From contig NC_019738.1 in assembly GCF_000317515.1 (NCBI RefSeq), positions 37,501-101,500 of the forward strand: a stretch of 64,000 nucleotides of DNA, in the 5' to 3' direction. Of this stretch, positions 1-64,000 are shown in pieces. This stretch comes from Allocoleopsis franciscana PCC 7113 (lineage in GTDB: Bacteria; Cyanobacteriota; Cyanobacteriia; Cyanobacteriales; Coleofasciculaceae). Within the stretch, counting starts at the first letter, position 1; every line of letters starts with the position of its first letter. Made by a program: the position numbers and the translations under genes. The notes below the pieces were generated by a model that was not told the origin of the DNA, did not search any database, and saw nothing but the letters and a program-made list of their open reading frames with translations.

Positions 1-2
1 CT

Positions 3-167
3 GACCATCCAGCCGTTCCGTCAGAATTTGATCGGGTGATCGCTTGGCCAGAATACTCTTATGTTATTGTTTCTGTGCGACAGGGATTAGCTTGTGACCT
101 CAAAAGCTGGAGCCTGGATGACAACCACCAGTTTCAGCCTGAAGAAATTCATACAATCGGGTCTTAG
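3..167 (+). CDS. C-terminal end of an unrecognised protein (partial)
   Basis: An open frame enters from the left edge in frame 3 and ends at the TAG at 165-167, giving 54 residues that read as a normal soluble protein tail (motifs such as EFDRVIAWPEYSYVIVSVRQ). I do not recognise the family. The stop lies 90 bp before the moeB-like gene on the same strand, so the two could share a transcript, but an AT-rich gap separates them. Confidence 0.6.
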   Translation, partial: DHPAVPSEFDRVIAWPEYSYVIVSVRQGLACDLKSWSLDDNHQFQPEEIHTIGS

Positions 168-257
168 CTTAATCAAAAATTTATATTAACCCCCCCTACA
201 GACAGATGGAAAGCATTTAGCTAGGATATAGGTCGTGTTCGCACTACCTAGACTACA

Positions 258-1430
258 ATGCTCAATCCCAATCTGGATGAAATCCAGCTAACCAAAGAAG
301 AGTACGAACGTTACTCCCGACACCTGATTTTGCCACAAGTAGGACTGGAGGGGCAAAAACGCCTAAAAGCCGCTAGTGTGCTTTGCATTGGTAGTGGTGG
401 ACTGGGTTCACCCCTGCTGCTGTACCTGGCTGCTGCTGGCGTTGGACGCCTTGGTCTGGTAGATTTTGATGTCGTCGATAGCTCAAACCTGCAACGGCAG
501 GTGATTCACGGCACCTCCTGGGTGGGCAAGCCGAAAATTGAGTCAGCGAAAAATCGCATTCTAGAAATCAACCCCTCCTGCCAGGTAGATCTCTACGAAG
601 AGCTTCTGTGTTCAGAGAATGCTTTGGATATTATGAAGCCCTACGACATCGTTGTCGATGGCACCGATAACTTCCCCACTCGTTATCTGGTGAATGACGC
701 TTGTGTGCTACTAGGGAAACCTAACGTCTATGGTTCAATCTTCGGATTTGAAGGCCAAGCTACCGTGTTTAACTACGAAGGTGGCCCCAACTACCGAGAT
801 CTGTATCCAGAACCCCCACCTCCCGGAATGGTTCCTTCCTGTGCTGAAGGTGGTGTTTTGGGTATTCTGCCAGGAATTATTGGTTTAATTCAGGCAACGG
901 AAACCGTCAAAATTATTATCCAGCAGGGCACAACGCTGAGTGGGCGTTTGTTGCTATACAACGCTTTAGAGATGACGTTCCGTCAATTAAAACTGCGCCC
1001 TAACCCTGAGCGGCCTGTTATTGAAAAGTTAATTGACTACGATCAATTCTGCGGCGTTACCCAAGCTAAAGAAGAAGAGGCAAAACGGCAGAAGGAAATG
1101 CAAGAAATCACAGTTCAGGAACTCAAGCAGCTACTGGATGGTGACGCGAAGGATTTTGTCCTACTCGATGTTCGCAATCCTAATGAATACGAAATTGCCA
1201 AGCTTCCTGGCTCAGTCCTCATCCCGCTATCAGAAATTGAAAATGGTCAGGGTGTAGAAAAAGTTAAGCAAGTGCTTAATGGTTCTCGGTTAATTGCCCA
1301 TTGTAAGTTTGGCAGTCGCTCTGCAAAAGCATTGGGAATCTTGAAAGAAGCGGGCATTGATGGCATCAATGTGAAAGGTGGAATTTCTGCATGGAGCAAG
1401 GAAGTCGATCCATCTGTGCCTGAGTATTAA
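258..1430 (+). CDS. moeB: MoeB/ThiF-type adenylyltransferase fused to a rhodanese domain
   Basis: This E1-like enzyme adenylates the C-terminal glycine of a ubiquitin-like sulfur carrier (MoaD or ThiS type), and its C-terminal rhodanese domain can supply persulfide sulfur. Residues 1-260 form the ThiF/MoeB fold, with the nucleotide loop GSGGLG at 45-50, the NLQRQ motif at 77-81 and a candidate catalytic Cys195 in PSCAEGG. Residues 282-390 form the rhodanese domain, with Cys349 in the active loop HCKFGSRS. The 390-residue length fits cyanobacterial MoeB-rhodanese (MoeZ/MOCS3-like) fusions. The two CXXC zinc pairs of E. coli MoeB are absent. The ATG start is followed by the conserved helix with EEYERYSRHLILPQVG. 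The protein could serve molybdopterin synthesis, thiamine synthesis or tRNA thiolation; the sequence does not decide. Confidence 0.9.
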   Translation: MLNPNLDEIQLTKEEYERYSRHLILPQVGLEGQKRLKAASVLCIGSGGLGSPLLLYLAAAGVGRLGLVDFDVVDSSNLQRQVIHGTSWVGKPKIESAKNRILEINPSCQVDLYEELLCSENALDIMKPYDIVVDGTDNFPTRYLVNDACVLLGKPNVYGSIFGFEGQATVFNYEGGPNYRDLYPEPPPPGMVPSCAEGGVLGILPGIIGLIQATETVKIIIQQGTTLSGRLLLYNALEMTFRQLKLRPNPERPVIEKLIDYDQFCGVTQAKEEEAKRQKEMQEITVQELKQLLDGDAKDFVLLDVRNPNEYEIAKLPGSVLIPLSEIENGQGVEKVKQVLNGSRLIAHCKFGSRSAKALGILKEAGIDGINVKGGISAWSKEVDPSVPEY

Positions 1431-1496
1431 CATGGGCGATAGGGGATGAGGTCAAACTCACCCCCTGAATGCCATCACTCTACTCAGCCAAAAAAG

Positions 1497-1577
1497 GTAT
1501 GAAGTATGGAAAAAGACTGAACATTTCAGTAGTGAGTTTGATGTCAACAGCAACCAAGCTTGTTTCATACTTCATAC
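1497..1577. repeat. 12-bp perfect inverted repeat between convergent genes
   Basis: GTATGAAGTATG at 1497-1508 is repeated in inverted orientation as CATACTTCATAC at 1566-1577, with 57 bp between the arms. It lies in the 162-bp gap between the convergent moeB-like and MFS genes. The arms are too far apart for a classical terminator. A weaker hairpin (1443-1465, GGGGATGAG with CTCACCCCC) lies just after the moeB stop. Confidence 0.5.
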
Positions 1578-1592
1578 TTACTCGTTCAGCTT

Positions 1593-2816
1593 TTACTTGG
1601 CTGTCTCTAGCCTGCTGCTACTCGCCACGAAAATCGCTGCCAGCAAAAAGGCAGCAGCAGCGAGCAATGCTCCAACGACAGGTTTCAGGCTGTCTGGCTG
1701 ACTAAATACCGCACCAAATAAACTAGAAGCAACCGCTCCACCACTGAAATAAATACCCGTTCCTAAGCCGGCCTTATCCGGTGGTACCATTGACAGGGCA
1801 AAAGGAATAGTCCCGTTAGAAACTAGACTAAAGGTTGCACCTAGGGCGATCGCTACTCCAACCGCAATCACCCCATTGTGAGTTAACACCATGAGCGCAG
1901 TAAATCCAGCCATACCGATTAAGCCATAGCTCATAGCTTGACGATTCCCTAAACGGGAAGCAAGATTTCCTGCGGGAATCGCCGTTAGTGCTAAAGCGAT
2001 AAATATTCCACCCAATATCAAACCTTTATTCGCTGCTGGAACTTGACTCGTAAGAATTCGAGGAAAGGTTTGCATCATGAGGCGAAATCCCAAAGCCACT
2101 CCCACCCCTGCTCCAAACACTAATCCCAAGCGAGGAATAGAAATTTGTCGCCAGTTACTTGTTAATAGGGAACTTGGATCAGACTCCGCTGCTACCGGCT
2201 CTACGCTACGATTGGGATTCACTGACCTTAAGGCAACAGCGGCACCCAGCATTACGAATGACCCGATAGAAAAGGTAACGATTGGCCCTAAGTTGAGAAT
2301 AAATTGATTGGCTAAAGGCCCCATTGCCCCAGCTACTCCCCCAACAAGAGTGAGGATACTCGCCGCTTGAGGTAAGTTTGTGCCAAAAGCATACCGCCCC
2401 AGTAGGGATAGAGCTGGGCTACGAAACACAGTCATGGCTAAAGCCCAGGCTACCATGAGGACAGGCAAGAGCCAGCGAATGGCAGATGTGGGAGAGCCGA
2501 AAGCGACAAAAGCTGGGATGGCAATGAACAAAGCAGAGGATAAGACGACACCAACCGAGATGAAAGGGAAGCGAGTACCAATCCAACGCTGGACTTGGTC
2601 AGAGAGACTACCCATTAAAGGTTCCATGACAGCGGCTAATATATTTTCTAAAATCAGCACTCCTGTCGCGAGTTCTTTAGGAAAGCCAAACTGAGTCAGT
2701 AGTTTCAGCAGGTAAAGATTGTAAATAACCCAGGTTAAGGCGATCGCTCCCTGTACAGCCGCTAGTCCCCAAACTTGTAACCACAAGACTTTAGGTGATG
2801 TAATGACGCTGCTCAT
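1593..2816 (-). CDS. Major facilitator superfamily transporter
   Basis: This is a 407-residue inner-membrane protein with about 12 hydrophobic segments, typical of MFS secondary carriers. The first cytoplasmic loop reads GSLSDQVQRWIGTRFPFI, which resembles the MFS motif A variant of the glycoside-pentoside-hexuronide/SLC45 branch. The substrate cannot be deduced. The gene faces the moeB-like gene tail to tail and is not in an evident operon. The ATG at 2816 precedes SSVITSPKVLWLQ and the first helix, and no alternative start is needed. Confident as MFS, uncertain on specificity. Confidence 0.8.
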   Translation of the reverse strand: MSSVITSPKVLWLQVWGLAAVQGAIALTWVIYNLYLLKLLTQFGFPKELATGVLILENILAAVMEPLMGSLSDQVQRWIGTRFPFISVGVVLSSALFIAIPAFVAFGSPTSAIRWLLPVLMVAWALAMTVFRSPALSLLGRYAFGTNLPQAASILTLVGGVAGAMGPLANQFILNLGPIVTFSIGSFVMLGAAVALRSVNPNRSVEPVAAESDPSSLLTSNWRQISIPRLGLVFGAGVGVALGFRLMMQTFPRILTSQVPAANKGLILGGIFIALALTAIPAGNLASRLGNRQAMSYGLIGMAGFTALMVLTHNGVIAVGVAIALGATFSLVSNGTIPFALSMVPPDKAGLGTGIYFSGGAVASSLFGAVFSQPDSLKPVVGALLAAAAFLLAAIFVASSSRLETAK

Positions 2817-3054
2817 GGCTGAGTCATGATGTGTTAAATGGGCAAGATATTAGCAGAAATGTTATCAGCATTACTAATAGAAGTGACATTAGACCTATAG
2901 CCAATATTTAGAGGAGTTTGCTAATTCCCAAAAACCAGTAATATTGAATTCGTTGTGTATTTCCTTGGGATTCTCTTGACGATTTGACCTAAGGTTACCC
3001 GCGAACGTCTGCAACCGGATAGCATATCCTGTGACATCTTTAAAAAGAACAATC

Positions 3055-3717
3055 ATGAGCAGGCAAAATGACATCGGTCGCCGTTCCACCTTTAAAAATC
3101 TCACCCCCCAACCCTTCTTCCCATTCTCAGTCGGTCAACTGGCAATTACAAAAAGCTCTGTACCCTGGATAGCCATCGCGAGTCTATTAGCCCTGGTAAT
3201 CCCCAATCGTCCTGCGGTAGCTTTAAATGAGTTTCAACTCTGCGCGGCTCAGTTAGTGCGCTTAGCTAGAGTTTCTCCAGAAGGTGCTGTAGCAGCTTGT
3301 TCAGATACGCTGAATCCAAAAGAGATATCCCGATGTGTTGTTACGATTCATAAACTAACACCAACCTTGACACCAGACGCTCTGGTGGCTTGTAAACGAG
3401 TGAGACGCCCTGTGGAATTATCTCGTTGTATGTTTGATATCACAGATAATACTCGCGACTCACAACCCATTACGGTACTGGATTACTGTCGTCGTAGTCT
3501 TCTACCTCTTCGCTATGCACAATGTGTGGTTGGTTTAAGCCGCGAAACAGACTTTTCTTCGGGTCAAGTGATGGAGAGTTGTATTAGAGCTGAGGATTTT
3601 CCGGGAAACTTGTACCCTAATGTTGTACCACTACCGCCACAAAAGCCAACAGTGCCAGTCATTGTCCCCAAGATCCCACCGACCCCCCCAGCTAATCCCA
3701 TGAACTCTAACTTTTAA
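3055..3717 (+). CDS. Secreted cysteine-rich protein with internal repeats and proline-rich tail
   Basis: The function is unknown. From the ATG at 3055 the protein has about 220 residues. An N-terminal hydrophobic segment (SVPWIAIASLLALVIPNRPAVA) looks like an export signal with a cleavage region near AVALNE. The mature part carries four to five imperfect repeats of roughly 35-40 residues, each with paired cysteines (for example C-AAQLVRLARVSPEGAVAAC then ISRCVVTIHKL, ELSRCMFDI, RYAQCVVGL), suggesting disulfides in the periplasm. The last 35 residues are rich in proline. An ATG eight codons upstream (3031) is in frame but less likely. The repeats suggest an extracytoplasmic structural or binding protein. 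Confidence 0.65.
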   Translation: MSRQNDIGRRSTFKNLTPQPFFPFSVGQLAITKSSVPWIAIASLLALVIPNRPAVALNEFQLCAAQLVRLARVSPEGAVAACSDTLNPKEISRCVVTIHKLTPTLTPDALVACKRVRRPVELSRCMFDITDNTRDSQPITVLDYCRRSLLPLRYAQCVVGLSRETDFSSGQVMESCIRAEDFPGNLYPNVVPLPPQKPTVPVIVPKIPPTPPANPMNSNF

Positions 3718-3735
3718 GAATTGATTGACCCCCCA

Positions 3736-3754
3736 CCCCCCTGAATCAGGGGGG
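3736..3754. terminator. GC-rich hairpin between convergent genes
   Basis: CCCCCCTG (3736-3743) pairs perfectly with CAGGGGGG (3747-3754) around a 3-nt loop. It lies between the stop of the cysteine-rich protein gene and the stop of the TrpD-like gene. No U-tract follows on either strand, so it is terminator-like rather than a canonical intrinsic terminator. Confidence 0.5.
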
Positions 3755-3775
3755 AGTAAGAGAGTTATCGTAACC

Positions 3776-4903
3776 TCATGGCTGATGAGCCAGTTGCAGG
3801 GAGGCGATCCCATGACGGATATCTTGTAGCTTCTGGAGAGCATAACCTTCGGTGAGGAAAGATTCTGCTTTGGCAAAACCTGTGGCTAGATCTGGGCAGA
3901 CACCACAACGCCATAAGTAAAATCCGCCGTTCCAGATGGCAACCGACATTAATTCCGTAGGTTTGCCGTTTAAGACATGCTGCATCTGTTGTATCAATTC
4001 AGGAGTGGAGTCAAGAGGCGCTTCTTGATGGGCAAAACCATAGTCACGAGGATGTAGCAAAAGACGCTCAAAGCCTTCACTAACGTCCGGTTGACTGATA
4101 GCAATAATTGCTGTGCGATCGCGCGGTAAATCACAGCTACCTTCTAATCCCTTAACCAGGGTGAACTTTCTTACCCCCCGCATCTCCAGCGTTTCTCGAA
4201 AGCGCAGTTCGGTGGGAGGATGAACATACCCCGCCACTATATGCACATCTCCCCCATAGGGCGACCAGATTAGTTCCATTGTGGCAAAGGGTGGACGTTT
4301 GCCAATTTGGTCGCGGTAGGGTACCAATGCCTGTGCTTCAGGAAAGTGCTGCGGCAGATAGATCAATCCCAAACCCGTTGTCTTGAATAATTGCTCAATC
4401 TGCGACAAGGTGACGCGGGAAAAGTCCACGCCTAATCCTTGCCAAATCTCAATTAAGGGGACGCCATACTTCGTTGGCATACAATCTCCCCCATGCATGA
4501 TCACTCGTACTCCAGCCGTCGCTAAAATCAGAGCTGTGAGCGGAGTTACAGGGGCAGTACGCGATCGCCCATCATAAGGTGTTCCGAATACTGTTACAGG
4601 TTGGGACAACAAGGACGTTGTTGCGGCATCTTCTTCATTCTCAATTCCCGATTGCCCATTCCCGAACCCCTCTAGTTGTAGCTTCGGTCCGATCTGCTCA
4701 TACGCATCCAGCATCCCTGCCAATTCTTGACTCGTAGGCCGTTTAATCCGATGGGCAATCATAAATGCCCCAATCTGAGCCGGCGTTGCCTCCTGCAACA
4801 ACATCATCCGAGTAGCGGCGGCCGCTTCCTCACGACTTAAGTCTTCACCTGTGTGGACGCCACTACCGACTTTCTTTAACAATTCTCTGAAAGCATTACT
4901 CAT
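3776..4903 (-). CDS. Anthranilate phosphoribosyltransferase family protein (TrpD-like)
   Basis: This 375-residue protein has the TrpD fold: an N-terminal helical domain (to about residue 70, with SREEAAAATRMMLLQEATPAQ) and a phosphoribosyl-binding alpha/beta domain. The true TrpD loop GTGGD, which binds PRPP, is replaced by GTPYDGRSRTAP. Other TrpD signatures are only partly kept (MHGGDCMPTKYG). This matches the TrpD2/YbiB-like branch, whose members are not the tryptophan enzyme, so tryptophan synthesis should not be assumed. A stretch around residues 79-95 (GFGNGQSGIENEEDAATTS) is encoded by short degenerate repeats and looks like an insertion. No trp genes are near. Confidence 0.75.
   Translation of the reverse strand: MSNAFRELLKKVGSGVHTGEDLSREEAAAATRMMLLQEATPAQIGAFMIAHRIKRPTSQELAGMLDAYEQIGPKLQLEGFGNGQSGIENEEDAATTSLLSQPVTVFGTPYDGRSRTAPVTPLTALILATAGVRVIMHGGDCMPTKYGVPLIEIWQGLGVDFSRVTLSQIEQLFKTTGLGLIYLPQHFPEAQALVPYRDQIGKRPPFATMELIWSPYGGDVHIVAGYVHPPTELRFRETLEMRGVRKFTLVKGLEGSCDLPRDRTAIIAISQPDVSEGFERLLLHPRDYGFAHQEAPLDSTPELIQQMQHVLNGKPTELMSVAIWNGGFYLWRCGVCPDLATGFAKAESFLTEGYALQKLQDIRHGIASLQLAHQP
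4636..4665. repeat. STRR-like degenerate heptamer repeat inside the TrpD-like gene
   Basis: The stretch CATTCTCAATTCCCGATTGC and its continuation repeat a CCCATT/CCCGATT-type heptamer about four times. It is in frame and encodes the low-complexity insertion of the TrpD-like protein between the helical domain and the phosphoribosyl-binding loop. Confidence 0.5.
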
Positions 4904-5060
4904 GGTAGGTTTCCTCGGTGATTCTCAGTTTTGTGAGGACAAAAAATGATCGATAGAAAGTCAGCTTATACCATTTTGGATTTTGGATTTTAAGCGCTTT
5001 TGCAAGACAAAAGTTTCAGCACCTTCAATCTGATCATTTAGGCTTTATTTGTATTATCGG

Positions 5061-6119
5061 TTAACCCTTAAGCGTTAAAGGCTGACTATCATACGACGTG
5101 TGAGGCTGAGCGATGGAATTTTGGGTAGCCATTGCATTGGCTGCCGACTTTTCCAGTTGACGCACGAGTTGACAGAAGTGCTGAATCGGGGGAATTTGGA
5201 TACGATCTTGGGTCGTAACCAAGACGACTTGGCGTGTCAAGATGCTATCAGAGTTCGGAGCCTCGCTAACCATATTACCGACCTCCGTTATTGATGGAGC
5301 AAGACCGATGAGTGAGCCTCGCTCAGTGTTAAAGGCGATCGCTCGAATGGCTAGGGTTGAGTCTGTTCGAGCTTCTACTAAAGCCGATTCAGGTAGTAGA
5401 GCAATCAGTTCTCCCTGTCGAACAACACCTCGAAACGCATCCAAGGTATTTAACTCCATAACGGCGCGTAGCTTAGTCCCCTGTCGAGCAAACCGCTCTT
5501 GTACCAACCGCTGCATCCCATAGCCGTCTTTAAATACTACTTGTGGATATTTAATCAATTCTGACCAAGGCACCTGTTCGTGCTGAGTTAGGGGATGATT
5601 CGATGCCATCAAGACTTCGACTCGTTCCTCGTAGAGGACATCGACAACCATTTCCGGACTAGCGGTTAAAAAGCGGTTGTTCATCACGATCGCCACATCC
5701 ACTAACCCATCTCGGAGAACTTTTAGGGCGCGATCGCTCCCTAACGCCGTTACCCGCAACTGTACCTCTGGGTAGTCGCGACAAAATTTCTGTAACACTG
5801 GAGGCAAGTAATGAGCACAGACCGAGTGAATAGCTGCCACACAGAGTTCTGGCTGCTTTCCAGCCATCAAATCCGCTAATTCTTGTGTTGCCGATTCCCA
5901 CTCTTGACAAATTTTGCGGGCGCGAGGTAAGAGATGTTCACCTCCTAAGGTTAGTTTGGCTTGAGCCGTGCGATGAAACAGTGGCAAACCCAACTCGGCT
6001 TCCAATGACTGGATTTGGCGACTGACTGTAGACTGAGTGATTTCACACTTGCGTGCCGCTTGTCCAAAGCTACCTGTCTCAGCAACAGCCAGAAAGGCTT
6101 GTAACTGCTCAATCCGCAT
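5061..6119 (-). CDS. LysR-family transcriptional regulator, probably NtcB-like
   Basis: This is a 352-residue LysR regulator. An N-terminal winged helix-turn-helix (residues 1-60, FGQAARKCEITQSTVSRQIQ) is followed by a two-lobed effector-binding domain. The stretch KQPELCVAAIHSVCAHYLPP and the block VTALGSDRALKVLRDGLVDV agree with my memory of NtcB, the cyanobacterial co-activator of nitrate assimilation genes, but other cyanobacterial LysR types cannot be excluded. The C-terminal 40 residues are a low-complexity extension. The start is fixed by the conserved MRIEQLQAFLAV opening. No Shine-Dalgarno is visible because a palindrome with NtcA-type half sites occupies the position just upstream. 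Confidence 0.8.
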   Translation of the reverse strand: MRIEQLQAFLAVAETGSFGQAARKCEITQSTVSRQIQSLEAELGLPLFHRTAQAKLTLGGEHLLPRARKICQEWESATQELADLMAGKQPELCVAAIHSVCAHYLPPVLQKFCRDYPEVQLRVTALGSDRALKVLRDGLVDVAIVMNNRFLTASPEMVVDVLYEERVEVLMASNHPLTQHEQVPWSELIKYPQVVFKDGYGMQRLVQERFARQGTKLRAVMELNTLDAFRGVVRQGELIALLPESALVEARTDSTLAIRAIAFNTERGSLIGLAPSITEVGNMVSEAPNSDSILTRQVVLVTTQDRIQIPPIQHFCQLVRQLEKSAANAMATQNSIAQPHTSYDSQPLTLKG

Positions 6120-6123
6120 GATT

Positions 6124-6141
6124 ATGTAAATTAATTTACAT
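6124..6141. promoter_or_regulatory. 18-bp perfect palindrome containing an NtcA-type box
   Basis: ATGTAAATTAATTTACAT is a perfect palindrome four bases upstream of the LysR start codon. It contains TGTA-N8-TACA (GTA at 6126-6128, TAC at 6137-6139), the NtcA consensus. At this position it cannot be a class II activator site for a transcript that includes the annotated start, so repression or autoregulation is more likely. Binding is inferred. Confidence 0.6.
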
Positions 6142-6360
6142 TCTTAATAATGCAATGACCATAACGGATTTAGGGTTCTAGTTCGGTAGAGTTTGATACA
6201 GCCTGTACAGAAGTTTTAATGAGGTAGGGAAACAACCCGATGGAAAGAAGTGCATGAGCTCGGTGAGTCGGTCATAAGGCTATTAGGTTTGCTCCACTCA
6301 CAGATTCCTGGTTCCTAAGTACAAATAGCTATTTTGATCTTGAGCAGAGAAATACTTAAA

Positions 6361-6384
6361 TTACCCCTGATTTAACAGGGGTAA
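6361..6384. other. 9-bp hairpin in the LysR-DUF4385 gap
   Basis: TTACCCCTG (6361-6369) pairs perfectly with CAGGGGTAA (6376-6384) around a 6-nt loop. No U-tract follows in either direction. The rest of the 6142-6552 gap shows no gene. The hairpin is downstream of the DUF4385 stop on the minus strand and could mark its mRNA 3' end. Confidence 0.4.
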
Positions 6385-6552
6385 CGCCAACTGATAGGAC
6401 AGCAAGCTAATATCCAAAGTTAATAGTTGTTTCACGATCTATCCCCTACTTTAAGACCTATATCTAAATAGGTATGTCGTAACTCAGCCGTTTAATTGGC
6501 TTTAGTTGAAAGAATATCTTTGGGGAACTGATTTTCTTGATTCTTGTCCATA

Positions 6553-7050
6553 TTATTCTTGTTCGTATCTTGCTTTATGTCTTTTTAAAAGCTGAATATA
6601 TTGATCATTCGTCTTGGCTTGCTCCCATTTTTGCTTAAAGATTTTCGCACATTCAGCTTTAACGGGGTCTACTTCATTCGGTAAAATATCTTTTCTGGCT
6701 TTGGTTTGAGCTTCTTTCGAGGTTTCTTTTTGAGGGTTATGCTTATATTTTCTGCCGCTTTTATGATTAGCGTATCGACGAGATCGGGTATAACCCATTT
6801 GTAAAAACTTGCGAGCCATATCTGCCCCAACAAAATCATCCTGATGAAGATAGTCCAGAAACATGCCGTAGATTTTCTCGCTAGATTCTCTTGCTATCTC
6901 TGGAGTTTTAAAACGCCAATGGGGAAGAATTTCAGATTTATAAGGTTCTACCAACAGCACTCCTTGCTCACCCTTACCGACTCGATACAGTTCAGGCGAC
7001 GCACGAAAATCGATAGTTTTAAAATCTAAAGAGTAATCAAACAGAGTCAC
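6553..7050 (-). CDS. DUF4385 family protein
   Basis: This is a 165-residue soluble protein of unknown function. The sequence through FDYSLDFKTIDFRASPELYR, GEQGVLLVEPYKSEILPHWR and DDFVGADMARKFLQMGYTRS matches what I know as DUF4385, a small widespread family with no assigned biochemistry. The middle (residues 95-120) is strongly basic (SRRYANHKSGRKYKHNPQK), compatible with nucleic-acid binding. It starts at the ATG at 7050, 68 bp downstream of gmk on the same strand, so it could be the last gene of a remA-gmk transcript. Confidence 0.7.
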   Translation of the reverse strand: MTLFDYSLDFKTIDFRASPELYRVGKGEQGVLLVEPYKSEILPHWRFKTPEIARESSEKIYGMFLDYLHQDDFVGADMARKFLQMGYTRSRRYANHKSGRKYKHNPQKETSKEAQTKARKDILPNEVDPVKAECAKIFKQKWEQAKTNDQYIQLLKRHKARYEQE

Positions 7051-7117
7051 TGATTATTCATCTCAAATGCAACAACTTATCAATGAAACGCTGGATGAGG
7101 ACATGAGAGACTCTGGC

Positions 7118-7678
7118 TTAGTTTGGTCGTGCGAAAATTATAGATTCTAAGCGAATTAGGGCTGTTTCCAAGTCATCGTTCACTATTTGCACATCAAATT
7201 CATCAGCCGCATCGATCTCTGCTTGAGCTCGCGTTAGGCGTCGAGCGATCGCTTCTTCACTATCTTGACCTCGAACGCGAATCCGCCGCTCTAGTTCGGC
7301 TAAAGTGGGAGGCAAAATAAAAATACGCAAAGCTGTTGGGAAAGTTTGATTAATCTTTCTCGCACCCACTACTTCAATTTCTAAAATAACCAGCCGGCCC
7401 TGTTGAATTTGCTGTTGGACTTGCAAGCATGGTGTTCCATAGTAGTTGCCAGCATACTCCGCCCATTCTAGAAGCTCATCAGCCGCCACCATTTGTTCAA
7501 ATTTGTCTCGGCTGACAAAGTAGTAGTGCTGCCCCTCAATTTCACCGGGACGGGGTTGGCGTGTCGTCGCGGAGATGGAAAAATATAGTTCTGGGTGGCG
7601 TTGAATGAGCGATCGCAGCAAAGTCCCTTTACCAACACCACTGGGACCTGTTACGACGATGAGTTTGCCTGCTTGCAT
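7118..7678 (-). CDS. gmk: Guanylate kinase
   Basis: It phosphorylates GMP to GDP with ATP in the cytoplasm. The 186-residue length is standard for the family. The P-loop GPSGVGKGT is at residues 11-19, followed by the GMP-binding segment with [11 protein letters not shown] and GQHYYFV, and the lid region with [17 protein letters not shown]. The gene lies 17 bp downstream of remA on the same strand, the remA-gmk pairing seen in many bacteria, so the two are almost certainly cotranscribed. No anomalies. Confidence 0.96.
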
Positions 7679-7695
7679 GTTGAGGGAGAGATGGT

Positions 7696-7962
7696 TTAAT
7701 TAGGGCTGCTTTGACCATCTTTGCTGATCACGAAGCGATGAGCAACTGTTTCCGGTTGAATAGCGGAGAGAATGATGTGGCTCGAATCTGTAATAATCAC
7801 AGCTCTAGTACGACGACCGTAAGTTGCATCAATAAGCTGTCCGCGATCTCGTGCATCGGTAATGATCCGCTTGATTGGAGCAGACTCTGGAGAAACAATC
7901 GCAACGACTCGGTTTGCCGATACGATATTGCCAAAACCGATATTAATCAGTTGAATGTCCAT
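7696..7962 (-). CDS. remA: RemA/DUF370 family DNA-binding regulator
   Basis: This is an 88-residue protein with the RemA signature ([20 protein letters not shown], then [20 protein letters not shown] and [19 protein letters not shown]). In Bacillus RemA is a LytTR-like DNA-binding protein that activates matrix genes. In cyanobacteria its role is less clear, so only the family is certain. The gene leads the remA-gmk transcript. A 24-base near-perfect dyad lies about 70-90 bp upstream of the start codon. Confidence 0.85.
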
Positions 7963-7999
7963 GAAGCACTAGCGGGAAGAGCCGCATAAAGAGCGATTT

Positions 8000-8069
8000 T
8001 CAGGATTCAATTTCCATGGTATCCACAATAATTTAGCCTTACAAGGCTAAATTCCACAGAAAATCCTGA
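8000..8069. promoter_or_regulatory. Nested dyad upstream of remA
   Basis: AATTTAGCCTT (8030-8040) and AAGGCTAAATT (8043-8053) form an 11-bp dyad with a 2-nt centre. An outer pair, TCAGGATT (8000-8007) and AATCCTGA (8062-8069), encloses it. The dyad lies 68-91 bp before the remA ATG, in its promoter or 5' leader. The short centre favours a protein-binding operator over an RNA hairpin. The remaining gap to 8463 contains only AT-rich sequence with no gene I can support. Confidence 0.5.
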
Positions 8070-8463
8070 TTTTGGCTTTTATTTTCCTCGATTTACCTTT
8101 TGCACAGAACCAGTCTGGAGATAGATCTGTGGGCTGCATCCAGTTGGCTTTCTTCGACTAAAGGCTGTTGTCTGTCGTGCTGGACGACCCAAACCTCCTA
8201 GTGTTCAAGGTCAATTGGGCTTGTAATAGTCAGTAATCTTCACTATAAATTTATAAAAATTCACTTAAAATTAACTTCTTGTAAAACCCTATCTCAGGTG
8301 AGTTCCATAAGCAAAGACAAGGTTTATGCTGGCAAGAGAAAAATATTGAATCAAATAAACAATGAAAATTATTGGAAAAAATTTTATTCACAAAATTTTC
8401 ACTTATCTAAGCTCAAATTAGAAATATGAGCTTGCAATTCTAGTGCAAAAACAGAGTGAAATC

Positions 8464-9180
8464 ATGGGTGTAAGTCAATCATTTTTTACAATTGTTCTGG
8501 CAACATTGGGGCTATCTTTATCACCCCTGGCGGCGAATGCAATCGGGTTTAGCACGGTTTCCGAGGCTGAGCTGAAAACCTTGATGAGCCAACCGACCTT
8601 TGTCGCGGGAAGCCAGTTTGGAAGTCTTTTCTTGGAAAATGAAGCTCAGGCTGATCTCAGCGTCGATTTTGTCTGGTCTAAGGGGAAAAAACAACCATTT
8701 TCACTAAGTTACGATGGTTCAATTGTCAAATATACAGTTGGAGAGACAACCTTAGAAACTCAAAGCGAGGGCTTTTTTAAGGACATTTTCATATATACAA
8801 AAGCAACAGCCGATTTGACCAGCGTCCTTCTGAATAACTTAATCCTGACCGACTCATCCACGACTCTATCAATTTCTGGGATTGCGGCCTCATCCCCTAA
8901 CAACAAAGTAAATATTTTTGGGATTCGTGATATTCAAGAGAGTTTTACCTTGACGGGTAATGCTATGCTAAGTTGGCTTAACAAACCACAGAACCCCAAT
9001 AATCTGGCTTATCAGATTCAAGTTGGGAATGTAAATTCTCTAACCCCTTCGCCTAACACAAATCCAACCCCAGCAGATCCGGTCAATTCGCCAGCACCTG
9101 AGCCAGAAGCTAATACAGGAATCGATTGGTGGTCATGGTTACCCAGTCCTAGTTCGGGAAACTATTGTACTAGTCCTTAG
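8464..9180 (+). CDS. Exported protein of unknown function
   Basis: I do not recognise this protein. From the ATG at 8464 it has about 238 residues. It opens with a clear signal peptide (hydrophobic core FFTIVLATLGLSLSPL, cleavage region ANA-IGFS). The mature part is rich in Ser, Thr, Asn and Leu with alternating beta-type segments, and ends in a proline-rich linker (TPSPNTNPTPADPVNSPAPE) and a short WWSWLP-containing tail. No sorting motif is obvious. A GTG seven codons upstream (8443) is an alternative start but would place charged residues before the signal core. It stands alone, divergent from remA. Confidence 0.65.
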   Translation: MGVSQSFFTIVLATLGLSLSPLAANAIGFSTVSEAELKTLMSQPTFVAGSQFGSLFLENEAQADLSVDFVWSKGKKQPFSLSYDGSIVKYTVGETTLETQSEGFFKDIFIYTKATADLTSVLLNNLILTDSSTTLSISGIAASSPNNKVNIFGIRDIQESFTLTGNAMLSWLNKPQNPNNLAYQIQVGNVNSLTPSPNTNPTPADPVNSPAPEPEANTGIDWWSWLPSPSSGNYCTSP

Positions 9181-9284
9181 TAGGGACCCCTCTCCAGAAG
9201 GAGTTCGGAAAACCATTACGAGTTCTAGTCTGGATCTGCGAGGATGGTACAGATGCCTAATTGTGATTACGGAAAAGACAGCTT

Positions 9285-11087
9285 GTGCAACCAGTTGACT
9301 TTACCACCCTAACAGCAGCTTGTGATGAACTGCGTTCTGACTGGGTACCAGGGCGTGCCGAACAAGTATATCAGCGCGATCGCTACACCATTGCGCTCTG
9401 CTTACGCACCCTAAAACATCGGGGTTGGCTCACAATCTCCTGGCATCCTCAAGCCGCTCGAATTTATCTGGGTGATCCACCGCCTCGGACTCCCGATACC
9501 TTTACCTTTAGCGACCAACTGCGTCACCAATTAAGTGGGCTGGCTCTAGTATCCATAGAATTGATTGCACCGTGGGAGCGTGTATTAGATTTGCAGTTTG
9601 CTCGACGACCCGGAGACCATGTGAGCTATCACCTCTACGTCGAAATTATGGGCAAATACAGTAATGTCATCCTGGCAGGTGGTGACAATGTCATGATCAC
9701 AGCAGCCCATCAAGTGAGTTCTCAGCAATCAAGTGTCCGTCCCATTCAAACCGGTCAGCCTTACGAAAAACCACCCGCTCTCATGGGTACAGCCCCTAGT
9801 TTGGACGAATCCCTAGAACGCTGGCAAGAACGAGTCAGTTTAGTACCGGGCGCATTGCAGCGTCAGTTGCTCAAAAGTTACCGGGGTTTGAGTCCAGCAT
9901 TGGTACGATCAATGGCGCAAGCGGCTGGACTGAATGCTGACAAATCCACAGAAACTCTTAGTGCCTCTGATTGGCAACGGTTGTTTGAATGCTGGCAACA
10001 ATGGCTGCAAACTTTGGGAATTCAGAATTGGGAAGAAGGATTCAAAAGTGAGCCATCCACAGTTGAAGGTTCTACCCTGCAATTAGGTTTTCAACCCGGT
10101 TGGACTGAGCAAGGTTATACAGTCATGGGTTGGGGTGCTGTTCAATCGGCAAAGAATGTCCAAACCTTACTCAATGATTACTACACTGCCGAGCTAAACC
10201 AACAAGAATTTAATCAACTCCATCACCAACTCACCCAAAAACTGGGCAATGTTCTCGGAAAACTGCGTCAGAAAGCCTCGACCTTTCAAGAACGCTTGCA
10301 GCAATCTGACCAAGCCGACCAATATCGACAACAAGCTGACCTATTGATGGCGCACCTCCAGGATTGGCAACCGGGGATGAAGTCTATTGAACTGTTAGAC
10401 TTTGATACGGCTCAACCCGTGATAATTCCTCTAAACCCAGAGAAAAATGCCGTCCAAAATGCTCAATTGCTCTACAAGCGTCACCAAAAGCTGAAACGCG
10501 CTCGTCATGCGGTGGAGCCGTTACTCCAAGAGGTACAGGGAGAAATTCAGTATTTAGAACAAGTAGAGGCATCCTTAACTCAGCTAGATGCTTACAAGTC
10601 CTCAGACGATTTACAAACACTACAGGAAATTCGCGAGGAACTGATTCAGCAAAAGTATTTAGACTCCCCCGATCAGCGGAATCGAGAAGTTACGGATGTT
10701 TCTGTGCCCTATCGCTATCGGACACCGAGTGGATTTGAATTGTTGATTGGTCGCAACAATCGCCAGAATGACCATCTGACGTTTCGGACGGCAGGAGACT
10801 ATGACCTTTGGTTCCACACTCAAGAGATTGCGGGTAGCCATGTTCTCCTCCGCTTAGAGCCAGGAACTGTGCCTGATGAAGCAGATTTGCAGTTTGCCGC
10901 TGATCTGGCGGCTCACTACAGTCGGGGGCGTCAAAGTGACCAAGTTCCGGTTGTTTACACCAAGCCTAAGCACGTTTATAAGCCCAAAGGGGCTAAACCG
11001 GGTATGACGGTTTATAAACATGAGCGAGTCCTATGGGGACATCCTCAGCAAGGTAGCAACTATCTAAGGAAAGAGGTTGCTCTGTAA
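9285..11087 (+). CDS. NFACT family protein (Rqc2/RqcH homologue)
   Basis: This 600-residue protein has the NFACT architecture: an NFACT-N domain (residues 1-230), a helix-hairpin-helix and long coiled coil (about 300-450, many Gln/Leu), and an NFACT-R domain (about 470-590, with YRYRTPSGFELLIGRNNRQN and DYDLWFHTQEIAGSHVLLR). Family members bind obstructed 50S subunits and recruit tRNA-Ala for C-terminal tailing in ribosome-associated quality control. Some were once annotated as fibronectin-binding. The usual Asp-Arg tRNA motif appears as Glu98-Arg99 (WERVLDLQFA). It starts at a GTG (9285). Its 3' end runs into a small-RNA-like intergenic region. Confidence 0.85.
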   Translation: MQPVDFTTLTAACDELRSDWVPGRAEQVYQRDRYTIALCLRTLKHRGWLTISWHPQAARIYLGDPPPRTPDTFTFSDQLRHQLSGLALVSIELIAPWERVLDLQFARRPGDHVSYHLYVEIMGKYSNVILAGGDNVMITAAHQVSSQQSSVRPIQTGQPYEKPPALMGTAPSLDESLERWQERVSLVPGALQRQLLKSYRGLSPALVRSMAQAAGLNADKSTETLSASDWQRLFECWQQWLQTLGIQNWEEGFKSEPSTVEGSTLQLGFQPGWTEQGYTVMGWGAVQSAKNVQTLLNDYYTAELNQQEFNQLHHQLTQKLGNVLGKLRQKASTFQERLQQSDQADQYRQQADLLMAHLQDWQPGMKSIELLDFDTAQPVIIPLNPEKNAVQNAQLLYKRHQKLKRARHAVEPLLQEVQGEIQYLEQVEASLTQLDAYKSSDDLQTLQEIREELIQQKYLDSPDQRNREVTDVSVPYRYRTPSGFELLIGRNNRQNDHLTFRTAGDYDLWFHTQEIAGSHVLLRLEPGTVPDEADLQFAADLAAHYSRGRQSDQVPVVYTKPKHVYKPKGAKPGMTVYKHERVLWGHPQQGSNYLRKEVAL

Positions 11088-11090
11088 ACT

Positions 11091-11132
11091 TGTAAATTTT
11101 GGTTACAAAAAAATCGTATTCCCTGTTACAAT
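11091..11132 (+). promoter_or_regulatory. Candidate promoter of a small RNA with an NtcA-like site
   Basis: TGTAAATTTTGGTTACA (11091-11107) is a TGTA-N9-TACA dyad, one base longer than the canonical NtcA spacing. A -10-like TACAAT follows at 11127-11132, 20 bp after the TAC, close to the class II geometry. It begins four bases after the NFACT stop codon. The spacing deviation makes NtcA binding uncertain. Confidence 0.45.
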
Positions 11133-11139
11133 AAAGAAA

Positions 11140-11256
11140 TAAAGAAATCTTTCTGCTGCCGATTGGGAACGCGCAGCTTGGATTTCCCCAATGTAGAGCA
11201 ACAACGAAATTATTACTTCTACAAAGACCAGCCGTCACCGCAGCTGGTCTTTTTTA
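11140..11256 (+). ncRNA. Candidate structured small RNA
   Basis: Between the NFACT gene and the oppositely oriented ABC ATPase gene lie three consecutive hairpins: ATTGGG/CCCAAT (11162-11192), GTAGA/TCTAC (11193-11222) and a perfect 10-bp terminator stem. The hairpins are back to back with no spare sequence, and a promoter-like element lies just upstream. This looks like an independent sRNA of about 115 nt rather than a simple mRNA tail. An NtcA-controlled sRNA of the NsiR4 kind is one possibility, but I cannot confirm homology. It may instead be the 3' UTR of the NFACT mRNA. Confidence 0.5.
11223..11255 (+). terminator. Intrinsic terminator
   Basis: AAAGACCAGC (11223-11232) pairs perfectly with GCTGGTCTTT (11243-11252) around a 10-nt loop, and the T-run continues to 11255. 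On the minus strand the same hairpin is followed by only TTTG, so it may also weakly stop the ABC operon coming from the right. Confidence 0.85.
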
Positions 11257-11288
11257 GACTCAGGGAAAAATTGAACGGCTTATCCCAG

Positions 11289-12062
11289 TTAAGCAGCAGC
11301 GATCGCCTCCTGTCCATGTCTTCGCATCAGTTCCATGAGTTCATCCCGGTAGTCGTGGAATGTAGAGTGTCGCTTCACGGTATGGGTACGATGGGGCAGC
11401 TTGATCGAAATTTCCTTCCTTACTGTACCGGGACGAGTACCGAGAGCGTAGATGCGATTCGAGAGAAATACGGCTTCCTCTACGTCATGGGTGATCATAA
11501 AAATTGTAATATTGGTGCGCTGCCATAGGTCGAGCATGAACTCATGCATTGACTCTTTGGTGTGGATGTCTAATGCACCGAAGGGTTCATCCATCAACAG
11601 CACTTTGGGTTCCGAAGTGAGAGCACGAGCGATCGCCACTCGTTGCTTCATCCCACCCGATAACTCTTTCGGCAAGGATTTGGCAAACTCAGTCAACCCC
11701 ACCACACTCAGGTAGTAGCTAGCTTGTTCGCGCCGTTGTTTTTTGGGTACGCCTTGAAGCTTCAGTCCAAACTCAGCATTTTCCTGTACAGTCATCCAAG
11801 GATAGAGGGTGTAGTGCTGAAACACCATTCCCCGATCCGGCCCTGGCCCAGTGACGCACTGACCATCAATGCTGACTTCCCCCAAAGTGGGAGTATCGAG
11901 TCCAGCAATCTGCCGCAGTAAGGTAGATTTACCCGATCCCGATGCACCCACCGCGCAGATAAATTCACCCTGCTCAATTGTCATATTAATGTCTTTGAGG
12001 ACAACTAACGCTCCATTTTTTGTATTGAAGTGCTTATGTAAATGGGTAATTTGCAGATACAT
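11289..12062 (-). CDS. ABC transporter ATPase, nitrate/sulfonate/taurine family; probable guanidine importer
   Basis: This is a 257-residue cytoplasmic ATPase. It has Walker A GASGSGKST (residues 39-47), a Q-loop (VFQHYTLYPW), the signature LSGGMKQR, Walker B VLLMDEPFGALD and the switch His in MITHDVEEA. It belongs with SsuB/TauB/NrtD. It is the last gene of a substrate-binding protein, permease and ATPase set on the minus strand, 104 bp after the permease. Because the set lies next to the guanidine hydrolase cluster, as I recall for Synechocystis sll1077-sll1082, guanidine uptake is the best guess for its role. Confidence 0.9.
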   Translation of the reverse strand: MYLQITHLHKHFNTKNGALVVLKDINMTIEQGEFICAVGASGSGKSTLLRQIAGLDTPTLGEVSIDGQCVTGPGPDRGMVFQHYTLYPWMTVQENAEFGLKLQGVPKKQRREQASYYLSVVGLTEFAKSLPKELSGGMKQRVAIARALTSEPKVLLMDEPFGALDIHTKESMHEFMLDLWQRTNITIFMITHDVEEAVFLSNRIYALGTRPGTVRKEISIKLPHRTHTVKRHSTFHDYRDELMELMRRHGQEAIAAA

Positions 12063-12166
12063 GGATTAAACCTCTAAATAGAGAATAGGTATTCGTTATC
12101 AATTCACCTAGAGTAGATGCTGTAAAATAGGTAACAATTTCAGGGATAAAGTCAGTAAAAAAAGGG

Positions 12167-13012
12167 TTAGCGCTTCTGGTTTGCCCACTTGCAGGAAACC
12201 CGTAGAAAGTATTGGAATAAAAGATCGAATGATAGTCCAATCACTCCGATGACAATTAACCCCACAAAAATTTCATCTGTTCTCAGAAATCGACCTGCCA
12301 CACTAATCCGACGCCCTAAACCTTCTGTTGCTGCAATGAGTTCTGAGACAATGACTAACTGCCAAGCAGCAGCTAGGTTGATTCGACAAGCATCAATAAT
12401 TCCCGGTAAGACATGAGGAAAAATCACCTGAAATAAAGTTTGTAGACGATTACCTCCTAACATGTAGGTTGATTCGATCAGGTCTTTAGGTACGAACTTC
12501 ACCGTATCCATGACCATTAAGGAGTTAAAGAAAAAGACTCCGATAAAGATAAGAGTAATTTTGGGTTCTTCTCCAATACCGAGGTAGAGGATGAGTAAGG
12601 GAATAAATGCAGGCGCAGGCATATAACGCATCAACCCGAAGATAGGTTCGAGCAATGCGCGAATACTAGCAAAACTGCCCATTAGCACGCCAACGGGGAT
12701 GGAAAAAAGAGCTGCAAACAGGAATCCAACACCAACCCGCCATAGACTCGCCACAGTATCCTTGAGGAGTTCGCGAGTACTCCACAGTCGCCCAAACGCT
12801 TCCAAAACTTTACCTGGTGAGGGCAAAAACTTAGGGTCTATGTTGCCAAATGTAGTCACCAACCACCACAGCAGTAAGGGAACACCAATGGAAGTAATTA
12901 CTAACACCGTGTTCAGGGGTTTGGGGATGTCTTCGGCAATTTGCCAGAAAACAGTAGGTTTTAGTGTTGTCGGTCGAATGAATGATCGAATCGATCCAGG
13001 ACTTTGATTCAT
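12167..13012 (-). CDS. ABC transporter permease, nitrate/sulfonate/taurine family
   Basis: This 281-residue inner-membrane protein has about six transmembrane segments and the BPD_transp_1 fold. The cytoplasmic coupling loop for the ATPase is visible around LIESTYMLGGNRLQTLFQVIFPHVLPGIIDACR, which contains the conserved EAA-type Gly (written here as positions about 185-217). The first transmembrane segment is at about 36-55. It presumably works with the adjacent ATPase and binding protein to import a small cationic nitrogen compound, inferred from the neighbouring gdmH cluster. The start ATG is 62 bp from the binding-protein stop. Confidence 0.88.
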   Translation of the reverse strand: MNQSPGSIRSFIRPTTLKPTVFWQIAEDIPKPLNTVLVITSIGVPLLLWWLVTTFGNIDPKFLPSPGKVLEAFGRLWSTRELLKDTVASLWRVGVGFLFAALFSIPVGVLMGSFASIRALLEPIFGLMRYMPAPAFIPLLILYLGIGEEPKITLIFIGVFFFNSLMVMDTVKFVPKDLIESTYMLGGNRLQTLFQVIFPHVLPGIIDACRINLAAAWQLVIVSELIAATEGLGRRISVAGRFLRTDEIFVGLIVIGVIGLSFDLLFQYFLRVSCKWANQKR

Positions 13013-13074
13013 GATTGAATTCCATCAACGGTAAAGAATCAGACTTATTAAAAACATTTCTCTGGTTCGCCGAT

Positions 13075-14124
13075 TTATGCTTGATTAAATTTCTTAGCGT
13101 ATGCCTGAATAAAGCGGTCATCAAATAAACGGCTGATGTCGGGTTGAGTTTTTGTTAGACCAACCTCTGTGAGAAACTTGCTCATTTCTTGGGCTGCAAA
13201 CTGTAAGGAAGTCATGGTATTGCCCGGTTGAAACGCTTTTAAATTTTCCTCTAATGTGAATAGTTGAGTGCCGTCAGCATACTCCTGATATTCGTTCACC
13301 GTGACACCCGCCCGTTTTGCCATAGTCTTGTAGGATTTGTCCCGATTTGTCTTCATATAGTCCAATGTGACAAACCAGGAATCAACAATGGCTTGTACCT
13401 GTTCTGGATGTTCGTTGACAAACTTGCGCGTGAATACCAAGTGATCGGAAATTGCGCCAGGAAAATCTTTGGAACTGAAGAGTTCCTTACTACCTGGACG
13501 CTTCAATGCCTGAGTGGTAAATGGGGCAAAGACTGCTACTGCATCCACTTGACCTCCCACAAATGCCGCTGCGGCTTTACCGGTTTCTAAAGGGATAAAT
13601 TGAATATCTTGTGGCGATATGCCCGCTTGTTTGAGTCCTAACAAGAGTAGAAAGTGATCCACAGTCCCTTCTTCTGCGGCAACTTTTTTCCCTTTCAAGT
13701 CGGCAACTGAGTTAATCCCCTCGCGGACAATCACCTTATCATTGCCTGTGGAGTTGTCATTGACCAGCACAATAACTTGGTCGGCACCCCCCGCTACGGA
13801 ATTAACCGTGTCGCCCAGGGTTTGGCTATTCGCATCAATCTGTCCGGCTGTGAGAGTACTGATAGATTCCAGATATCCATCAAACCACTTCAGGTCTACT
13901 TGAACATTATTGGCTTTAAATATGCCTTCGTCCTGAGCAATTTGCCACGGAAACCAACCAGGCCATGCACTAAAACCCAAACGAACGGCATCAACACCGG
14001 CTGAGGATACAGAATTGCTTTGATTGGTTGTTTTGATGTAGACCGCAGGATTGGTGCAACCTATCGTAAATGTCAATGTGACCAGGAAAAGAATAACGTA
14101 GGAGAAAAGTGAGCGGATTTTCAT
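13075..14124 (-). CDS. ABC transporter substrate-binding lipoprotein, NMT1/SsuA-like
   Basis: From the ATG at 14124 the protein has about 349 residues. It opens with a lipoprotein signal (hydrophobic VILFLVTLTF, lipobox TIG-Cys23), so it is anchored on the periplasmic face of the inner membrane. The mature domain is a type II periplasmic-binding fold of the nitrate/sulfonate/THI5 class (AVRLGFSAWPGWFPWQIAQD, LKGKKVAAEEGTVDHFLLL). Upstream in-frame codons to 14163 are less likely because they precede the charged MKIR signal start. It is the first gene of the transporter operon, with a GTA-N8-TAC box about 110 bp before the start. The substrate is inferred as guanidine from context only. Confidence 0.88.
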   Translation of the reverse strand: MKIRSLFSYVILFLVTLTFTIGCTNPAVYIKTTNQSNSVSSAGVDAVRLGFSAWPGWFPWQIAQDEGIFKANNVQVDLKWFDGYLESISTLTAGQIDANSQTLGDTVNSVAGGADQVIVLVNDNSTGNDKVIVREGINSVADLKGKKVAAEEGTVDHFLLLLGLKQAGISPQDIQFIPLETGKAAAAFVGGQVDAVAVFAPFTTQALKRPGSKELFSSKDFPGAISDHLVFTRKFVNEHPEQVQAIVDSWFVTLDYMKTNRDKSYKTMAKRAGVTVNEYQEYADGTQLFTLEENLKAFQPGNTMTSLQFAAQEMSKFLTEVGLTKTQPDISRLFDDRFIQAYAKKFNQA

Positions 14125-14232
14125 GGCACATATTTCTGAAGGTGATTGACAGCGAACGGTCAACGTTTCACAGCGATGATTTTTGCCAAGTGGTTACCTA
14201 TTGGATGTAGCCGATAGAGCGGTCGCTAATCC

Positions 14233-14246
14233 GTAACGTCTGTTAC
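14233..14246 (-). promoter_or_regulatory. NtcA-type box upstream of the ABC importer operon
   Basis: GTA-N8-TAC spans 14233-14246 with an A after the TAC on the plus strand. It lies 109 bp before the start codon of the substrate-binding protein. The best -10 candidate on the minus strand is TACATC, 23 bp after the box, which is weaker than consensus. A nitrogen-responsive promoter for a nitrogen-compound importer is plausible. Confidence 0.5.
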
Positions 14247-14394
14247 ATAGCGTTCCGGCTGAGGTGGAAACCTAAATCTATAACTTTTGGATACATAGCA
14301 TCTCGAACTTCTGGGTGATACTAAATGTTTTTAAGTTGTGCGATCTTACAAAAGTAAGCATAATTGCTCAACATTTAAGAAGCACAACCAAACA

Positions 14395-14934
14395 ATGCCA
14401 GATAAAACATACAGAAATAACATTCCAGAAATTGACCCAACTGAGATTGAAGATGAGCGGACTGCGATCGCAGATGAACATCGCTCGTTTCTGGAAAAGG
14501 TGATGGTTAAAAGCGGATTTGCCGATCTGTACGACGCCAGAGATTTTACGGAAGTGGTGTTTCGCGTCATGCGCGACTTAATGACAACAGAAGCGGCTGA
14601 TCGTGTCGAGGCAGAACTTCATACAGAGGTTCTACCGACAGAGGAGAAAGCACTCCAGATGGAAGTCGCCGAGCTCTGGAAAGATACAAATCCAATCGTG
14701 GGATTTTTGAGTCGGGTTCGTCCACCCTGGCAAGGCCCAGGCATCTTCAAAATTGATTCTGATCGCTTCCTGTTCCGGGTTGCAAATGAAAGCGGAATGC
14801 CGCGAACAGTTGAGCGAGAACAGGCGGTTTCAGCCGTGTTCTCCGCCACCAAAGACGAACTTTCTGAAGAGCGGATTCAGGAAATTGCTAGCTGGCTCCC
14901 TGATCATGTACGCAAACTTTGGGAAGAAGCTTAA
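14395..14934 (+). CDS. DUF2267 family protein
   Basis: This is a 179-residue, mostly helical soluble protein. The region FLEKVMVKSGFADLYDARDF followed by VFRVMRDLMTTEAADRVEAE fits DUF2267, whose members often carry two related helical repeats (here about 35-105 and 120-178). The function is unknown. The start at 14395 (ATG-CCA-GAT) is preferred over in-frame codons from 14338. The gene points against the guanidine genes on both sides and separates ghaB from the importer genes, so the cluster is two transcription units. Confidence 0.7.
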   Translation: MPDKTYRNNIPEIDPTEIEDERTAIADEHRSFLEKVMVKSGFADLYDARDFTEVVFRVMRDLMTTEAADRVEAELHTEVLPTEEKALQMEVAELWKDTNPIVGFLSRVRPPWQGPGIFKIDSDRFLFRVANESGMPRTVEREQAVSAVFSATKDELSEERIQEIASWLPDHVRKLWEEA

Positions 14935-14944
14935 ATAGAAATTG

Positions 14945-14988
14945 AAAAAGGTCAAGTCTGTTCGGGAGTAATTATTGCGAACAGACTT
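14945..14988 (-). terminator. Hairpin terminator of the gdmH-ghaA-ghaB unit
   Basis: AAGTCTGTTCG (14954-14964) pairs perfectly over 11 bp with CGAACAGACTT (14978-14988). Read on the minus strand it is followed after four bases by a T-run (14949-14945), so it should end the ghaB transcript. It can also serve the DUF2267 gene from the other side. Confidence 0.75.
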
Positions 14989-15040
14989 CGCACCTATTAG
15001 GATTAGCATCATCTTCACCACGGATACTGAGATTTCAGGG

Positions 15041-15748
15041 TCAATGAGTAACTGATAACTGTTGCTCTGAAAGAAATTCCTGTTCAATTTGAGAACATAT
15101 CCAATCAAACCAAGCCTCTAACCCTTCACCCGTCTTTGCAGAAACAGGAATAATGGTGACATCAGGATTCATTTGCCGCACATTGGCGACAATCCGATTC
15201 ACGTCAACATCCAGATGAGGGGCTAAGTCCATCTTGGTAATCAGCAAACAATCAGCTTCTTGAAACATCACCGGATATTTCAGGGGCTTATCTTCTCCTT
15301 CTGTTAAACTTAATAGAGCGACTTTGGCATGTTCACCTACTTCAAATTCAGCCGGACAAACCAAGTTGCCGACATTTTCCACCAGTACCAAATCAAATTC
15401 AGATGGGTTGTAGTGATGCTCTAGCTGATGGAGACCCCCTGCAACCATTTTGGAATCTAAGTGGCAGGAACGTCCGGTGTTGATGGCAATCACAGGAACA
15501 CCGTATTTACGCAGGCGGTCGGCGTCGAGTTCAGTGGTCATATCGCCTTCGATCACAGCAATCTTTACTTTATTACTGAGGGCGGCTAGCGTCTGTTCTA
15601 GGAGAACAGTTTTACCCGCACCGGGAGAACTCATGACATTGAAGCAAGTAATGCCCCACTCATCAAAATGGGCGCGATTGTGGTTGGCTCCTTCCTGGTT
15701 GGCATGGAGTAAATTAATTCCTAGGGCGGCGTCAAAGGTTTGGTGCAT
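15041..15748 (-). CDS. ghaB: HypB-type GTPase, nickel-insertion accessory protein of guanidine hydrolase
   Basis: This 235-residue HypB-type nickel chaperone GTPase has a P-loop SSPGAGKT at residues 40-47 and the metal-site residues Cys95-His96 (GRSCHLD) and Cys131 (LVCPAEF) of the G domain. TKMDL gives the guanine-base motif. The N-terminal Cys cluster of E. coli HypB is absent. No hydrogenase structural gene is in the window. Position directly after gdmH and ghaA argues for GhaB (HypB2), which with GhaA loads Ni into GdmH. It is 102 bp after ghaA, the third gene of the minus-strand unit. A role in hydrogenase maturation cannot be excluded. Confidence 0.88.
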
Positions 15749-15850
15749 AATTTAGTTTGGTAATTGGTAATTGTGAATTAAGGGCAGGTTTTGAATAAAA
15801 GTTATCTTCAACCCGTGAAAATTGATCACTAAACCCGCCCCTATCAAGCC

Positions 15851-16243
15851 TTATGCAAATCGGGCATCTTGTCCGCCCGAAACTATCGGATTGAGTTGTG
15901 CATATTCAACGCGATCGATTTTCAACTCTCGCCCAGAGCGAATGTCTTCCATCGGTGAACTACAATCTGGACAAGCATATTGAATGCCGATTTCGGGACG
16001 ATATTCCTGTTGGCAGCGATGACAAAAAGCAATTAATGGAGTTTCCTGAATTACCAGTTTTGCTCCATCTAAAAAAGTGTTTCGGGTTTGAACTTCAAAG
16101 GCAAATTGTAAACTCGCAGGTTCTACACAAGTGAACTGACCTACTGTGAGATAAATATGGGAAATTTTGGGGTGTTCCGGTTGTGCTTCCCACCAGTCCC
16201 GCACGGTTACAATTAGCGCTTTGGTCATATCAGTCTCATGCAT
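15851..16243 (-). CDS. ghaA: HypA-type nickel metallochaperone for guanidine hydrolase
   Basis: This 130-residue protein has the HypA layout. The N-terminal Met-His-Glu (Ni ligand His2) is present, and a zinc site is formed by Cys74-X2-Cys77 and Cys91-X2-Cys94 (CHRCQQEYRPEIGIQYACPDC region). It delivers Ni together with HypB/GhaB. The ATG is only 3 bp after the gdmH stop, so the two are cotranscribed and probably translationally coupled. This placement is what marks it as GhaA (HypA2) rather than a hydrogenase protein. The alternative is a general HypA. Confidence 0.9.
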   Translation of the reverse strand: MHETDMTKALIVTVRDWWEAQPEHPKISHIYLTVGQFTCVEPASLQFAFEVQTRNTFLDGAKLVIQETPLIAFCHRCQQEYRPEIGIQYACPDCSSPMEDIRSGRELKIDRVEYAQLNPIVSGGQDARFA

Positions 16244-16246
16244 TGT

Positions 16247-17452
16247 TTAAGTCCACGCTACAAGTTCGGGCTGGGATTCTGGATGAATGTAGGCGGGTTT
16301 CTCTTTGCGCGGCAACTGACCGGATAGAACCAAATGCGCCATCGTGTCGCAAATCACACGAGTTGCCATCAGAGATGTAATATCACTGATGTCATAAGGT
16401 GGGGAAACTTCCACGACTTCCAAACCACAAACAGGAGCTTTTTGCACAATTTTGCCTAACAAATGCAGGGCTTCGCGGGGCAAGAGTCCTCCGGGTTCAG
16501 GCCAGCCGGTGCCAGGGACAAAGCCTGCATCAATGCAGTCAATATCAAAGCTGATGTAGACACAATCGGTGCCATCTAATGCCCTTTCTAGAGCAAAATC
16601 TACGGCAGCATCTAAGCCCATTTCGGTAATGTCGGTCACGGTTAGGATATTACTATTTGCCCGTTCCCGGTAAAATTTAATGCCCTCGCGGGGGCATTGC
16701 CAACCGCCAATCCCCAATTGCACCAAGTTCTTTGCCGGTGCGTTTTTCATATTGGTGGCATGAAACCAAGGGCAGGTGTGCATCCGCTCATCTAAGTCGG
16801 TTTCTTGGGTATCGACGTGGCGATCGAAGTGAATAATGCCGACTTTCTTGTCGCCTAAGTGCCGACAAATGCCCCGAACAGTGGGGAACCCAATAGAATG
16901 ATCACCGCCTAGAATAATGGGGAATGCTCCAGAGCTAAAGATGTGAGCAATACCTTTAGAAATCTGGTCAAATGACTTTTCGTTGTTGGCGGGAATGGTG
17001 AAGATATCGCCCACATCACAAAGTTTGATTTGTTCGCGTAAATCAATTCCCAACTCAAAATTGTAGGGCGTATACAACGCAGAAATGCGGCGAATTCCTT
17101 GGGGACCAAAGCGAGTGCCAGGACGATAGGTAGTACCCGAATCGTGAGGAACACCCACAATCGCCACATCATATTCCCCAACCTTACGAACATCCTCTAC
17201 ATAGGGGGCTTTCATGAAGGTGTTAATCCCGGCATAGTGAGGAAGCTCACCGCGTGAAAAAGTGGGAATAGTGCGATCGCGAATACTCTCTGCCGCTTCC
17301 AAACCGTATTCCAGCCCCTTCGACACCTCCTGTTGCCAACCCGTCTGCGGCAATCGAGCCTCTAAATCCAGTGCCCGTTGCGCTTGAGTCGGATAATGTC
17401 CGTTCCCATCTGGACTTTGAAATAAGGGGTTTTCAGAATTATTTTCAGTCAT
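16247..17452 (-). CDS. gdmH: Ni-dependent guanidine hydrolase (ureohydrolase family, often annotated agmatinase)
   Basis: It hydrolyses guanidine to urea and ammonium in the cytoplasm. The arginase/agmatinase fold is clear, with metal motifs GGDHS (182-186), HFDRHVDTQ (208-216) and SFDIDCID (301-308). The first Asp-X-His motif is DRH, not the usual DAH of agmatinases. The 401-residue length, long N-terminal arm (about 75 residues before the core) and linked HypA/HypB genes match GdmH (Sll1077 of Synechocystis) from established work. The ATG at 17452 is chosen because AGGAG lies 5 nt upstream; a GTG at 17458 overlaps that site. A guanidine-I riboswitch in the leader settles the substrate better than homology does. 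Confidence 0.92.
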   Translation of the reverse strand: MTENNSENPLFQSPDGNGHYPTQAQRALDLEARLPQTGWQQEVSKGLEYGLEAAESIRDRTIPTFSRGELPHYAGINTFMKAPYVEDVRKVGEYDVAIVGVPHDSGTTYRPGTRFGPQGIRRISALYTPYNFELGIDLREQIKLCDVGDIFTIPANNEKSFDQISKGIAHIFSSGAFPIILGGDHSIGFPTVRGICRHLGDKKVGIIHFDRHVDTQETDLDERMHTCPWFHATNMKNAPAKNLVQLGIGGWQCPREGIKFYRERANSNILTVTDITEMGLDAAVDFALERALDGTDCVYISFDIDCIDAGFVPGTGWPEPGGLLPREALHLLGKIVQKAPVCGLEVVEVSPPYDISDITSLMATRVICDTMAHLVLSGQLPRKEKPAYIHPESQPELVAWT

Positions 17453-17526
17453 TGGCACTCCTGAGAAGTTGTCAAAACAATTGACATGAGCGAGTTGAAT
17501 CGAACAACATGAGGAATCAATGCAAC

Positions 17527-17579
17527 AAGCCCAGGAGAGGACACAATCAGTCTAATGAACTGATGTTTCTCCCGGGCTT
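17527..17579 (-). promoter_or_regulatory. Expression platform of the guanidine riboswitch
   Basis: The last conserved aptamer strand, AAGCCCGGGAGA (17579-17568 on the minus strand), is complementary to a downstream segment TCTCCTGGGCTT (17538-17527) over 12 positions with one G-U pair. A small hairpin (ATCAGT/ACTGAT) sits between them. The aptamer and this helix are mutually exclusive. Only a weak U-rich stretch (CTTGTTG) follows, so it may act as a poor terminator or a processing switch. Confidence 0.7.
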
Positions 17580-17697
17580 TTCTCCCGCCGTGTAACCGAT
17601 TCATCTAATACTTTAGAAAGGAGAGAGCTTAGATGAGCCAGCTTGCTTCTCTCGGACCAGCATTTGAATAATTCAAACCGGAACCCTAGAAGCTGTT
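17565..17697 (-). ncRNA. Guanidine-I (ykkC) riboswitch aptamer
   Basis: The minus-strand leader of gdmH contains, in order, the conserved blocks CTAGGGTTCCGG, CTGGTCCGAGAG, ACACGGCGGGA and AAAAGCCCGGGAGA. These are the hallmark segments of the ykkC class that binds guanidinium. A variable arm (about 17587-17640) lies between them. The aptamer ends about 110 nt before the gdmH start codon. PRPP and ppGpp variants of ykkC exist, but the full consensus and the gene downstream both point to guanidine. Confidence 0.93.
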
Positions 17698-17822
17698 AAT
17701 TTTTCCTTACACTCTGTAATTTTGAATGACTTCAAAACAGTCTAAGGTTTTCACCCAATCAGTAATTAGTTGAGAAAATTTTTAAACTTTACAGAGAATG
17801 ATCCTGAGTCTTTGCTACGGGA

Positions 17823-17865
17823 AGAATAGCAATGAATCTATGGAAAAAATGTAGTGAAAGATACA
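17823..17865 (-). promoter_or_regulatory. NtcA-activated promoter of gdmH-ghaA-ghaB
   Basis: On the minus strand TGTA-N8-TACA (17865-17850) is followed after exactly 22 bases by TATTCT (17828-17823). This reproduces the class II NtcA promoter GTA-N8-TAC-N22-TA-N3-T without deviation. The predicted start near 17816 gives a leader of about 360 nt that contains the riboswitch. The box partly overlaps the A-tract of the upstream gene's terminator. Confidence 0.7.
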
Positions 17866-17890
17866 AAAAAGATTGGCGCATCTGCCAACC
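17865..17890 (-). terminator. Intrinsic terminator of the TPR protein gene
   Basis: On the minus strand GGTTGGC (17890-17884) pairs with GCCAATC (17877-17871) with one mismatch around a 6-nt loop, and six T residues follow (17870-17865). It lies 140 bp after the stop of the TPR gene and just before the gdmH promoter, insulating the two units. Confidence 0.75.
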
Positions 17891-18029
17891 TTTGCCATAA
17901 ATATGAAATTTCCTTAACAAATTTATTCCACTCTTGGGGGGCTAAACTCCAAACACTTTTTACTGTCTAGCCTTGGAAGGCGTAAGGCGGCAGACATCTA
18001 GAGTGCCGATAACCCGCTTCCATCCCTGT

Positions 18030-18968
18030 TCAGTTAGGTCGTTGTCTAATTTTATTCCTCTCCTCTGCACAATTCCAACCTTTGTCTTCACTGCCGTTAT
18101 CGATGCGATTTTGGTTTCTGCACTGTTCGTAGGTAATTTGTGCAGCGGAATAATTAGGTAATTGCTCCAGTTTTTGCCCTGCTTTATTAAAAAAATCTTG
18201 AGCTTCTTTATTCTTCCCCTGATTCCTCAGAATTTGTGCCTTTAGGTATAAAACCTCTGGATTATTAGGTGTTAGTTTCAGGGCACGATCCACAAACTCC
18301 AGCGCTTTAGAATACTTTTTCAAATCCCGATATCCCACAGCAATACCGCGATAAGCTAAGTAAGAAGGAGCCGCATATTTTTCTAGTTTCTCCACCGCCT
18401 GAGCGGGGTCAGAAAACGGTAAATTGACCGCTAACATCAAATCCATATAACCTGTCAATAAATTCAATTCAGGGTCGTTGGGGTCAATTTTTTTGGCTTC
18501 ATCTAGATATTGAAAAACTTTCTGCAATTTGCTCACAGCTCCAACCGGACCCTCTGTTTTAAATTCGTAAGTCCCTTCTAAGAAATGACCAACGGCGGTG
18601 TAAAGATTTCCCCGTAAAGGGTCAGTAGATTTTAGTTTTTGAGCTGTTTGCTGAGTTTTAGCGGCATAGCTTTTCAGGGTATCCCATTCTTGAGTTGTGA
18701 AAGCTAGAGACGCTAACATGGCATAAGTAAGGGGTTCATTCGGCTCACTCTGTTCCGCTTTCTCTAGGTAACCTTTGGCAGCTTTGTAGTTTCCCGCTTT
18801 GAAGATATATTCAAAAGCTGCTTCTGTATTATCTCCAATGGGGCGAGGATTATTGGCGCGAAAGGGATCTTTTGCCAAGGTGGGTGACACCCACAAACTG
18901 AGTACCACAGCCGCAGCACTGGCAAGAGCTGTCACCGTCCGTTTTGGCGCAGGTAACCAAGTCGTCAT
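18030..18968 (-). CDS. Exported tetratricopeptide-repeat protein
   Basis: This is a 312-residue protein with an N-terminal signal sequence (TALASAAAVVLSLWVSPTLA, cleavage near LAKDPF) followed by TPR-type helical pairs. The clearest are AAKGYLEKAEQSEPNEPLTY (about 58-80), LQKVFQYLDEAKKIDPNDPE and YSKALEFVDRALKLTPNNPE (about 220-245). TPRs usually serve as protein-protein docking surfaces, here probably in the periplasm or thylakoid lumen. Two C-terminal cysteines (YEQCRNQ, GWNCAEE) could form a disulfide. The specific role is unknown. It has its own terminator and no operon partner. Confidence 0.75.
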   Translation of the reverse strand: MTTWLPAPKRTVTALASAAAVVLSLWVSPTLAKDPFRANNPRPIGDNTEAAFEYIFKAGNYKAAKGYLEKAEQSEPNEPLTYAMLASLAFTTQEWDTLKSYAAKTQQTAQKLKSTDPLRGNLYTAVGHFLEGTYEFKTEGPVGAVSKLQKVFQYLDEAKKIDPNDPELNLLTGYMDLMLAVNLPFSDPAQAVEKLEKYAAPSYLAYRGIAVGYRDLKKYSKALEFVDRALKLTPNNPEVLYLKAQILRNQGKNKEAQDFFNKAGQKLEQLPNYSAAQITYEQCRNQNRIDNGSEDKGWNCAEERNKIRQRPN

Positions 18969-19210
18969 TGCTATCCTTAATAAAAATGATGCTTAATAAA
19001 AGTCTGACGTTGCAGTTGATTGAATGTTCCAGTTTTAAGAGTTGGGATTATCAGTGTTATGTTTGTCACAATTGAGAAGAACTCATTGCTTTCTCAAGTT
19101 AGCCGCTACTCAGCTCAGTTAACGTTGTCGGTCAAGGAGGTCAATCAACCTTGACATCAATATATTTTAGCGATGAGACTTACCTTGTTGGCACGGTATT
19201 ACGAACCTTA

Positions 19211-19885
19211 ATGCTATATCTTAGAAACTTAACGTACCACCCTCCTGCTACCCCCCTAGCCATCTTAAAATCTCTGAATCTACAACTGGCACCCCAACAA
19301 CTAGGACTGGTCATTGGTCCTAGTGGCTCAGGTAAAAGTACATTATTGGAAATTTTGGCAGGGTTAGCACAGCAAACGGCAGGGGGTGCCTTCTGGCGAG
19401 ACCAAGAACTCACGCCGGAACATTTGCAACAGCTCGGAGGGCTGGTCTTTCAATTTCCCGAACGGCATTTTTGTGGTAGTACAATTCTAGAGGAACTGCG
19501 GCTGGGGCATCCGGAGTTGGGGTCTGAGAGGGTTTATGAAGCGCTTGGGGAAGTCGGACTGGCTGACTTATCGCTACACACTTCACCCCATGCCCTAAGT
19601 GGGGGACAGCAGCGACGGCTTGCTTTAGCCGTACAGTTGATTCGCCAACCCCATATTCTCATGTTGGATGAACCCACAGCGGGTCTAGATTGGTCGATGC
19701 GGCGACAGCTAGTAAGTCTGTTGGCAAAGCTCAAAGCCCATTGGACACTGTTGGTCGTGACTCACGATGCGGGTGAATTATTGCAAATTTCTGATCGCTG
19801 CTGGACACTGAATCATGGGGAATTGCAAGAAGTTGATCCCGTAACTCTAAAACCTAGAAGTAATACCCCACAACTTGTCACTTGA
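19211..19885 (+). CDS. ABC transporter ATP-binding protein (cobalt/ECF-like)
   Basis: This ATPase of about 224 residues has Walker A GPSGSGKST, a Q-loop in VFQFPERHF, the signature ALSGGQQRR, Walker B HILMLDEPTAGLD and switch His in VVTHDAGE. The QFPE Q-loop is typical of ECF/CbiO-type ATPases. No permease gene is adjacent, so it probably works with a partner encoded elsewhere. The ATG at 19211 begins MLYLRNLTYHPP, as such proteins usually do. A TTG at 19151 would add 20 residues without family features. The substrate is unknown. Confidence 0.8.
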   Translation: MLYLRNLTYHPPATPLAILKSLNLQLAPQQLGLVIGPSGSGKSTLLEILAGLAQQTAGGAFWRDQELTPEHLQQLGGLVFQFPERHFCGSTILEELRLGHPELGSERVYEALGEVGLADLSLHTSPHALSGGQQRRLALAVQLIRQPHILMLDEPTAGLDWSMRRQLVSLLAKLKAHWTLLVVTHDAGELLQISDRCWTLNHGELQEVDPVTLKPRSNTPQLVT

Positions 19886-20076
19886 ATCTTATTTTTCTTC
19901 CATCATTATGATGTCCTGTCCGGTTGATTACCCTTCATAAAAACATGTTTAAAGATTGATTGTGTTCACTCATTAAAGTTGACAAACTGAAAAGTTGAGG
20001 CTTTTTCAGCTTCAACTGTTTGACCCGTGAGCAAAAAACACAGACGATTAACCAAGTCATTTAACGAAATCGATCG

Positions 20077-20847
20077 ATGGGCGCAAGTGAGACATTATTA
20101 CTACCTGAGATGCTAGATATCTGGCAGCTAACTCTAGGATGGCAGCCAACGGATGAACAACAGGGGCTATTTCAACAGTTTTATGAAGGCATTTTAGAAG
20201 GAAATCAACGGTTGAATTTAACCCGAATCACGGAACCAATGGATTTCTGGGAGAAACATTTGTGGGATTCTTTGCGGGGATTTTGGACACAGGAATCAGG
20301 ATTCGTAGCAGCAACGCCTACATCACTCATACAGAATTTAAAAGGTAACAGTGAAATTCAGCCCCAATCTTTGAAGCTGATTGATATAGGAACAGGGGCA
20401 GGATTTCCAGGAATACCAGTAGCGATCGCCTTTCCCCATCATTCCGTTACCTTACTAGATTCCACCCGCAAAAAAATTACCTTTTTGGAGGCTTTAATCA
20501 CTCAGTTAGGCATTCAAAATGTTACTACTTTAGTCGGTAGAGCTGAATCACTCACTCATCAGCTTCAGCATCGACAAACTTACGATATTGCTCTCCTCAG
20601 AGCGGTTGCACCAGCTTCAGTGTGTGCTGAGTATGCCCTACCCTTGTTGAAAACAGGGGGTTTAGCGATTCTCTATCGAGGTCATTGGACCGATGAAGAG
20701 ACAGAATCTCTTAAATCCATTCTGGAAAAATTAGGTGGAGGAATTGAGTTCATTGAAGAATTTACAACACCCATTAGTAAAAGTGTCCGTCACTGCATTT
20801 ACTTACGTTCTTCTGCACCGCTTAAAGAGCTACCTCTAAAAAAATAA
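20077..20847 (+). CDS. rsmG: 16S rRNA (guanine527-N7)-methyltransferase
   Basis: It methylates G527 of 16S rRNA with S-adenosylmethionine. The 256-residue length fits cyanobacterial RsmG. Motif I, LIDIGTGAGFPGIPVAIAFP, is around residues 105-125, preceded by the family segment LNLTRITEPMDFWEKHLWDS. A later segment ALLRAVAPASVCAEYALPLL matches the catalytic region. The segment around 75-100 (SGFVAATPTSLIQNLKGNSE) is longer than in E. coli. The start is the ATG at 20077. The gene lies 191 bp after the ABC ATPase gene on the same strand. Confidence 0.93.
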   Translation: MGASETLLLPEMLDIWQLTLGWQPTDEQQGLFQQFYEGILEGNQRLNLTRITEPMDFWEKHLWDSLRGFWTQESGFVAATPTSLIQNLKGNSEIQPQSLKLIDIGTGAGFPGIPVAIAFPHHSVTLLDSTRKKITFLEALITQLGIQNVTTLVGRAESLTHQLQHRQTYDIALLRAVAPASVCAEYALPLLKTGGLAILYRGHWTDEETESLKSILEKLGGGIEFIEEFTTPISKSVRHCIYLRSSAPLKELPLKK

Positions 20848-20927
20848 TTGCAACAAAAGAATCAAACTATTTAAGTCGTAGAGGTTATTTAATTCCCACG
20901 CAGATAAAACTGTAAAAACCAAGGTAA

Positions 20928-22115
20928 TTATTGTTGGGATAAGCGCTTAACTTGCTCACCACCTAAAAGCCGATGGGCGTCTTCCAGCAAGGCAGGAATT
21001 TTGTCCGCGTGAGGACTATGACGCAAACAATATCGTAAGTCTAATTCTCTGATTCGGTCGGCTCTGCTACCAGGAAACCAGTGACTTGCACCATCTAACA
21101 AGTTATAGCGCCCTTTGGCATATTCCACCATATCGTAGGCCAGAGCAAGATTTCTCAGCCACAAGATCACAGGAATGTTCACCAGTCCTGGCGTTTCTTC
21201 AGAGGTTGGTAAGCCAATCTGCCATGTTTTGACCCACTTTTCTCCCAAAATAGCGATCGCTTCTTGTTCCAAGCGCACAAGAATAGGTGATAAGAGTTCA
21301 TCCGCTTGATCCAGCAATTCCACCGCCTTCAGGTGTTCATCAAAATCCGTTGGTTTGAATGCTCCTATACTCAAAGTATGCACTTGAGGATGGGACAGAC
21401 AGAATAAATCATTAAACACCATCGGACTCAGAGGGACACACAAATTTACTAATTTCTGGGAAGGTTTTTGTAACATTCCCCCTTTATCTGAAGGACTGAT
21501 AATAAAAACTCCCATATCATGACGGCTAGCTGCCTCGATTGCAGGCCAGTTGGACTGGTTAATGTAGTACCAATGCAGGTTCACATAATCAAATTGGTTC
21601 GTTTCTATAGCCTTAACAATCACATCCGTGGGGCCATGGGTAGAAAAGCCCACAAATCTGACTTTCCCTTGCTCTTGTAGTTGCCGTACCACATCCAAAA
21701 AGCCACCAGGGCGGATGGTATCGTGAAGTAGCCCATGCGTATTAATCCCGTGCAGCCCTAACAAGTCAACGTAGTCTAGCTTAAGATTAGCCAACGACTG
21801 GTCAAACTTACGCCGAAATTCTTTTGGACTGCATTCCAGCATCACTTTAGTCTGGATAATCATTTGCTCACGGGGAAGCCTCTTGAGAATGGGTCCTAAT
21901 TGCAGATCAGAGGTACCATAAGCACGAGCAGTTTCAATGTGATTGATGCCTACTTCTAGAGACCGATGAACAATCGCTGCCAAATTTTGCTGACTACGCC
22001 GACGAACTCGCCACAGTGGTCGATCTTTCCAGCTGTATTGGTATCTCATACCACCACAAGAAAAGATTGGCATCTGTAATTGGGTTCGCCCAAATCTTCG
22101 ATATTGCATCCCCAT
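20928..22115 (-). CDS. Aldo/keto reductase family protein
   Basis: This is a 395-residue NADPH-dependent oxidoreductase-like protein. Residues 1-300 form the AKR barrel: YRRFGRTQLQMPIFSCGGMR, the active-site Asp/Tyr segment INHIETARAYGTSDLQLGPI, Lys in QTKVMLE and the catalytic His region DLLGLHGIN. The C-terminal 90 residues (with HWFPGSRADRIRELDLRYCL) are an extra helical region. Other members with this arrangement carry a 4Fe-4S domain there, but only one or two cysteines remain here, so a cluster is unlikely. The substrate is unknown. The start is ATG-GGG-ATG; either ATG could serve. Confidence 0.8.
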   Translation of the reverse strand: MGMQYRRFGRTQLQMPIFSCGGMRYQYSWKDRPLWRVRRRSQQNLAAIVHRSLEVGINHIETARAYGTSDLQLGPILKRLPREQMIIQTKVMLECSPKEFRRKFDQSLANLKLDYVDLLGLHGINTHGLLHDTIRPGGFLDVVRQLQEQGKVRFVGFSTHGPTDVIVKAIETNQFDYVNLHWYYINQSNWPAIEAASRHDMGVFIISPSDKGGMLQKPSQKLVNLCVPLSPMVFNDLFCLSHPQVHTLSIGAFKPTDFDEHLKAVELLDQADELLSPILVRLEQEAIAILGEKWVKTWQIGLPTSEETPGLVNIPVILWLRNLALAYDMVEYAKGRYNLLDGASHWFPGSRADRIRELDLRYCLRHSPHADKIPALLEDAHRLLGGEQVKRLSQQ

Positions 22116-22239
22116 AAAATTCTTTCTAAATCAATTAATCTTCAGCCAATAATCACCAGCACCCATTCCTAGTGCAGCGCGGCAGAAATAACCCACCAGT
22201 CCAAAAAGGTTAAAAAGCTTAGTGTACAAGCGTTCTTAC

Positions 22240-22275
22240 CTTCTTTTTTCTGCCTTCTTTTTTCTGCCTTCTTGC
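22240..22275. repeat. 14-bp tandem repeat (2.5 copies)
   Basis: The unit CTTCTTTTTTCTGC occurs at 22240-22253 and 22254-22267, with a partial third copy to 22275. Flanking 8-bp inverted arms CTAGTGCA (22169-22176) and TGCACTAG (22273-22280) bracket the region. It lies in the gap between rpiA and the aldo/keto reductase gene and resembles cyanobacterial STRR elements. The rest of this 329-bp gap shows no gene. Confidence 0.6.
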
Positions 22276-22444
22276 ACTAGTATGGCTAATGATTAACGAT
22301 TGATGAAAGCTGATTGCCCCTCAAAAAGTAAGCGAATTCAATCGGCGATGCCTTCGGCAGTTTGGCCTTCAATAATGTTTTGCAAACCCGTAGCGACCAT
22401 CGCTTAGCCGCTAATGCCAATCAATCCCCTAACCATGAGCGATT

Positions 22445-23155
22445 TTACATTTCTCGAACAACAGGCTGACCATCTTTAACTTCACCAATCAGAACTTTAT
22501 CGGCAACCCCAACAAATAAGCCATTTTCCAAGACGCCTGGAATATTATTTAAAGTCTTTTCCAGTTCAGCGGGGTTATCGATGGAGTCAAATTTTACGTC
22601 AATTACCATGTTGCCCTGGTCAGTAATCACGGGACCTGCTTTTTTCACACCCATACGTAACTCTGGCTTTCCACCTAGCTTTTCAATCGCCCGCATCACC
22701 GGCGTAATTGCCATGGGAATAACTTCCACAGGCAACAAGAAAGTAGAACCTAAGCGATCAACTAATTTATTTCCATCCACGACAACAATAAATTGGTCGG
22801 CTAAAGCATCAACAACTTTCTCACGAGTATGAGCCGCACCGCCGCCTTTGATCAAATTTTTCTGCGGATCAACTTCATCCGCACCATCAATGGCAATATC
22901 AATGTGATCAACGGCATCCAGTGTGGTTAAAGGAATTCCATACTTTTTCGCCAAGACTTCTGCTTGGAAAGATGTGGGAATGCCTTGGATGTCTGTAAGT
23001 TCACCCGACTTCAGGCGATTTCCCAAATACTCGATGGCATAGGCAGTCGTTGAACCTGTACCTAGTCCGACAATCGTACCTGACTTTACAAGAGCGGCTG
23101 CCGCTTTGCCAACTTCCTGCTTCATCACTTTAATCGGGTCAATTTCTCCGGTCAT
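22445..23155 (-). CDS. rpiA: Ribose-5-phosphate isomerase A
   Basis: It interconverts ribose-5-phosphate and ribulose-5-phosphate in the Calvin cycle and pentose-phosphate pathway. The 236-residue protein shows the RpiA signatures: [16 protein letters not shown] (about 31-45), IDGADEVD (about 90-97), and the catalytic Glu in [11 protein letters not shown]. The start ATG at 23155 has AAGGAG 8 nt upstream. The gene is monocistronic as far as can be seen. No anomalies. Confidence 0.96.
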
Positions 23156-23281
23156 GACAAAAACTCCTTTAAGGTCACACCCAAGGTTTATGGGTTAGGA
23201 TGGCGTGAGGCTAAATATGCCCTGACGCCGCACTAATTAATCTACTATCCGTTGGTTATTCTCTCATGAGCCGGGAGCGAG

Positions 23282-23403
23282 ACTCTTAAAAGAGCATTGT
23301 TCGTTAGGACGAAGTGCAGGAAAGTTCGTCTGATGGCGATAGTGCCTGTTGAAATTGAGTTGCTGTTGAAGACCCAAAGTGGAAGGAGCTGAAATCAAAA
23401 CTA
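23282..23403 (+). promoter_or_regulatory. Leader with alternative hairpins before a membrane protein gene
   Basis: In the 5' leader ACGAA (23309-23313) can pair either upstream with TTCGT (23300-23304, 4-nt loop) or downstream as GACGAA/TTCGTC (23308-23313 with 23325-23330). The two hairpins exclude each other. CTCTT/AAGAG at 23284-23295 lies before them. The arrangement is switch-like but short, and no known riboswitch class is recognised. Confidence 0.3.
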
Positions 23404-24234
23404 ATGGGAGAAAAAATACAAACCAAAGCATTTTTATTATTTAAAATTATTTTCTACACCCCGTTAAAGTACTGTTTATTATTTGTTTTAGCCTCAATAC
23501 TTGTGTCGATCTATGGAAGCAGTACTTGGTGGAGTGCGCTACTCAGTAAAGCCTTGCCTGTAATCTTTTCAACTGCTATTTTTACCTTGATTATTCGTGA
23601 ATTATGGGGGAATCGCTCAAAGCTAAGGTTTGTGGTCAATATTTACTTTAAAAGTGGTGTTTTAAGCTATTTTCGTGCCTTGATTATTGTTGCTATTACC
23701 ATCACTTTAGGCGTAGTGGTTTATCTTCTTGTCCCTGAATTTCTAAGATGGGGCTGGGGTTCTCTAATTTTCGGAAATTCAGGAAATGTCGCATTACAAC
23801 CCTTAACTACCGCATCTCAAGCCGGTCAAAAAATTAGTGAAATTCATGGCAGTGGCTTTGACTATCGATGGATTTTCATGATTCCTGTTTGGATGATTTT
23901 TATTTTAGGTTTTCCGTTTTGGGCGGAAGTTGAAGAGAAAATTTTTCGTCAGGGCGTCCACTCCTGGAAAGGGATAACCATGAGTTCGATTAAGTTTGGC
24001 TTAATTCATCTCATTATGGGAATTCCTCTGTGTTGGGCTTTAACTCTATCTGTTCCAGGATTTTTATTTGCTTGTCGTTATAAATATGCTTATCATCGGC
24101 ATTTACGACAATTTAAGGATGAAGCCAAAGCGCAGGAAGCTGGAGTCAGAGCTAGCACAGCGGATCATGCCATCTACAATGCCATTCTCATCACCTTATC
24201 TGTGGCGCTTCTACTGCTGGCTCAAGGGCTTTGA
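23404..24234 (+). CDS. Conserved-looking multi-pass membrane protein, function unknown
   Basis: This is a 276-residue protein with about seven hydrophobic segments: 12-32, 40-63, 81-110, 160-180, 195-215, 215-232 and 255-275. The stretch FGLIHLIMGIPLCWALTLSV resembles the third conserved helix of CPBP-type intramembrane proteases (HxxxN region), and WAEVEEKIFRQGVHSWKGI resembles the EE(x)3R motif. The catalytic pattern is not complete enough to call. The start ATG at 23404 has a poorly placed Shine-Dalgarno (AGGAG about 15 nt upstream). No operon partners. Family uncertain. Confidence 0.65.
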   Translation: MGEKIQTKAFLLFKIIFYTPLKYCLLFVLASILVSIYGSSTWWSALLSKALPVIFSTAIFTLIIRELWGNRSKLRFVVNIYFKSGVLSYFRALIIVAITITLGVVVYLLVPEFLRWGWGSLIFGNSGNVALQPLTTASQAGQKISEIHGSGFDYRWIFMIPVWMIFILGFPFWAEVEEKIFRQGVHSWKGITMSSIKFGLIHLIMGIPLCWALTLSVPGFLFACRYKYAYHRHLRQFKDEAKAQEAGVRASTADHAIYNAILITLSVALLLLAQGL

Positions 24235-24435
24235 GCGGTGGCACTAAGCCTTAAAAAACTATCAAACCAACAGCTTACGGGCACTCTAACCCCAAATCTC
24301 TCAAGAGACGAAGAGTTACAGTACCCGTTGCGAGAGTTTACCATTTTGAATCCCTTAAAATGGACAACCCTTGATTGCACTGCACTCAGATTATCGAGAA
24401 GAATAACCTGAGTGAGTACAACATTTCGATCGCAG

Positions 24436-24900
24436 CTAGGGATTGCTAGCTTGAGCTGATAAAAGCTCTTTTAGCTTCGCCAACTCACCCGCCCAACGCG
24501 GATCAGGTTGAAATCCGCCTGCGTCAGAGGATGCTGCTGTTGTACGTTGGTCATTACCACGCTTAGACTTTTTATTGCCTGCACGACGAGTAGGAGGAGT
24601 GTGATTGCTCGATGAGCGTTGGGGTTCTTCTTCCTCTTGTTGACTCTTTGAGCGTGGTAGAGCTTTTTCGATTTTTAGGGCGCTCTCTTGGAACATGTGA
24701 CCATTGAATTTCTCAATGATCTCATCCGCCTGTTCATCTGTTGGTACGGTGACAAAGGCAAACCCCCGGCACTTGCCAGTTTTGCGGTCTTTGATCACCT
24801 TTGTGGAAACAGACTCACCAACATCTACAAAAACAGCATGTAGTTCATCGCGGTTTACTTCTTCTTTTGGTAAATTGCCTACGTAGAGACGAACGGACAT
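24436..24900 (-). CDS. RRM-type RNA-binding protein
   Basis: This 154-residue protein carries a single RNA-recognition motif (residues 1-82) with RNP2 LYVGNL and RNP1 KCRGFAFV, followed by a charged, Ser/Arg-rich disordered tail. The C-terminal motif GGFQPDPRWAGELAKLKELL is a recurrent element. Cyanobacterial Rbp proteins of this type bind mRNAs and often respond to cold. The ATG at 24900 has GGAGG 8 nt upstream and starts MSVRLYVGNLP, so in-frame codons to 24927 are excluded. It is transcribed alone, with a long upstream intergenic region that may hold its 5' leader. Confidence 0.88.
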   Translation of the reverse strand: MSVRLYVGNLPKEEVNRDELHAVFVDVGESVSTKVIKDRKTGKCRGFAFVTVPTDEQADEIIEKFNGHMFQESALKIEKALPRSKSQQEEEEPQRSSSNHTPPTRRAGNKKSKRGNDQRTTAASSDAGGFQPDPRWAGELAKLKELLSAQASNP

Positions 24901-25202
24901 GAGAAATACCTCCAGACTTGGATTCAAACAAATTTGTTAGCAGGAGCAGTCATCTTGGCTAAGGATGGATTGGATTGACGAACGGTTCCTACGTCCAGAC
25001 AATCTCTGACGATCCTTACCAACCTCAACACAATAGACTGATGTAATAAAGCCAAACTCCTATATACCATTCATCCAGGGCAATTACGACCCGCATGTAG
25101 ACCTTGGGTTCGCAAGTAGCAGGATTAAGGTTAATTGTTTTCCCTTATTCTGATTATTACAGAATGTTTACACTATTCATAACGTACCACGCTCTCCTGT
25201 AG

Positions 25203-25248
25203 GCAAGCTAGTATAACAGACAGATTTCCGCCTTTAGCTGTAGCTTGC
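25203..25248. other. 8-bp inverted repeat upstream of the RRM gene
   Basis: GCAAGCTA (25203-25210) and TAGCTTGC (25241-25248) can form a stem around a 30-nt loop. It lies about 300 bp upstream of the RRM protein start. The surrounding 24901-25551 region has no gene I can support. It could belong to a long 5' leader, a feature reported for cyanobacterial cold-regulated rbp mRNAs. Confidence 0.3.
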
Positions 25249-25551
25249 TGAAAAACGATGTAACCAAGGGGGTAGCGAAGGAGAGAGGTCGAGGCTCGAA
25301 CTCACCCTTTGTAAATGCTAACCCAGTACCGACTAAATGACCTTAATGGTAATTGACACAATGAGCAACTGATTAGTTTCAATGCAGCGCTCCATTTAGC
25401 CGGGAAAAAGGTTCGTTGCCCTGTCTGCCTGTTTATGAAGCAGCTAGAGTTCCTCACCGTTGAAGCGTACTCTACCATTTGAGATGTTTGATGCATCCCA
25501 CTGCTTTACTATACGTTGAGTACAAATTAGTATCAGTGATCATTTGGCGAC

Positions 25552-25579
25552 TTGACGAATAAAGCAAATAGTGTATATT
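25552..25579 (+). promoter_or_regulatory. Strong sigma-70-type promoter of a candidate sRNA
   Basis: TTGACG (25552-25557) and TATATT (25574-25579) are separated by 16 bp, close to the consensus for vegetative sigma factors. No open reading frame starts soon after, and a terminator follows within about 75 bp. Confidence 0.65.
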
Positions 25580-25585
25580 AATGCT

Positions 25586-25656
25586 GTGGGTGTGAGGAGA
25601 AAGGAAGAAAAAGCGCTTGGGGTCGAAACACGGCAAGACTCCTGAGCGCTTTTTCA
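25586..25656 (+). ncRNA. Candidate small RNA of about 70 nt
   Basis: The predicted transcript starts near 25586 and ends in a long intrinsic terminator. The terminator stem GAAAAAGCGCT/AGCGCTTTTTC (25607-25617 with 25645-25655) is continued inside by GGGGTC/GACTCC with one wobble. The single-stranded 5' part contains GGGTGTGAGGAG (25588-25599), complementary to the conserved CUCCUCACAC core of the cyanobacterial sRNA Yfr1. Promoter, length and terminator all fit an independent sRNA. The downstream stretch to 26159 shows only a weak 67-codon open frame that I do not accept. Confidence 0.6.
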
Positions 25657-26159
25657 GTTACAGAGAATATTAAGAATGAGAAGTGATCACTTAGAGCCAT
25701 CCGTAAGTATAATCAAAAATATTTTGCCTATGTAATGACCTAAAAAGCCTCTCTCGTAAGCAATCTACCATTTTTCTCAAAAAACAAAATGTCAATGAGA
25801 GAATTTTCCGTCCGGCTAAGACTTGAAGTTTTCATTTTGTGGAATAAAATCAAGCTGTTAGCAAAATATAGGCAGAAATTCTATTGGAAGCTCATCTGGG
25901 TAGAACTACTTAATTTTCCAACTCGATTATTAGGTTAAGAAATATAGATCTGTTGTTGGAAAGTGAATTGGCGTGAACGCAAGACTAGCCAAGGTATTGT
26001 ACTGGGACGACTGAGCGATAAACTGTATCGGGGTAAGGAAACTCTTCGATTGAAAGACTTATCGATTATTAATAAAATTTTTCCGTCAACTCGCCCCAAC
26101 AATAGGTCAATGCCTAATTTCTGTGCTTATCCTGTAAAAGGTAGACGAACACAGACCCG

Positions 26160-28415
26160 ATGCTGAATATCCCTCAAACACTGGCAGAGGAACTTTCCCT
26201 CAGACCTTCTCAAATCCAAAATGCCCTCAAACTCTTCGCTGAGGGTGCCACCGTTCCCTTCATCGCACGTTACCGTAAAGAGCGTACAGGCTCCCTTGAC
26301 GAAATTCAACTGCGTGACCTTTCAGAGAGATATACCTACCTGACGGAACTGGAAAACAGGAAGGCATCAATTTTGGAAGCGATCGCATCTCAAGGTAAGC
26401 TGACTGATGAACTCCAAAGCAAAATCGCAGGCTGCTTACAGAAAAACGAATTAGAAGACCTTTATCTACCCTACAAACCCAAGCGACGCACAAGAGCAAC
26501 AATTGCTAGGGAAAAAGGGTTAGAACCCCTTGCTGAATTTATTAAATCCCTGAATAATCCCACTGCCAAACCTGCCTCATTAGAGCAAGAAGCAGCCAAA
26601 TATATCTCTGATGAGAAGGGCGTTAAGACATTAGAAGATGTGTTCAAAGGGGCTTCTGATATCTTGGCAGAAGAAGTTTCTGAAAAAGCAGATGTGCGTG
26701 CTTATCTGAGAGATTACTTGATGCAAAATGGAGTCTTCATTTCGCGAATTAAAGATGACTATCCGGAAGGTTCCACCAAATTTGAAATGTACCGGAATTT
26801 CCAAGTTAATGCAAAAGATATTATCCCCCATAATATGCTGGCATTATTCCGAGGTGAGAGTGAGGGGATATTAAATTTAGACCTTTCTTTTGATGAAGAT
26901 GCAGTACAGTCTTACTTGGAATCAGAAGAGATTCGCACAAAGATTCCAGCCGTGCGGGACTTTTATCGGGGAATGCTTAAAGATGCCTTCAACCGTCTGA
27001 TGAAAACGTCCCTGACAACCGAAGTTCGCGCCGATAGGAAAGCTTACGCGGATATCGAATCAATTAAGACCTTTGAAACCAATCTCCGCGAGTTGTTGCT
27101 GTCAGCGCCGGCGGGAATGAAGCCAACATTAGCGATTGACCCAGGTTTTCGGACTGGCTGTAAGGTCACTGTTTTAAATGAAACGGGAAAATTTCTGGAA
27201 TACCAAACAATATTTCCCCATACCGGTGCGGGTCAACGTGTGCAAGCGGCTAGTATAGTTAAGAGTTTGATTGAGAAGTACAAGATTGAGCTCATTGCGA
27301 TCGGTAACGGTACAGCGTCCCGCGAGACGGATGAGTTTGTCGCTGAAGTCCTGAAAACAAGCGATCGCCAACCGATTAAGGTAATAGTTAATGAATCGGG
27401 TGCCTCAATTTATTCAGCCAGCGAGGTGGCACGAGAAGAGTTTCCCGACCAAGATGTTACAGTACGCGGTTCAATTAGTATTGGACGCCGATTACAAGAC
27501 CCACTGGCTGAATTAGTGAAAATTGACCCTAAATCGATTGGTGTCGGACAGTACCAGCACGATGTGGATCAGAAATTGCTTAAGAAGAAGCTGGATGAAA
27601 CGGTAGAAAGTTGTGTGAATTATGTGGGTGTCGATTTAAATACTGCATCCAAAGAATTGCTCACGTTTGTTTCTGGCATGACACCTACAATTGCCAAAAA
27701 TATTGTCAACTATCGCAATGAGCATGGCGCATTTACCAATCGTCGTAAACTCCTAAAAGTTGCTAAATTGGGGCCAAAAGCATTTGAACAGGCGGCAGGA
27801 TTCCTGAGAATTCGTAATGGGGAGAATCCGTTAGATAATACCGCCGTACACCCTGAAAGTTATCCGGTTGTAGAAGCGATCGCGTCGGATTTAAAAGTCC
27901 CCTTGACACAAATTTCTCAAGCCGCAGAGCAACTTAAGTCAATTGACTTGAAGAAATACGTGACCGATACCGTTGGCTTACCCACCCTGCGCGATATCAT
28001 CAGCGAACTAGAAAAGCCAGGAAGAGACCCACGCGCTGAGTTTAAGTATGCCACCTTTAAAGAAGGAATCAAGGAAATTTCTGACTTACAAATCGGCATG
28101 GAACTCGAAGGTAGTGTCACGAATGTTGCTAATTTTGGGGCATTTGTTGATATCGGTGTACATCAAGATGGATTGGTGCATATCTCACAGCTAGCAGACC
28201 GATTTGTTAAAGACCCCAAAGAAATTGTCAAAGTGGGGCAGGTGGTGAAAGTACGGGTGTTGGAAGTGGATGAAAAATTAAAGCGAATTAGCTTGTCTAT
28301 GAAGTCACCCGATAAAGCCAGTGGTGAAGGAAATAGCAAAAAGATCGGCAAGCGCATAGAACCGAAATCGCCAACGATAGAAGATTTGAAGGCAAAGTTC
28401 GGTAAAAAGAACTAG
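26160..28415 (+). CDS. tex: Tex-family RNA-binding transcription accessory protein
   Basis: This is a 751-residue cytoplasmic nucleic-acid-binding protein with the Tex domain order: N-terminal helical domain (IPQTLAEELSLRPSQIQNAL), YqgF/RuvC-like domain with LAIDPGFRTGCKVTVLNETG (about 325-345), helix-hairpin-helix (NTASKELLTFVSGMTPTIAK, about 500-525) and C-terminal S1 RNA-binding domain (about 645-715, GMELEGSVTNVANFGAFVDI). Tex affects transcription of some toxin genes in Bordetella and is broadly conserved; the exact role is unsettled. The ATG at 26160 has no strong Shine-Dalgarno but matches the family start. Confidence 0.94.
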   Translation: MLNIPQTLAEELSLRPSQIQNALKLFAEGATVPFIARYRKERTGSLDEIQLRDLSERYTYLTELENRKASILEAIASQGKLTDELQSKIAGCLQKNELEDLYLPYKPKRRTRATIAREKGLEPLAEFIKSLNNPTAKPASLEQEAAKYISDEKGVKTLEDVFKGASDILAEEVSEKADVRAYLRDYLMQNGVFISRIKDDYPEGSTKFEMYRNFQVNAKDIIPHNMLALFRGESEGILNLDLSFDEDAVQSYLESEEIRTKIPAVRDFYRGMLKDAFNRLMKTSLTTEVRADRKAYADIESIKTFETNLRELLLSAPAGMKPTLAIDPGFRTGCKVTVLNETGKFLEYQTIFPHTGAGQRVQAASIVKSLIEKYKIELIAIGNGTASRETDEFVAEVLKTSDRQPIKVIVNESGASIYSASEVAREEFPDQDVTVRGSISIGRRLQDPLAELVKIDPKSIGVGQYQHDVDQKLLKKKLDETVESCVNYVGVDLNTASKELLTFVSGMTPTIAKNIVNYRNEHGAFTNRRKLLKVAKLGPKAFEQAAGFLRIRNGENPLDNTAVHPESYPVVEAIASDLKVPLTQISQAAEQLKSIDLKKYVTDTVGLPTLRDIISELEKPGRDPRAEFKYATFKEGIKEISDLQIGMELEGSVTNVANFGAFVDIGVHQDGLVHISQLADRFVKDPKEIVKVGQVVKVRVLEVDEKLKRISLSMKSPDKASGEGNSKKIGKRIEPKSPTIEDLKAKFGKKN

Positions 28416-28515
28416 TGAAAGCACCCTTTCCCAGTCGCCTCATATAATCAGATGTGCGGAACTACATCATCTAACCTTGTATATCTATTGAGCCAATCAC
28501 GTTCCAAGTCATGTT

Positions 28516-29121
28516 ATGAAAACTCACCGCTCGTTTTTTTGGCTCAATAGTTTATCTTTACTGCTGGTTTTGGCGCTGATTGTCTATGCCAAATTCTTTG
28601 GCTCATCGGTACAAGAGTTATTCCGTCACCCGCCTTTCGCTGCATCTTTGGATGTCGGGTTTTTAACGAATACCTTCCAAATTCTGTGCGCTGTTCCCCC
28701 CGTAGTTTGTGCGTTTAGTTTTGCCTTGCTCAGAAAAATTAAACCTCGCCGAAAAGAAAACTTTTTTATTCTGTGTTCTGCACTTTTAACAGGAGGTTTT
28801 CTATTTAACGAAATTTATCGACTTCACGTTGTCCTCAGTATTGCAGGCATTCCCAAGCTTGCTACTATCTCCGTCTACGCTATTATTCTCGTTGGATACG
28901 GATTAGCTTTTAAGCGACGAATTCAATCCACTCCCTACTACATCTTACTGATTGGATTGAGTTTATTAGCAATAGGTATCACGGTAGACTCGCTACATTT
29001 GAATAGTGGGGCAATCTCTAATCTTTTAGAGGGTTTCCCCAAGTTGTTCAGCGAAATCAATATTACACTTTATTTTTGGTACGTCTGCTATTCGGAGATT
29101 ATGGGTAAAGCGTTAACGTAA
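28516..29121 (+). CDS. Six-helix membrane protein, function unknown
   Basis: This is a 201-residue hydrophobic protein with about six transmembrane segments (15-33, 50-70, 78-98, 105-125, 140-158, 178-195). The positive loop KIKPRRKEN follows helix 2. I do not recognise a family or catalytic motif. The start ATG at 28516 precedes KTHRSFFWLNSL. It follows tex by 100 bp on the same strand and might be cotranscribed, though nothing else links them. Confidence 0.6.
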   Translation: MKTHRSFFWLNSLSLLLVLALIVYAKFFGSSVQELFRHPPFAASLDVGFLTNTFQILCAVPPVVCAFSFALLRKIKPRRKENFFILCSALLTGGFLFNEIYRLHVVLSIAGIPKLATISVYAIILVGYGLAFKRRIQSTPYYILLIGLSLLAIGITVDSLHLNSGAISNLLEGFPKLFSEINITLYFWYVCYSEIMGKALT

Positions 29122-29153
29122 GATTGGCGCTTTTTATTCTTTTCCTAACGGAC

Positions 29154-29924
29154 TCATTGCTCCTTTGGTTTTTGGAAAATCATTACGTGCTGTTGAGGCA
29201 GGAATTTTAGAGTTTCTAGCCATTGTAAACCCACCGCATTCATTTCTTTACGCGCTTGCTTTTGAGTCATTTTGTGGAGCGCTTTAATCGGAACCAAAGG
29301 ATTTTCACGCCTGTACTCAACCAGTACCACCCGTCCACCGGGTTTAAGCGATCGCACAATTCCCTCCATCATCTCTTTGGGATACTCAAATTCATGGTAA
29401 GCATCTACCATCAGCGCCAAGTCAACACTCTCTTGGGGTAAATTAGGGTCGGTTACACTACCCAAAATCGGTTCAACGTTGGTAATTTTATTCTCTTGTT
29501 TGAGAAAATCCATAATATCAATCATTTCTGGTTGAATATCGACCGCCAGCACTTTCCCTTGTGGTATTGATGAACTGAGGCGAAAGCTAAAATAGCCAGT
29601 GCCTGCCCCAATATCCGCTACAACATCTGTTGGTTTCAGGTCAAGGGCGTCTACAACTTGCTGCGGTTGCTCAGTCATCTCTCGACTCGGTCGTTCTAGC
29701 CAGAGGGCTTCTGTATGCCCCATGACTTTAGCGATTTCTCGACCCATGTAAAATTTACCAATGCCGTCTGAGCTATGAACAATATGCTCCTGATAAACAC
29801 CAGTTGATTTAGCCGTTGGAGGACGTTGAATTCTCCAGCCACTGAGGGTGAGCCAAAGCAGGATAACCAGGATAACAACCACTACACGTATCGGCAGGGA
29901 TGGATTATTTTCTTTCATGCTCAT
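29154..29924 (-). CDS. Membrane-anchored class I SAM-dependent methyltransferase
   Basis: This is a 256-residue protein. One N-terminal transmembrane helix (IRVVVVILVILLWLTLSGW, about 12-30) is followed by a Rossmann-like methyltransferase domain with motif I VVADIGAGTGYFSFRL (about 98-113), acidic motif II AVDIQPEM, and post-motif DLALMVDAYHEFEYP. The substrate cannot be told. The segment AKVMGHTEALWLERPSREMT before motif I is shared by a group of bacterial exported or anchored methyltransferases. ATG-AGC-ATG offers two adjacent starts. It faces the six-helix protein gene tail to tail. Confidence 0.82.
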   Translation of the reverse strand: MSMKENNPSLPIRVVVVILVILLWLTLSGWRIQRPPTAKSTGVYQEHIVHSSDGIGKFYMGREIAKVMGHTEALWLERPSREMTEQPQQVVDALDLKPTDVVADIGAGTGYFSFRLSSSIPQGKVLAVDIQPEMIDIMDFLKQENKITNVEPILGSVTDPNLPQESVDLALMVDAYHEFEYPKEMMEGIVRSLKPGGRVVLVEYRRENPLVPIKALHKMTQKQARKEMNAVGLQWLETLKFLPQQHVMIFQKPKEQ

Positions 29925-30063
29925 TGTGGCTCTCCCAAATGGGTCTAATGTGACAAAAATATCCGTATTTCTGTAAATAGTTAAGTTATCTTAGCCGTTT
30001 GTCCAGATCGACAGAAGCTTTTTGGCAGTATTAAAAAGAAGGGCGTCACCATTGGTAGCAAGT

Positions 30064-31098
30064 ATGACTCAACCCAATCAGAAGCCAACGGCTTACACTC
30101 CTGTGGCTGAGCGGAGTCACTCCGACCCACCAGGGCTGTGGGCGATTGTTGTTTTAAGTTCTCTGGTCATCCATTTATTTGCCTTTGGGATGCTGCGTTT
30201 ATGGATGATGGTACGTCTTAATCACTTTCCGGCGGCTAGAATTTTCATTCCTATAGATGTGATTGCTGTAGCCTCCGAAGGCCAAATCTCACTTCCACCC
30301 ACGCCAGCGACGACCTCAACCATCACCCAAAATCCGCCATCAGCCAACACTCCGACAAACTCAGTTCCTAACACTCCAGCGTCCTCCAGTTCAGTCCCTA
30401 GCAACTCACCGCAGACTAAAGAGACAACGGCATCCGGTACCACGAATTCATCCCCCTCCAAAGGGGTACCGATAGCAACGAACTCGCCAACAACCAAACC
30501 GGCTCAAAACCAGTCCCCAGAAACACCAAAACCAAGCCGTTCTCCTACGCCCACTCCTTCCAACAATCAGCCATCTGGAACACAGACTCCCTCAAGCAAC
30601 CCTAACTCACCCGGTAACCAGGGTAATCAAACAAATGGGTCAACACCCTCTCCCTCTCCCAGTCCCTTTGCTTCTACGGGTTCACCCGCAGGGCAGAATT
30701 CATCTAACTCTAAGCAAGGTGGCGGATTCATAGTCGCTCTGGGCAGGCTTGAGCCAGTGAGTAATGCCCAAGATGTTCTCCACATTAATGACGGCGACAA
30801 GCTGGCTACCTGCGAATCAGACAGCAATCCACTCCCTAGCGATTATCTAACCCCTCTGGGAATTACTTTAGATAAAGCTTTGCCGTTGAAAGTGGAAGTA
30901 TTGATTGATAACCTTGGGAAAGCAACACTGCTGCGCCTACTTCCTCAAGCACTACCTCAAAATCTGAGTGCCCCTCAAGCGGAGCAACTGGCAAAGAAGC
31001 TTGTGGAGCAGCAACAATGTACTCCAACACAGATGGCAGGTAAACCTGTTTACCGAGACTACAGCCTCACCCTGACCATTAGTCCGACGCAAAATTGA
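30064..31098 (+). CDS. TonB-like protein with proline/serine-rich linker
   Basis: The layout is that of TonB: a short cytoplasmic N-terminus, one transmembrane helix (LWAIVVLSSLVIHLFAFGML, about 24-43), a long Pro/Ser/Thr/Asn-rich periplasmic linker (about 75-225) and a compact C-terminal domain (about 255-344) with KALPLKVEVLIDNLGKATLL, resembling TonB/TolA C-domains. Such proteins couple ExbB-ExbD to outer-membrane transporters, or act as cell-envelope spacers. No exbB or exbD is near. The ATG at 30064 is preferred over a TTG at 30022. The linker is low-complexity and strongly repetitive. Confidence 0.65.
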   Translation: MTQPNQKPTAYTPVAERSHSDPPGLWAIVVLSSLVIHLFAFGMLRLWMMVRLNHFPAARIFIPIDVIAVASEGQISLPPTPATTSTITQNPPSANTPTNSVPNTPASSSSVPSNSPQTKETTASGTTNSSPSKGVPIATNSPTTKPAQNQSPETPKPSRSPTPTPSNNQPSGTQTPSSNPNSPGNQGNQTNGSTPSPSPSPFASTGSPAGQNSSNSKQGGGFIVALGRLEPVSNAQDVLHINDGDKLATCESDSNPLPSDYLTPLGITLDKALPLKVEVLIDNLGKATLLRLLPQALPQNLSAPQAEQLAKKLVEQQQCTPTQMAGKPVYRDYSLTLTISPTQN

Positions 31099-31173
31099 GT
31101 GGGGTTGACTCTTGCCAATTTAGCCGAAAGGTGTGCTAAACTCAGTAAAGTGAAATTTCATGCATAAACATTT

Positions 31174-31244
31174 GCGGGCGTAGTTTAGTGGTAAAACCTT
31201 AGCCTTCCAAGCTAATGATGCGAGTTCGATTCTCGCCGCCCGCT
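31174..31244 (+). tRNA. tRNA-Gly (anticodon UCC)
   Basis: The acceptor stem GCGGGCG (31174-31180) pairs perfectly with CGCCCGC (31237-31243). The anticodon stem TTAGC/GCTAA encloses loop CTTCCAA with anticodon TCC. The T arm is GCGAG-TTCGATT-CTCGC. The 71-nt gene lacks an encoded CCA end, as usual in cyanobacteria. It lies alone, 75 bp after the TonB-like gene. Confidence 0.96.
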
Positions 31245-31644
31245 TCGTTTTGTAAAAGCAAGGTCTATCTGGCAATCAGAGGGTGAAGCTTGGGTGCTAC
31301 ATCAATCGTGATTGTGTTGTAGCCTGCGAACCAATACCCTGAGTTGCGATCGCTCTGCGCTAATCATAGGGACTATCACCACTAACGCCAAACTTCAACC
31401 CCCTGAAAGAGTCTTCCGCCGCGCATTCCCCTTAGAATTCTCCGACTTGAATTCGGGAGAGTGTCAAAAGGAATTAAAAGTTAAAGACTGTTCTAAGTGC
31501 GAAGACAAAGATATCACCATTCATCTCATTATGCTCGAAATTTATCAGATAGATGCTACCAGGAATTATCATAAACTTCTGATTTAGAGGGTAAGGATTT
31601 TAGGTTAATTATCACGGATATCTAAAATAATTAACAATATTAGC
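31245..31644. other. Intergenic region without a supported gene
   Basis: This 400-bp stretch follows the tRNA. A 91-codon open frame (31312-31587, TTG start) has no recognisable domain beyond a CSKC pair and no Shine-Dalgarno, so I do not call it. The last 60 bases are AT-rich and probably hold the promoter of the SMP-30 gene. Confidence 0.5.
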
Positions 31645-32679
31645 ATGAAAAATATAATCTTGAGAGTTACTCTATACAGCCTTTTATTTACCGTTTTAGG
31701 CACTGCGCCCAGCAACAGCGTTACTGAAGCAAGAAATGATTTAGGGTTTCGATGCTCCAAGTCTCGTTCTCAATCCGGCTTAACTTCAGCACAGTTGAGG
31801 AATATGAGCAACAAGAATAGTCTACAAGTGATTTTAGATGATAACGCCCAAGTCGAAAAAGTAGCGGGAGGCTTCCAGTTTATAGAAGGGCCTCTTTGGC
31901 ATCCGAAAGGGTTCTTACTCTTTAGTGATATTCCTGCCAATACTATCTATCAATGGACAGCCAATAAAAAACCAGAAATATTTCGTCGTCCTTCTGGCAA
32001 TACTAATGGTAATACTCTAGACCGGGAAGGGCGTTTACTCAGTGCTGAACATAGTAATCGCCGTGTATCTCGTACTGAAAACGACGGCACGGTTGTTACG
32101 CTGGCAAGCCAGTTCGAGGGAAAGCGACTCAACAGTCCAAATGATTTGGTGGTCAAATCTGATGGAAGCATCTACTTCACTGACCCCCCCTATGGCATTC
32201 AATCTGAGCAGGAGGAACTGGGCTTCTATGGTGTCTATCGCCTCGCACCAGATGGGAAAGTGACTTTGTTAGTGAAAGATTTCGTGCGTCCAAATGGCAT
32301 TGCTTTTTCCCCGGATGAAACAAAACTATATGTAAATGATTCCCAAGAAGGTCACATTCGTGTTTTCGATGTCAAATCGGACGGTACTTTGGAAAATGGA
32401 CAGTTATTTGCAGAATTGAAAGACCCGAATAAACAGGGTGTACCAGATGGAATGAAGGTAGACCTTGAGGGAAATGTTTACAGTACTGGGCCAGGGGGAA
32501 TATGGGTTTTCTCTCCATCAGGCAATCTATTAGGCACGATTGAAGTGCCTGAAGTGGCTGCCAATATAGCCTGGGGCGATGAGGACTACAAAACCCTTTA
32601 CATTACCGCAAGCAATAGCCTTTACCGTATCCGCCTCAAAATTCCAGGCGTGCAACCAGGGAGAAAGGGGAGTAGCTAA
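31645..32679 (+). CDS. Exported SMP-30/gluconolactonase-like beta-propeller
   Basis: This is a 344-residue protein with an N-terminal signal sequence (IILRVTLYSLLFTVLGTAPS). The mature part is a six-bladed beta-propeller of the SMP-30/gluconolactonase/LRE family, with GGFQFIEGPLWHPKGFLLFS (metal-ligand Glu in EGP), NGNTLDREGRLLSAEHSNRR, LNSPNDLVVKSDGSIYFTDP (Asn-Asp ligands) and DGMKVDLEGNVYSTGPGG. It should hydrolyse a sugar lactone in the periplasm. The neighbouring relic of a PQQ-type sugar dehydrogenase, an enzyme that makes such lactones, gives a functional context. Confidence 0.87.
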   Translation: MKNIILRVTLYSLLFTVLGTAPSNSVTEARNDLGFRCSKSRSQSGLTSAQLRNMSNKNSLQVILDDNAQVEKVAGGFQFIEGPLWHPKGFLLFSDIPANTIYQWTANKKPEIFRRPSGNTNGNTLDREGRLLSAEHSNRRVSRTENDGTVVTLASQFEGKRLNSPNDLVVKSDGSIYFTDPPYGIQSEQEELGFYGVYRLAPDGKVTLLVKDFVRPNGIAFSPDETKLYVNDSQEGHIRVFDVKSDGTLENGQLFAELKDPNKQGVPDGMKVDLEGNVYSTGPGGIWVFSPSGNLLGTIEVPEVAANIAWGDEDYKTLYITASNSLYRIRLKIPGVQPGRKGSS

Positions 32680-32724
32680 TCACTTTTGACGCCATCTCGT
32701 TATCACTTCCCCTGTAGTAGCTTT

Positions 32725-33174
32725 TCAATGGTGTCGCGCGTTGTCATAGCATTGACTGCACTGTGCTTCGATAATTGGGGGATTCTTGCCAAGATTCACT
32801 TCTTCAATAAAAGCCTGACCCGTATCGACTATCAACATCTTGCCGTCACCGCCAGTATCCCAGCTAAATCGATGAGGGTTACGCAATCCATAGGCCCAAA
32901 TTTCATCCAGTGTCTTCGAGTCGCCATCGTCCACAAATGGATTGTCAGCAGGAATGCCATATTTACCATTGATGCTATTATTTCCCAACGGCTTGATGCG
33001 TAGAATTTTTCCTCGCGGTGTGCCTAAATCCTGTCCATTATCCAGGGGGTCTGTATCGCTCACAGGAAAACCATCGCTCCCACCATCAGCTACCGCGATG
33101 TAAAGCATTCCATAATCAGCATCACCGGGTTTGGCAGTGGCTTTTGAGGTTTCGGGATTCTGAAGTAAAAGATT
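32725..33174 (-). pseudogene. Fragment of a PQQ-type glucose/sorbosone dehydrogenase
   Basis: About 150 codons of a soluble quinoprotein sugar dehydrogenase remain. Visible motifs are AKPGDADYGMLYIAVADGGS, LGTPRGKILRIKPLG, GIPADNPFVDD, EIWAYGLRNPHRFSWD and VDTGQAFIEEVNLGKN. The full enzymes are about 400 residues. Here the N-terminal half is missing beyond a stop at 33175-33177, and the C-terminus breaks off after EEVNLGKN into unrelated codons. Nothing on either side restores the frame, so this is a deletion relic. It points against the SMP-30 gene. Confidence 0.8.
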
Positions 33175-33215
33175 TCAAAAACGGAATTTCCAACTATTAC
33201 ATTACGTATGAATTT

Positions 33216-34070
33216 TTAAGCAAATACCACTGTACGATTACTATAAACGAGTACTTGATGGCGCAAGTGTAGGCGTACTGCCCTAGCTAAAACGACTCGC
33301 TCTAAGTCCTTACCTTTACGAATCAGGTCAGCAACACTATCCCGATGGCTGACTCGTGCCACATCTTGCTCAATAATTGGGCCTGCATCCAGTTCGGGCG
33401 TGACATAGTGGGCTGTAGCACCAATGATTTTAACGCCTCGTTCATGAGCTTTGTGGTAAGGTTTAGCACCGACAAAAGCGGGCAGAAAGGAATGGTGAAT
33501 GTTGATAATTTTGGGAAATTGGCTAATAAATTCTGAACTAATAACTTGCATGTACTTAGCCAGAATCACCAGATCAATGTTGTAATGATGCAGGAGTTCT
33601 AACTGTTTGGCTTCTTGCTCAGCTTTAGTTTCTTTGGTGATTGGAACGTGTTTAAAGTCTGCCCCAAATTGTTCACTAATCTCTTGGAGATTAGGGTGAT
33701 TACTAATAATTAATGGAATTTCTGCTGAAAATTCCTTAGCCCGTTGTCGCCAAAGTAAGTCTAATAAGCAGTGGTCTTGCTGACTCACCCAGATAGCAAT
33801 TCGAGGAATAGTATCCGAAAAGTGAAGCTGCCATTCTGCTTGTAAGGGTTGTGCGATCGCATTAAAGGCTGGTCCAATCAACTCACGGGGTAAATTGAAG
33901 CCATCCAACTGCCATTCGAGGCGGGTTAAAAACAATCCAGCCGCAAAATCTGTATGTTGGTCAGCATGGATAATATTACCGCCGTTAGAGTAGATGAAAT
34001 TGGCAATTTTGGCGACAAGTCCTTTTTGATCAGGGCAAGAAATCAGTAGTGTAGCAGTAGAACTTGTCAT
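33216..34070 (-). CDS. purU: Formyltetrahydrofolate deformylase
   Basis: It hydrolyses 10-formyl-THF to formate and THF, balancing one-carbon pools. The 284-residue protein has an N-terminal ACT regulatory domain (residues 1-80, LLISCPDQKGLVAKIANFIY) and a formyltransferase-fold catalytic domain with INIHHSFLPAFVGAKPYHKA (catalytic His and the Asn region) and ATAHYVTPELDAGPIIEQDV. Length and domain order are standard for PurU. The start ATG is at 34070. It lies 59 bp downstream of the 122-residue protein gene on the same strand. Confidence 0.95.
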   Translation of the reverse strand: MTSSTATLLISCPDQKGLVAKIANFIYSNGGNIIHADQHTDFAAGLFLTRLEWQLDGFNLPRELIGPAFNAIAQPLQAEWQLHFSDTIPRIAIWVSQQDHCLLDLLWRQRAKEFSAEIPLIISNHPNLQEISEQFGADFKHVPITKETKAEQEAKQLELLHHYNIDLVILAKYMQVISSEFISQFPKIINIHHSFLPAFVGAKPYHKAHERGVKIIGATAHYVTPELDAGPIIEQDVARVSHRDSVADLIRKGKDLERVVLARAVRLHLRHQVLVYSNRTVVFA

Positions 34071-34129
34071 GATGTGAGCAGGAGTAAGACGAGGCTAAAA
34101 ACACTATGAGGAATAGCGTAACCTAAAAA

Positions 34130-34498
34130 TTAATGTTCTATAAAATCAGACAAGATTTCATCCGGTTCATCTTCTGCTTCCTCAAAGTTGGTACTTTCAA
34201 CATTGTAGGGGTTACTTTCGGCATACAGTGTTCTATCTGCTGCGTTTGGAGCAGAACTCGTGATTAATTGCCGGAGTTGTACAATTTGCTGGCTTAGGTG
34301 GATAACGTTTTCCTTCAGTGTTTCTACTTGCTCCACCGTTGCATACTGTTTACCTTCATTGGCTTTATTAAAAAACTGAGATAGGATTTCGACAGTAGCA
34401 TCGGAGGCCGTCTCAAATCCTTGTTGACCTTGATAATAAATAAGAACTTGGTAAAGTTTTTCGGGTAGATATACACTCAGCTTTCTGTGATTAATCAT
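34130..34498 (-). CDS. Small protein with ribbon-helix-helix-like N-terminus and coiled coil
   Basis: This 122-residue protein is not recognised as a named family. Residues 1-45 (HRKLSVYLPEKLYQVLIYYQ) have the beta strand plus two helices pattern of RHH/CopG-type DNA-binding or segregation proteins. Residues 55-90 (EQVETLKENVIHLSQQIVQL) form a probable coiled coil, and the C-terminal 30 residues are very acidic. This is compatible with a small dimeric regulator, but DNA-binding is only inferred. It may be cotranscribed with purU. Confidence 0.6.
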   Translation of the reverse strand: MINHRKLSVYLPEKLYQVLIYYQGQQGFETASDATVEILSQFFNKANEGKQYATVEQVETLKENVIHLSQQIVQLRQLITSSAPNAADRTLYAESNPYNVESTNFEEAEDEPDEILSDFIEH

Positions 34499-34613
34499 GG
34501 TTCATATTTTTGAGAATTAATCTGTCAATTCTAGAAAATTTGGGAATAGAAATTCTCTGTTAAATACAATACATCGTTCTCCCTTTGTTTCCTTAACAAA
34601 TATTTTTCTCAAC

Positions 34614-34640
34614 AAAAAGCTCCCCACACCCGTGAGGAGC
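34614..34640 (-). terminator. Intrinsic terminator of the DUF4149 gene
   Basis: On the minus strand GCTCCTCAC (34640-34632) pairs with GTGGGGAGC (34627-34619) with one mismatch around a 4-nt loop, followed by five T residues (34618-34614). It lies 26 bp after the DUF4149 stop. Confidence 0.85.
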
Positions 34641-34665
34641 CATTGACATTAATGCTTAAATCTGG

Positions 34666-35175
34666 TTAGGTCAGCCGACGGGAATCGCGGTAGCACCAGC
34701 CAAGCACTGTGGCACCTGCCACTAACTTGACAACTTCTAGCAGCCAATATCCTCCCTGCATGGAAACCATTTCGGTCGGTAACTCAGTACTTGGATCAAA
34801 AAGATTCAGTTGTACTGCCAGGGCGCTCATCTGCGGCGTCATGAAATAGGTATAAATGATGGCAATTGTTAACAAGAGCGCCGATAAGAAAATCGCCCAG
34901 CGTCTTACCTGATGATAAAGATTTGACGTTCCACGAAGCGCTAAAAGGCTGACTAATACCAGAGCAGCACACAACAGCTCGATACGATTAAAAACCCAGA
35001 AAATAGAATAACCAGCTATTGCAAAACTGGATTGACTCATCATTCCAGCCGCATAAAGACCGGGCATGAGTACAAAATCGACAATTAGACTGCCACTCAG
35101 CCAAAACCCCAAGGCAAACATCGCAATCGTTTGCCATGAGGGTTGCTTTGAGCCAGTGGCAAAAACAGCGTTCAT
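34666..35175 (-). CDS. DUF4149-like four-helix membrane protein
   Basis: This 169-residue integral membrane protein has four hydrophobic helices (about 15-38, 50-75, 85-112, 138-160) and the stretch FALGFWLSGSLIVDFVLMPG, typical of DUF4149/heme-domain-like small membrane proteins of cyanobacteria. The role is unknown. The ATG at 35175 begins MNAVFATGSKQ and has AGGGAG 8 nt upstream. In-frame codons up to 35229 are rejected. A strong terminator follows. Confidence 0.65.
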   Translation of the reverse strand: MNAVFATGSKQPSWQTIAMFALGFWLSGSLIVDFVLMPGLYAAGMMSQSSFAIAGYSIFWVFNRIELLCAALVLVSLLALRGTSNLYHQVRRWAIFLSALLLTIAIIYTYFMTPQMSALAVQLNLFDPSTELPTEMVSMQGGYWLLEVVKLVAGATVLGWCYRDSRRLT

Positions 35176-35336
35176 AGAACTCCCTCTAAATCTCTGTCCT
35201 ACTTTTAGCTTAACGAATACTATTAGCAATAATCATGAAGTATTTTTTCAATCTAACCCCAAAACAATTAAATAATATCTACTAGAAACTGCAATTGGGT
35301 TTTATTACTAAGATTTGTTAAGAAAGCTTACATCTT

Positions 35337-35415
35337 AATCACCAATTGGCAAATAATTTTCTTAAACTTGACTTCGTGAGGACTGACTCTGGAAACCAAA
35401 GGATAATTGGTGATT
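35337..35415. repeat. 11-bp inverted repeat upstream of the DUF4149 gene
   Basis: AATCACCAATT (35337-35347) and AATTGGTGATT (35405-35415) are perfect inverted copies 57 bp apart. They sit 160-240 bp upstream of the DUF4149 start. The gap up to 35475 contains no supported gene. Confidence 0.45.
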
Positions 35416-35475
35416 TGCAACTAAACATAGGGGCAAAGCTGAGTGTTCGGATAAGCACCTCATCCAGAGTAAAAT

Positions 35476-35571
35476 ATGCGCGTTTCATCAATATTGGCAG
35501 CGACTTTAGGGGCTTTAGCTAGCGTTGGGCCTGTTGCTTCCTCATCGACGCTAGCCCTTGGACGTCTATAG
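35476..35571 (+). pseudogene. Possible signal-peptide-only relic
   Basis: An ATG opens a 31-codon frame reading MRVSSILAATLGALASVGPV then ASSSTLALGRL and a stop. It looks like an export signal with an A-S-S type cleavage site but no mature protein. The bases after the stop do not continue it in any frame I can follow. It may be a decayed secreted-protein gene or chance. Confidence 0.25.
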
Positions 35572-35681
35572 TTTTACGATAGTCGCCCAGACTTCTTTCT
35601 TCGATGAACTGCAATATCGTTTGAACCTGGATAGGGTAAATAAAGTTTACATTCCGCATCCCTAAGTGCCACATCACCCCC

Positions 35682-36776
35682 TTAGGGAGACTTTGAAGCT
35701 ACATTCCGCATCCGTTGCCAAACCGTAAAGCTTAACAGCATAACGATGCTAGCCATGGTGGCATGAATCACGATTGGAGTCATACCTTGCAGTTTCATCG
35801 CCACCCAGTTGGCAACCCCAGTCAGCCCCCAAAGGGTGATGGCGGTGCGGCGCTGGGATAATCCTAAGGCTAACAAGCGGTGATGCAGGTGGTCTTTCCC
35901 AGGGGTACTGAGGGGATTTTTACCCGCCATCAGTCGCCGAATAAAAACCTGGGTGGTATCCAGCACGGGCAAGAGCAAGAACAGAACTGGGGGCACCAGA
36001 GCAAAGACTGTGGTTACTTTCAAGTTGCCTAAGATGCTGGTTGCCGCCAGCACATAACCGAAGAAGTAAGCTCCGGCATCCCCCATAATGATGTGGGACG
36101 GATGGAAATTATGCCGTAAGAAGCCGAGTGCAGCCCCTCCCAGTGCCGCTAAAAGCAAGGTAGCGGCTGCACGCGAGGGAAATTGAGCGGAAACTGCCAA
36201 AAGGCTCATTGCGGTGATAAAGCTCACTCCCCCAGCCAATCCGTCCATCCCATCCATTAAATTGATGGCATTGGTAATTCCCACAACCCAAAGTACAGTG
36301 AGAACCACCGAGAACAAGGGGTCAATCGGAGTACCAAAGGTCGCTTCAATTCCACTGTGATTGGCGACTAACAAAAGTGCCGAAAGAATTTGAGTCAACA
36401 GGCGAAATAGGGGAGGTAGCCCAAACTGGTCATCAATGAAGCCTACCAGTACCAAGATTGAGCCGCCCAAGAGAATGCTTAGGACTTCAGCTAAGACCCC
36501 TTCGATCACAATAGGTCTTAACAGGCTTGCGAGTATTAGTGCCGCAACCACTCCGGCATAGATAGCTAATCCACCCGCATTGGGTAAAGGTTCTCGGTTC
36601 AGTCGTCTAGCATTAGGTTGGTCAGCCCAACCAACCCGTAACGCAAAAGAGCGCACTGATGGAATAAAACGCCAAGTTACCCCCCAAGCTAACGCAAAGG
36701 TAAAAACCACCGCCAGCCAGCCAGTTCCACTGGGATCGGCGATGCCGAGAGACCGAAGCAAGTCGTAAAAATTCAT
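35682..36776 (-). CDS. WecA/TagO-type polyprenyl-phosphate sugar-1-phosphate transferase
   Basis: This 364-residue membrane enzyme transfers a HexNAc-1-phosphate to undecaprenyl phosphate, the first step of surface polysaccharide assembly. It has about ten transmembrane helices and the MraY/WecA motifs: FIDDQFGLPPLFRLLTQ (Asp-Asp, about 113), ITNAINLMDGMDGLAGGVSF (about 167-186), MGDAGAYFFGY (about 231) and the HHRLLALGLSQRR cytoplasmic loop with the His motif (about 297). MraY itself is unlikely because the peptidoglycan-specific segments are missing and no mur genes are near. The ATG is at 36776. Confidence 0.88.
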   Translation of the reverse strand: MNFYDLLRSLGIADPSGTGWLAVVFTFALAWGVTWRFIPSVRSFALRVGWADQPNARRLNREPLPNAGGLAIYAGVVAALILASLLRPIVIEGVLAEVLSILLGGSILVLVGFIDDQFGLPPLFRLLTQILSALLLVANHSGIEATFGTPIDPLFSVVLTVLWVVGITNAINLMDGMDGLAGGVSFITAMSLLAVSAQFPSRAAATLLLAALGGAALGFLRHNFHPSHIIMGDAGAYFFGYVLAATSILGNLKVTTVFALVPPVLFLLLPVLDTTQVFIRRLMAGKNPLSTPGKDHLHHRLLALGLSQRRTAITLWGLTGVANWVAMKLQGMTPIVIHATMASIVMLLSFTVWQRMRNVASKSP

Positions 36777-36953
36777 CTCCCAATTCCCGCCAGACTGCCA
36801 ATCATTAACATTAGCCTCAACAGTACACGAATCAATCCGCTAAAGTGTTACCGAAGTTTTTTCGCTTATGCCTGTATAAAATAAAGATCAACGGCATTAG
36901 TGTCAAAGATTACCTTACGAAAGTTTCCGTATTTCAGGAAATTGCCACTTTGT

Positions 36954-36969
36954 CATCTATATATAGATG
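36954..36969. other. 16-bp perfect palindrome
   Basis: CATCTATATATAGATG is self-complementary and lies about 180 bp upstream of the WecA-type gene. It could be an operator or a cruciform-prone AT tract. The rest of 36777-37331 has no gene I can support. A 37-codon open stretch on the minus strand near 37170-37280 (motif YWVFVDASALRDRVEALTKG) may be a tiny relic. Confidence 0.35.
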
Positions 36970-37331
36970 TGATGTATTGAGACAGACTTCTCAGAGGCAT
37001 GGACTCTGATACCAGATCTCTATGACTTCACACCAGCCTATGCACTCTTAAGATAGCTACAGCCTGCACCTAGTGTTGAAGTTAACACTGCACAACAAAC
37101 GGCGTCCGTACTCAGCTCACACTAAGGATGGAAACCAAAGCGGTAGTTAGTCTCAGTCAAGGGGAAGGGAGTGCCGTTAGAACAAACACGTCCGATTACC
37201 TTTGGTGAGGGCTTCAACCCGATCACGCAGAGCCGATGCATCTACAAACACCCAGTAAATTGAAGACAGAGGTAAGATAACTGCGTCACTTTATCTGTCT
37301 AGAAAATTACTTGTAAGTTGGGCGTAGTGAA

Positions 37332-37604
37332 TTAGGTTTCGGAGGATTCTGGTAGCGGTTCATGGCTTTGGGGAGTTGTTGAGGCGGTATCGACCGACTC
37401 AATGTACTGACTATCCATCAGAAACGCTCCTTTGGTAAAGCGAACACCCCAATATCCCCCAGGACGCCGATCAAGAATGATACCCTCTTCCCCAATGTGA
37501 ATCACATTTGGGGGGCGCAGCATCGGCATGGGTTCAGCCGTCTTGACGTAGCGTGGTAGTGCGATCACCCGGACGCGATCGCCAACAGCAAATTCCTTAG
37601 ACAT
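37332..37604 (-). CDS. sipA: SipA-type regulatory protein (DUF3148)
   Basis: This is a 90-residue SH3-like small protein. The sequence AVGDRVRVIALPRYVKTAEP, MPMLRPPN and LDRRPGGYWGVRFTKGAFLM fits DUF3148/SipA, which binds the stress-response histidine kinase NblS (Hik33) and stimulates it in cyanobacteria. The C-terminal 20 residues are a Ser/Thr/Glu-rich tail beyond the usual length of about 70-78. It is not NdhS, whose sequence differs. It stands alone on the minus strand. Confidence 0.75.
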   Translation of the reverse strand: MSKEFAVGDRVRVIALPRYVKTAEPMPMLRPPNVIHIGEEGIILDRRPGGYWGVRFTKGAFLMDSQYIESVDTASTTPQSHEPLPESSET

Positions 37605-37893
37605 AAGCTACAGGCAAACTATTTCACCTACAGTCTAAAGGGTGATGGAGAAGCAGGTGTATCCTAAGTTTTCATCCTTCAAGCTTCATCCTTTAGCTTT
37701 TACATAAGCGCTGATTGCGTCACTTAGTTCTATCTTCTCGCCTAAATAGGTAATTCAGGACGGGCACAGAGACACCATCCTGAAAAATTTAGCCTTCTAC
37801 ATAACACAGAGATGGAGAGGTGTAGGATTCCTTAACTTAAACTTAAGACTCTTAATCAGCCTCCTATCCCTTTTCCGTCACCCCTCATCCTAA
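37605..37893. other. Gap between cbiX and sipA
   Basis: This gap contains an imperfect hairpin TTCAGGA/TCCTGAA (37754-37784) and a pair of CATCCTT heptamers (37674-37696) like those in the cobalamin leader. No gene is seen. The hairpin has no U-tract on the minus strand, so it is at most a weak terminator for cbiX. Confidence 0.4.
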
Positions 37894-38949
37894 TTAAGGA
37901 GCCTTCCAAATGCGTTGGTGATATTGCCCCAAATCAGCATAAGGGTCTGGCGCTGGGTGGGAGTGGTGATGTCCGTGATCATGGTGATGACCATGTTGGT
38001 GATTATGGTCGTGAGAGTGACCGTGAGCGCCATCTTTCCCAACCGCTGCCAGCCGGAACTTGCACATCTCACAATTCATTTGTACCTGCCCCAGTTGAGT
38101 CTCAATTTCCCGCTCCCGTAGAATCGATAAAAGCTGAGACTGAATTCCCATTTCTGGCAAACAGGTCATCGAAATTTCTGGATATTTCTCCTGCTGCTGG
38201 GCAGTGATGTCAAAAATCTTCTTGACTAAGGCACCTGTAAACAGGAAATACGGCAGAACAATAATCCGCTTGGGTTGGTACAAGCGAGCACGACGAAAGC
38301 CTTCTTCTAAACGAGGATGGGTAATGCCGATAAAGCAAGTTTCAACCGTTTGGTAGCCGCTCCCTTCCCAGAGAACGCGAGCCATTTTGTACACATCCCC
38401 ATTGGCATCCGGGTCGCTAGAACCTCGACCGACAAAAAGCAAGACGGTATCTTGTCTTAAGGTTGAAGGTTGAAGGTTAGACCTTTCAACATCTAACGGG
38501 TTAACTTGCTGCTCTTGTGGTAAACCATCCAATGCAGCAAGGCGATCGCGCCATAATTCGAGTATTCCTGGAGTAATGCCAAAATGCCGCCCATAGTGAA
38601 ATTTAACTTGTGGATGTTTGGCTCTAGCTCTGTCTAACTCATTGGTGACATCAAACTTATTGTGTCGTGCAGCAAATAGCAGAATCGGTAAAACTGAGAG
38701 TTCGGTGTAGCCTTGTGCTACACACTGATCTACCCCCTCCTGAATGGTTGGGCCGGTTAGTTCTAGAAAACAGGGCAGAACAGGGCGGGAGGGATCTAAA
38801 GCCTGGTACGCTTGAGCAAAATCCAGAAATGCTTGACGCCCATCCTCATCCCTAGTGCCATGACCAATCATCAACAAAGGTCGTTGTAGCGGTAGAGGGG
38901 GTAAAGATAGAGAGTCAGGGGTGAAATCGATTGTATTGGCGGTAGACAT
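37894..38949 (-). CDS. cbiX: Sirohydrochlorin cobaltochelatase with His-rich tail
   Basis: It inserts Co2+ into sirohydrochlorin on the route to cobalamin. The 351-residue double-domain CbiX has catalytic His in [14 protein letters not shown] (about 28) and in the second half [15 protein letters not shown] (about 173). Residues about 307-333 are a His-rich segment ([20 protein letters not shown]) suited to metal storage or delivery. A heptamer repeat in the DNA encodes [14 protein letters not shown] at about 160. The gene lies directly behind a cobalamin riboswitch, which confirms the pathway. Ferrochelatase (SirB) activity is the alternative. Confidence 0.92.
38461..38480. repeat. Heptamer tandem repeat inside cbiX
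   Basis: GGTTGAA occurs twice in tandem (38461-38474), followed by a partial third GGTTAG. It is in frame and codes for a linker between the two CbiX halves. It belongs to the STRR type of repeats. Confidence 0.55.
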
Positions 38950-38991
38950 TAACGTTCAAGCTTCTTCCCGTGCGAGGCAGGAGATAGAGTG

Positions 38992-39212
38992 GACAGGCAA
39001 CAAATAGGCGTTCTGGCTTAAGGAAGTATGAAGGACAGAACGTAATTGTGACAACAATTACTTGGTTGTACTTTTTAAGGTTGAGCTTTTACAAGTCAAC
39101 CTTTTTTCATCCTTCATCCTTTATCCTTCATCCTTTCCTCTGACAGCTGCCGCACAGCCCCGGACTTGCACCGGTGTTTCCCTAAGTTGTTGCGGTTTAC
39201 GGATGCCTTGAT
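38992..39212 (-). ncRNA. Cobalamin (B12) riboswitch
   Basis: On the minus strand the leader of cbiX carries TAGGGAAACACCGGTGCAAG followed by TCCGGGGCTGTGCGGCAGCT, the B12 box region with the conserved GGTGCAAGTCCG and GC(A)GCTG elements, and downstream GCCAGAACGCC-type sequence at about 39005-39025, the usual 3' core partner. The intervening variable region holds CATCCTT-type heptamer repeats (39107-39137) and an 8-bp hairpin AAGGTTGA/TCAACCTT (39078-39104). The aptamer ends about 40 nt before the start codon, so control is probably at translation. Confidence 0.88.
39078..39137. repeat. STRR heptamer array and hairpin inside the B12 riboswitch
   Basis: Heptamers of the type CATCCTT/TATCCTT repeat four times at 39107-39137, next to a perfect 8-bp hairpin whose plus-strand side ends in TTTTTT. 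The block falls in the variable part of the riboswitch between the B12 box and the 3' core. Confidence 0.6.
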
Positions 39213-39434
39213 ATATTAGCGGATTCTACTCAGCCGCAAAATACAGGGGAGGGGGTTTTCTGACTCTCAAGCTGGCAATCTTGAACTTATGCTCTTGAAA
39301 CCCTGTGCCTCAAATCTAAAGCTTTTAAACGAGAGCTTTTAAACGAGCGATCGCCTCCTAAAAATAAACACCCACTTCAAACAAGAAGTGAGTGCTTTCT
39401 ATCAAAAATTCAGAATTAAGAAGCGCTACCTAAT

Positions 39435-39959
39435 TTAATAGGCATCTTGTAACTCGTAAAAATCAGGCGAGATATAATCCTTGCGTAAAGGCCAACCCAC
39501 CCAATCTTCCGGCATCAAAATCCGTTTTAAATTTGGGTGCCCTTCATAGACAATGCCGTACATATCGTAGGTTTCTCGCTCTTGCCAATCGGCGGCTTTC
39601 CAAATCCAGTAAACAGAGGGCACCGTAGGATTATCTCGCGGTAAAAATACTTTAACGCGCAGTTCCTCAGGTCGGTCAGCCTTATCTCTAAGTTTAATCA
39701 AGTGATAAAAGCTGACTAACTCACCACCTGGCCCTGTATCATAGCCACCTTGACACTGTAAATAGTTAAATCCATAGGCATACAAAGCCGTAGCAACGGG
39801 TATTAAGACTTCTGGATCAACCTTAATCACCTCAACACCTAGGTGATCAGGTTCCATTAACTCATTGTCAAAGCCGTTTTCCTGCAACCAACCCGAAACC
39901 TTGCCCGCCTGTACTATTTCCGAGGCTTCTTGAGTCGCTGGTTTTGATTCTTCAGCCAC
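39435..39959 (-). CDS. ndhJ: NAD(P)H-quinone oxidoreductase subunit J
   Basis: This is a 174-residue subunit of the hydrophilic arm of photosynthetic NDH-1 (homologue of complex I 30-kDa/NuoC), active in cyclic electron flow and respiration at the thylakoid. The family signature [20 protein letters not shown] followed by [16 protein letters not shown] is at about 130-165. It overlaps ndhK by 8 bp on the same strand, the standard ndhC-ndhK-ndhJ order. The N-terminal 20 residues are a variable extension. Confidence 0.97.
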
Positions 39960-40698
39960 GAGATACCTCCTGCTTTTGATCCGATTTGAGAGCTGGTGGT
40001 ACTGGCATTCCCATCGCTTCGGTCAACTCCTTGGGCGGAGTGTAGCGAGTTTCCGACTGCAAGTACTTACCTGTCAAAATATCTGGTACTACGTTCATTT
40101 TGTGGGTTGTGCTGTAGTACCGATGAGTCTGCTTAAGCTGAGATCTTTCCTGGATAGAGTCGTTGGCTACCTTTTTACGCAGCTTAATAATCGCATCAAT
40201 GATGGCTTCGGGACGGGGAGGACAACCAGGGATATACACATCCACAGGAATTAACTTATCCACTCCGCGCACGGCGGTTGGGGAATCCACGCTGAACATA
40301 CCACCTGTGATGGTACAAGCTCCCATAGCAATCACATATTTGGGGTCTGGCATTTGCTCGTAAAGACGAACCAGAGCGGGTGCCATTTTCATGGTGATTG
40401 TGCCAGCCGTAATGATTAAGTCAGCTTGACGGGGGCTAGAACGAGGCACTAAGCCAAACCGATCAAAGTCAAAGCGGGAGCCAATCAGAGCGGCAAATTC
40501 AATGAAGCAGCAGGCTGTTCCATACAACATAGGCCATAGGCTGGAAAGGCGTGCCCAGTTGTAGAGGTCATCGACTGTAGTCAAAATGACATTTTCTGAA
40601 AGATCTTGAGTGACGGTTGGTCGCTCAATTGGGTTGATAATTCGTTCATTTTGCTGCTTACCTAAAGCAGCACTGTTCGTTGTTGGATTGGGGTTCAT
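39952..40698 (-). CDS. ndhK: NAD(P)H-quinone oxidoreductase subunit K
   Basis: This NDH-1 subunit holds the N2-type 4Fe-4S cluster. Its cysteines are visible in [11 protein letters not shown] (tandem Cys-Cys), [11 protein letters not shown] and [11 protein letters not shown]. It has about 248 residues from the ATG at 40698, whose ATGA overlaps the ndhC stop; an in-frame ATG two codons earlier (40704) is the alternative. Translational coupling with ndhC is likely. The C-terminus extends to [11 protein letters not shown] as in other cyanobacteria. Confidence 0.97.
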
Positions 40699-41057
40699 GA
40701 CCATTCAAGGGCTCCTTTGCGCCACGCGTAAACCAGAGCAACCACAAGAATTGCTATAAAAATTAAGGCTTCAATGAAAGCCAGCAGTCCGAGGCGACTG
40801 AAGGCGACAGCCCAAGGATACAGAAATACCGTTTCCACATCGAATATCACGAAGACCAGCGCAAACATGTAGTAACGGATGTTGAACTGAATCCATGCTC
40901 CCCCTATGGGTTCCATTCCGGATTCGTATGTGGTACGCCGCTCAGGTCCCCCGGTACTGGGTCGCAAAAGCTTAGATGCAGTCAGTGCTAAAAGGGGGAC
41001 TAAACTGCAAGCTAGTAAGAAGCCTAGGAGATACTCGTAGCCGCTAAGAACAAACAC
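40695..41057 (-). CDS. ndhC: NAD(P)H-quinone oxidoreductase subunit 3
   Basis: This is a 120-residue membrane subunit of NDH-1 with three transmembrane helices (about 5-25, 63-83, 90-110) and the conserved loop [20 protein letters not shown]. It is the first gene of ndhC-ndhK-ndhJ, and its stop overlaps the ndhK start. The 534-bp gap upstream separates it from divergent rubA and should hold both promoters. Confidence 0.97.
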
Positions 41058-41482
41058 GATGGGTAACTGCCACTAAAAACTTGCGTTATTAATTCTTTAA
41101 CCTTCTTAATTATACGGGTTCGGTTGTTTTGTCCTAATTGGAGGAGCTTAGCGGAAGCATTATTAAAAGCAATCGTACTCTTCCAGCCAATTTATTGACC
41201 TTGTTCTAATTTTTCAGAGTGCCAGCCCAGTTAGGGTTTGGATGGAGTGGGTTTCACCGGATCGGTTGTAAAGGTAGATCGGAACTTCCCACTCATATCA
41301 CTCTATGTTTCAATTGTAAAGATTACCTTGACCTAAAATTATGAGAATTCTTGTATCGGAAGGCGACGGGTATCGGCATCCGCCATAGCGTTTTTGTTTC
41401 GTAACGTACAAGTATCTCTTCCTGTAAGGAGCATAGGCGCGGCGCTAGCGGCTTGCGGTGCGAAGAATTTCTTTCCTGTGAC
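41058..41482. other. Divergent promoter region between ndhC and rubA
   Basis: No gene is seen. Short GC-rich pieces (around 41370 and 41440) and AT-rich tracts alternate. The region presumably carries the ndhC promoter toward the left. Confidence 0.4.
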
Positions 41483-41498
41483 TGTAACGGTATATACA
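41483..41498. promoter_or_regulatory. TGTA-N8-TACA box upstream of rubA
   Basis: TGTAACGGTATATACA fits the full NtcA consensus and lies 94 bp before the rubA start. No -10 element stands at the expected 22-bp distance. The nearest, GATAAT with an extended TGC (41534-41542), is 39 bp away. The match may be chance. Confidence 0.3.
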
Positions 41499-41591
41499 GG
41501 AGTTTTCACTTAGGTAGTAAAGTTGTCCATCTGTGCGATAATTTTTTTAACATACATTTTAAGATTTGCGTCCTAATTGTAACTGTGAGCG

Positions 41592-41939
41592 ATGAGCGAG
41601 CAAGCCAAAGAGCAAACCCTTGCTGAGACAGCGCCAAGTCGTTATGAATGCCGCTCTTGCGGCTACGTCTATGAGCCTACCAAGGGAGATAGTAATCGTG
41701 ATGTTCCTCCAGGGACGCCTTTTGAAGAGTTGCCCAATGACTGGCGTTGTCCCGTCTGCGGCGCTCGAACTTCTCAGTTTGAGAACATTGGTTCGAGTGG
41801 AGCGCCTTCTGGCTTTCAAGAGAACCTGAACTATGGCTTAGGGGTTAACCGTTTGACCCCAGGGCAAAAAAATCTATTAATTTTTGGTGCCTTGGCTTTA
41901 GGCTTCTTGTTCTTTCTCAGTCTCTATGGTTTGCGCTGA
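41592..41939 (+). CDS. rubA: Membrane-anchored rubredoxin for photosystem assembly
   Basis: This 115-residue protein has a rubredoxin domain with Cys pairs in [12 protein letters not shown] and [11 protein letters not shown], binding one Fe, and a C-terminal transmembrane helix ([20 protein letters not shown]). RubA is needed for assembly of photosystem II (and of PSI in some strains). The cluster order rubA-ycf48-psbEFLJ is typical of cyanobacteria. The start ATG follows GAGCG weakly. A second in-frame start is not needed. Confidence 0.96.
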
Positions 41940-42044
41940 TTGGGACACAGTTAGTGACTGTCTTGGGGACTGGGGAATAGGGGAGCAATCACTTCTGAGT
42001 TTTGAGTTTTGACTTTTGTCTGACCAATGACAGTTCTGGAGGTT

Positions 42045-43049
42045 ATGAGCGATTTGATGAAAGCGCTGAAACAAATTGTAATATTGCTGGGAATCGCCCT
42101 ATTTTGTGTTAGCTGTAGTAAAGTTCCATCTGTAAGTTATAATCCCTGGCAGGTTGTTCCCACATCAACGGAAGCCACCTTACAGGATGTTGGTTTTACC
42201 GGTGACCTGAACCATGGATGGGCAGTAGGGAGTAATGCCACTCTTTTAGAAACAAAAGATGGCGGTAAAACCTGGCAAGAAAAAGGGTTGGAGCTGGGAG
42301 AGACAAACTATCGCTTTACGTCTGTGAGCTTTGCTGGTGACGAAGGCTGGATTGTGGGTGAACCCTCAATTTTGCTGCATACTACAGATAGCGGAGCTTC
42401 TTGGTCTCGCATCCCCTTAAGCGAAAAGTTACCCGGTTCGCCGAATACCATCTTGGCTCTTGGCCCCAAATCCGCCGAGATGACGACCACGGTCGGAGCG
42501 ATTTATCAAACAAAAGATAGCGGTCAGACTTGGAAAGCCATGGTTGAAGAAGCCGTGGGTGTTGTCCGGAATATTTCCCGATCTGAAGATGGCAAATACA
42601 TTGCTGTTTCCGCTAGAGGGAACTTCTTCTCAACTTGGGAACCCGGTCAGAATGCTTGGGTACAGCATAACCGCAACAGTTCCAGGCGTCTTCAGAGTAT
42701 GGGATATGGAAAAGATGGGCGTCTTTGGTTGCTGGCGCGGGGAGGACAAGTGCAGTTTAGTCGCCCTGAAGACCCAGAAACCTGGGATGAGTCTCAAAAT
42801 CCAGAATTTTCAACGAGCTGGGGATTCCTCGACCTAGCCTACCGTACACCTGAAGAAATTTGGGTTGCTGGTGGTAGTGGGAATTTGCTTTGTAGCTTTG
42901 ATGGTGGCAAAACCTGGCAAAAAGACCGCGAGATTGAGAATGTACCTGCCAATTTTTACAAAATCGTTTTTGTAACAGCAGAGCAAGGATTTATCATTGG
43001 TCAGAAGGGCGTTTTGCTCAGATATGAGCCACCTTCAGAAGCGGCTTAA
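42045..43049 (+). CDS. ycf48: Photosystem II assembly factor Ycf48 (HCF136)
   Basis: This is a seven-bladed beta-propeller lipoprotein of the thylakoid lumen that binds unassembled D1 during PSII biogenesis and repair. A lipoprotein signal (ILLGIALFCVSC) is followed by repeated blade motifs DGGKTWQE, DSGASWSR, DSGQTWKA and DGGKTWQK at regular 40-50 residue spacing. Three in-frame ATGs (42027, 42045, 42057) are possible. GGAGG at 42038-42042 best suits a start at 42045 or 42057. About 334 residues, normal for the family. Confidence 0.96.
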   Translation: MSDLMKALKQIVILLGIALFCVSCSKVPSVSYNPWQVVPTSTEATLQDVGFTGDLNHGWAVGSNATLLETKDGGKTWQEKGLELGETNYRFTSVSFAGDEGWIVGEPSILLHTTDSGASWSRIPLSEKLPGSPNTILALGPKSAEMTTTVGAIYQTKDSGQTWKAMVEEAVGVVRNISRSEDGKYIAVSARGNFFSTWEPGQNAWVQHNRNSSRRLQSMGYGKDGRLWLLARGGQVQFSRPEDPETWDESQNPEFSTSWGFLDLAYRTPEEIWVAGGSGNLLCSFDGGKTWQKDREIENVPANFYKIVFVTAEQGFIIGQKGVLLRYEPPSEAA

Positions 43050-43137
43050 AACAAGTGAAATCACTTGAAGCGAGGGAAGCCGATTTCGTATTATAGTGAT
43101 TGAGTTTTCAAATGTTGAAAGGAAGGAGGAAATAGCT

Positions 43138-43386
43138 GTGTCAGGTTCAACTGGAGAGCGTCCTTTTGGGGACATTATTACAAGTGTTCGTTACTGGGTA
43201 ATTCACAGTATCACTATTCCCGCTTTGTTTATTGCTGGCTGGCTATTTGTGCAAACGGGTCTGGCCTATGATGTGTTTGGTACACCCCGTCCTAATGAGT
43301 ATTTCACCCAAGACCGTGTGGAAGCACCCATTCTAAGCGATCGCTACGAAGCCAAACAGCAAATCCAGCAATTCTTAGGTAAGTAG
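43138..43386 (+). CDS. psbE: Cytochrome b559 alpha subunit
   Basis: This is an 82-residue PSII core subunit with one transmembrane helix. The heme-ligand His is in [20 protein letters not shown]. The start is GTG at 43138 because GGAAGGAGG (43121-43129) is 8 nt upstream and the protein then begins [12 protein letters not shown] as in other cyanobacteria. The upstream in-frame codons are not coding. First gene of psbE-psbF-psbL-psbJ. Confidence 0.98.
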
Positions 43387-43407
43387 TTCTAAAACAGGTT
43401 TAAGACA

Positions 43408-43542
43408 ATGACAGGTAATACTCCAAATCAACCCATTTCTTATCCAATTTTTACAGTTAGATGGCTAGCTGTTCATACACTGGGCGTGCCGACTGTTTTC
43501 TTCTTGGGCGCGATCGCAGCTATGCAGTTTATCCAACGTTAG
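43408..43542 (+). CDS. psbF: Cytochrome b559 beta subunit
   Basis: This 44-residue protein shares the b559 heme with PsbE. The axial His lies in [16 protein letters not shown], followed by [11 protein letters not shown] at the C-terminus. The short gene lies 21 bp after psbE. Identity is certain from sequence and position. Confidence 0.98.
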
Positions 43543-43553
43543 GAGAAACAACG

Positions 43554-43676
43554 ATGCCAGAAAGAGCTCCCAATCCAAATAACCAACCCGTTGAACTCAA
43601 TCGGACTTCCCTTTACTTAGGTTTGTTACTCATTTTTGTTCTCGGTATTCTGTTTTCCAGTTATTTCTTCAATTAA
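43554..43676 (+). CDS. psbL: Photosystem II protein L
   Basis: This is a 40-residue single-helix subunit at the PSII dimer interface: an N-terminal polar part ([16 protein letters not shown]) and helix [17 protein letters not shown], matching PsbL across cyanobacteria and chloroplasts. AGGAG lies 7 nt upstream of the ATG. Third gene of the operon. Confidence 0.98.
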
Positions 43677-43724
43677 CTGGATTTACTGGTAATGATTTTT
43701 GTTGTGAATTAGGAGGTAGAAGTT

Positions 43725-43844
43725 ATGGCTGGAACAGGAAAAATTCCTTTGTGGATTGTTGCCACAGTTGCGGGAACCGGTGTAATCGTAATTCTTGGTA
43801 TTTTCTTTTATGGTGCCTACGCGGGGCTAGGTTCCTCGCTGTAG
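43725..43844 (+). CDS. psbJ: Photosystem II protein J
   Basis: This 39-residue subunit with one transmembrane helix reads [20 protein letters not shown] then [13 protein letters not shown]. PsbJ regulates QA-QB electron flow. The gene has AGGAGG 8 nt upstream of the ATG and closes psbEFLJ. Confidence 0.97.
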
Positions 43845-43918
43845 GTTCCCTCCCAAGCTGTGGTTAATGAAGAATTAATTTGATGTTTATTTGACAGCAA
43901 AATAGTCATCAAAAGTCT

Positions 43919-43952
43919 ATACCGCCCACTTGACTCAAATGGGCGGTATTTT
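43919..43952 (+). terminator. Intrinsic terminator after psbJ
   Basis: ATACCGCCCA (43919-43928) pairs perfectly with TGGGCGGTAT (43940-43949) around an 11-nt loop, followed by TTTT. It ends the psbEFLJ transcript. The opposing 1172-residue protein gene stops 17 bp further. Confidence 0.9.
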
Positions 43953-43968
43953 AATGAGTCATGATTGT

Positions 43969-46900
43969 TTAGAGTTCAAACTCATCAAGAGAGAAATCGG
44001 ATAAGTTTGAAGGCACCACTACACAATCAACGGCTACTTTGCGACTCTCCCGTTGACTATCAATATCAACCGCGATCGCTTCAAACCGAATTTCCACACT
44101 ACCAAAAGGAACCGTTAACTGAGTCAGCGCCTCTTGCTCACCAGTGCGATCAGGAATCAGATCCATTAACCAGCGTGGCCCATCCAACAAAGAGCGGCTT
44201 TGACGGTCTTGAACCCACAGCTTGACACACAGACGAGCTGGATGAGGTGGCAATGTGACCCGGAGAGTGACCAGTTCTCCAGCCGCCAGTTTGCTGGTAG
44301 GTATAGAGAGTTCGGGTGCAGGGATGGGTAGTGCCAACTGCCGTGGGGAGAAAATCTCCTGTTGAAGTTGAGGTGTCAGCGGCACCGGGGCAGAAACCGT
44401 TTCTATTGTCTCAGTTTTCACCTTAACTTCCGGTGTAACCATAGGTGTTTCCGGTACGGCTAGGTCTTCGTCGTCTACCACAAATTCATTAGATTGAGTA
44501 GACCAATCTGTATCCGTGATATCAACCGCCGCTGACGGCTCAAATATTTCTGTTTTTGGGAAAAAACTCTCGTCCAAGGAAGGCGGTTGCAGGGATTCAG
44601 CCTCGGTCATGCCCTCTGGGGGGCTACCCAAAGCCATTGGGGCGTCAAATTCATCGCTGCCTTCTTCCCATATCGCCTCATCAAAATCAGTGAGCAATGT
44701 GTTAGAGGTCAGTGGTTGTGTCACTTCTTCCACATTAATTCCGACTGGCTCAGACTCAGAGAGTTGATTGACCGCCTCATCTGCCTCATGTTCTACTGAA
44801 TGGCTAGGAGGGGATAATTCACCGCTCAGCCACTTGGACAAAGCAGAATCTGCCGCGATAGAATTAAGCCGCGACCAAAAACGGTCTTGTATGTTTAACG
44901 ATTGAAAGGCATTATCCACAACCACCGACTCTGACGAAGGCTCACTAGGTTCATTGGTAAGTCCTAGTTCTGAGGTAATGGCTTCCTTCTGACTAACGCT
45001 ATCCGGAATCACTGCCTTACCGTTACCAGCAACCTGCTCAGGCATTGGAGGCATTTCGGTGGATAGCATCTGTTCTCCCACAACATCTGAGTCAGTAAGT
45101 GAGGAATCAGAACTATAGATAGATATCGCCCATTCATCAATCTCCTCCGCTTCTTCCAGGGGAGATTCTCCCGTCAATTCTACATCCTCAGCTCCTTCTA
45201 AAACCTCTGATGATGGCTTCTGGTTAGGGGGTTTTGAGGCCAACGCCACATCTTCTAAAAAGTCAGCGTTAAAGATGTCCAGAGAATCTTGGGTACCCAC
45301 CTTAGCGAGTTCGTTTTCATTAGTAGTACTATCCTTTAGTGACCCATTATTGGGAGACTCAACAACCGGAATGGGAGAGTCTGATTGTTCTGGAGCGAAG
45401 GGCAATGCCTGTGCTTCTTGAGCAATTGCTTGTGGTGGTACGCTTTGGGTAATCGCCTTACTCGATAAAGAACCTGCGCTCTGTATTTGTGAAATCGCCA
45501 CTTCTAACTGTTGCAGGGCATTTTGAAGTTGTGGCTCTGGAGTCGTATCTTGAGGTGTATCGGATACCAAAGACTTTGGTACTGTAGAGGAAGAGTCTTC
45601 CGGCAATGAGAGCGGTTGCGTCGGCTCGACCGCATCTGGAGAAGGAAACTTCACCGACTCAAGTTCACTGAGAATCCCAACAGGTGATTCCGACGACCCA
45701 ACCAATGATTCAGCGCTTTGGCTAATGGAGCGCACTTTAGGCAGTTTTGGCAGTTGGGGAGATCTTGAGGGTTTGGATGTGACGGTTGGTTGGTAAAGTT
45801 GTGGCGGCAAGGGACTCGCCGAAGAAGGTTTTAGAGAAAGCGGCGGATGACTTTGGGTCACGTCTACCAAGTCAAGTACAGGCGGATCTAGAGAGGGGGC
45901 AGATGTTTCTAGCCATCCTTCCTGAGATTCTGATAGGGGCGCGAGGTTCTGAGCGAGTACCAGCACTTTGGCTACAGGCATGGCCTGGGTTCCTGGAATA
46001 ATTGCTCCTAGTAACTCTTCTAAATCAGCCGTGACACTAAAAGGTTGACTGGCTAAAGCAACTGATGTTGACGAATTGGATAAGTGTCCTTGCCTGTCGT
46101 AAAGCGTAACTTTTCCTAAAATCAGACGGGTCGGGCAATCTGAAGGAATCTCTAGGGTATGCCTAAATGCGATCGGAAGCGGCTGTTCGGGTAGAGGCTG
46201 TTGAACTTCTAGCAAGATTCGTGAGCTTTGAGGGTCGCGCAACTCATAGCGCAGGCTACCTTGAAAAGCCGTCTTCAAGTCCCTGGATATTTCACCACTA
46301 CTCAACTGATTAACATCTAAAACATCCACTTGACCCGAAATCCTCAAACACTCTCCTCGTCGTGCAACTAAGGCTTCTTCGTCCAGGGTTAATAGGAGTC
46401 CTTGCTGATTAGTGGTGCTCTCGACCAACTCCTCTAACTCCTGCACAATCAGAGGTTGGGAAGGTTCAGGTCGCTCAAACTCTTGCATGACTGGCTCAAG
46501 CACCTGTTGCAGGATTTGCTCCAGCATTTGCAAGGATTGATCCAAAATGGGGTTGGTCGATGTTGCAACTTCAGGCAAGTACACGGTGAGCGTATTGTCG
46601 TTCTCTTCTGACTCAGCGGGTTCAGGGCGAATGGCTTGGTTTGCTAAGAAAGCCAGCACAACCTCAGTATCAACAATGTCCTCGCTATCGGACGTGGAAG
46701 CTGTCGGTAGGGGTTGAAGGGATGATTGATCGGCAGGAGGTTCAGGGACGATTTCCAGACTCGCCTGAATCTGCTGGAGTTTGGCGATGATCTCACTTTC
46801 CACCTCAGACATTTGCTCCTCAGAGGTCATTACCTCCTGCGGGACTTCATCCTGTTGGCCTAATGGGGTTGCTTCTAATGAACTGACCGAATGTTTGGGC

Positions 46901-47487
46901 GGCGGGGTGTTTTCGTCTTCTTCCTCTCTCTTCTCCACCCCCCATTCCTGTTCGCTCCCGATCGCATCTGAAGCCACGATAGGGGTAGACTGAGGAATTT
47001 CAGTTTCTATTGGGGTCGGTTCAACGAGGTCACTTTTAGCGGTGATAAGAGACTGTTCATTTTCGCCTAAATCTGCCTCAATCTCGGTTTTAGCTGGGGC
47101 GAGAAGCGCTGATGGGGGTTCAGGCAGTGCCATGGGTGTGACTTCTGCCAAAACGACCAATTGAACAGACTGCTGCCAGGAGTTACCCAAAAAATCGGAC
47201 ATGATATCGCCACAGCAACGAAATTCCCAGAATCCGGGTCTGAGGTAGGTAAAGGGAATTACTACCATTAACCCTTCTGGGTTAGTACGGCGCGATCGCT
47301 TCTGAGACCTTCGTTTCGGCGGAACTTCTTCGGTGCTGTCATGAGTGATGCAAATTTCCACATCCGTATTGATCCGGGAGGAGTGAGCCACGACGCGATA
47401 CCGACCCGCTTTGATTTCAGTCTTTGAGTTTATGGGCAGCCAAGTGCGATCGCCCTCTTTTTGTAGTAGAAATTCCCAATATTCCAT
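43969..47487 (-). CDS. Very long acidic low-complexity protein, function unknown
   Basis: This is a 1172-residue protein without a signal peptide. Residues 1-115 form a compact region (MEYWEFLLQKEGDRTWLPIN, then GFWEFRCCGDIMSD) like a beta-sandwich. The centre (about 130-1000) is dominated by Glu, Ser, Pro, Thr and Gln with no recognisable domain except a beta-rich patch at about 375-510 (EALVARRGECLRISGQVDVL). The C-terminal 110 residues (LVTLRVTLPPHPARLCVKLW, then SVEIRFEAIAVDIDSQRESR) again look folded. Folded ends with a disordered centre suggest a scaffold. The same arrangement seems to occur in other filamentous cyanobacteria. No operon. Confidence 0.75.
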   Translation of the reverse strand: MEYWEFLLQKEGDRTWLPINSKTEIKAGRYRVVAHSSRINTDVEICITHDSTEEVPPKRRSQKRSRRTNPEGLMVVIPFTYLRPGFWEFRCCGDIMSDFLGNSWQQSVQLVVLAEVTPMALPEPPSALLAPAKTEIEADLGENEQSLITAKSDLVEPTPIETEIPQSTPIVASDAIGSEQEWGVEKREEEDENTPPPKHSVSSLEATPLGQQDEVPQEVMTSEEQMSEVESEIIAKLQQIQASLEIVPEPPADQSSLQPLPTASTSDSEDIVDTEVVLAFLANQAIRPEPAESEENDNTLTVYLPEVATSTNPILDQSLQMLEQILQQVLEPVMQEFERPEPSQPLIVQELEELVESTTNQQGLLLTLDEEALVARRGECLRISGQVDVLDVNQLSSGEISRDLKTAFQGSLRYELRDPQSSRILLEVQQPLPEQPLPIAFRHTLEIPSDCPTRLILGKVTLYDRQGHLSNSSTSVALASQPFSVTADLEELLGAIIPGTQAMPVAKVLVLAQNLAPLSESQEGWLETSAPSLDPPVLDLVDVTQSHPPLSLKPSSASPLPPQLYQPTVTSKPSRSPQLPKLPKVRSISQSAESLVGSSESPVGILSELESVKFPSPDAVEPTQPLSLPEDSSSTVPKSLVSDTPQDTTPEPQLQNALQQLEVAISQIQSAGSLSSKAITQSVPPQAIAQEAQALPFAPEQSDSPIPVVESPNNGSLKDSTTNENELAKVGTQDSLDIFNADFLEDVALASKPPNQKPSSEVLEGAEDVELTGESPLEEAEEIDEWAISIYSSDSSLTDSDVVGEQMLSTEMPPMPEQVAGNGKAVIPDSVSQKEAITSELGLTNEPSEPSSESVVVDNAFQSLNIQDRFWSRLNSIAADSALSKWLSGELSPPSHSVEHEADEAVNQLSESEPVGINVEEVTQPLTSNTLLTDFDEAIWEEGSDEFDAPMALGSPPEGMTEAESLQPPSLDESFFPKTEIFEPSAAVDITDTDWSTQSNEFVVDDEDLAVPETPMVTPEVKVKTETIETVSAPVPLTPQLQQEIFSPRQLALPIPAPELSIPTSKLAAGELVTLRVTLPPHPARLCVKLWVQDRQSRSLLDGPRWLMDLIPDRTGEQEALTQLTVPFGSVEIRFEAIAVDIDSQRESRKVAVDCVVVPSNLSDFSLDEFEL

Positions 47488-47637
47488 AGCTATTAGCGAT
47501 TCTTCTATGAGCTATTAGTTTGGACTGTGGAAGAGGCTTCCGTCTAGAGTTTAATCTCTAACATCCAATTCTTTAATTTCTTTAGTTTAATGGTTGCTAG
47601 AAAGTTGCTAGAAATTCGCTCACGAATCACCCAGCCG

Positions 47638-48921
47638 CTATTTCAAGCTCTCAATCTGGCCTCGTAGCTCATCTGCTTTTTCTAGTAAGTCAGCGATGGC
47701 GATCGCACTTTGTTCTTTAGACGCCATCCACTTGAGCTGAACCGTTTGGGTTTGAGCCTCCTCTTCACCCAGAATCAGGCACGCCACGGCACCGCTACGG
47801 GAAGCACGAGCAAATTGCTTTTTAAAGGCACTGCCGCTCAAGTCTAATTCAACGCTAAATCCAGCCTGACGTAGCTGTTGCGCGAGTTTGAGCGATTGAG
47901 CTTCGGCGGCCTCGCCTCTGGATACCACATAAAAATCGAGTCCTTGGCGAGGAGTCTCTTGTATTTGCTGCAACAGTATAATTAAACGCTCCAGACCAAT
48001 AGCCCATCCGACCGCAGGCGTCGGGGCACCCCCCAATTCCTGAACCAATCCATCGTAGCGACCCCCTCCACAAACTGTGGCTTGTGCCCCTAAGTCATCG
48101 GAGATAATTTCAAAAGCCGTGTGGGTATAGTAATCCAACCCGCGAACTAAGCGAGGATTAAGCTGGTAGCAAATCCCTAAATTACTCAACAATTGCTGCA
48201 CTTGTTCAAAGTGACGCTTGGAGTCTGAGCCGAGATAGTCCAAAATACTGGGGGCATCCTGAGTAATTTTCTGGGTGCGCTCGTCTTTACTATCCAAAAT
48301 CCTCATGGGATTGCGAGTGAGACGTTCCTGAGAGTCTTTGTCTAACTCATCTTGGTAAGGCATCAGGTAATTCACGAGTGCCTCCCGATACTGATGCCTA
48401 TCTTCTAGATTTCCCACAGAGTTGAGGTCAAAACGGAGGTTCTTGAGTCCCAGCGTTTGTAGGATATCGGTGGCGATCGCAATTACCTCAGCATCCGCCC
48501 TCGGATCGGCACTCCCAATCACCTCAACTCCCAATTGATGAAATTGCCGCTGACGCCCAGCTTGAGGATTTTCATAGCGAAACATTGGCCCAGTGTACCA
48601 GAGGCGTTGTACCCCTCCACTGGCGTAGAGATTGTTTTGAATCAAAGCCCGAACTACACCCGCTGTTCCTTCTGGGCGTAAAGTCACAGAACGGGGCGGA
48701 GTGGCTCGATCATTAAAAGTGTACATTTCCTTGCCCACGATATCGGTGGCTTCACCAATACCCCGTGCAAATAGATCCGTCCGCTCAAAGATAGGGGGAC
48801 GAATTTCCTGATAAGCGGCTCTATCAAGAATTTGCCGTGCGATCGCCTCAACCCACTGCCAATACCGGACTTCCTCCGGCAGAATATCCCGTGTTCCTCG
48901 TAAAGCCTGAATTGAACCCAT
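47638..48921 (-). CDS. hisS: Histidine-tRNA ligase
   Basis: This class II aminoacyl-tRNA synthetase has about 427 residues. Motif 2 is in RYENPQAGRQRQFHQLGVEV, the histidine-specific segments are LVRGLDYYTHTAFEI and CGGGRYDGLV, and motif 3 is in PAVGWAIGLERLIILL. A C-terminal anticodon-binding domain follows (from about 330). The ATG at 48921 begins MGSIQALRGTRDILPEE, the family start; upstream codons belong to the overlapping neighbour. The 3' end of the small gene upstream lies 26 bp before this start, so the two are coupled. Confidence 0.96.
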   Translation of the reverse strand: MGSIQALRGTRDILPEEVRYWQWVEAIARQILDRAAYQEIRPPIFERTDLFARGIGEATDIVGKEMYTFNDRATPPRSVTLRPEGTAGVVRALIQNNLYASGGVQRLWYTGPMFRYENPQAGRQRQFHQLGVEVIGSADPRADAEVIAIATDILQTLGLKNLRFDLNSVGNLEDRHQYREALVNYLMPYQDELDKDSQERLTRNPMRILDSKDERTQKITQDAPSILDYLGSDSKRHFEQVQQLLSNLGICYQLNPRLVRGLDYYTHTAFEIISDDLGAQATVCGGGRYDGLVQELGGAPTPAVGWAIGLERLIILLQQIQETPRQGLDFYVVSRGEAAEAQSLKLAQQLRQAGFSVELDLSGSAFKKQFARASRSGAVACLILGEEEAQTQTVQLKWMASKEQSAIAIADLLEKADELRGQIESLK

Positions 48922-48946
48922 TAAACTTTCGCTTCCCAATGATGTC

Positions 48947-49228
48947 CTACGGCATTTCCTGGGAAGTTTCTGCTTCCCAGGCACCATAGCGGTTTTGATA
49001 GTATGCCAAAATTTGGTTCACTCGTTCCCGGCTCAAAGCATCAGAAGCGTCAGCATACTGAATCCACAATCCACCGACTTGACTTTGGTGATAATCAAAT
49101 GATGCCGCCGTCTGAGAAACCAAACCCACATCCACCCCTGGCACTTGCCGCAAGTGAGCTGCGACCTCCCGATATACAGCCAAGGGTAACCCAGGACAAC
49201 GAATTTGATGACGCAGCAGCTCCAGCAC
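48947..49228 (-). CDS. Small conserved cyanobacterial protein, unknown function
   Basis: This 93-residue protein (PGLPLAVYREVAAHLRQVPG, QSQVGGLWIQYADASDALSR, VNQILAYYQNRYGAWE) has the look of a genuine conserved protein. Its position just upstream of hisS on the same strand with 25 bp between them indicates cotranscription. No domain or catalytic motif is recognised. The predicted fold is alpha/beta with no membrane segment. Confidence 0.7.
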   Translation of the reverse strand: MLELLRHQIRCPGLPLAVYREVAAHLRQVPGVDVGLVSQTAASFDYHQSQVGGLWIQYADASDALSRERVNQILAYYQNRYGAWEAETSQEMP

Positions 49229-49267
49229 GATGTTTTGTACTCCTTTTTAACAAACTATCCAATCAAG

Positions 49268-50266
49268 TCAAGCTGGAGAAGAGACAGTTGTATGGCTTGG
49301 TGTCGAGGCGGGTGGCACAGAAGCTGTCGGGGGTGGTGGGGGTTGTCCGGGTCCACCAGGAGATGTGGAGGGCGTTTCACCAACACCTCTGGCCACCTCA
49401 ACACCATACTGCTCCAAAATCACGACCGGGTTTGGGCCTCGATTGGTCTCAATTCGCTTGACCAGAACTTGTCCATTGGCAATGCGTTGTCCTTCCCGGA
49501 CGTAGCGATCGGGTTCATTGGGAACTTTCACGATTGCCATCTGCACACCACCCACTTCAACAACTCCTGTTACTTGAACTCCTTGTGCTTGGGTTGGTTC
49601 TGGCAGTTTTGGCAATTCGGGTACAATCTTGGGAGCAGCTCCAGGGGGAGCCAATTTTGCTGTTTGACCTGGTTGTGACCCAGAACCAGAAGGGGATGAA
49701 TTTGAGCCTTTTGCTGTGGGTGGCGGCGGCAACTTGAGGAGATTCGGTAATGGTTGGGCGGCAATCACACCTTTTCTCTGAGTCTGTGACCCATTATTTC
49801 TCTGTGACCCATTATTTCTCTGTGGCCCATTATTTTTTGTTTGTGGAGCTAATGGGATTTTAGGCAGTTGTGGTGCAGGAAGCTGAGGTACAGTGGGCAC
49901 TGGTCGATTGTTAGCACCCTGGCTAGCAGATTGGTTGGGTGATACTGTCACTTGCGGTTGTACGGGAACAGCCGAAAATGGATCACTTTTCTTCCCCAGA
50001 GGAACTCGTTTTACTGCATTTTCAGGGAGTTCAGGCTGAATCAAACCAGGTACCGCTGAGCTAGTTCCCGGTTGTTGGGCAACCAAAGGCTTACTTCCGA
50101 AAGGAGTGGAAGTTGCAGCAGGTGAGGGTTTGGGAGGGCTTACAGAGGCAGCAGGCTGAGGCGAGGGGGTTTCTGTCACCGCCTGATCTTCCTGGTTGCC
50201 AATCAGACAGCCGTTTGTTAACAGAGCGAGTACACTCACCAACGCAATTAATGAAATTTTACGCAT
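49268..50266 (-). CDS. Proline-rich lipoprotein with a PilP/GspC-like C-terminal domain
   Basis: This 332-residue protein has a lipoprotein signal ending at Cys20 (SLIALVSVLALLTNGC). Residues 25-225 are Pro/Gln/Asn-rich and disordered, with a short tandem repeat (NNGSQRNNGSQ) from an 18-bp DNA repeat at 49786-49835. The C-terminal domain (about 228-300) reads VQVTGVVEVGGVQMAIVKVP then GQRIANGQVLVKRIETNRGP and resembles the PilP/GspC homology region of secretion and pilus systems. The last 30 residues are again Pro-rich. No pil genes are adjacent. Function uncertain. Confidence 0.65.
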   Translation of the reverse strand: MRKISLIALVSVLALLTNGCLIGNQEDQAVTETPSPQPAASVSPPKPSPAATSTPFGSKPLVAQQPGTSSAVPGLIQPELPENAVKRVPLGKKSDPFSAVPVQPQVTVSPNQSASQGANNRPVPTVPQLPAPQLPKIPLAPQTKNNGPQRNNGSQRNNGSQTQRKGVIAAQPLPNLLKLPPPPTAKGSNSSPSGSGSQPGQTAKLAPPGAAPKIVPELPKLPEPTQAQGVQVTGVVEVGGVQMAIVKVPNEPDRYVREGQRIANGQVLVKRIETNRGPNPVVILEQYGVEVARGVGETPSTSPGGPGQPPPPPTASVPPASTPSHTTVSSPA

Positions 50267-50438
50267 GACCAGTTCCCCAAGGATTTACCAGAAGACACCG
50301 CCGACCTTATCAATCTCAGACTCAGAACTCGATCCGATGTGTAGATATCTTTAAGTATATCGAAACAGTTGTTGGAACTTCCCAGACAAGAGCAGGAGTG
50401 AGCGAGATGTTTTTGTCAAAAGTTGCGGTCAATCCGCT

Positions 50439-50906
50439 ATGATACCTGATTGGAAAACAGAACAGTATATTGCTAATGTACAGAAAAATTTCCTTGATCA
50501 ACTTTCTCGACGGCTGGTAAACGAAAACCAAGTTATCGCTGTAGAGAGTTTGAATGTCAAAGGGATGGTAAAAAATCACAATCTAGCTAAGGCAATTAGC
50601 GATTCTAGCGGGTCAACATTTGTTGGAATGCTCAAATATAAATGTGAGTGGGAAGGCAAGGTATTAATGCAAGTTGACCGATTCTTTCCATCCAGTAACA
50701 TCTGTCACGAATGCCTACATCAGATAGGTGAAATGCTGCTTGATGTTCGGGCTTGGACAAGTCCAAGCTGTAAAACACATTATGACAGGGATATTAATGA
50801 GGCAAAAAATATTCTTGCCGAAGCGCTTAAGCTTCTCGCCACTGGCACGAGGGCGACTGCCAGTGGAGGGAGTGTAAGACTAAGCCGGGACGCCAGTCAT
50901 CAGTGA
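50439..50906 (+). pseudogene. C-terminal relic of an IS200/IS605-type TnpB
   Basis: Only the last third of a TnpB-like RNA-guided nuclease remains. RuvC-II is visible in QVIAVESLNVKGMVKNHNLA, the zinc ribbon in SSNICHECLHQIGEM and SPSCKTH, and RuvC-III in YDRDINEAKNILAEAL. The first cysteine of the second zinc pair is lost (SPSC for CPSC), and the entire N-terminal domain and RuvC-I are absent. The 3' flank has a hairpin CACTGGC/GCCAGTG (50839-50864) and a GC-rich tail as in IS605 right ends. No tnpA is present. Non-functional. Confidence 0.82.
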
Positions 50907-51098
50907 CGGCAACTCCCCGCGAAGCTGGACGCCAAGCTTTTATTTCGTAGAAATGAAGCATGGTAGTTCACCTCTAGAGCTAAACTTTAGTTAGAAGATC
51001 GCTGACTTACTCTATACTCTTCAAATTCCTTAAAGTTTTGCCTATCAAGTTTTCATTTGAATGAGTCTGCGTTTCGACAGCCTCGCTCAACTTACCCC

Positions 51099-51893
51099 AT
51101 GAAATATAAAACAGGAGTTGTATTATCGATGATTCCTTCCATTCAACGACTAGGGATAGCCTTGTTAGTGGCTTCTAGTATGGAAATTGCATTAAGTTGT
51201 ATGAATCCAATACCTTCACAAGCCGCATTGTTGACACTCAATGATGGTACAACCTGCGAGGGACAGTTCCAAGGACGCAATGGTAGAGGGCTATGTGTTT
51301 TCTCAGAGGCAGGAGGCGGTAGTCCTTATGACTACTACGAGGGGGAGATCCGCAACGGTCAGCCCAACGGTAGGGGTATCTTTGTGTATAACAATGATGA
51401 CCGCTATGAGGGACAGGTTACCAACGGTCAACCTAACGGCAGGGGAATGTTTTTGTTTGCCAATAATGACCGCTATGAAGGAAGCATCCGCAACGGTCAG
51501 CCGAATGGCACAGGAACCTTTACGTTCTCGACAGGCGATCGCTACGTAGGAAGCGTCCGCAACGGTGTACCCCACGGTCAAGGAACCTTTACGTTTGCGA
51601 ATGGACAACGCTACACAGGAGGCTTTTACCTAGGTCAAGTCAAGGGTAATGGTACCTTAATACACGCCAATGGTGTACGCTGCCAAGGGACTTTTTACAA
51701 TAGCAAATTTACGGGTAAAGGAACTTGCACTTATCCGTCAGGTTCTCCTTATCGAAGCTATACGGGAGAGTTGCGTGCTGGACAACCTGAAGGCAGAGGA
51801 GTATTAACGTTCGCGAACGGACAAATCTACACTGGGGAGATTCGCGATGGTGAACCTTTTCGTCCCGATAGCCGGAATAGCCGTCAGCGTTAG
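51099..51893 (+). CDS. Exported MORN-repeat protein
   Basis: This protein of about 264 residues has an N-terminal signal region (LGIALLVASSMEIALSCMNP) followed by about eight MORN-type repeats of 23 residues (YEGEIRNGQPNGRGIFVYNN, RYEGQVTNGQPNGRGMFLFA, RYVGSVRNGVPHGQGTFTFA and others). MORN repeats bind lipids or proteins, or act as scaffold. The repeats are similar enough at the DNA level to be direct repeats (unit about 69 bp, 51340-51650). The ATG at 51099 is preferred over 51057. Role unknown. Confidence 0.8.
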   Translation: MKYKTGVVLSMIPSIQRLGIALLVASSMEIALSCMNPIPSQAALLTLNDGTTCEGQFQGRNGRGLCVFSEAGGGSPYDYYEGEIRNGQPNGRGIFVYNNDDRYEGQVTNGQPNGRGMFLFANNDRYEGSIRNGQPNGTGTFTFSTGDRYVGSVRNGVPHGQGTFTFANGQRYTGGFYLGQVKGNGTLIHANGVRCQGTFYNSKFTGKGTCTYPSGSPYRSYTGELRAGQPEGRGVLTFANGQIYTGEIRDGEPFRPDSRNSRQR

Positions 51894-52007
51894 TAACTGA
51901 TTCAACTTTCGTAACGACTACGGGAACAGAGTCTACCGCGCTTCAGCTGTGTTTACTAAGGTCTTGGTCTTGCCTTATATAGCCTGTTAACCTCCTCAGT
52001 GAGGCGC

Positions 52008-52784
52008 TTAATGCTCTGCTCCACTCATGAATTTTTTCAGGGCATCTAGTCCTTTTTTCACACGCCGGGAGACCGTCACGACGCTAATGTCCAGGCGTTC
52101 TGCCACCTCTTTTTGAGTCAAGTCGTGTAAAAAAACAAATTCTAGAACATCACGAGTCCGTTTTTCCAGGAGCGCCAAAGCTTGTTGCAGGCGAATTTGA
52201 TCTTCTTGGGCTAACTGAAAACTGCGATAGCGCGGATCGGGGACCAGTTCACCTAAGCTGGAAGTTCCCTCTTCGGCGTCTCCCACCGGTGTATCCAAAC
52301 TTAGCGGTTCGCGATTTTGGTGAGCTAGCTTAATTTCTTGCCATTCAGCAAGAGAAATCTCTAGTGCTAAGGCGATTTCAGAATCGGTCGGCTGTCGATT
52401 AAGTTTTACCCGTAATTCTTGAATCAGTTCCACAGACTGTTGCCGTAGCGCCAGCCAGCGTCGAGGAATGCGAACCGAGCAACCGCGATCGCGCAAATAG
52501 TGCTGAATTTCCCCACGGATGTAAGGAATCGCAAAGGAGCTAAAAGCACTTCCTTTGGTTGTGTCAAACCGTTCAACAGCACGAATTAAGCCAAGACAGC
52601 CTACTTGAAGTAAATCTTCATAACTTTCGGTACACTGATTGACCCAGTGATGAGCCTCTTTTCTAACCAGTCCGAAATTGAGGTGAACGAGTCGGTTGCG
52701 AATCTCTGATGAGCCGGTCTGCTGGTACTCCCGCAATAATTGTAGGCTCTCGTGCTTCAGTTCATGGGTGGTAGAGGTAGACAT
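52008..52784 (-). CDS. sigF: RNA polymerase sigma factor SigF (group 3)
   Basis: This 258-residue sigma-70 family factor has region 2 (YEDLLQVGCLGLIRAVERFD, about 56-75, and FSSFAIPYIRGEIQHYLRD), region 3 (RQPTDSEIALALEISLAEWQ) and region 4 with the helix-turn-helix DLTQKEVAERLDISVVTVSR (about 222-241). The size and sequence match cyanobacterial SigF, which controls pili, motility and salt or high-light stress genes. No anti-sigma gene is adjacent. The ATG is at 52784. Confidence 0.92.
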   Translation of the reverse strand: MSTSTTHELKHESLQLLREYQQTGSSEIRNRLVHLNFGLVRKEAHHWVNQCTESYEDLLQVGCLGLIRAVERFDTTKGSAFSSFAIPYIRGEIQHYLRDRGCSVRIPRRWLALRQQSVELIQELRVKLNRQPTDSEIALALEISLAEWQEIKLAHQNREPLSLDTPVGDAEEGTSSLGELVPDPRYRSFQLAQEDQIRLQQALALLEKRTRDVLEFVFLHDLTQKEVAERLDISVVTVSRRVKKGLDALKKFMSGAEH

Positions 52785-53043
52785 GGCAGGATTGGTGATG
52801 GTAGAGCACGTCTGATAGGCGACTCTAAACTTAGTTTGAGTTTCCCAGACAGGTCGATGCTGTGATTTGGAACACAGGCTTTAGATTTTTTTAACTGCTT
52901 TGCACCCATTACGACAACCGCATGTAAGCTGGACAATGATTGATAGCTACTTTACACGACTCAATCTTGTCATCGGTAGATCTGCTGTTGTTAGAGCCTT
53001 TATATTATCAGTTCATTGAGATTTTTCAAAATAGTATTTTCAC

Positions 53044-53076
53044 TGAAATCACGGGTTAGGAGAGACCGTGGTTTCA
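53044..53076. other. 11-bp hairpin in the sigF-psbO gap
   Basis: TGAAATCACGG (53044-53054) pairs with CCGTGGTTTCA (53066-53076) with one wobble. It is about 260 bp upstream of sigF and has no U-tract. The rest of the 52785-53213 region is AT-rich without a supported gene and should hold the sigF promoter. Confidence 0.4.
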
Positions 53077-53213
53077 CTGAGGCATTCCCATCACTCTATC
53101 CTCACTAAGACTCGTTTTCTCAGCAGGAGGAAATAATCTCCCCTCGGATAGACATTATTTGAGGACACCCAATTTATGGGCCGTAAAATCCGGTTTTCGG
53201 GTTAACTGAATCC

Positions 53214-53240
53214 TACAAAAAAAGGGGCACACGCCCCTTT
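53214..53240 (-). terminator. Intrinsic terminator of psbO
   Basis: On the minus strand AAAGGGGC (53240-53233) pairs with GCCCCTTT (53228-53221) around a 4-nt loop, and the T-run continues to 53217. It lies 63 bp after the psbO stop. Confidence 0.9.
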
Positions 53241-53303
53241 AACCACGTTCTTACAAAATCTCTGATGGCTTTAGCCGACGCTCAGCCAAAAGAACCAAAA
53301 ATA

Positions 53304-54137
53304 CTAAGCTTCTCCGGGTTCAACGCGACCATAAAAGATGCCGCGCACCAATACTTCTTCGGGGTCATCAGCACCCAAGTCAGTATCAGAGGGCTGTTCG
53401 CTCTCAAATGTACCGGCAATTTCGCCAGTGCTACTATCTACCTTGGCAATCTGGAGGGAGATGTGACCCGGAAGAGTCGTCACTCGCTTAACATTGGCAC
53501 GGGTGATATCTGTCTTATCCGCTTGGGAAGGGATAGCAACAGCATTATCATAGCCAGAGGCAACACCGCGTCCTTTCGGATCAAGGAAAACAGAACCCCG
53601 GTAAGAGGGTACCTTGAACTCACCTTTAAAATCAGTAGACGTATTGATGCTATCGACACCGGGCTGAGATGTAGCTACTAAACTTTTGATGGTGAACAGG
53701 AAAGGAACTAACTCCCCTCCAGGCAACTTAACAGTGATGGGTTGAAAGTCAATTCCTTCTTCTTCAACAAACGTCAAACTGCCATCTTGACCTGCTTTTA
53801 AAGGACCACGAATTTGGTCAAGGGATGACGTGAGCCGTGTCACTAACTTTCCGGGAATATACTCGGCCTGTTGACGCTTATTCGTCGGTTCTTCCTTGAC
53901 AAAGAAGGTTGTTGGTTGTAAGCACAGGTCTGTCAGTATATAGGACTGACTGGAATCTATCGGAATAGAACCGCGAGTCGTTTCTGCCAGTTGTGGGCAG
54001 TTATTGGCTAGACCAGTATTTTTGATCTGGTCATAGGTGAGCGGAGCATCGGTCGCACTGGCTGGACCTTCACTACAAGCCGTTAACACCCCCAGGCACA
54101 AAGCCAGGAAGGCAACAATAAAAGCACGATACCTCAT
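53304..54137 (-). CDS. psbO: Photosystem II manganese-stabilising protein PsbO
   Basis: This extrinsic 33-kDa protein of the thylakoid lumen protects the Mn4CaO5 cluster. From the ATG at 54137 it has 277 residues: an export signal (FIVAFLALCLGVLTAC), then LTYDQIKNTGLANNCPQLAE with the disulfide Cys, SYILTDLCLQPTTFFVKEEP with its partner, and the beta-barrel with VPFLFTIKSLVATSQPG and GRGVASGYDNAVAIPSQADK. GAGG is 7 nt before the ATG; an upstream TTG at 54149 is rejected. Own terminator downstream. Confidence 0.97.
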   Translation of the reverse strand: MRYRAFIVAFLALCLGVLTACSEGPASATDAPLTYDQIKNTGLANNCPQLAETTRGSIPIDSSQSYILTDLCLQPTTFFVKEEPTNKRQQAEYIPGKLVTRLTSSLDQIRGPLKAGQDGSLTFVEEEGIDFQPITVKLPGGELVPFLFTIKSLVATSQPGVDSINTSTDFKGEFKVPSYRGSVFLDPKGRGVASGYDNAVAIPSQADKTDITRANVKRVTTLPGHISLQIAKVDSSTGEIAGTFESEQPSDTDLGADDPEEVLVRGIFYGRVEPGEA

Positions 54138-54277
54138 GGTCAACCTCAATCGTCAATATCTAAATCTGAAAATTTCTCTTATGTGATGCGTGAATTGGAC
54201 TCCAATAATGTTAAGAGTGCAACAACTGCTGTCCTCAAGACATCGACAAGAGATGCCCACAATTCACAAAAAACTTA

Positions 54278-54387
54278 GGGCGGTTTGAATGCCCACTCCC
54301 AAAGGGGGAGGGAAACAATGCAGCACCTTGCGGTGCTAGGTAGAGAAAGGACAGTATGACATTCCCACGACTACAAGTAGCGGGAAT
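54278..54387. ncRNA. Cluster of four hairpins, possible IS-derived or structured RNA element
   Basis: Within 110 bp four stems occur: GGGC/GCCC (54278-54294), CTCCC/GGGAG (54296-54310), AGCACC/GGTGCT (54322-54337) and ATTCCC..CTAC/GTAG..GGGAAT (54361-54387). It lies 140 bp upstream of psbO, outside any gene. The layout resembles the ends or omega-RNA-like segments of IS200/IS605 elements, or an unknown structured RNA. The strand is undetermined. Confidence 0.35.
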
Positions 54388-54602
54388 TCCTGACTATCTA
54401 CCCATGCTATAGTTTGAGGCAAACAAACACTTGCGGTGAAAAATTCCATCAATTGAACTGCTGCCAGGTCGAGAACAGCCCATGAGATGGCACCGGATGC
54501 GTAAGCCTCTGCTCTTGTTTAAGAGCATTGTACACTCCGAAGGGTCGCCTTTAATCTGAACAAAGCTCTCACATTGCATCTAGCAAATTTTTAAGTCAAT
54601 CC

Positions 54603-54932
54603 ATGAACCGTGAAAAAGATTCAGATTTAAGGCAGCTAGAGTCCGAACTGCCATCCCTAACCGCCGAGATTCAGGCATTAGCACATCGCCATCAAGGGAA
54701 TAGTCGAGCGCTGTTGGCCTTGCTACGAGCCTTAGAGCAGACGCATCGCGATATTCATGAGGGATTGTTCCAAGCCTCGTTACCGAGTAATCGGCAACAG
54801 CTTTATGCTCTGTTAAGAGATATTGAAGAGTCAGGGGGCTGGCCTTATATCGAGCGAATGAGGTTGCGATCGTTTCTGTCCAATCTTCCCGATTTTGGCA
54901 TCCAGGCGACTGACACGAGCAGCGAAGAGTGA
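54603..54932 (+). CDS. Small helical protein, unknown function
   Basis: This 109-residue, almost fully helical protein (LRQLESELPSLTAEIQALAH, ALLALLRALEQTHRDIHEGL, QQLYALLRDIEESGGWPYIE) has a coiled-coil N-terminal half. No family is recognised, but codon use and its position 134 bp before the mutase start on the same strand support a real gene. It may be cotranscribed with the mutase. Confidence 0.6.
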   Translation: MNREKDSDLRQLESELPSLTAEIQALAHRHQGNSRALLALLRALEQTHRDIHEGLFQASLPSNRQQLYALLRDIEESGGWPYIERMRLRSFLSNLPDFGIQATDTSSEE

Positions 54933-55066
54933 GCCGTCTTGAAGACTGACGTGCCAGCACCAACACAAGAGTAACCACTCTCTTGACCCTAGCAAGACAC
55001 AAAGCCTAACAAGTGCTAAGATCCTGCGGTCAGTCTTGGAAATTGAGAAAATTCGACTATTGTATT

Positions 55067-56509
55067 ATGCCGATTGCCGCAGATTCAATTAAGTTTGGGA
55101 CAGACGGGTGGCGAGGCGTTATCGCCGCCGATTTCACCTTTGAGCGCGTTACTTTTGTCGCACCGATAGCTGCCAAAGTCCTGGCAGAGGTTTATGGCGA
55201 AAGCACCGGTAGTAACACGATTATTGTGGGCTATGATCGGCGCTTCATGGCAGAAGAGTTTGCCAAAAAGACAGCAGAGGTCGTCCAAGCCGCTGGATTT
55301 GATGTCATGCTGTCAGAAAGTTATGCTCCAACTCCTGCATTTAGCTGGGCTGCCAAGCAACAAAATGCTTTGGGAGCTTTGGTGCTGACCGCCAGTCATA
55401 ATCCTGGAAGCTACCTGGGATTAAAAGTCAAAGGGTCTTTTGGGGGTTCGGTTTCCCCAGAAACCACGCAAAAGATCGAAGCCCAACTCAGTCAAACACC
55501 CGTAGAGGTTCGCACTCCCGGAAGCTTCAAAACATTCAATCCCTGGCCGAGTTACTGTGATGAAATCCGCTCCAAAGTGGATCTGGCTCGGATTCAGGAA
55601 CTGATGACTCAGGGGAAATTGACTGTCTTCGCCGATGTGATGCATGGCGCAGCAGCAGGTGGCTTAAGTCAGATTCTCGGTGCGCCGATCACCGAAATCA
55701 ATAGCTCCCGCGACCCCTTATTTGGCGGGGGTGCCCCAGAACCCTTACCGCGCTACCTTTCTCAGCTATTCCGCGTGATGCGAACTCACCGACGGCAAAA
55801 GGATGCAGGCCTGCAAGTCGGTTTGGTGTTTGACGGGGATAGCGATCGCATTGCCGCTGTAGATGGTGAAGGCAACTTCCTCAGTTCGCAAATTCTCATT
55901 CCCGTTCTAATTGAACATCTAGCCGAACGCCGTCATTTTAGCGGGGAAGTGGTCAAAACGATCAGCGGCTCCGACTTAATGCCCCGTGTAGCAGCCTTAT
56001 ATCAATTGCCGATGTATGAAACTCCCATTGGCTACAAGTACATCGCTGATCGCATGTTATCCACCCCCGTCTTACTCGGTGGGGAGGAATCGGGAGGAAT
56101 TGGTTATGGCAACCATATTCCAGAACGGGATGCCCTGTTGTCTGCCCTTTATGTCCTAGAAGCGATCGCTCAGTCCGGAATGGATTTGAGTGACCTCTAC
56201 AAACGCCTACAACAACGCACTGGTTATACTTCGGCTTATGACCGAATCGATTTACATCTCGCCAGCATGGATGTGCGATCGCGTTTGTTGGAACAATTAC
56301 AATCTCAGCCCTTGACCAAAATTGCCGATCAGAAAGTGGTGGATTGTCTAACCATCGACGGGTATAAATTCCGGTTAGCCGATGACAGTTGGTTGCTGAT
56401 TCGCTTCAGTGGCACTGAACCCGTCCTCCGACTGTACTGTGAAGCCCCAACACTGAAGCAGGTGCATCATACCCTCAACTGGGCGAAAGATTGGGCGAAT
56501 TCTGTATAA
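55067..56509 (+). CDS. Phosphoglucomutase/phosphomannomutase family enzyme
   Basis: This 480-residue alpha-D-phosphohexomutase interconverts hexose-1- and -6-phosphates. The four family motifs are present: substrate-entry FGTDGWRG (about 10), active-site Ser in LTASHNPGSY (about 108), metal loop DGDSDR (about 256), sugar loop GGEESGGIGYG (about 345) and phosphate loop RFSGTEPVLRL (about 447). Specificity (glucose, mannose or glucosamine) cannot be told. The ATG at 55067 begins MPIAADSIKFGTDG; an upstream ATG at 55013 is rejected. Confidence 0.92.
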   Translation: MPIAADSIKFGTDGWRGVIAADFTFERVTFVAPIAAKVLAEVYGESTGSNTIIVGYDRRFMAEEFAKKTAEVVQAAGFDVMLSESYAPTPAFSWAAKQQNALGALVLTASHNPGSYLGLKVKGSFGGSVSPETTQKIEAQLSQTPVEVRTPGSFKTFNPWPSYCDEIRSKVDLARIQELMTQGKLTVFADVMHGAAAGGLSQILGAPITEINSSRDPLFGGGAPEPLPRYLSQLFRVMRTHRRQKDAGLQVGLVFDGDSDRIAAVDGEGNFLSSQILIPVLIEHLAERRHFSGEVVKTISGSDLMPRVAALYQLPMYETPIGYKYIADRMLSTPVLLGGEESGGIGYGNHIPERDALLSALYVLEAIAQSGMDLSDLYKRLQQRTGYTSAYDRIDLHLASMDVRSRLLEQLQSQPLTKIADQKVVDCLTIDGYKFRLADDSWLLIRFSGTEPVLRLYCEAPTLKQVHHTLNWAKDWANSV

Positions 56510-56657
56510 AGCCATTAGCTGTTAGCATTCAAGATGCTGGCTGTTGGTCTACGGGAGACGACTAAATCATTGGTGTTTTTCTACCCTTTGGGTCATCTAC
56601 CCTTCCATCCAGTTTCATGCTCATCGCTAAAATCGCTGAAACACGAGATTGAACATT

Positions 56658-57230
56658 ATGACAGTGCTGGTTGTAGCGACAGGAAATCCCGGCAAGCTGC
56701 GTGAGATGCAGACGTACCTGTCAGACAAGGGGTGGAAATTGCAGTTAAAACCACCGGAATTAGACATTGAGGAAACCGAAGATACATTCGTGGCTAATGC
56801 TTGTCTCAAAGCGTCAGCCGTCGCTCAGGCAACTGGAGAATGGGCGATCGCAGATGATTCCGGATTAGAAGTTGATGCTCTCGATGGTGCCCCTGGTATC
56901 TACTCTGCACGTTATGGAAACACAGACAGCGAGCGGATTGAACGACTGTTGAGGGAACTCGGTGAAGAAGACAATCGAGGAGCGCAGTTTGTGTGTGTGG
57001 TGGCGATCGCACGTCCGGATGGAGCGATCGCGCTTCAAGTTGAAGGCATCTGCCGAGGAGAAATTTTACAGACTCCTCGTGGAACTGGCGGCTTCGGCTA
57101 CGATCCCATCTTTTATGTACCCGAACAAGGTTTGACGTTTGCCGAAATGACGCCAGAGATGAAGCGGCGTTACAGCCATCGAGGCAAAGCGTTTGAAGCA
57201 CTCTTGCCTCAGTTAAGCCAGTTAGCTTAA
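56658..57230 (+). CDS. RdgB/HAM1-type non-canonical purine NTP pyrophosphatase
   Basis: It hydrolyses dITP, ITP and XTP to monophosphates, clearing deaminated purines. The 190-residue protein has the family motifs VVATGNPGKLREMQ at the N-terminus, IADDSGLEVDALDGAPGIYS (about 69-88), GFGYDPIFYVPE (about 143) and SHRGKAFEALL near the end. The ATG at 56658 (MTVLVVATGNPGK) is preferred over a TTG at 56649. It follows the mutase gene by 148 bp. Confidence 0.94.
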   Translation: MTVLVVATGNPGKLREMQTYLSDKGWKLQLKPPELDIEETEDTFVANACLKASAVAQATGEWAIADDSGLEVDALDGAPGIYSARYGNTDSERIERLLRELGEEDNRGAQFVCVVAIARPDGAIALQVEGICRGEILQTPRGTGGFGYDPIFYVPEQGLTFAEMTPEMKRRYSHRGKAFEALLPQLSQLA

Positions 57231-57319
57231 TTCTTAGAGATACAGAAATTTGGAACTGAGGCACTAAGCCCGAATAGCAGAGCCTCAGCTTTCCAATGGG
57301 GATATCAGAATGTCACAGA

Positions 57320-57670
<351 letters not shown>

Positions 57671-57710
57671 TCACGAATTTTTTTATCTATCTTTATAGAC
57701 AGCATGACAC

Positions 57711-57753
57711 TTTCTAGCACCGTCTAGATCGGTGTTTTGTAACTTTTAATACA
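57711..57753 (-). promoter_or_regulatory. NtcA-activated promoter of glnB
   Basis: On the minus strand TGTA-N8-TACA (57753-57738) is followed after 22 bp by TAGAAA (57716-57711), the class II NtcA layout known for glnB in other cyanobacteria. A dyad CACCG-N7-CGGTG (57718-57734) fills the spacer and could bind a second factor. Confidence 0.8.
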
Positions 57754-57851
57754 TTTGCTCCTGAGTCAGTCCTTAGATGATTTATTTGCCTTGTGCAAGT
57801 AAAGAAGCAGGATAACGAAGTTAGTCCTTGAGGTACATATCTGTCCATCAT

Positions 57852-57873
57852 AATTAGTACACAAGTACTAATT
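57852..57873. promoter_or_regulatory. Perfect 9-bp dyad upstream of glnB
   Basis: AATTAGTAC (57852-57860) and GTACTAATT (57865-57873) enclose a 4-nt loop, about 195-215 bp before glnB. It could be an operator or hairpin. The AT-rich stretch from here to 58242 has no gene I can support. Confidence 0.45.
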
Positions 57874-58242
57874 TGCGACGGAGGAACTTCCGATGAAGGA
57901 GTAAATTCAGGGGGATCGCGGTATCCCTTTGTCTTCTAATTTTTACTTTCATTCCAGCATTACGAATCATGAGCAAAGACTTTAATTTTGGAATATTTTT
58001 CACATAATAAATAATTAGAAGTCATAGAATTATGGCAACAAAAATCAATAGAAGTACATCAAAGTTTAGGATAAATACTTAACTTAATAATACCTAGCAA
58101 GTCCTGAATTTTAAGATTCACGATTAGGCGGCATCGTGTCTATCGGTGAATTTGAAAATAACTCAACATCAAATTTAACAGTTGTCAGGAATTCATGAAT
58201 TTTAGTTAATTCAATAATCAATAATTAATGGAGATAAAAAAG

Positions 58243-58545
58243 ATGAAAACTTCTTCAGTTAAAGAACATTTACTTTGCCCTCATTGTAAATTTTCCATAT
58301 CAACTCTTGATAAATTTTGTCCACATTGTGGCTCCGAATTTGAACATCTAAATTCCCCAAGTCCTGAAAATAACAAAATATTAGTACACTGTGGAACTTG
58401 TCAAGGTCTGGTGGAATCCGATGATCAATTTTGTCCACATTGTGGAGCAGCAATGAATGGAACTCAGACCCCAGATAATAGTGTGGGCTGGATCGTCTAT
58501 GCCCTATTAGGAATTTTGGGTTTGGTTTTATTGATAGGCTTTTAG
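58243..58545 (+). CDS. Double zinc-ribbon protein with C-terminal membrane anchor
   Basis: This is a 100-residue protein with two zinc-ribbon units, LLCPHCKFSISTLDKFCPHC (about 11-30) and VHCGTCQGLVESDDQFCPHC (about 48-68), followed by one transmembrane helix (VGWIVYALLGILGLVLLIGF) at the very C-terminus. A cytoplasmic zinc domain tethered to a membrane is inferred; the partner is unknown. GGAG 9 nt before the ATG at 58243 favours this start over 58228. The gene and its flanks are more AT-rich than the surroundings. Confidence 0.7.
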   Translation: MKTSSVKEHLLCPHCKFSISTLDKFCPHCGSEFEHLNSPSPENNKILVHCGTCQGLVESDDQFCPHCGAAMNGTQTPDNSVGWIVYALLGILGLVLLIGF

Positions 58546-58645
58546 AGATTTCTTAATAAATCAATGGCTTGTTCGAGGTGGGTTTAGCCCAATAAGGTAG
58601 CGTCATAAGCTATTTCCTTAAGTATAAAACCCGACTTTATTTAAT

Positions 58646-58731
58646 AGACCTCTTGCATTAATGATGGAAACCCTTCCTTTTAGAAAGATTGAGGCATTGA
58701 GAAGGAGTTTTTCAACTTTTGCCAGAGGTTT
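58646..58731. mobile_element. MITE-like relic of about 86 bp
   Basis: AGACCTCTTGCA (58646-58657) and TGCCAGAGGTTT (58720-58731) are imperfect terminal inverted repeats (10 of 12 matches) and resemble ends of IS5-type elements of cyanobacteria as I recall them. The interior is non-coding and partly self-complementary. TTTAAT occurs at both flanks. The surrounding gap (58546-58885) shows no gene. Confidence 0.45.
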
Positions 58732-58885
58732 AATTATTAAAGGGTAACAATTATTTTTTGCAAGTGCTTTAAGGCTGAAATTGGTGATTTTTTAAGCCGG
58801 GTTTACCTGTTTTGCTCCACTAATAACTACACCTTAATAAGCTAAAAAGGGTGTAAAGTCTTGGAGATTCAGCAGGAGTGAATTT

Positions 58886-61333
58886 GTGCAATACCAACTC
58901 GTCGGTAACAGCGTTATCTGTGGAACGGCTCGTTTTAGCGCCTTAAATCATGGCTTAGTACGTCTGGAGTGGTCTGCCACAGGACAATTTGAAGACTCTC
59001 CCACGGTGATCGTTTTAACTCGCCCCCAACCGATACCGTTTAAGAGTATTGAGTGGGCTGAAACAGGAGTACTTCACCTGTATACGGAATTGATCCAAAT
59101 CGTCTATCGACCTGATGGTAAACCTTTCAATGATGCCAACCTAAATATTGATGTAAATTGTGACAACAAGACTTTCAATTGGACGCCTTCAACCGTCGAT
59201 ACTGAGAACTTGGGCGGCACCTTCACCAGCTTAGACCTGATTCACCGAGACTTTCACCCCACTGGAGTGCATCCAGCTTCAGTGTTTCAAGACTTCCCTC
59301 ACACCCAAGAATGGCTCTACACGCCGTTGAAAGCCATTCACAAGAGTTTGCGCGATCGCGGGGAAAACACCGGTTTTGAAGATCCACCCCTAGGGTACCT
59401 GAATCATTTCCGCCTGGATGAACTCCCCGAACCCATGCAGGAATTTTTGCAACAATGGCGTCACTATCCTCCTGGAGTGTTAAGTCGTAGTGGTTACAGC
59501 GTCTTGAATGATTCCAGCAGTGCGCTGGTGAAAGAGGGAGGGCTGAGTGAGCGATCGGATGCTAACGGTCAAGACTGGTACTTTTTCGGCTACGGTACAG
59601 ACTACGCCCAAGCCTTGCAAGATTTTGTCCAACTGTGTGGACGCATCCCCATGCTGCCGCGTTGGGCTTTTGGGGTGTGGTTTTCCCTGTATGACCAAAT
59701 GCATGATACAGATTATCAGCAGCTTGTCCAGCAATTTGATCAACTCGAATTACCCTTGGATGTTCTCGTCCTCGATGTCGATTGGCACTTAGCCGGTTGG
59801 TGTGGTTGGGACTGGAACGAGCAATTTTTCCCGAATCCCCAAGGGTTTCTGCAATGGGCACATGGTACTGGGTTACATATTGGTGCGAATGTCCACATTG
59901 AAGGCGTATCCCCACAGGAAAGTCAGTTCTCCGCTTTGTGTGCAGCACGGGGACTGAATCCGGATGAGGTGAAAGCAGGTAATGTCTTCCCGGTGAAAAA
60001 TCCCACCACCGACTGGATTTTTGAGTCCTGGCAACCTGATGCGCCAACCCTGGATAGTTTAGCGAATGCTAACGCGGATGAAGGTTGGTTGTTATTCAAT
60101 CTGGCGTCTCAGTCAGAAGCTAATTTATTCATGCAAGTGCTGCACAGTCCTCATGAGGAAGATGGCATTGATTTTTGGTGGATTGATGGTGCTAACGCCA
60201 AGCATCCAGGTGTGAATTCCCAATTATGGACGAATCATGTTTATTTCACCCATCTGGAAACCCGTCGCAATCAGCGTCCCCTGATTCTCTCCCGTACCGG
60301 TGGGCTTGGTTCTCATCGCTACCCCGTACAGTTCTCTGCTGATACCTATTCCCACTGGGAAGTTCTGCGGTTTTTAGTAGATTTCACGACAAGAGCGGGT
60401 AATGTGGGAGTGAGTTATTGGTCACACGATTTAGGGGGGTTTTTCGGTCATGTCCCCGGTGTACCCCTAATTGACCCAGAGCTCTTTGTACGGTGGGTAC
60501 AATTTGGATGCTTTTGTCCTATTGTCCGCGTTCATTCCGATCATGGTCGGCGCGAACCTTGGAGTTATGGACAATGGGTACTCAATGCGATCAGCAAGGC
60601 ATTGCGGCTCAGGATACAACTAGTGCCCTACTTATATCACTTAAGCCGAGTGGCCTATGAGACGGGTTTGCCCTTATGTCGTCCCTTATACCTGGCGTAT
60701 CCTGAAGATGAACAAGCTTATCAGGTAACCACACAGTTTTTATTGGGCGATCGCATCCTAGTGGCTCCCGTAGTTGAAGCTGGTGGTTACCGTTCGGTTT
60801 ATTTGCCCGAAGGTGAATGGTGGGAACGCTCAACGGGTCAATTCTACATAGGTATTCAGCATTTAAACTTGTATATCCCGCTTGATCGCATACCCGTTTT
60901 TGTGCAAGCTGGAGCGATTTTGCCCCTAGCGGAATTTTCGCGCCGCGTTGGAACGACACCGCCAACTGATTTAATTTTAGAGGTCTATGCAGGGGCAGAC
61001 GGTGAACTAGACTTTTACGAAGATGATGGGGAAAGCACCGCTTACCGCACTGAGGCAGGTAGTCGTCGCCGTTTTACCCAACATCGTGAGGGGGATGGTT
61101 ATCTTCTCACAGGTGAATCCGTCCGAGGGAGTTATTTAGGAATGCTTCCTGAGCGAAGTTTCCAAATTTTCTGGACTGGGTTAGTATCTGGGAGTCGAGT
61201 AGAAGCAAGTGGTGTAGAGATTTGTGAGCAGGAATGGAGGCAAAATGTGTTGTCCCTGACTCTGGCTACCGTGCCGCAAACGGCTTTATGGCAGATTACT
61301 GTGACACCACCCGCTTCTTCCGATGAATTTTGA
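58886..61333 (+). CDS. Glycoside hydrolase family 31 (alpha-glucosidase/alpha-xylosidase type)
   Basis: This 815-residue retaining alpha-glycosidase has an N-terminal beta-sandwich (1-240), a GH31 barrel with DVLVLDVDWHLAGWCGWDWN (about 290-310), nucleophile Asp434 in FWWIDGANAKHPG and candidate acid/base Asp486 in QFSADTYSHWE, then beta domains with VEAGGYRSVYLPEGEWWERS (about 640). No signal peptide, so it acts in the cytoplasm, possibly on glycogen-derived or storage sugars. It starts at GTG 58886 with AGGAG 7 nt upstream. Exact substrate unknown. Confidence 0.9.
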   Translation: MQYQLVGNSVICGTARFSALNHGLVRLEWSATGQFEDSPTVIVLTRPQPIPFKSIEWAETGVLHLYTELIQIVYRPDGKPFNDANLNIDVNCDNKTFNWTPSTVDTENLGGTFTSLDLIHRDFHPTGVHPASVFQDFPHTQEWLYTPLKAIHKSLRDRGENTGFEDPPLGYLNHFRLDELPEPMQEFLQQWRHYPPGVLSRSGYSVLNDSSSALVKEGGLSERSDANGQDWYFFGYGTDYAQALQDFVQLCGRIPMLPRWAFGVWFSLYDQMHDTDYQQLVQQFDQLELPLDVLVLDVDWHLAGWCGWDWNEQFFPNPQGFLQWAHGTGLHIGANVHIEGVSPQESQFSALCAARGLNPDEVKAGNVFPVKNPTTDWIFESWQPDAPTLDSLANANADEGWLLFNLASQSEANLFMQVLHSPHEEDGIDFWWIDGANAKHPGVNSQLWTNHVYFTHLETRRNQRPLILSRTGGLGSHRYPVQFSADTYSHWEVLRFLVDFTTRAGNVGVSYWSHDLGGFFGHVPGVPLIDPELFVRWVQFGCFCPIVRVHSDHGRREPWSYGQWVLNAISKALRLRIQLVPYLYHLSRVAYETGLPLCRPLYLAYPEDEQAYQVTTQFLLGDRILVAPVVEAGGYRSVYLPEGEWWERSTGQFYIGIQHLNLYIPLDRIPVFVQAGAILPLAEFSRRVGTTPPTDLILEVYAGADGELDFYEDDGESTAYRTEAGSRRRFTQHREGDGYLLTGESVRGSYLGMLPERSFQIFWTGLVSGSRVEASGVEICEQEWRQNVLSLTLATVPQTALWQITVTPPASSDEF

Positions 61334-61459
61334 GAAAGTTAGAGAACACTATCAAGAAATACTTTTACCGTAACCAAGGGAGATTCACTTTGTTAGGAAC
61401 ATAAGACACAATTTCTGGACGGGATAAAGATGTTGATGATGCTTTACCAGGTGTTCCGA

Positions 61460-63808
61460 TTATTTTTCTGAATTCACTGGTTCAGCATTTTTAGGGTTCC
61501 CCTCATAATGAATCGGTACTCCAGAAACGAGTTGAGCAGTTCTTTCCGTTCCCCAATCCTCTTTGTTGGCTCCACGAGTTGACTGGGGTGCATAGCTGTT
61601 GTAAGAACTATTGTCTCCATTTGCTACAACTCCAATCAGGTTCAACTTACTCAACATAGCTGTAGCCTGTGTCAGTTCGGTTTTGGTGATTTGTCCCATG
61701 CGTGCGACCAATAGCACGCCCCCGCAATAGGATGCGGTTAAAATTGAATCCACTAAACCAAGAACTGGGGGAGCATCAACCAAGACTAAGTCATAGCTTT
61801 GCTCAAACTCTGCCATCAATTCTCCCATGCGCGGGGAACTCAACAGGTTGGCTGGATCGGGTGAGATTGGCCCAGAAGTGATGACATCAATGTACGCGCT
61901 TGAGGCATGAAGACTGGTCTGGATTGGCAAGGGGGCGTCACTAGAGAGTAGGGTTGACAGCCCATAATCATTAGGAAGATTTAGTTTTTCGTGTAGCGTT
62001 GGATTGCGTAAATCGGCATCAATCAGCAGTACCCGCTGATGTAAACGAGCTGCACTAATGGCTAAACCTAACGCCAAAGTTGATTTTCCTTCACCCGCGA
62101 CAGCGGATGTGACCATCAGAGAGCGGAGCGTGGAAACAGAACTCAGAAGTTGAATGTTTTTATAAATCAGATCCAGGGATTGCCAAGACGGTGACCAATG
62201 AAGGACTTCAACCGTCCAGGGGGCTAGCACTTTTGGCTTGCCAAAAGGCAATTTGATAATGGGTTGGTTCCCGACTGGTTCCAAAGCTTGGGACTTACCG
62301 AAAGGCAGAAGCATCCTCGGTTCGCTCTTTTTCGCTTTTGGCAAGACTGGAGTCATACCCAACACAGGTAAGGCAACTTGCTGTTTTAACTCATCAGAAC
62401 TGCGAACCGCATCATCCATCGTTTCACGGATAAAGGCGGCAATTCCACCCAGCATTACCCCAGCGACTGCGCCGAGTAAAATGATCTGTGCTTTTTTCGG
62501 GCCTGTTTTCTCTCCCAGTAGAGGTTGCTCAACAACTTGCCAATCAAATCCTCCCCTGGCAATTTCTAAACTCAATTCTTGCCGTGCTTTCTCTAACTGA
62601 TCAAGGGTTTCGCGCTTCAGTTTGATTTCGGGTTGCAGGCGATTGTAATCCGCTAGCACGCTGGGAAACCGTTCGAGTTCTACACGGAGTTGTTGCTCTT
62701 TCTCTGCTAGGGTCTGTTCCCGTGCCATAAGTCCCCGGATACTACTCTCTAGCTCCAGAAGCTTGTTGGTAAGATTCACGTCCGTTTCACCTAGCTGTCC
62801 TTCAGTGAGAAGATTCTCTCCCTTGAGCTGAGAAGAATTTTTCCCAACCGCACGCTCCCCTTCTTTCTCTAATAAAGCAAGCTGCTGCTGACGCTGAAAC
62901 AGAAGCTTTTGAATCGTTGGGTTGTCATCGGTGAACCGCTTTCGTTGCTCAGCAAGCGCCAAGTCTGTTTTTTGAATTTCGTCGAGTAATGATTGGTAAC
63001 GAGTAGACTGACTCAGACGTGAGGAAACGAGTGCATCTTGCGGAGAACGAGCCACTTGCTGCTGTAAAGTATTGTAGCTAGCCTGAAGCTCCCGATACTG
63101 AGCCTGGTTCCTCCTGCGTTCATCTTGAATGGCGTTTAGGGCAGTGGTTAGAGCTGTTGTCTGAGCGTCTGGCTCAATTAGATTCTGAGTTTTGCGAAAC
63201 TTTTCCAAGGCGGCCTCAGACTGAGTCACGCTTAAACGAGCCTTGGGTAATTGCTCATCAATGAAAGCAAGACCTTTGGCTAAACGTAATCTCTGTTGCT
63301 CTCGGTTGTAATTCAAATAAACCCGCTGTACAGCCTGGAGGACTTTTTGCGTCTTAACCGGATCGTTAGCGGTATAGTTGGCTGCAAAAATCTTGGTTTT
63401 GCTATCATCCTGACTACCCTCAACCTGGAAAACGCTTAAAGATTTTCTAAGCTCCTTGAGCGTCAGATCCGGATAATCAGGACGCAGTAAATCTAGGGCT
63501 TTTTGCAGGAGCTGCGAACCCTGCATTAGGTTAAGCTGAGTTGCACTGTCTACCTGAATGTTGGGATCGACAATCTGCTTTTCTGCTCCCTCTTGCCCGT
63601 CTTGTCTTTTGCTTTGATAATTGGGTTCTACTAGCAGTTGGAGAGAGCTTACATAGGTTGACTTAGTCGTAAAGGCTTTGAAGGTAGCAATACCCAAAGC
63701 AAGGCACAATATACCGAGTAACCAAAGCCGTCGGCGGATTAAGATTGCAAAAAGCTGTCCATACCCTGGGTCTGTGTCAGGAACTGTATTGAGATTGCTT
63801 TGAGTCAT
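61460..63808 (-). CDS. Wzc-type polysaccharide co-polymerase/tyrosine autokinase (Wzz plus BY-kinase)
   Basis: This 782-residue inner-membrane protein controls chain length and export of exopolysaccharide. A Wzz domain with two transmembrane helices (about 25-43 and 440-460) encloses a long periplasmic coiled coil, and the cytoplasmic BY-kinase has Walker A SAVAGEGKSTLAL (about 572), Walker A' VLLIDADLRNP and Walker B YDLVLVDAPPVLG. The C-terminal tyrosine cluster is reduced to three scattered Tyr. The ATG at 63808 lies 9 nt after AGGAG; the ATG at 63817 is too close to it. A glycosyltransferase-like gene end lies just upstream. Confidence 0.92.
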   Translation of the reverse strand: MTQSNLNTVPDTDPGYGQLFAILIRRRLWLLGILCLALGIATFKAFTTKSTYVSSLQLLVEPNYQSKRQDGQEGAEKQIVDPNIQVDSATQLNLMQGSQLLQKALDLLRPDYPDLTLKELRKSLSVFQVEGSQDDSKTKIFAANYTANDPVKTQKVLQAVQRVYLNYNREQQRLRLAKGLAFIDEQLPKARLSVTQSEAALEKFRKTQNLIEPDAQTTALTTALNAIQDERRRNQAQYRELQASYNTLQQQVARSPQDALVSSRLSQSTRYQSLLDEIQKTDLALAEQRKRFTDDNPTIQKLLFQRQQQLALLEKEGERAVGKNSSQLKGENLLTEGQLGETDVNLTNKLLELESSIRGLMAREQTLAEKEQQLRVELERFPSVLADYNRLQPEIKLKRETLDQLEKARQELSLEIARGGFDWQVVEQPLLGEKTGPKKAQIILLGAVAGVMLGGIAAFIRETMDDAVRSSDELKQQVALPVLGMTPVLPKAKKSEPRMLLPFGKSQALEPVGNQPIIKLPFGKPKVLAPWTVEVLHWSPSWQSLDLIYKNIQLLSSVSTLRSLMVTSAVAGEGKSTLALGLAISAARLHQRVLLIDADLRNPTLHEKLNLPNDYGLSTLLSSDAPLPIQTSLHASSAYIDVITSGPISPDPANLLSSPRMGELMAEFEQSYDLVLVDAPPVLGLVDSILTASYCGGVLLVARMGQITKTELTQATAMLSKLNLIGVVANGDNSSYNSYAPQSTRGANKEDWGTERTAQLVSGVPIHYEGNPKNAEPVNSEK

Positions 63809-63835
63809 TTCTACCATCTCCTAGGGAGAAACACC

Positions 63836-64000
63836 CTAATGGAGTAAACTGTACGAACGATGTGAGCCACAGATATCTTCAATGACCTGCTCCACTTTAT
63901 TAAAGAATACTTCTTCTGAAAACTGACTGAGGGCGTGCTCTCGAATTTTTCTATAGTCCCAATTAATCTTACTGGCTTCGAGCAATGCCGCTTGAATGGA
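63836..64000 (-). CDS. C-terminal end of a possible glycosyltransferase (partial)
   Basis: The last 54 codons of a minus-strand gene reach the right edge, reading SIQAALLEASKINWDYRKIR then EHALSQFSEEVFFNKVEQVI and ending at the TAG at 63836-63838. The A..FS...F..KV...I pattern is common at the ends of GT4-type glycosyltransferases. Its stop is 28 bp before the Wzc-type start on the same strand, so it belongs to an exopolysaccharide operon. The identification is only moderately certain. Confidence 0.6.
   Translation of the reverse strand, partial: SIQAALLEASKINWDYRKIREHALSQFSEEVFFNKVEQVIEDICGSHRSYSLLH

Follow-up and report, generated by a model that had tools for sequence, protein, structure and literature searches.

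We identified in Allocoleopsis franciscana PCC 7113 a gene set that very probably serves guanidine assimilation in the cyanobacterial manner, with a presumed ABC importer for guanidinium, a hydrolase unit probably gated by both NtcA and a riboswitch, and the importer probably set apart from that unit. The set occupies positions 11,289 to 17,865 of the window, that is, of the whole 64,000-nt stretch analysed (NC_019738.1, positions 37,501 to 101,500). It runs on the minus strand in the order guanidine-I riboswitch, gdmH, ghaA, ghaB and then an SsuA/TauA-type ABC importer, and a plus-strand DUF2267 gene sits between ghaB and the importer genes. The content of the set is ordinary and the system is already known; it is the layout of its control that is rearranged.

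Hydrolase, nickel chaperones and gene order

The gdmH gene (16247..17452, minus strand) encodes a predicted Ni-dependent guanidine hydrolase, whose best match among solved structures was Synechocystis Sll1077 (7ESR and 7OI1; 767.6 bits, phmmer E 3e-230), represented in this comparison by its PDB sequence. The Nitrospira guanidinase 9FEK scored 586.8 bits and the next ureohydrolase 172.9 bits. Guanidine specificity in Sll1077 is set by threonine 97 and tryptophan 305 (PMC11410670). These residues align with T108 and W317 of GdmH and are invariant in 97 aligned sequences, comprising the GdmH of the window and 96 relatives. The metal-site motifs GGDHS, HFDRHVDTQ and DIDCID were also found in GdmH. 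Judged by its sequence and its two specificity residues, GdmH is a guanidinase. Generic annotation models do label the hydrolase an agmatinase, but a true agmatinase, or another ureohydrolase lying under a guanidine riboswitch, has a negligible probability: the characterised guanidinase Sll1077 is ahead of that next ureohydrolase by almost 600 bits, and the Thr and Trp are present in GdmH and every one of the relatives. The sequence-only reading had taken the enzyme for a guanidine hydrolase, and alignment with Sll1077 and other ureohydrolases bears this out. Urease alpha is encoded elsewhere in the genome and urea is therefore usable. A PF00893 search of the genome returned no SMR-type guanidine exporter.

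The two genes contiguous with gdmH belong to the HypA and HypB families, both above the cut-offs of their models: ghaA (15851..16243, minus strand; TIGR00100, PF01155) encodes a HypA-like nickel chaperone and starts 3 nt after gdmH, and ghaB (15041..15748, minus strand; TIGR00073, 312.7 bits) encodes a HypB-like nickel GTPase. A second hypB is present elsewhere in the genome. Ahead of gdmH lies a guanidine-I riboswitch aptamer (17567..17700, minus strand) that matches Rfam RF00442 over its full length (1-107) with 78.7 bits (E = 2.4e-12 over the window; gathering score 63 bits) and is the sole guanidine-I match in a search of the whole 8-Mb genome. The earlier view that gdmH, ghaA and ghaB lie contiguously behind a full guanidine-I riboswitch is thus upheld by clear family assignments and a full-length aptamer. 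Its placement of an ABC importer downstream on the same strand also holds, with a substrate-binding lipoprotein (SBP; 13075..14124; 244 bits to the SsuA family model TIGR01728) that is likely to bind guanidinium, a permease (12167..13012; PF00528, 79.3 bits) and an ATPase (11289..12062; PF00005, 117.6 bits), all on the minus strand. All genes were as placed in that reading, except that two starts probably lie further 3'. For gdmH the likely start is ATG 17452, just 3' of AGGAG, where the open reading frame list gave GTG 17458; for the SBP it is probably ATG 14124, which gives the lipoprotein signal MKIRSLFSYVILFLVTLTFTIGC, and not TTG 14163.

Among 242 sampled genomes of the class, 102 carry gdmH. 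The order riboswitch-gdmH-ghaA-ghaB-SBP-permease-ATPase is far beyond chance, since about 60 of 100 gdmH loci keep it intact or nearly so, with the importer genes downstream in the same orientation. In five operons a sodium/solute symporter occupies the transporter slot, and these symporters are further transporter candidates. The A. franciscana genome does contain members of PF00474, but its only guanidine-I riboswitch is that of the window, so none of them is linked to such a riboswitch.

The same genes, in the same order and with the same riboswitch class before gdmH, make up sll1077-sll1082 of Synechocystis sp. PCC 6803 (gdmH-ghaA-ghaB-ABC importer), and the likeness to Synechocystis noted at first reading agrees with the order described in PMC8390497 and PMC10094980. 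For the importer, the likeness to Sll1080-1082 rests on this published gene order. Within the group that includes the importer of the window, permeases share at least about 76% identity with its own, against 51-69% for the permeases of other cyanobacterial operons. The window differs from Synechocystis in that its importer is set off by the DUF2267 gene and a terminator and stands without a riboswitch. The DUF2267 gene (14338..14934, plus strand; PF10025, 100.7 bits) was correctly recognised from the start as splitting the set in two from the opposite strand; a paralogue with 52% identity is encoded elsewhere in the genome. The insertion is common to a congener, L222, and absent from the other 100 gdmH loci and from 80 named importer loci. 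Identity between L222 and the window is 99% for GdmH, 98% for the permease and 80% for the DUF2267 protein. Because L222 has the same insertion, the split predates both species, and an assembly error is ruled out as its cause.

Evidence on the substrate of the importer

Three independent lines of evidence favour guanidine as the solute of the importer: lone importers led by riboswitches, relatives in carboxylase operons, and the SBP tree. An orthologous importer stands alone, immediately after a guanidine-I riboswitch of its own, at about 31 of the 80 named cyanobacterial loci (a conserved core motif picked out 28 and the covariance model three more), among them loci of Lyngbya, Microcoleus, Nostoc and Pseudanabaena. 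L155 and L172 have both a hydrolase unit and an importer unit, each with a guanidine-I riboswitch by core motif, and in L155 both riboswitches pass the covariance model. A transporter that is switched on its own by guanidine most likely carries guanidine. The importer of the window is of the sll1080-1082 type, in that its SBP, permease and ATPase belong to a gdmH set and have orthologues elsewhere under riboswitches of their own.

Relatives of the SBP also occur in the urea/guanidine-carboxylase operons of Cupriavidus, Burkholderia, Acinetobacter and Enterococcus. The Cupriavidus and Burkholderia operons have a guanidine-I riboswitch immediately before the SBP, the former with a guanidine-II riboswitch as well, and an unannotated Paenibacillus record likewise shows a guanidine-I riboswitch ahead of its SBP relative. 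These operons of proteobacteria and firmicutes (SBP-permease-ATPase-UAAP1/UAAP2-uca-atzF) share with the window an ABC importer, with SBPs 33-39% identical to that of the window, and in several cases guanidine-I or guanidine-II riboswitches. They degrade guanidine by ATP-dependent carboxylation, whereas the set of the window does so by a nickel hydrolase. The guanidinase operon of Nitrospira inopinata (PMC11410670) likewise combines a guanidine-I riboswitch with a GdmH-type enzyme (9FEK, 587 bits), but it has an APC permease where the window has an ABC importer, and no nickel chaperones nearby.

In a tree of 27 SBPs, the guanidine-linked proteins form a set of 20 (starred in the tree; SH-aLRT 95) that holds gdmH-linked and carboxylase-linked members together. 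Sulfonate-, taurine- and histidine-linked relatives fall outside this set, several of these outgroup branches being long. The tree supports the guanidine reading without proving it.

The fold of the SBP was also considered. Its AlphaFold model (pLDDT 85.7) matches TauA with Z 33.1 and an rmsd of 2.4 over 287 residues, and the sulfonate importers TauABC and SsuABC share the SBP fold with the window. However, they have other gene neighbours, stand apart in the SBP tree, and may differ at a residue that holds the sulfonate in TauA, Gln30, which falls on an invariant Trp54 in the SBP of the window by ungapped extension past a weakly aligned region. TauA Glu106 and Asp205, which hold the taurine amine, map to the invariant D129 and D227 of the SBP in a sequence-only mapping at about 22% identity. 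Two further acids, D105 and D123, are absent from three sulfonate/taurine comparators. Read from an alignment that is weak at such identity, this pattern would fit a pocket in which the anion half was replaced and the cation half kept.

It is improbable that the importer carries something other than guanidine itself (a sulfonate, taurine or nitrate, for example, or a substituted guanidine such as methylguanidine or agmatine) and lies in the set by chance or to serve another nitrogen need. Its best curated family is SsuA for aliphatic sulfonates (244.2 bits against a cut-off of 163.5 for TIGR01728, a model that spans a broad subfamily), the closest solved SBP structures bind sulfonates, and in this genus the importer is not behind the riboswitch. 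Against this stand the guanidine-I riboswitches of the stand-alone orthologues, the relatives in guanidine-carboxylase operons, and the separation of the SBP from sulfonate and taurine binders in the tree. With TIGR03427, a putative urea ABC SBP linked to urea carboxylase, the SBP scored 161.5 bits, below the cut-off of 333.9 though related. Substituted guanidines are possible substrates. Guanidine thus stays an inferred substrate, as it was in the sequence-only reading, and the case for it is now strong. A 2025 PNAS paper is said to deal with guanidine assimilation in cyanobacteria. The transport step was rightly called poorly defined in that reading, yet it is less open than was held there, as several papers and reviews name Synechocystis Sll1080-1082 a guanidine importer or transporter (including PMC10094980).

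Control of the hydrolase unit and of the importer

The aptamer overlaps an expression platform (17527..17579, minus strand), a terminator-like hairpin with arms AAGCCCGGGAGA and UCUCCUGGGCUU (-29.6 kcal/mol, z -3.6) in which the 3' end of the aptamer serves as the 5' arm. L222 retains the arms and has TTTTTG as its tail. Upstream of the riboswitch lies a putative NtcA-activated promoter (17823..17864, minus strand), made up of GTATCTTTCACTAC (17864-17851), 22 nt, and the -10 box TATTCT (17828-17823), which fits the consensus GTAN8TACN20-24TAN3T; L222 keeps it as GTAGCTTTCACTAC with TACTCT. Of 82 sampled gdmH operons, 49 have the motif GTAN8TAC upstream of the riboswitch core and no more than 210 bases away from it, where shuffled sequence gave an expectation of 2.5 and a maximum of 7 over 200 sets; in a region further upstream it was found in one of the 82. 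Together with a correctly spaced -10 box it was found in 16 gdmH operons (0.2 expected), and 13 of 28 stand-alone importers also have an NtcA box (1.2 expected). The sequences behind all these counts are related and the counts not independent, but the excess is still large. Given this excess of NtcA boxes, and given that the copy in the window matches the whole consensus and is conserved in L222, nitrogen status and guanidine probably act jointly on the hydrolase unit. The lowering of sll1077-1082 expression by ammonium in Synechocystis (PMC10094980) agrees with the nitrogen control proposed here.

The riboswitch of the window probably covers only the hydrolase unit. After ghaB lies a terminator-like hairpin with a U-tail (14945..14995, minus strand; -18.3 kcal/mol, z -3.7), and L222 retains its core arms GTCTGTTCG/CGAACAGAC. 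No second or degenerate riboswitch was found ahead of the importer at a permissive threshold, nor in L222 at the gathering threshold. A palindromic NtcA-type box, GTAACGTCTGTTAC (14233..14246), an exact GTAN8TAC, lies between the DUF2267 gene and the importer and is kept in L222; chance alone would place such a box in about 5% of stretches as long as this one, and an exact -10 box 20-24 nt from it is lacking. As a control site it is suggestive only, and it could equally serve the DUF2267 gene. The hairpin after ghaB, the lack of a riboswitch ahead of the importer and the possible NtcA box there make it probable that the importer forms a unit of its own, much as the initial two-unit view held, and its uncoupling from the riboswitch is rather likely.

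A single long riboswitch-controlled transcript, running antisense through DUF2267 to include the importer as in Synechocystis, appears somewhat unlikely. The importer does lie on the same strand in a conserved ancestral order, the ghaB hairpin went unflagged in a loop-limited consensus scan for terminators, and read-through past this terminator could put the importer under the riboswitch. On the other hand, the hairpin is stable, with a U-tail and core arms kept in L222, the divergent spacer before the importer has an NtcA-type box, and importers that stand apart from gdmH elsewhere usually have a riboswitch leader of their own.

Proposed working of the set and its significance

With two separate units as the preferred reading, we infer that the SsuA/TauA-fold lipoprotein would catch guanidinium outside the cell and that the ABC permease and ATPase would pump it inward. 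Free guanidine would then bind the guanidine-I aptamer and keep its 3' end from the terminator hairpin, so that gdmH-ghaA-ghaB would be transcribed, as the sequence and the known ykkC riboswitches suggest. GhaA and GhaB would load nickel into GdmH, GdmH would split guanidine into urea and ammonium, and the urease encoded elsewhere in the genome would complete the pathway. Since the promoter before the riboswitch looks NtcA-dependent, expression of the hydrolase unit would call for nitrogen shortage as well as guanidine. The DUF2267 gene and the terminator would part the importer from the riboswitch in this genus, and the importer would probably answer to nitrogen status alone.

On a broader scale we tentatively propose, at somewhat less than even confidence, that this genus has uncoupled uptake from sensing, an NtcA-driven importer scouting for guanidine while the hydrolase is gated by NtcA and guanidine. 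Within the same proposal, cyanobacterial guanidine operons would more widely act as an AND gate that combines an NtcA promoter with a riboswitch, and their SBPs would be one guanidinium-binding family shared with the carboxylase pathway.

With this set, a known nitrogen-scavenging system gains a further genome. A handful of purified proteins would now suffice to test the guanidine specificity of such importers directly. Overall, the importer-only riboswitch units, together with an SBP family common to both known guanidine pathways, provide evidence on the poorly defined step of guanidine transport.

NtcA-type boxes ahead of guanidine-I riboswitches, and RNA elements of the window

Of 82 gdmH operons, 49 have an NtcA-type box ahead of the guanidine-I riboswitch, in the region that reaches 210 bases back from the riboswitch core, whereas 2.5 would be expected from shuffled sequences. 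In the window, the box lies on the minus strand at 17851-17864, within a putative NtcA-activated promoter. A sub-threshold match to cyano_het_sRNA (17866-17913; 22.7 bits against a gathering threshold of 35.7) overlaps a hairpin just upstream of this box. The scan scored this hairpin as terminator-like too, and the element probably marks where an upstream unit ends. The window also carries a Cyano-1 sRNA (RF01701, 52.1 bits) at 25586-25658.

A glutamine-synthetase-like gene in guanidine operons

Several guanidine operons were found to contain an inserted gene encoding a glutamine-synthetase-like protein of approximately 453 aa. This gene lies between ghaA and ghaB at eight sampled loci (L052, L071, L074, L076, L077, L091, L124 and L130) and downstream of ghaB at L033. 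The L074 copy matches TIGR03105, a type III glutamate-ammonia ligase, with 579 bits. Perhaps the protein assimilates the ammonia set free or acts on a guanidine derivative. The genome of A. franciscana PCC 7113 has only distant homologues of this gene.

Variation in predicted guanidine transporters

Comparison of the window with L041, L050, L053, L057, L078, L093, L096, L100, L109, L110, L126 and L132 revealed two ABC importer groups that share one slot, with permease identities to that of the window of about 76% or more and of 51-69%, respectively. Since the window and L107 belong to one family yet differ in importer group, this gene block may have undergone exchange or differential loss. Both groups are present in Gloeocapsopsis LEGE 06123 (L151 and L207).

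Relatives of the guanidine-linked substrate-binding proteins (SBPs) were also found in histidine-utilisation or hisD clusters (L234, L245 and L246). These proteins retain the acids D123, D129 and D227 (window SBP numbering), while D105 and W80 are altered, and their ligands may be imidazole-type cations.

At L033, the usual importer 3' of ghaB is replaced by a different ABC importer, with distinct SBP, permease and ATPase, together with the glutamine-synthetase-like gene. In five other gdmH operons (L059, L079, L097, L098 and L117), the importer slot is filled by a PF00474 sodium/solute symporter of 496-526 aa, encoded directly 3' of ghaB after a gap of 69-410 nt, which is a candidate alternative guanidine permease.
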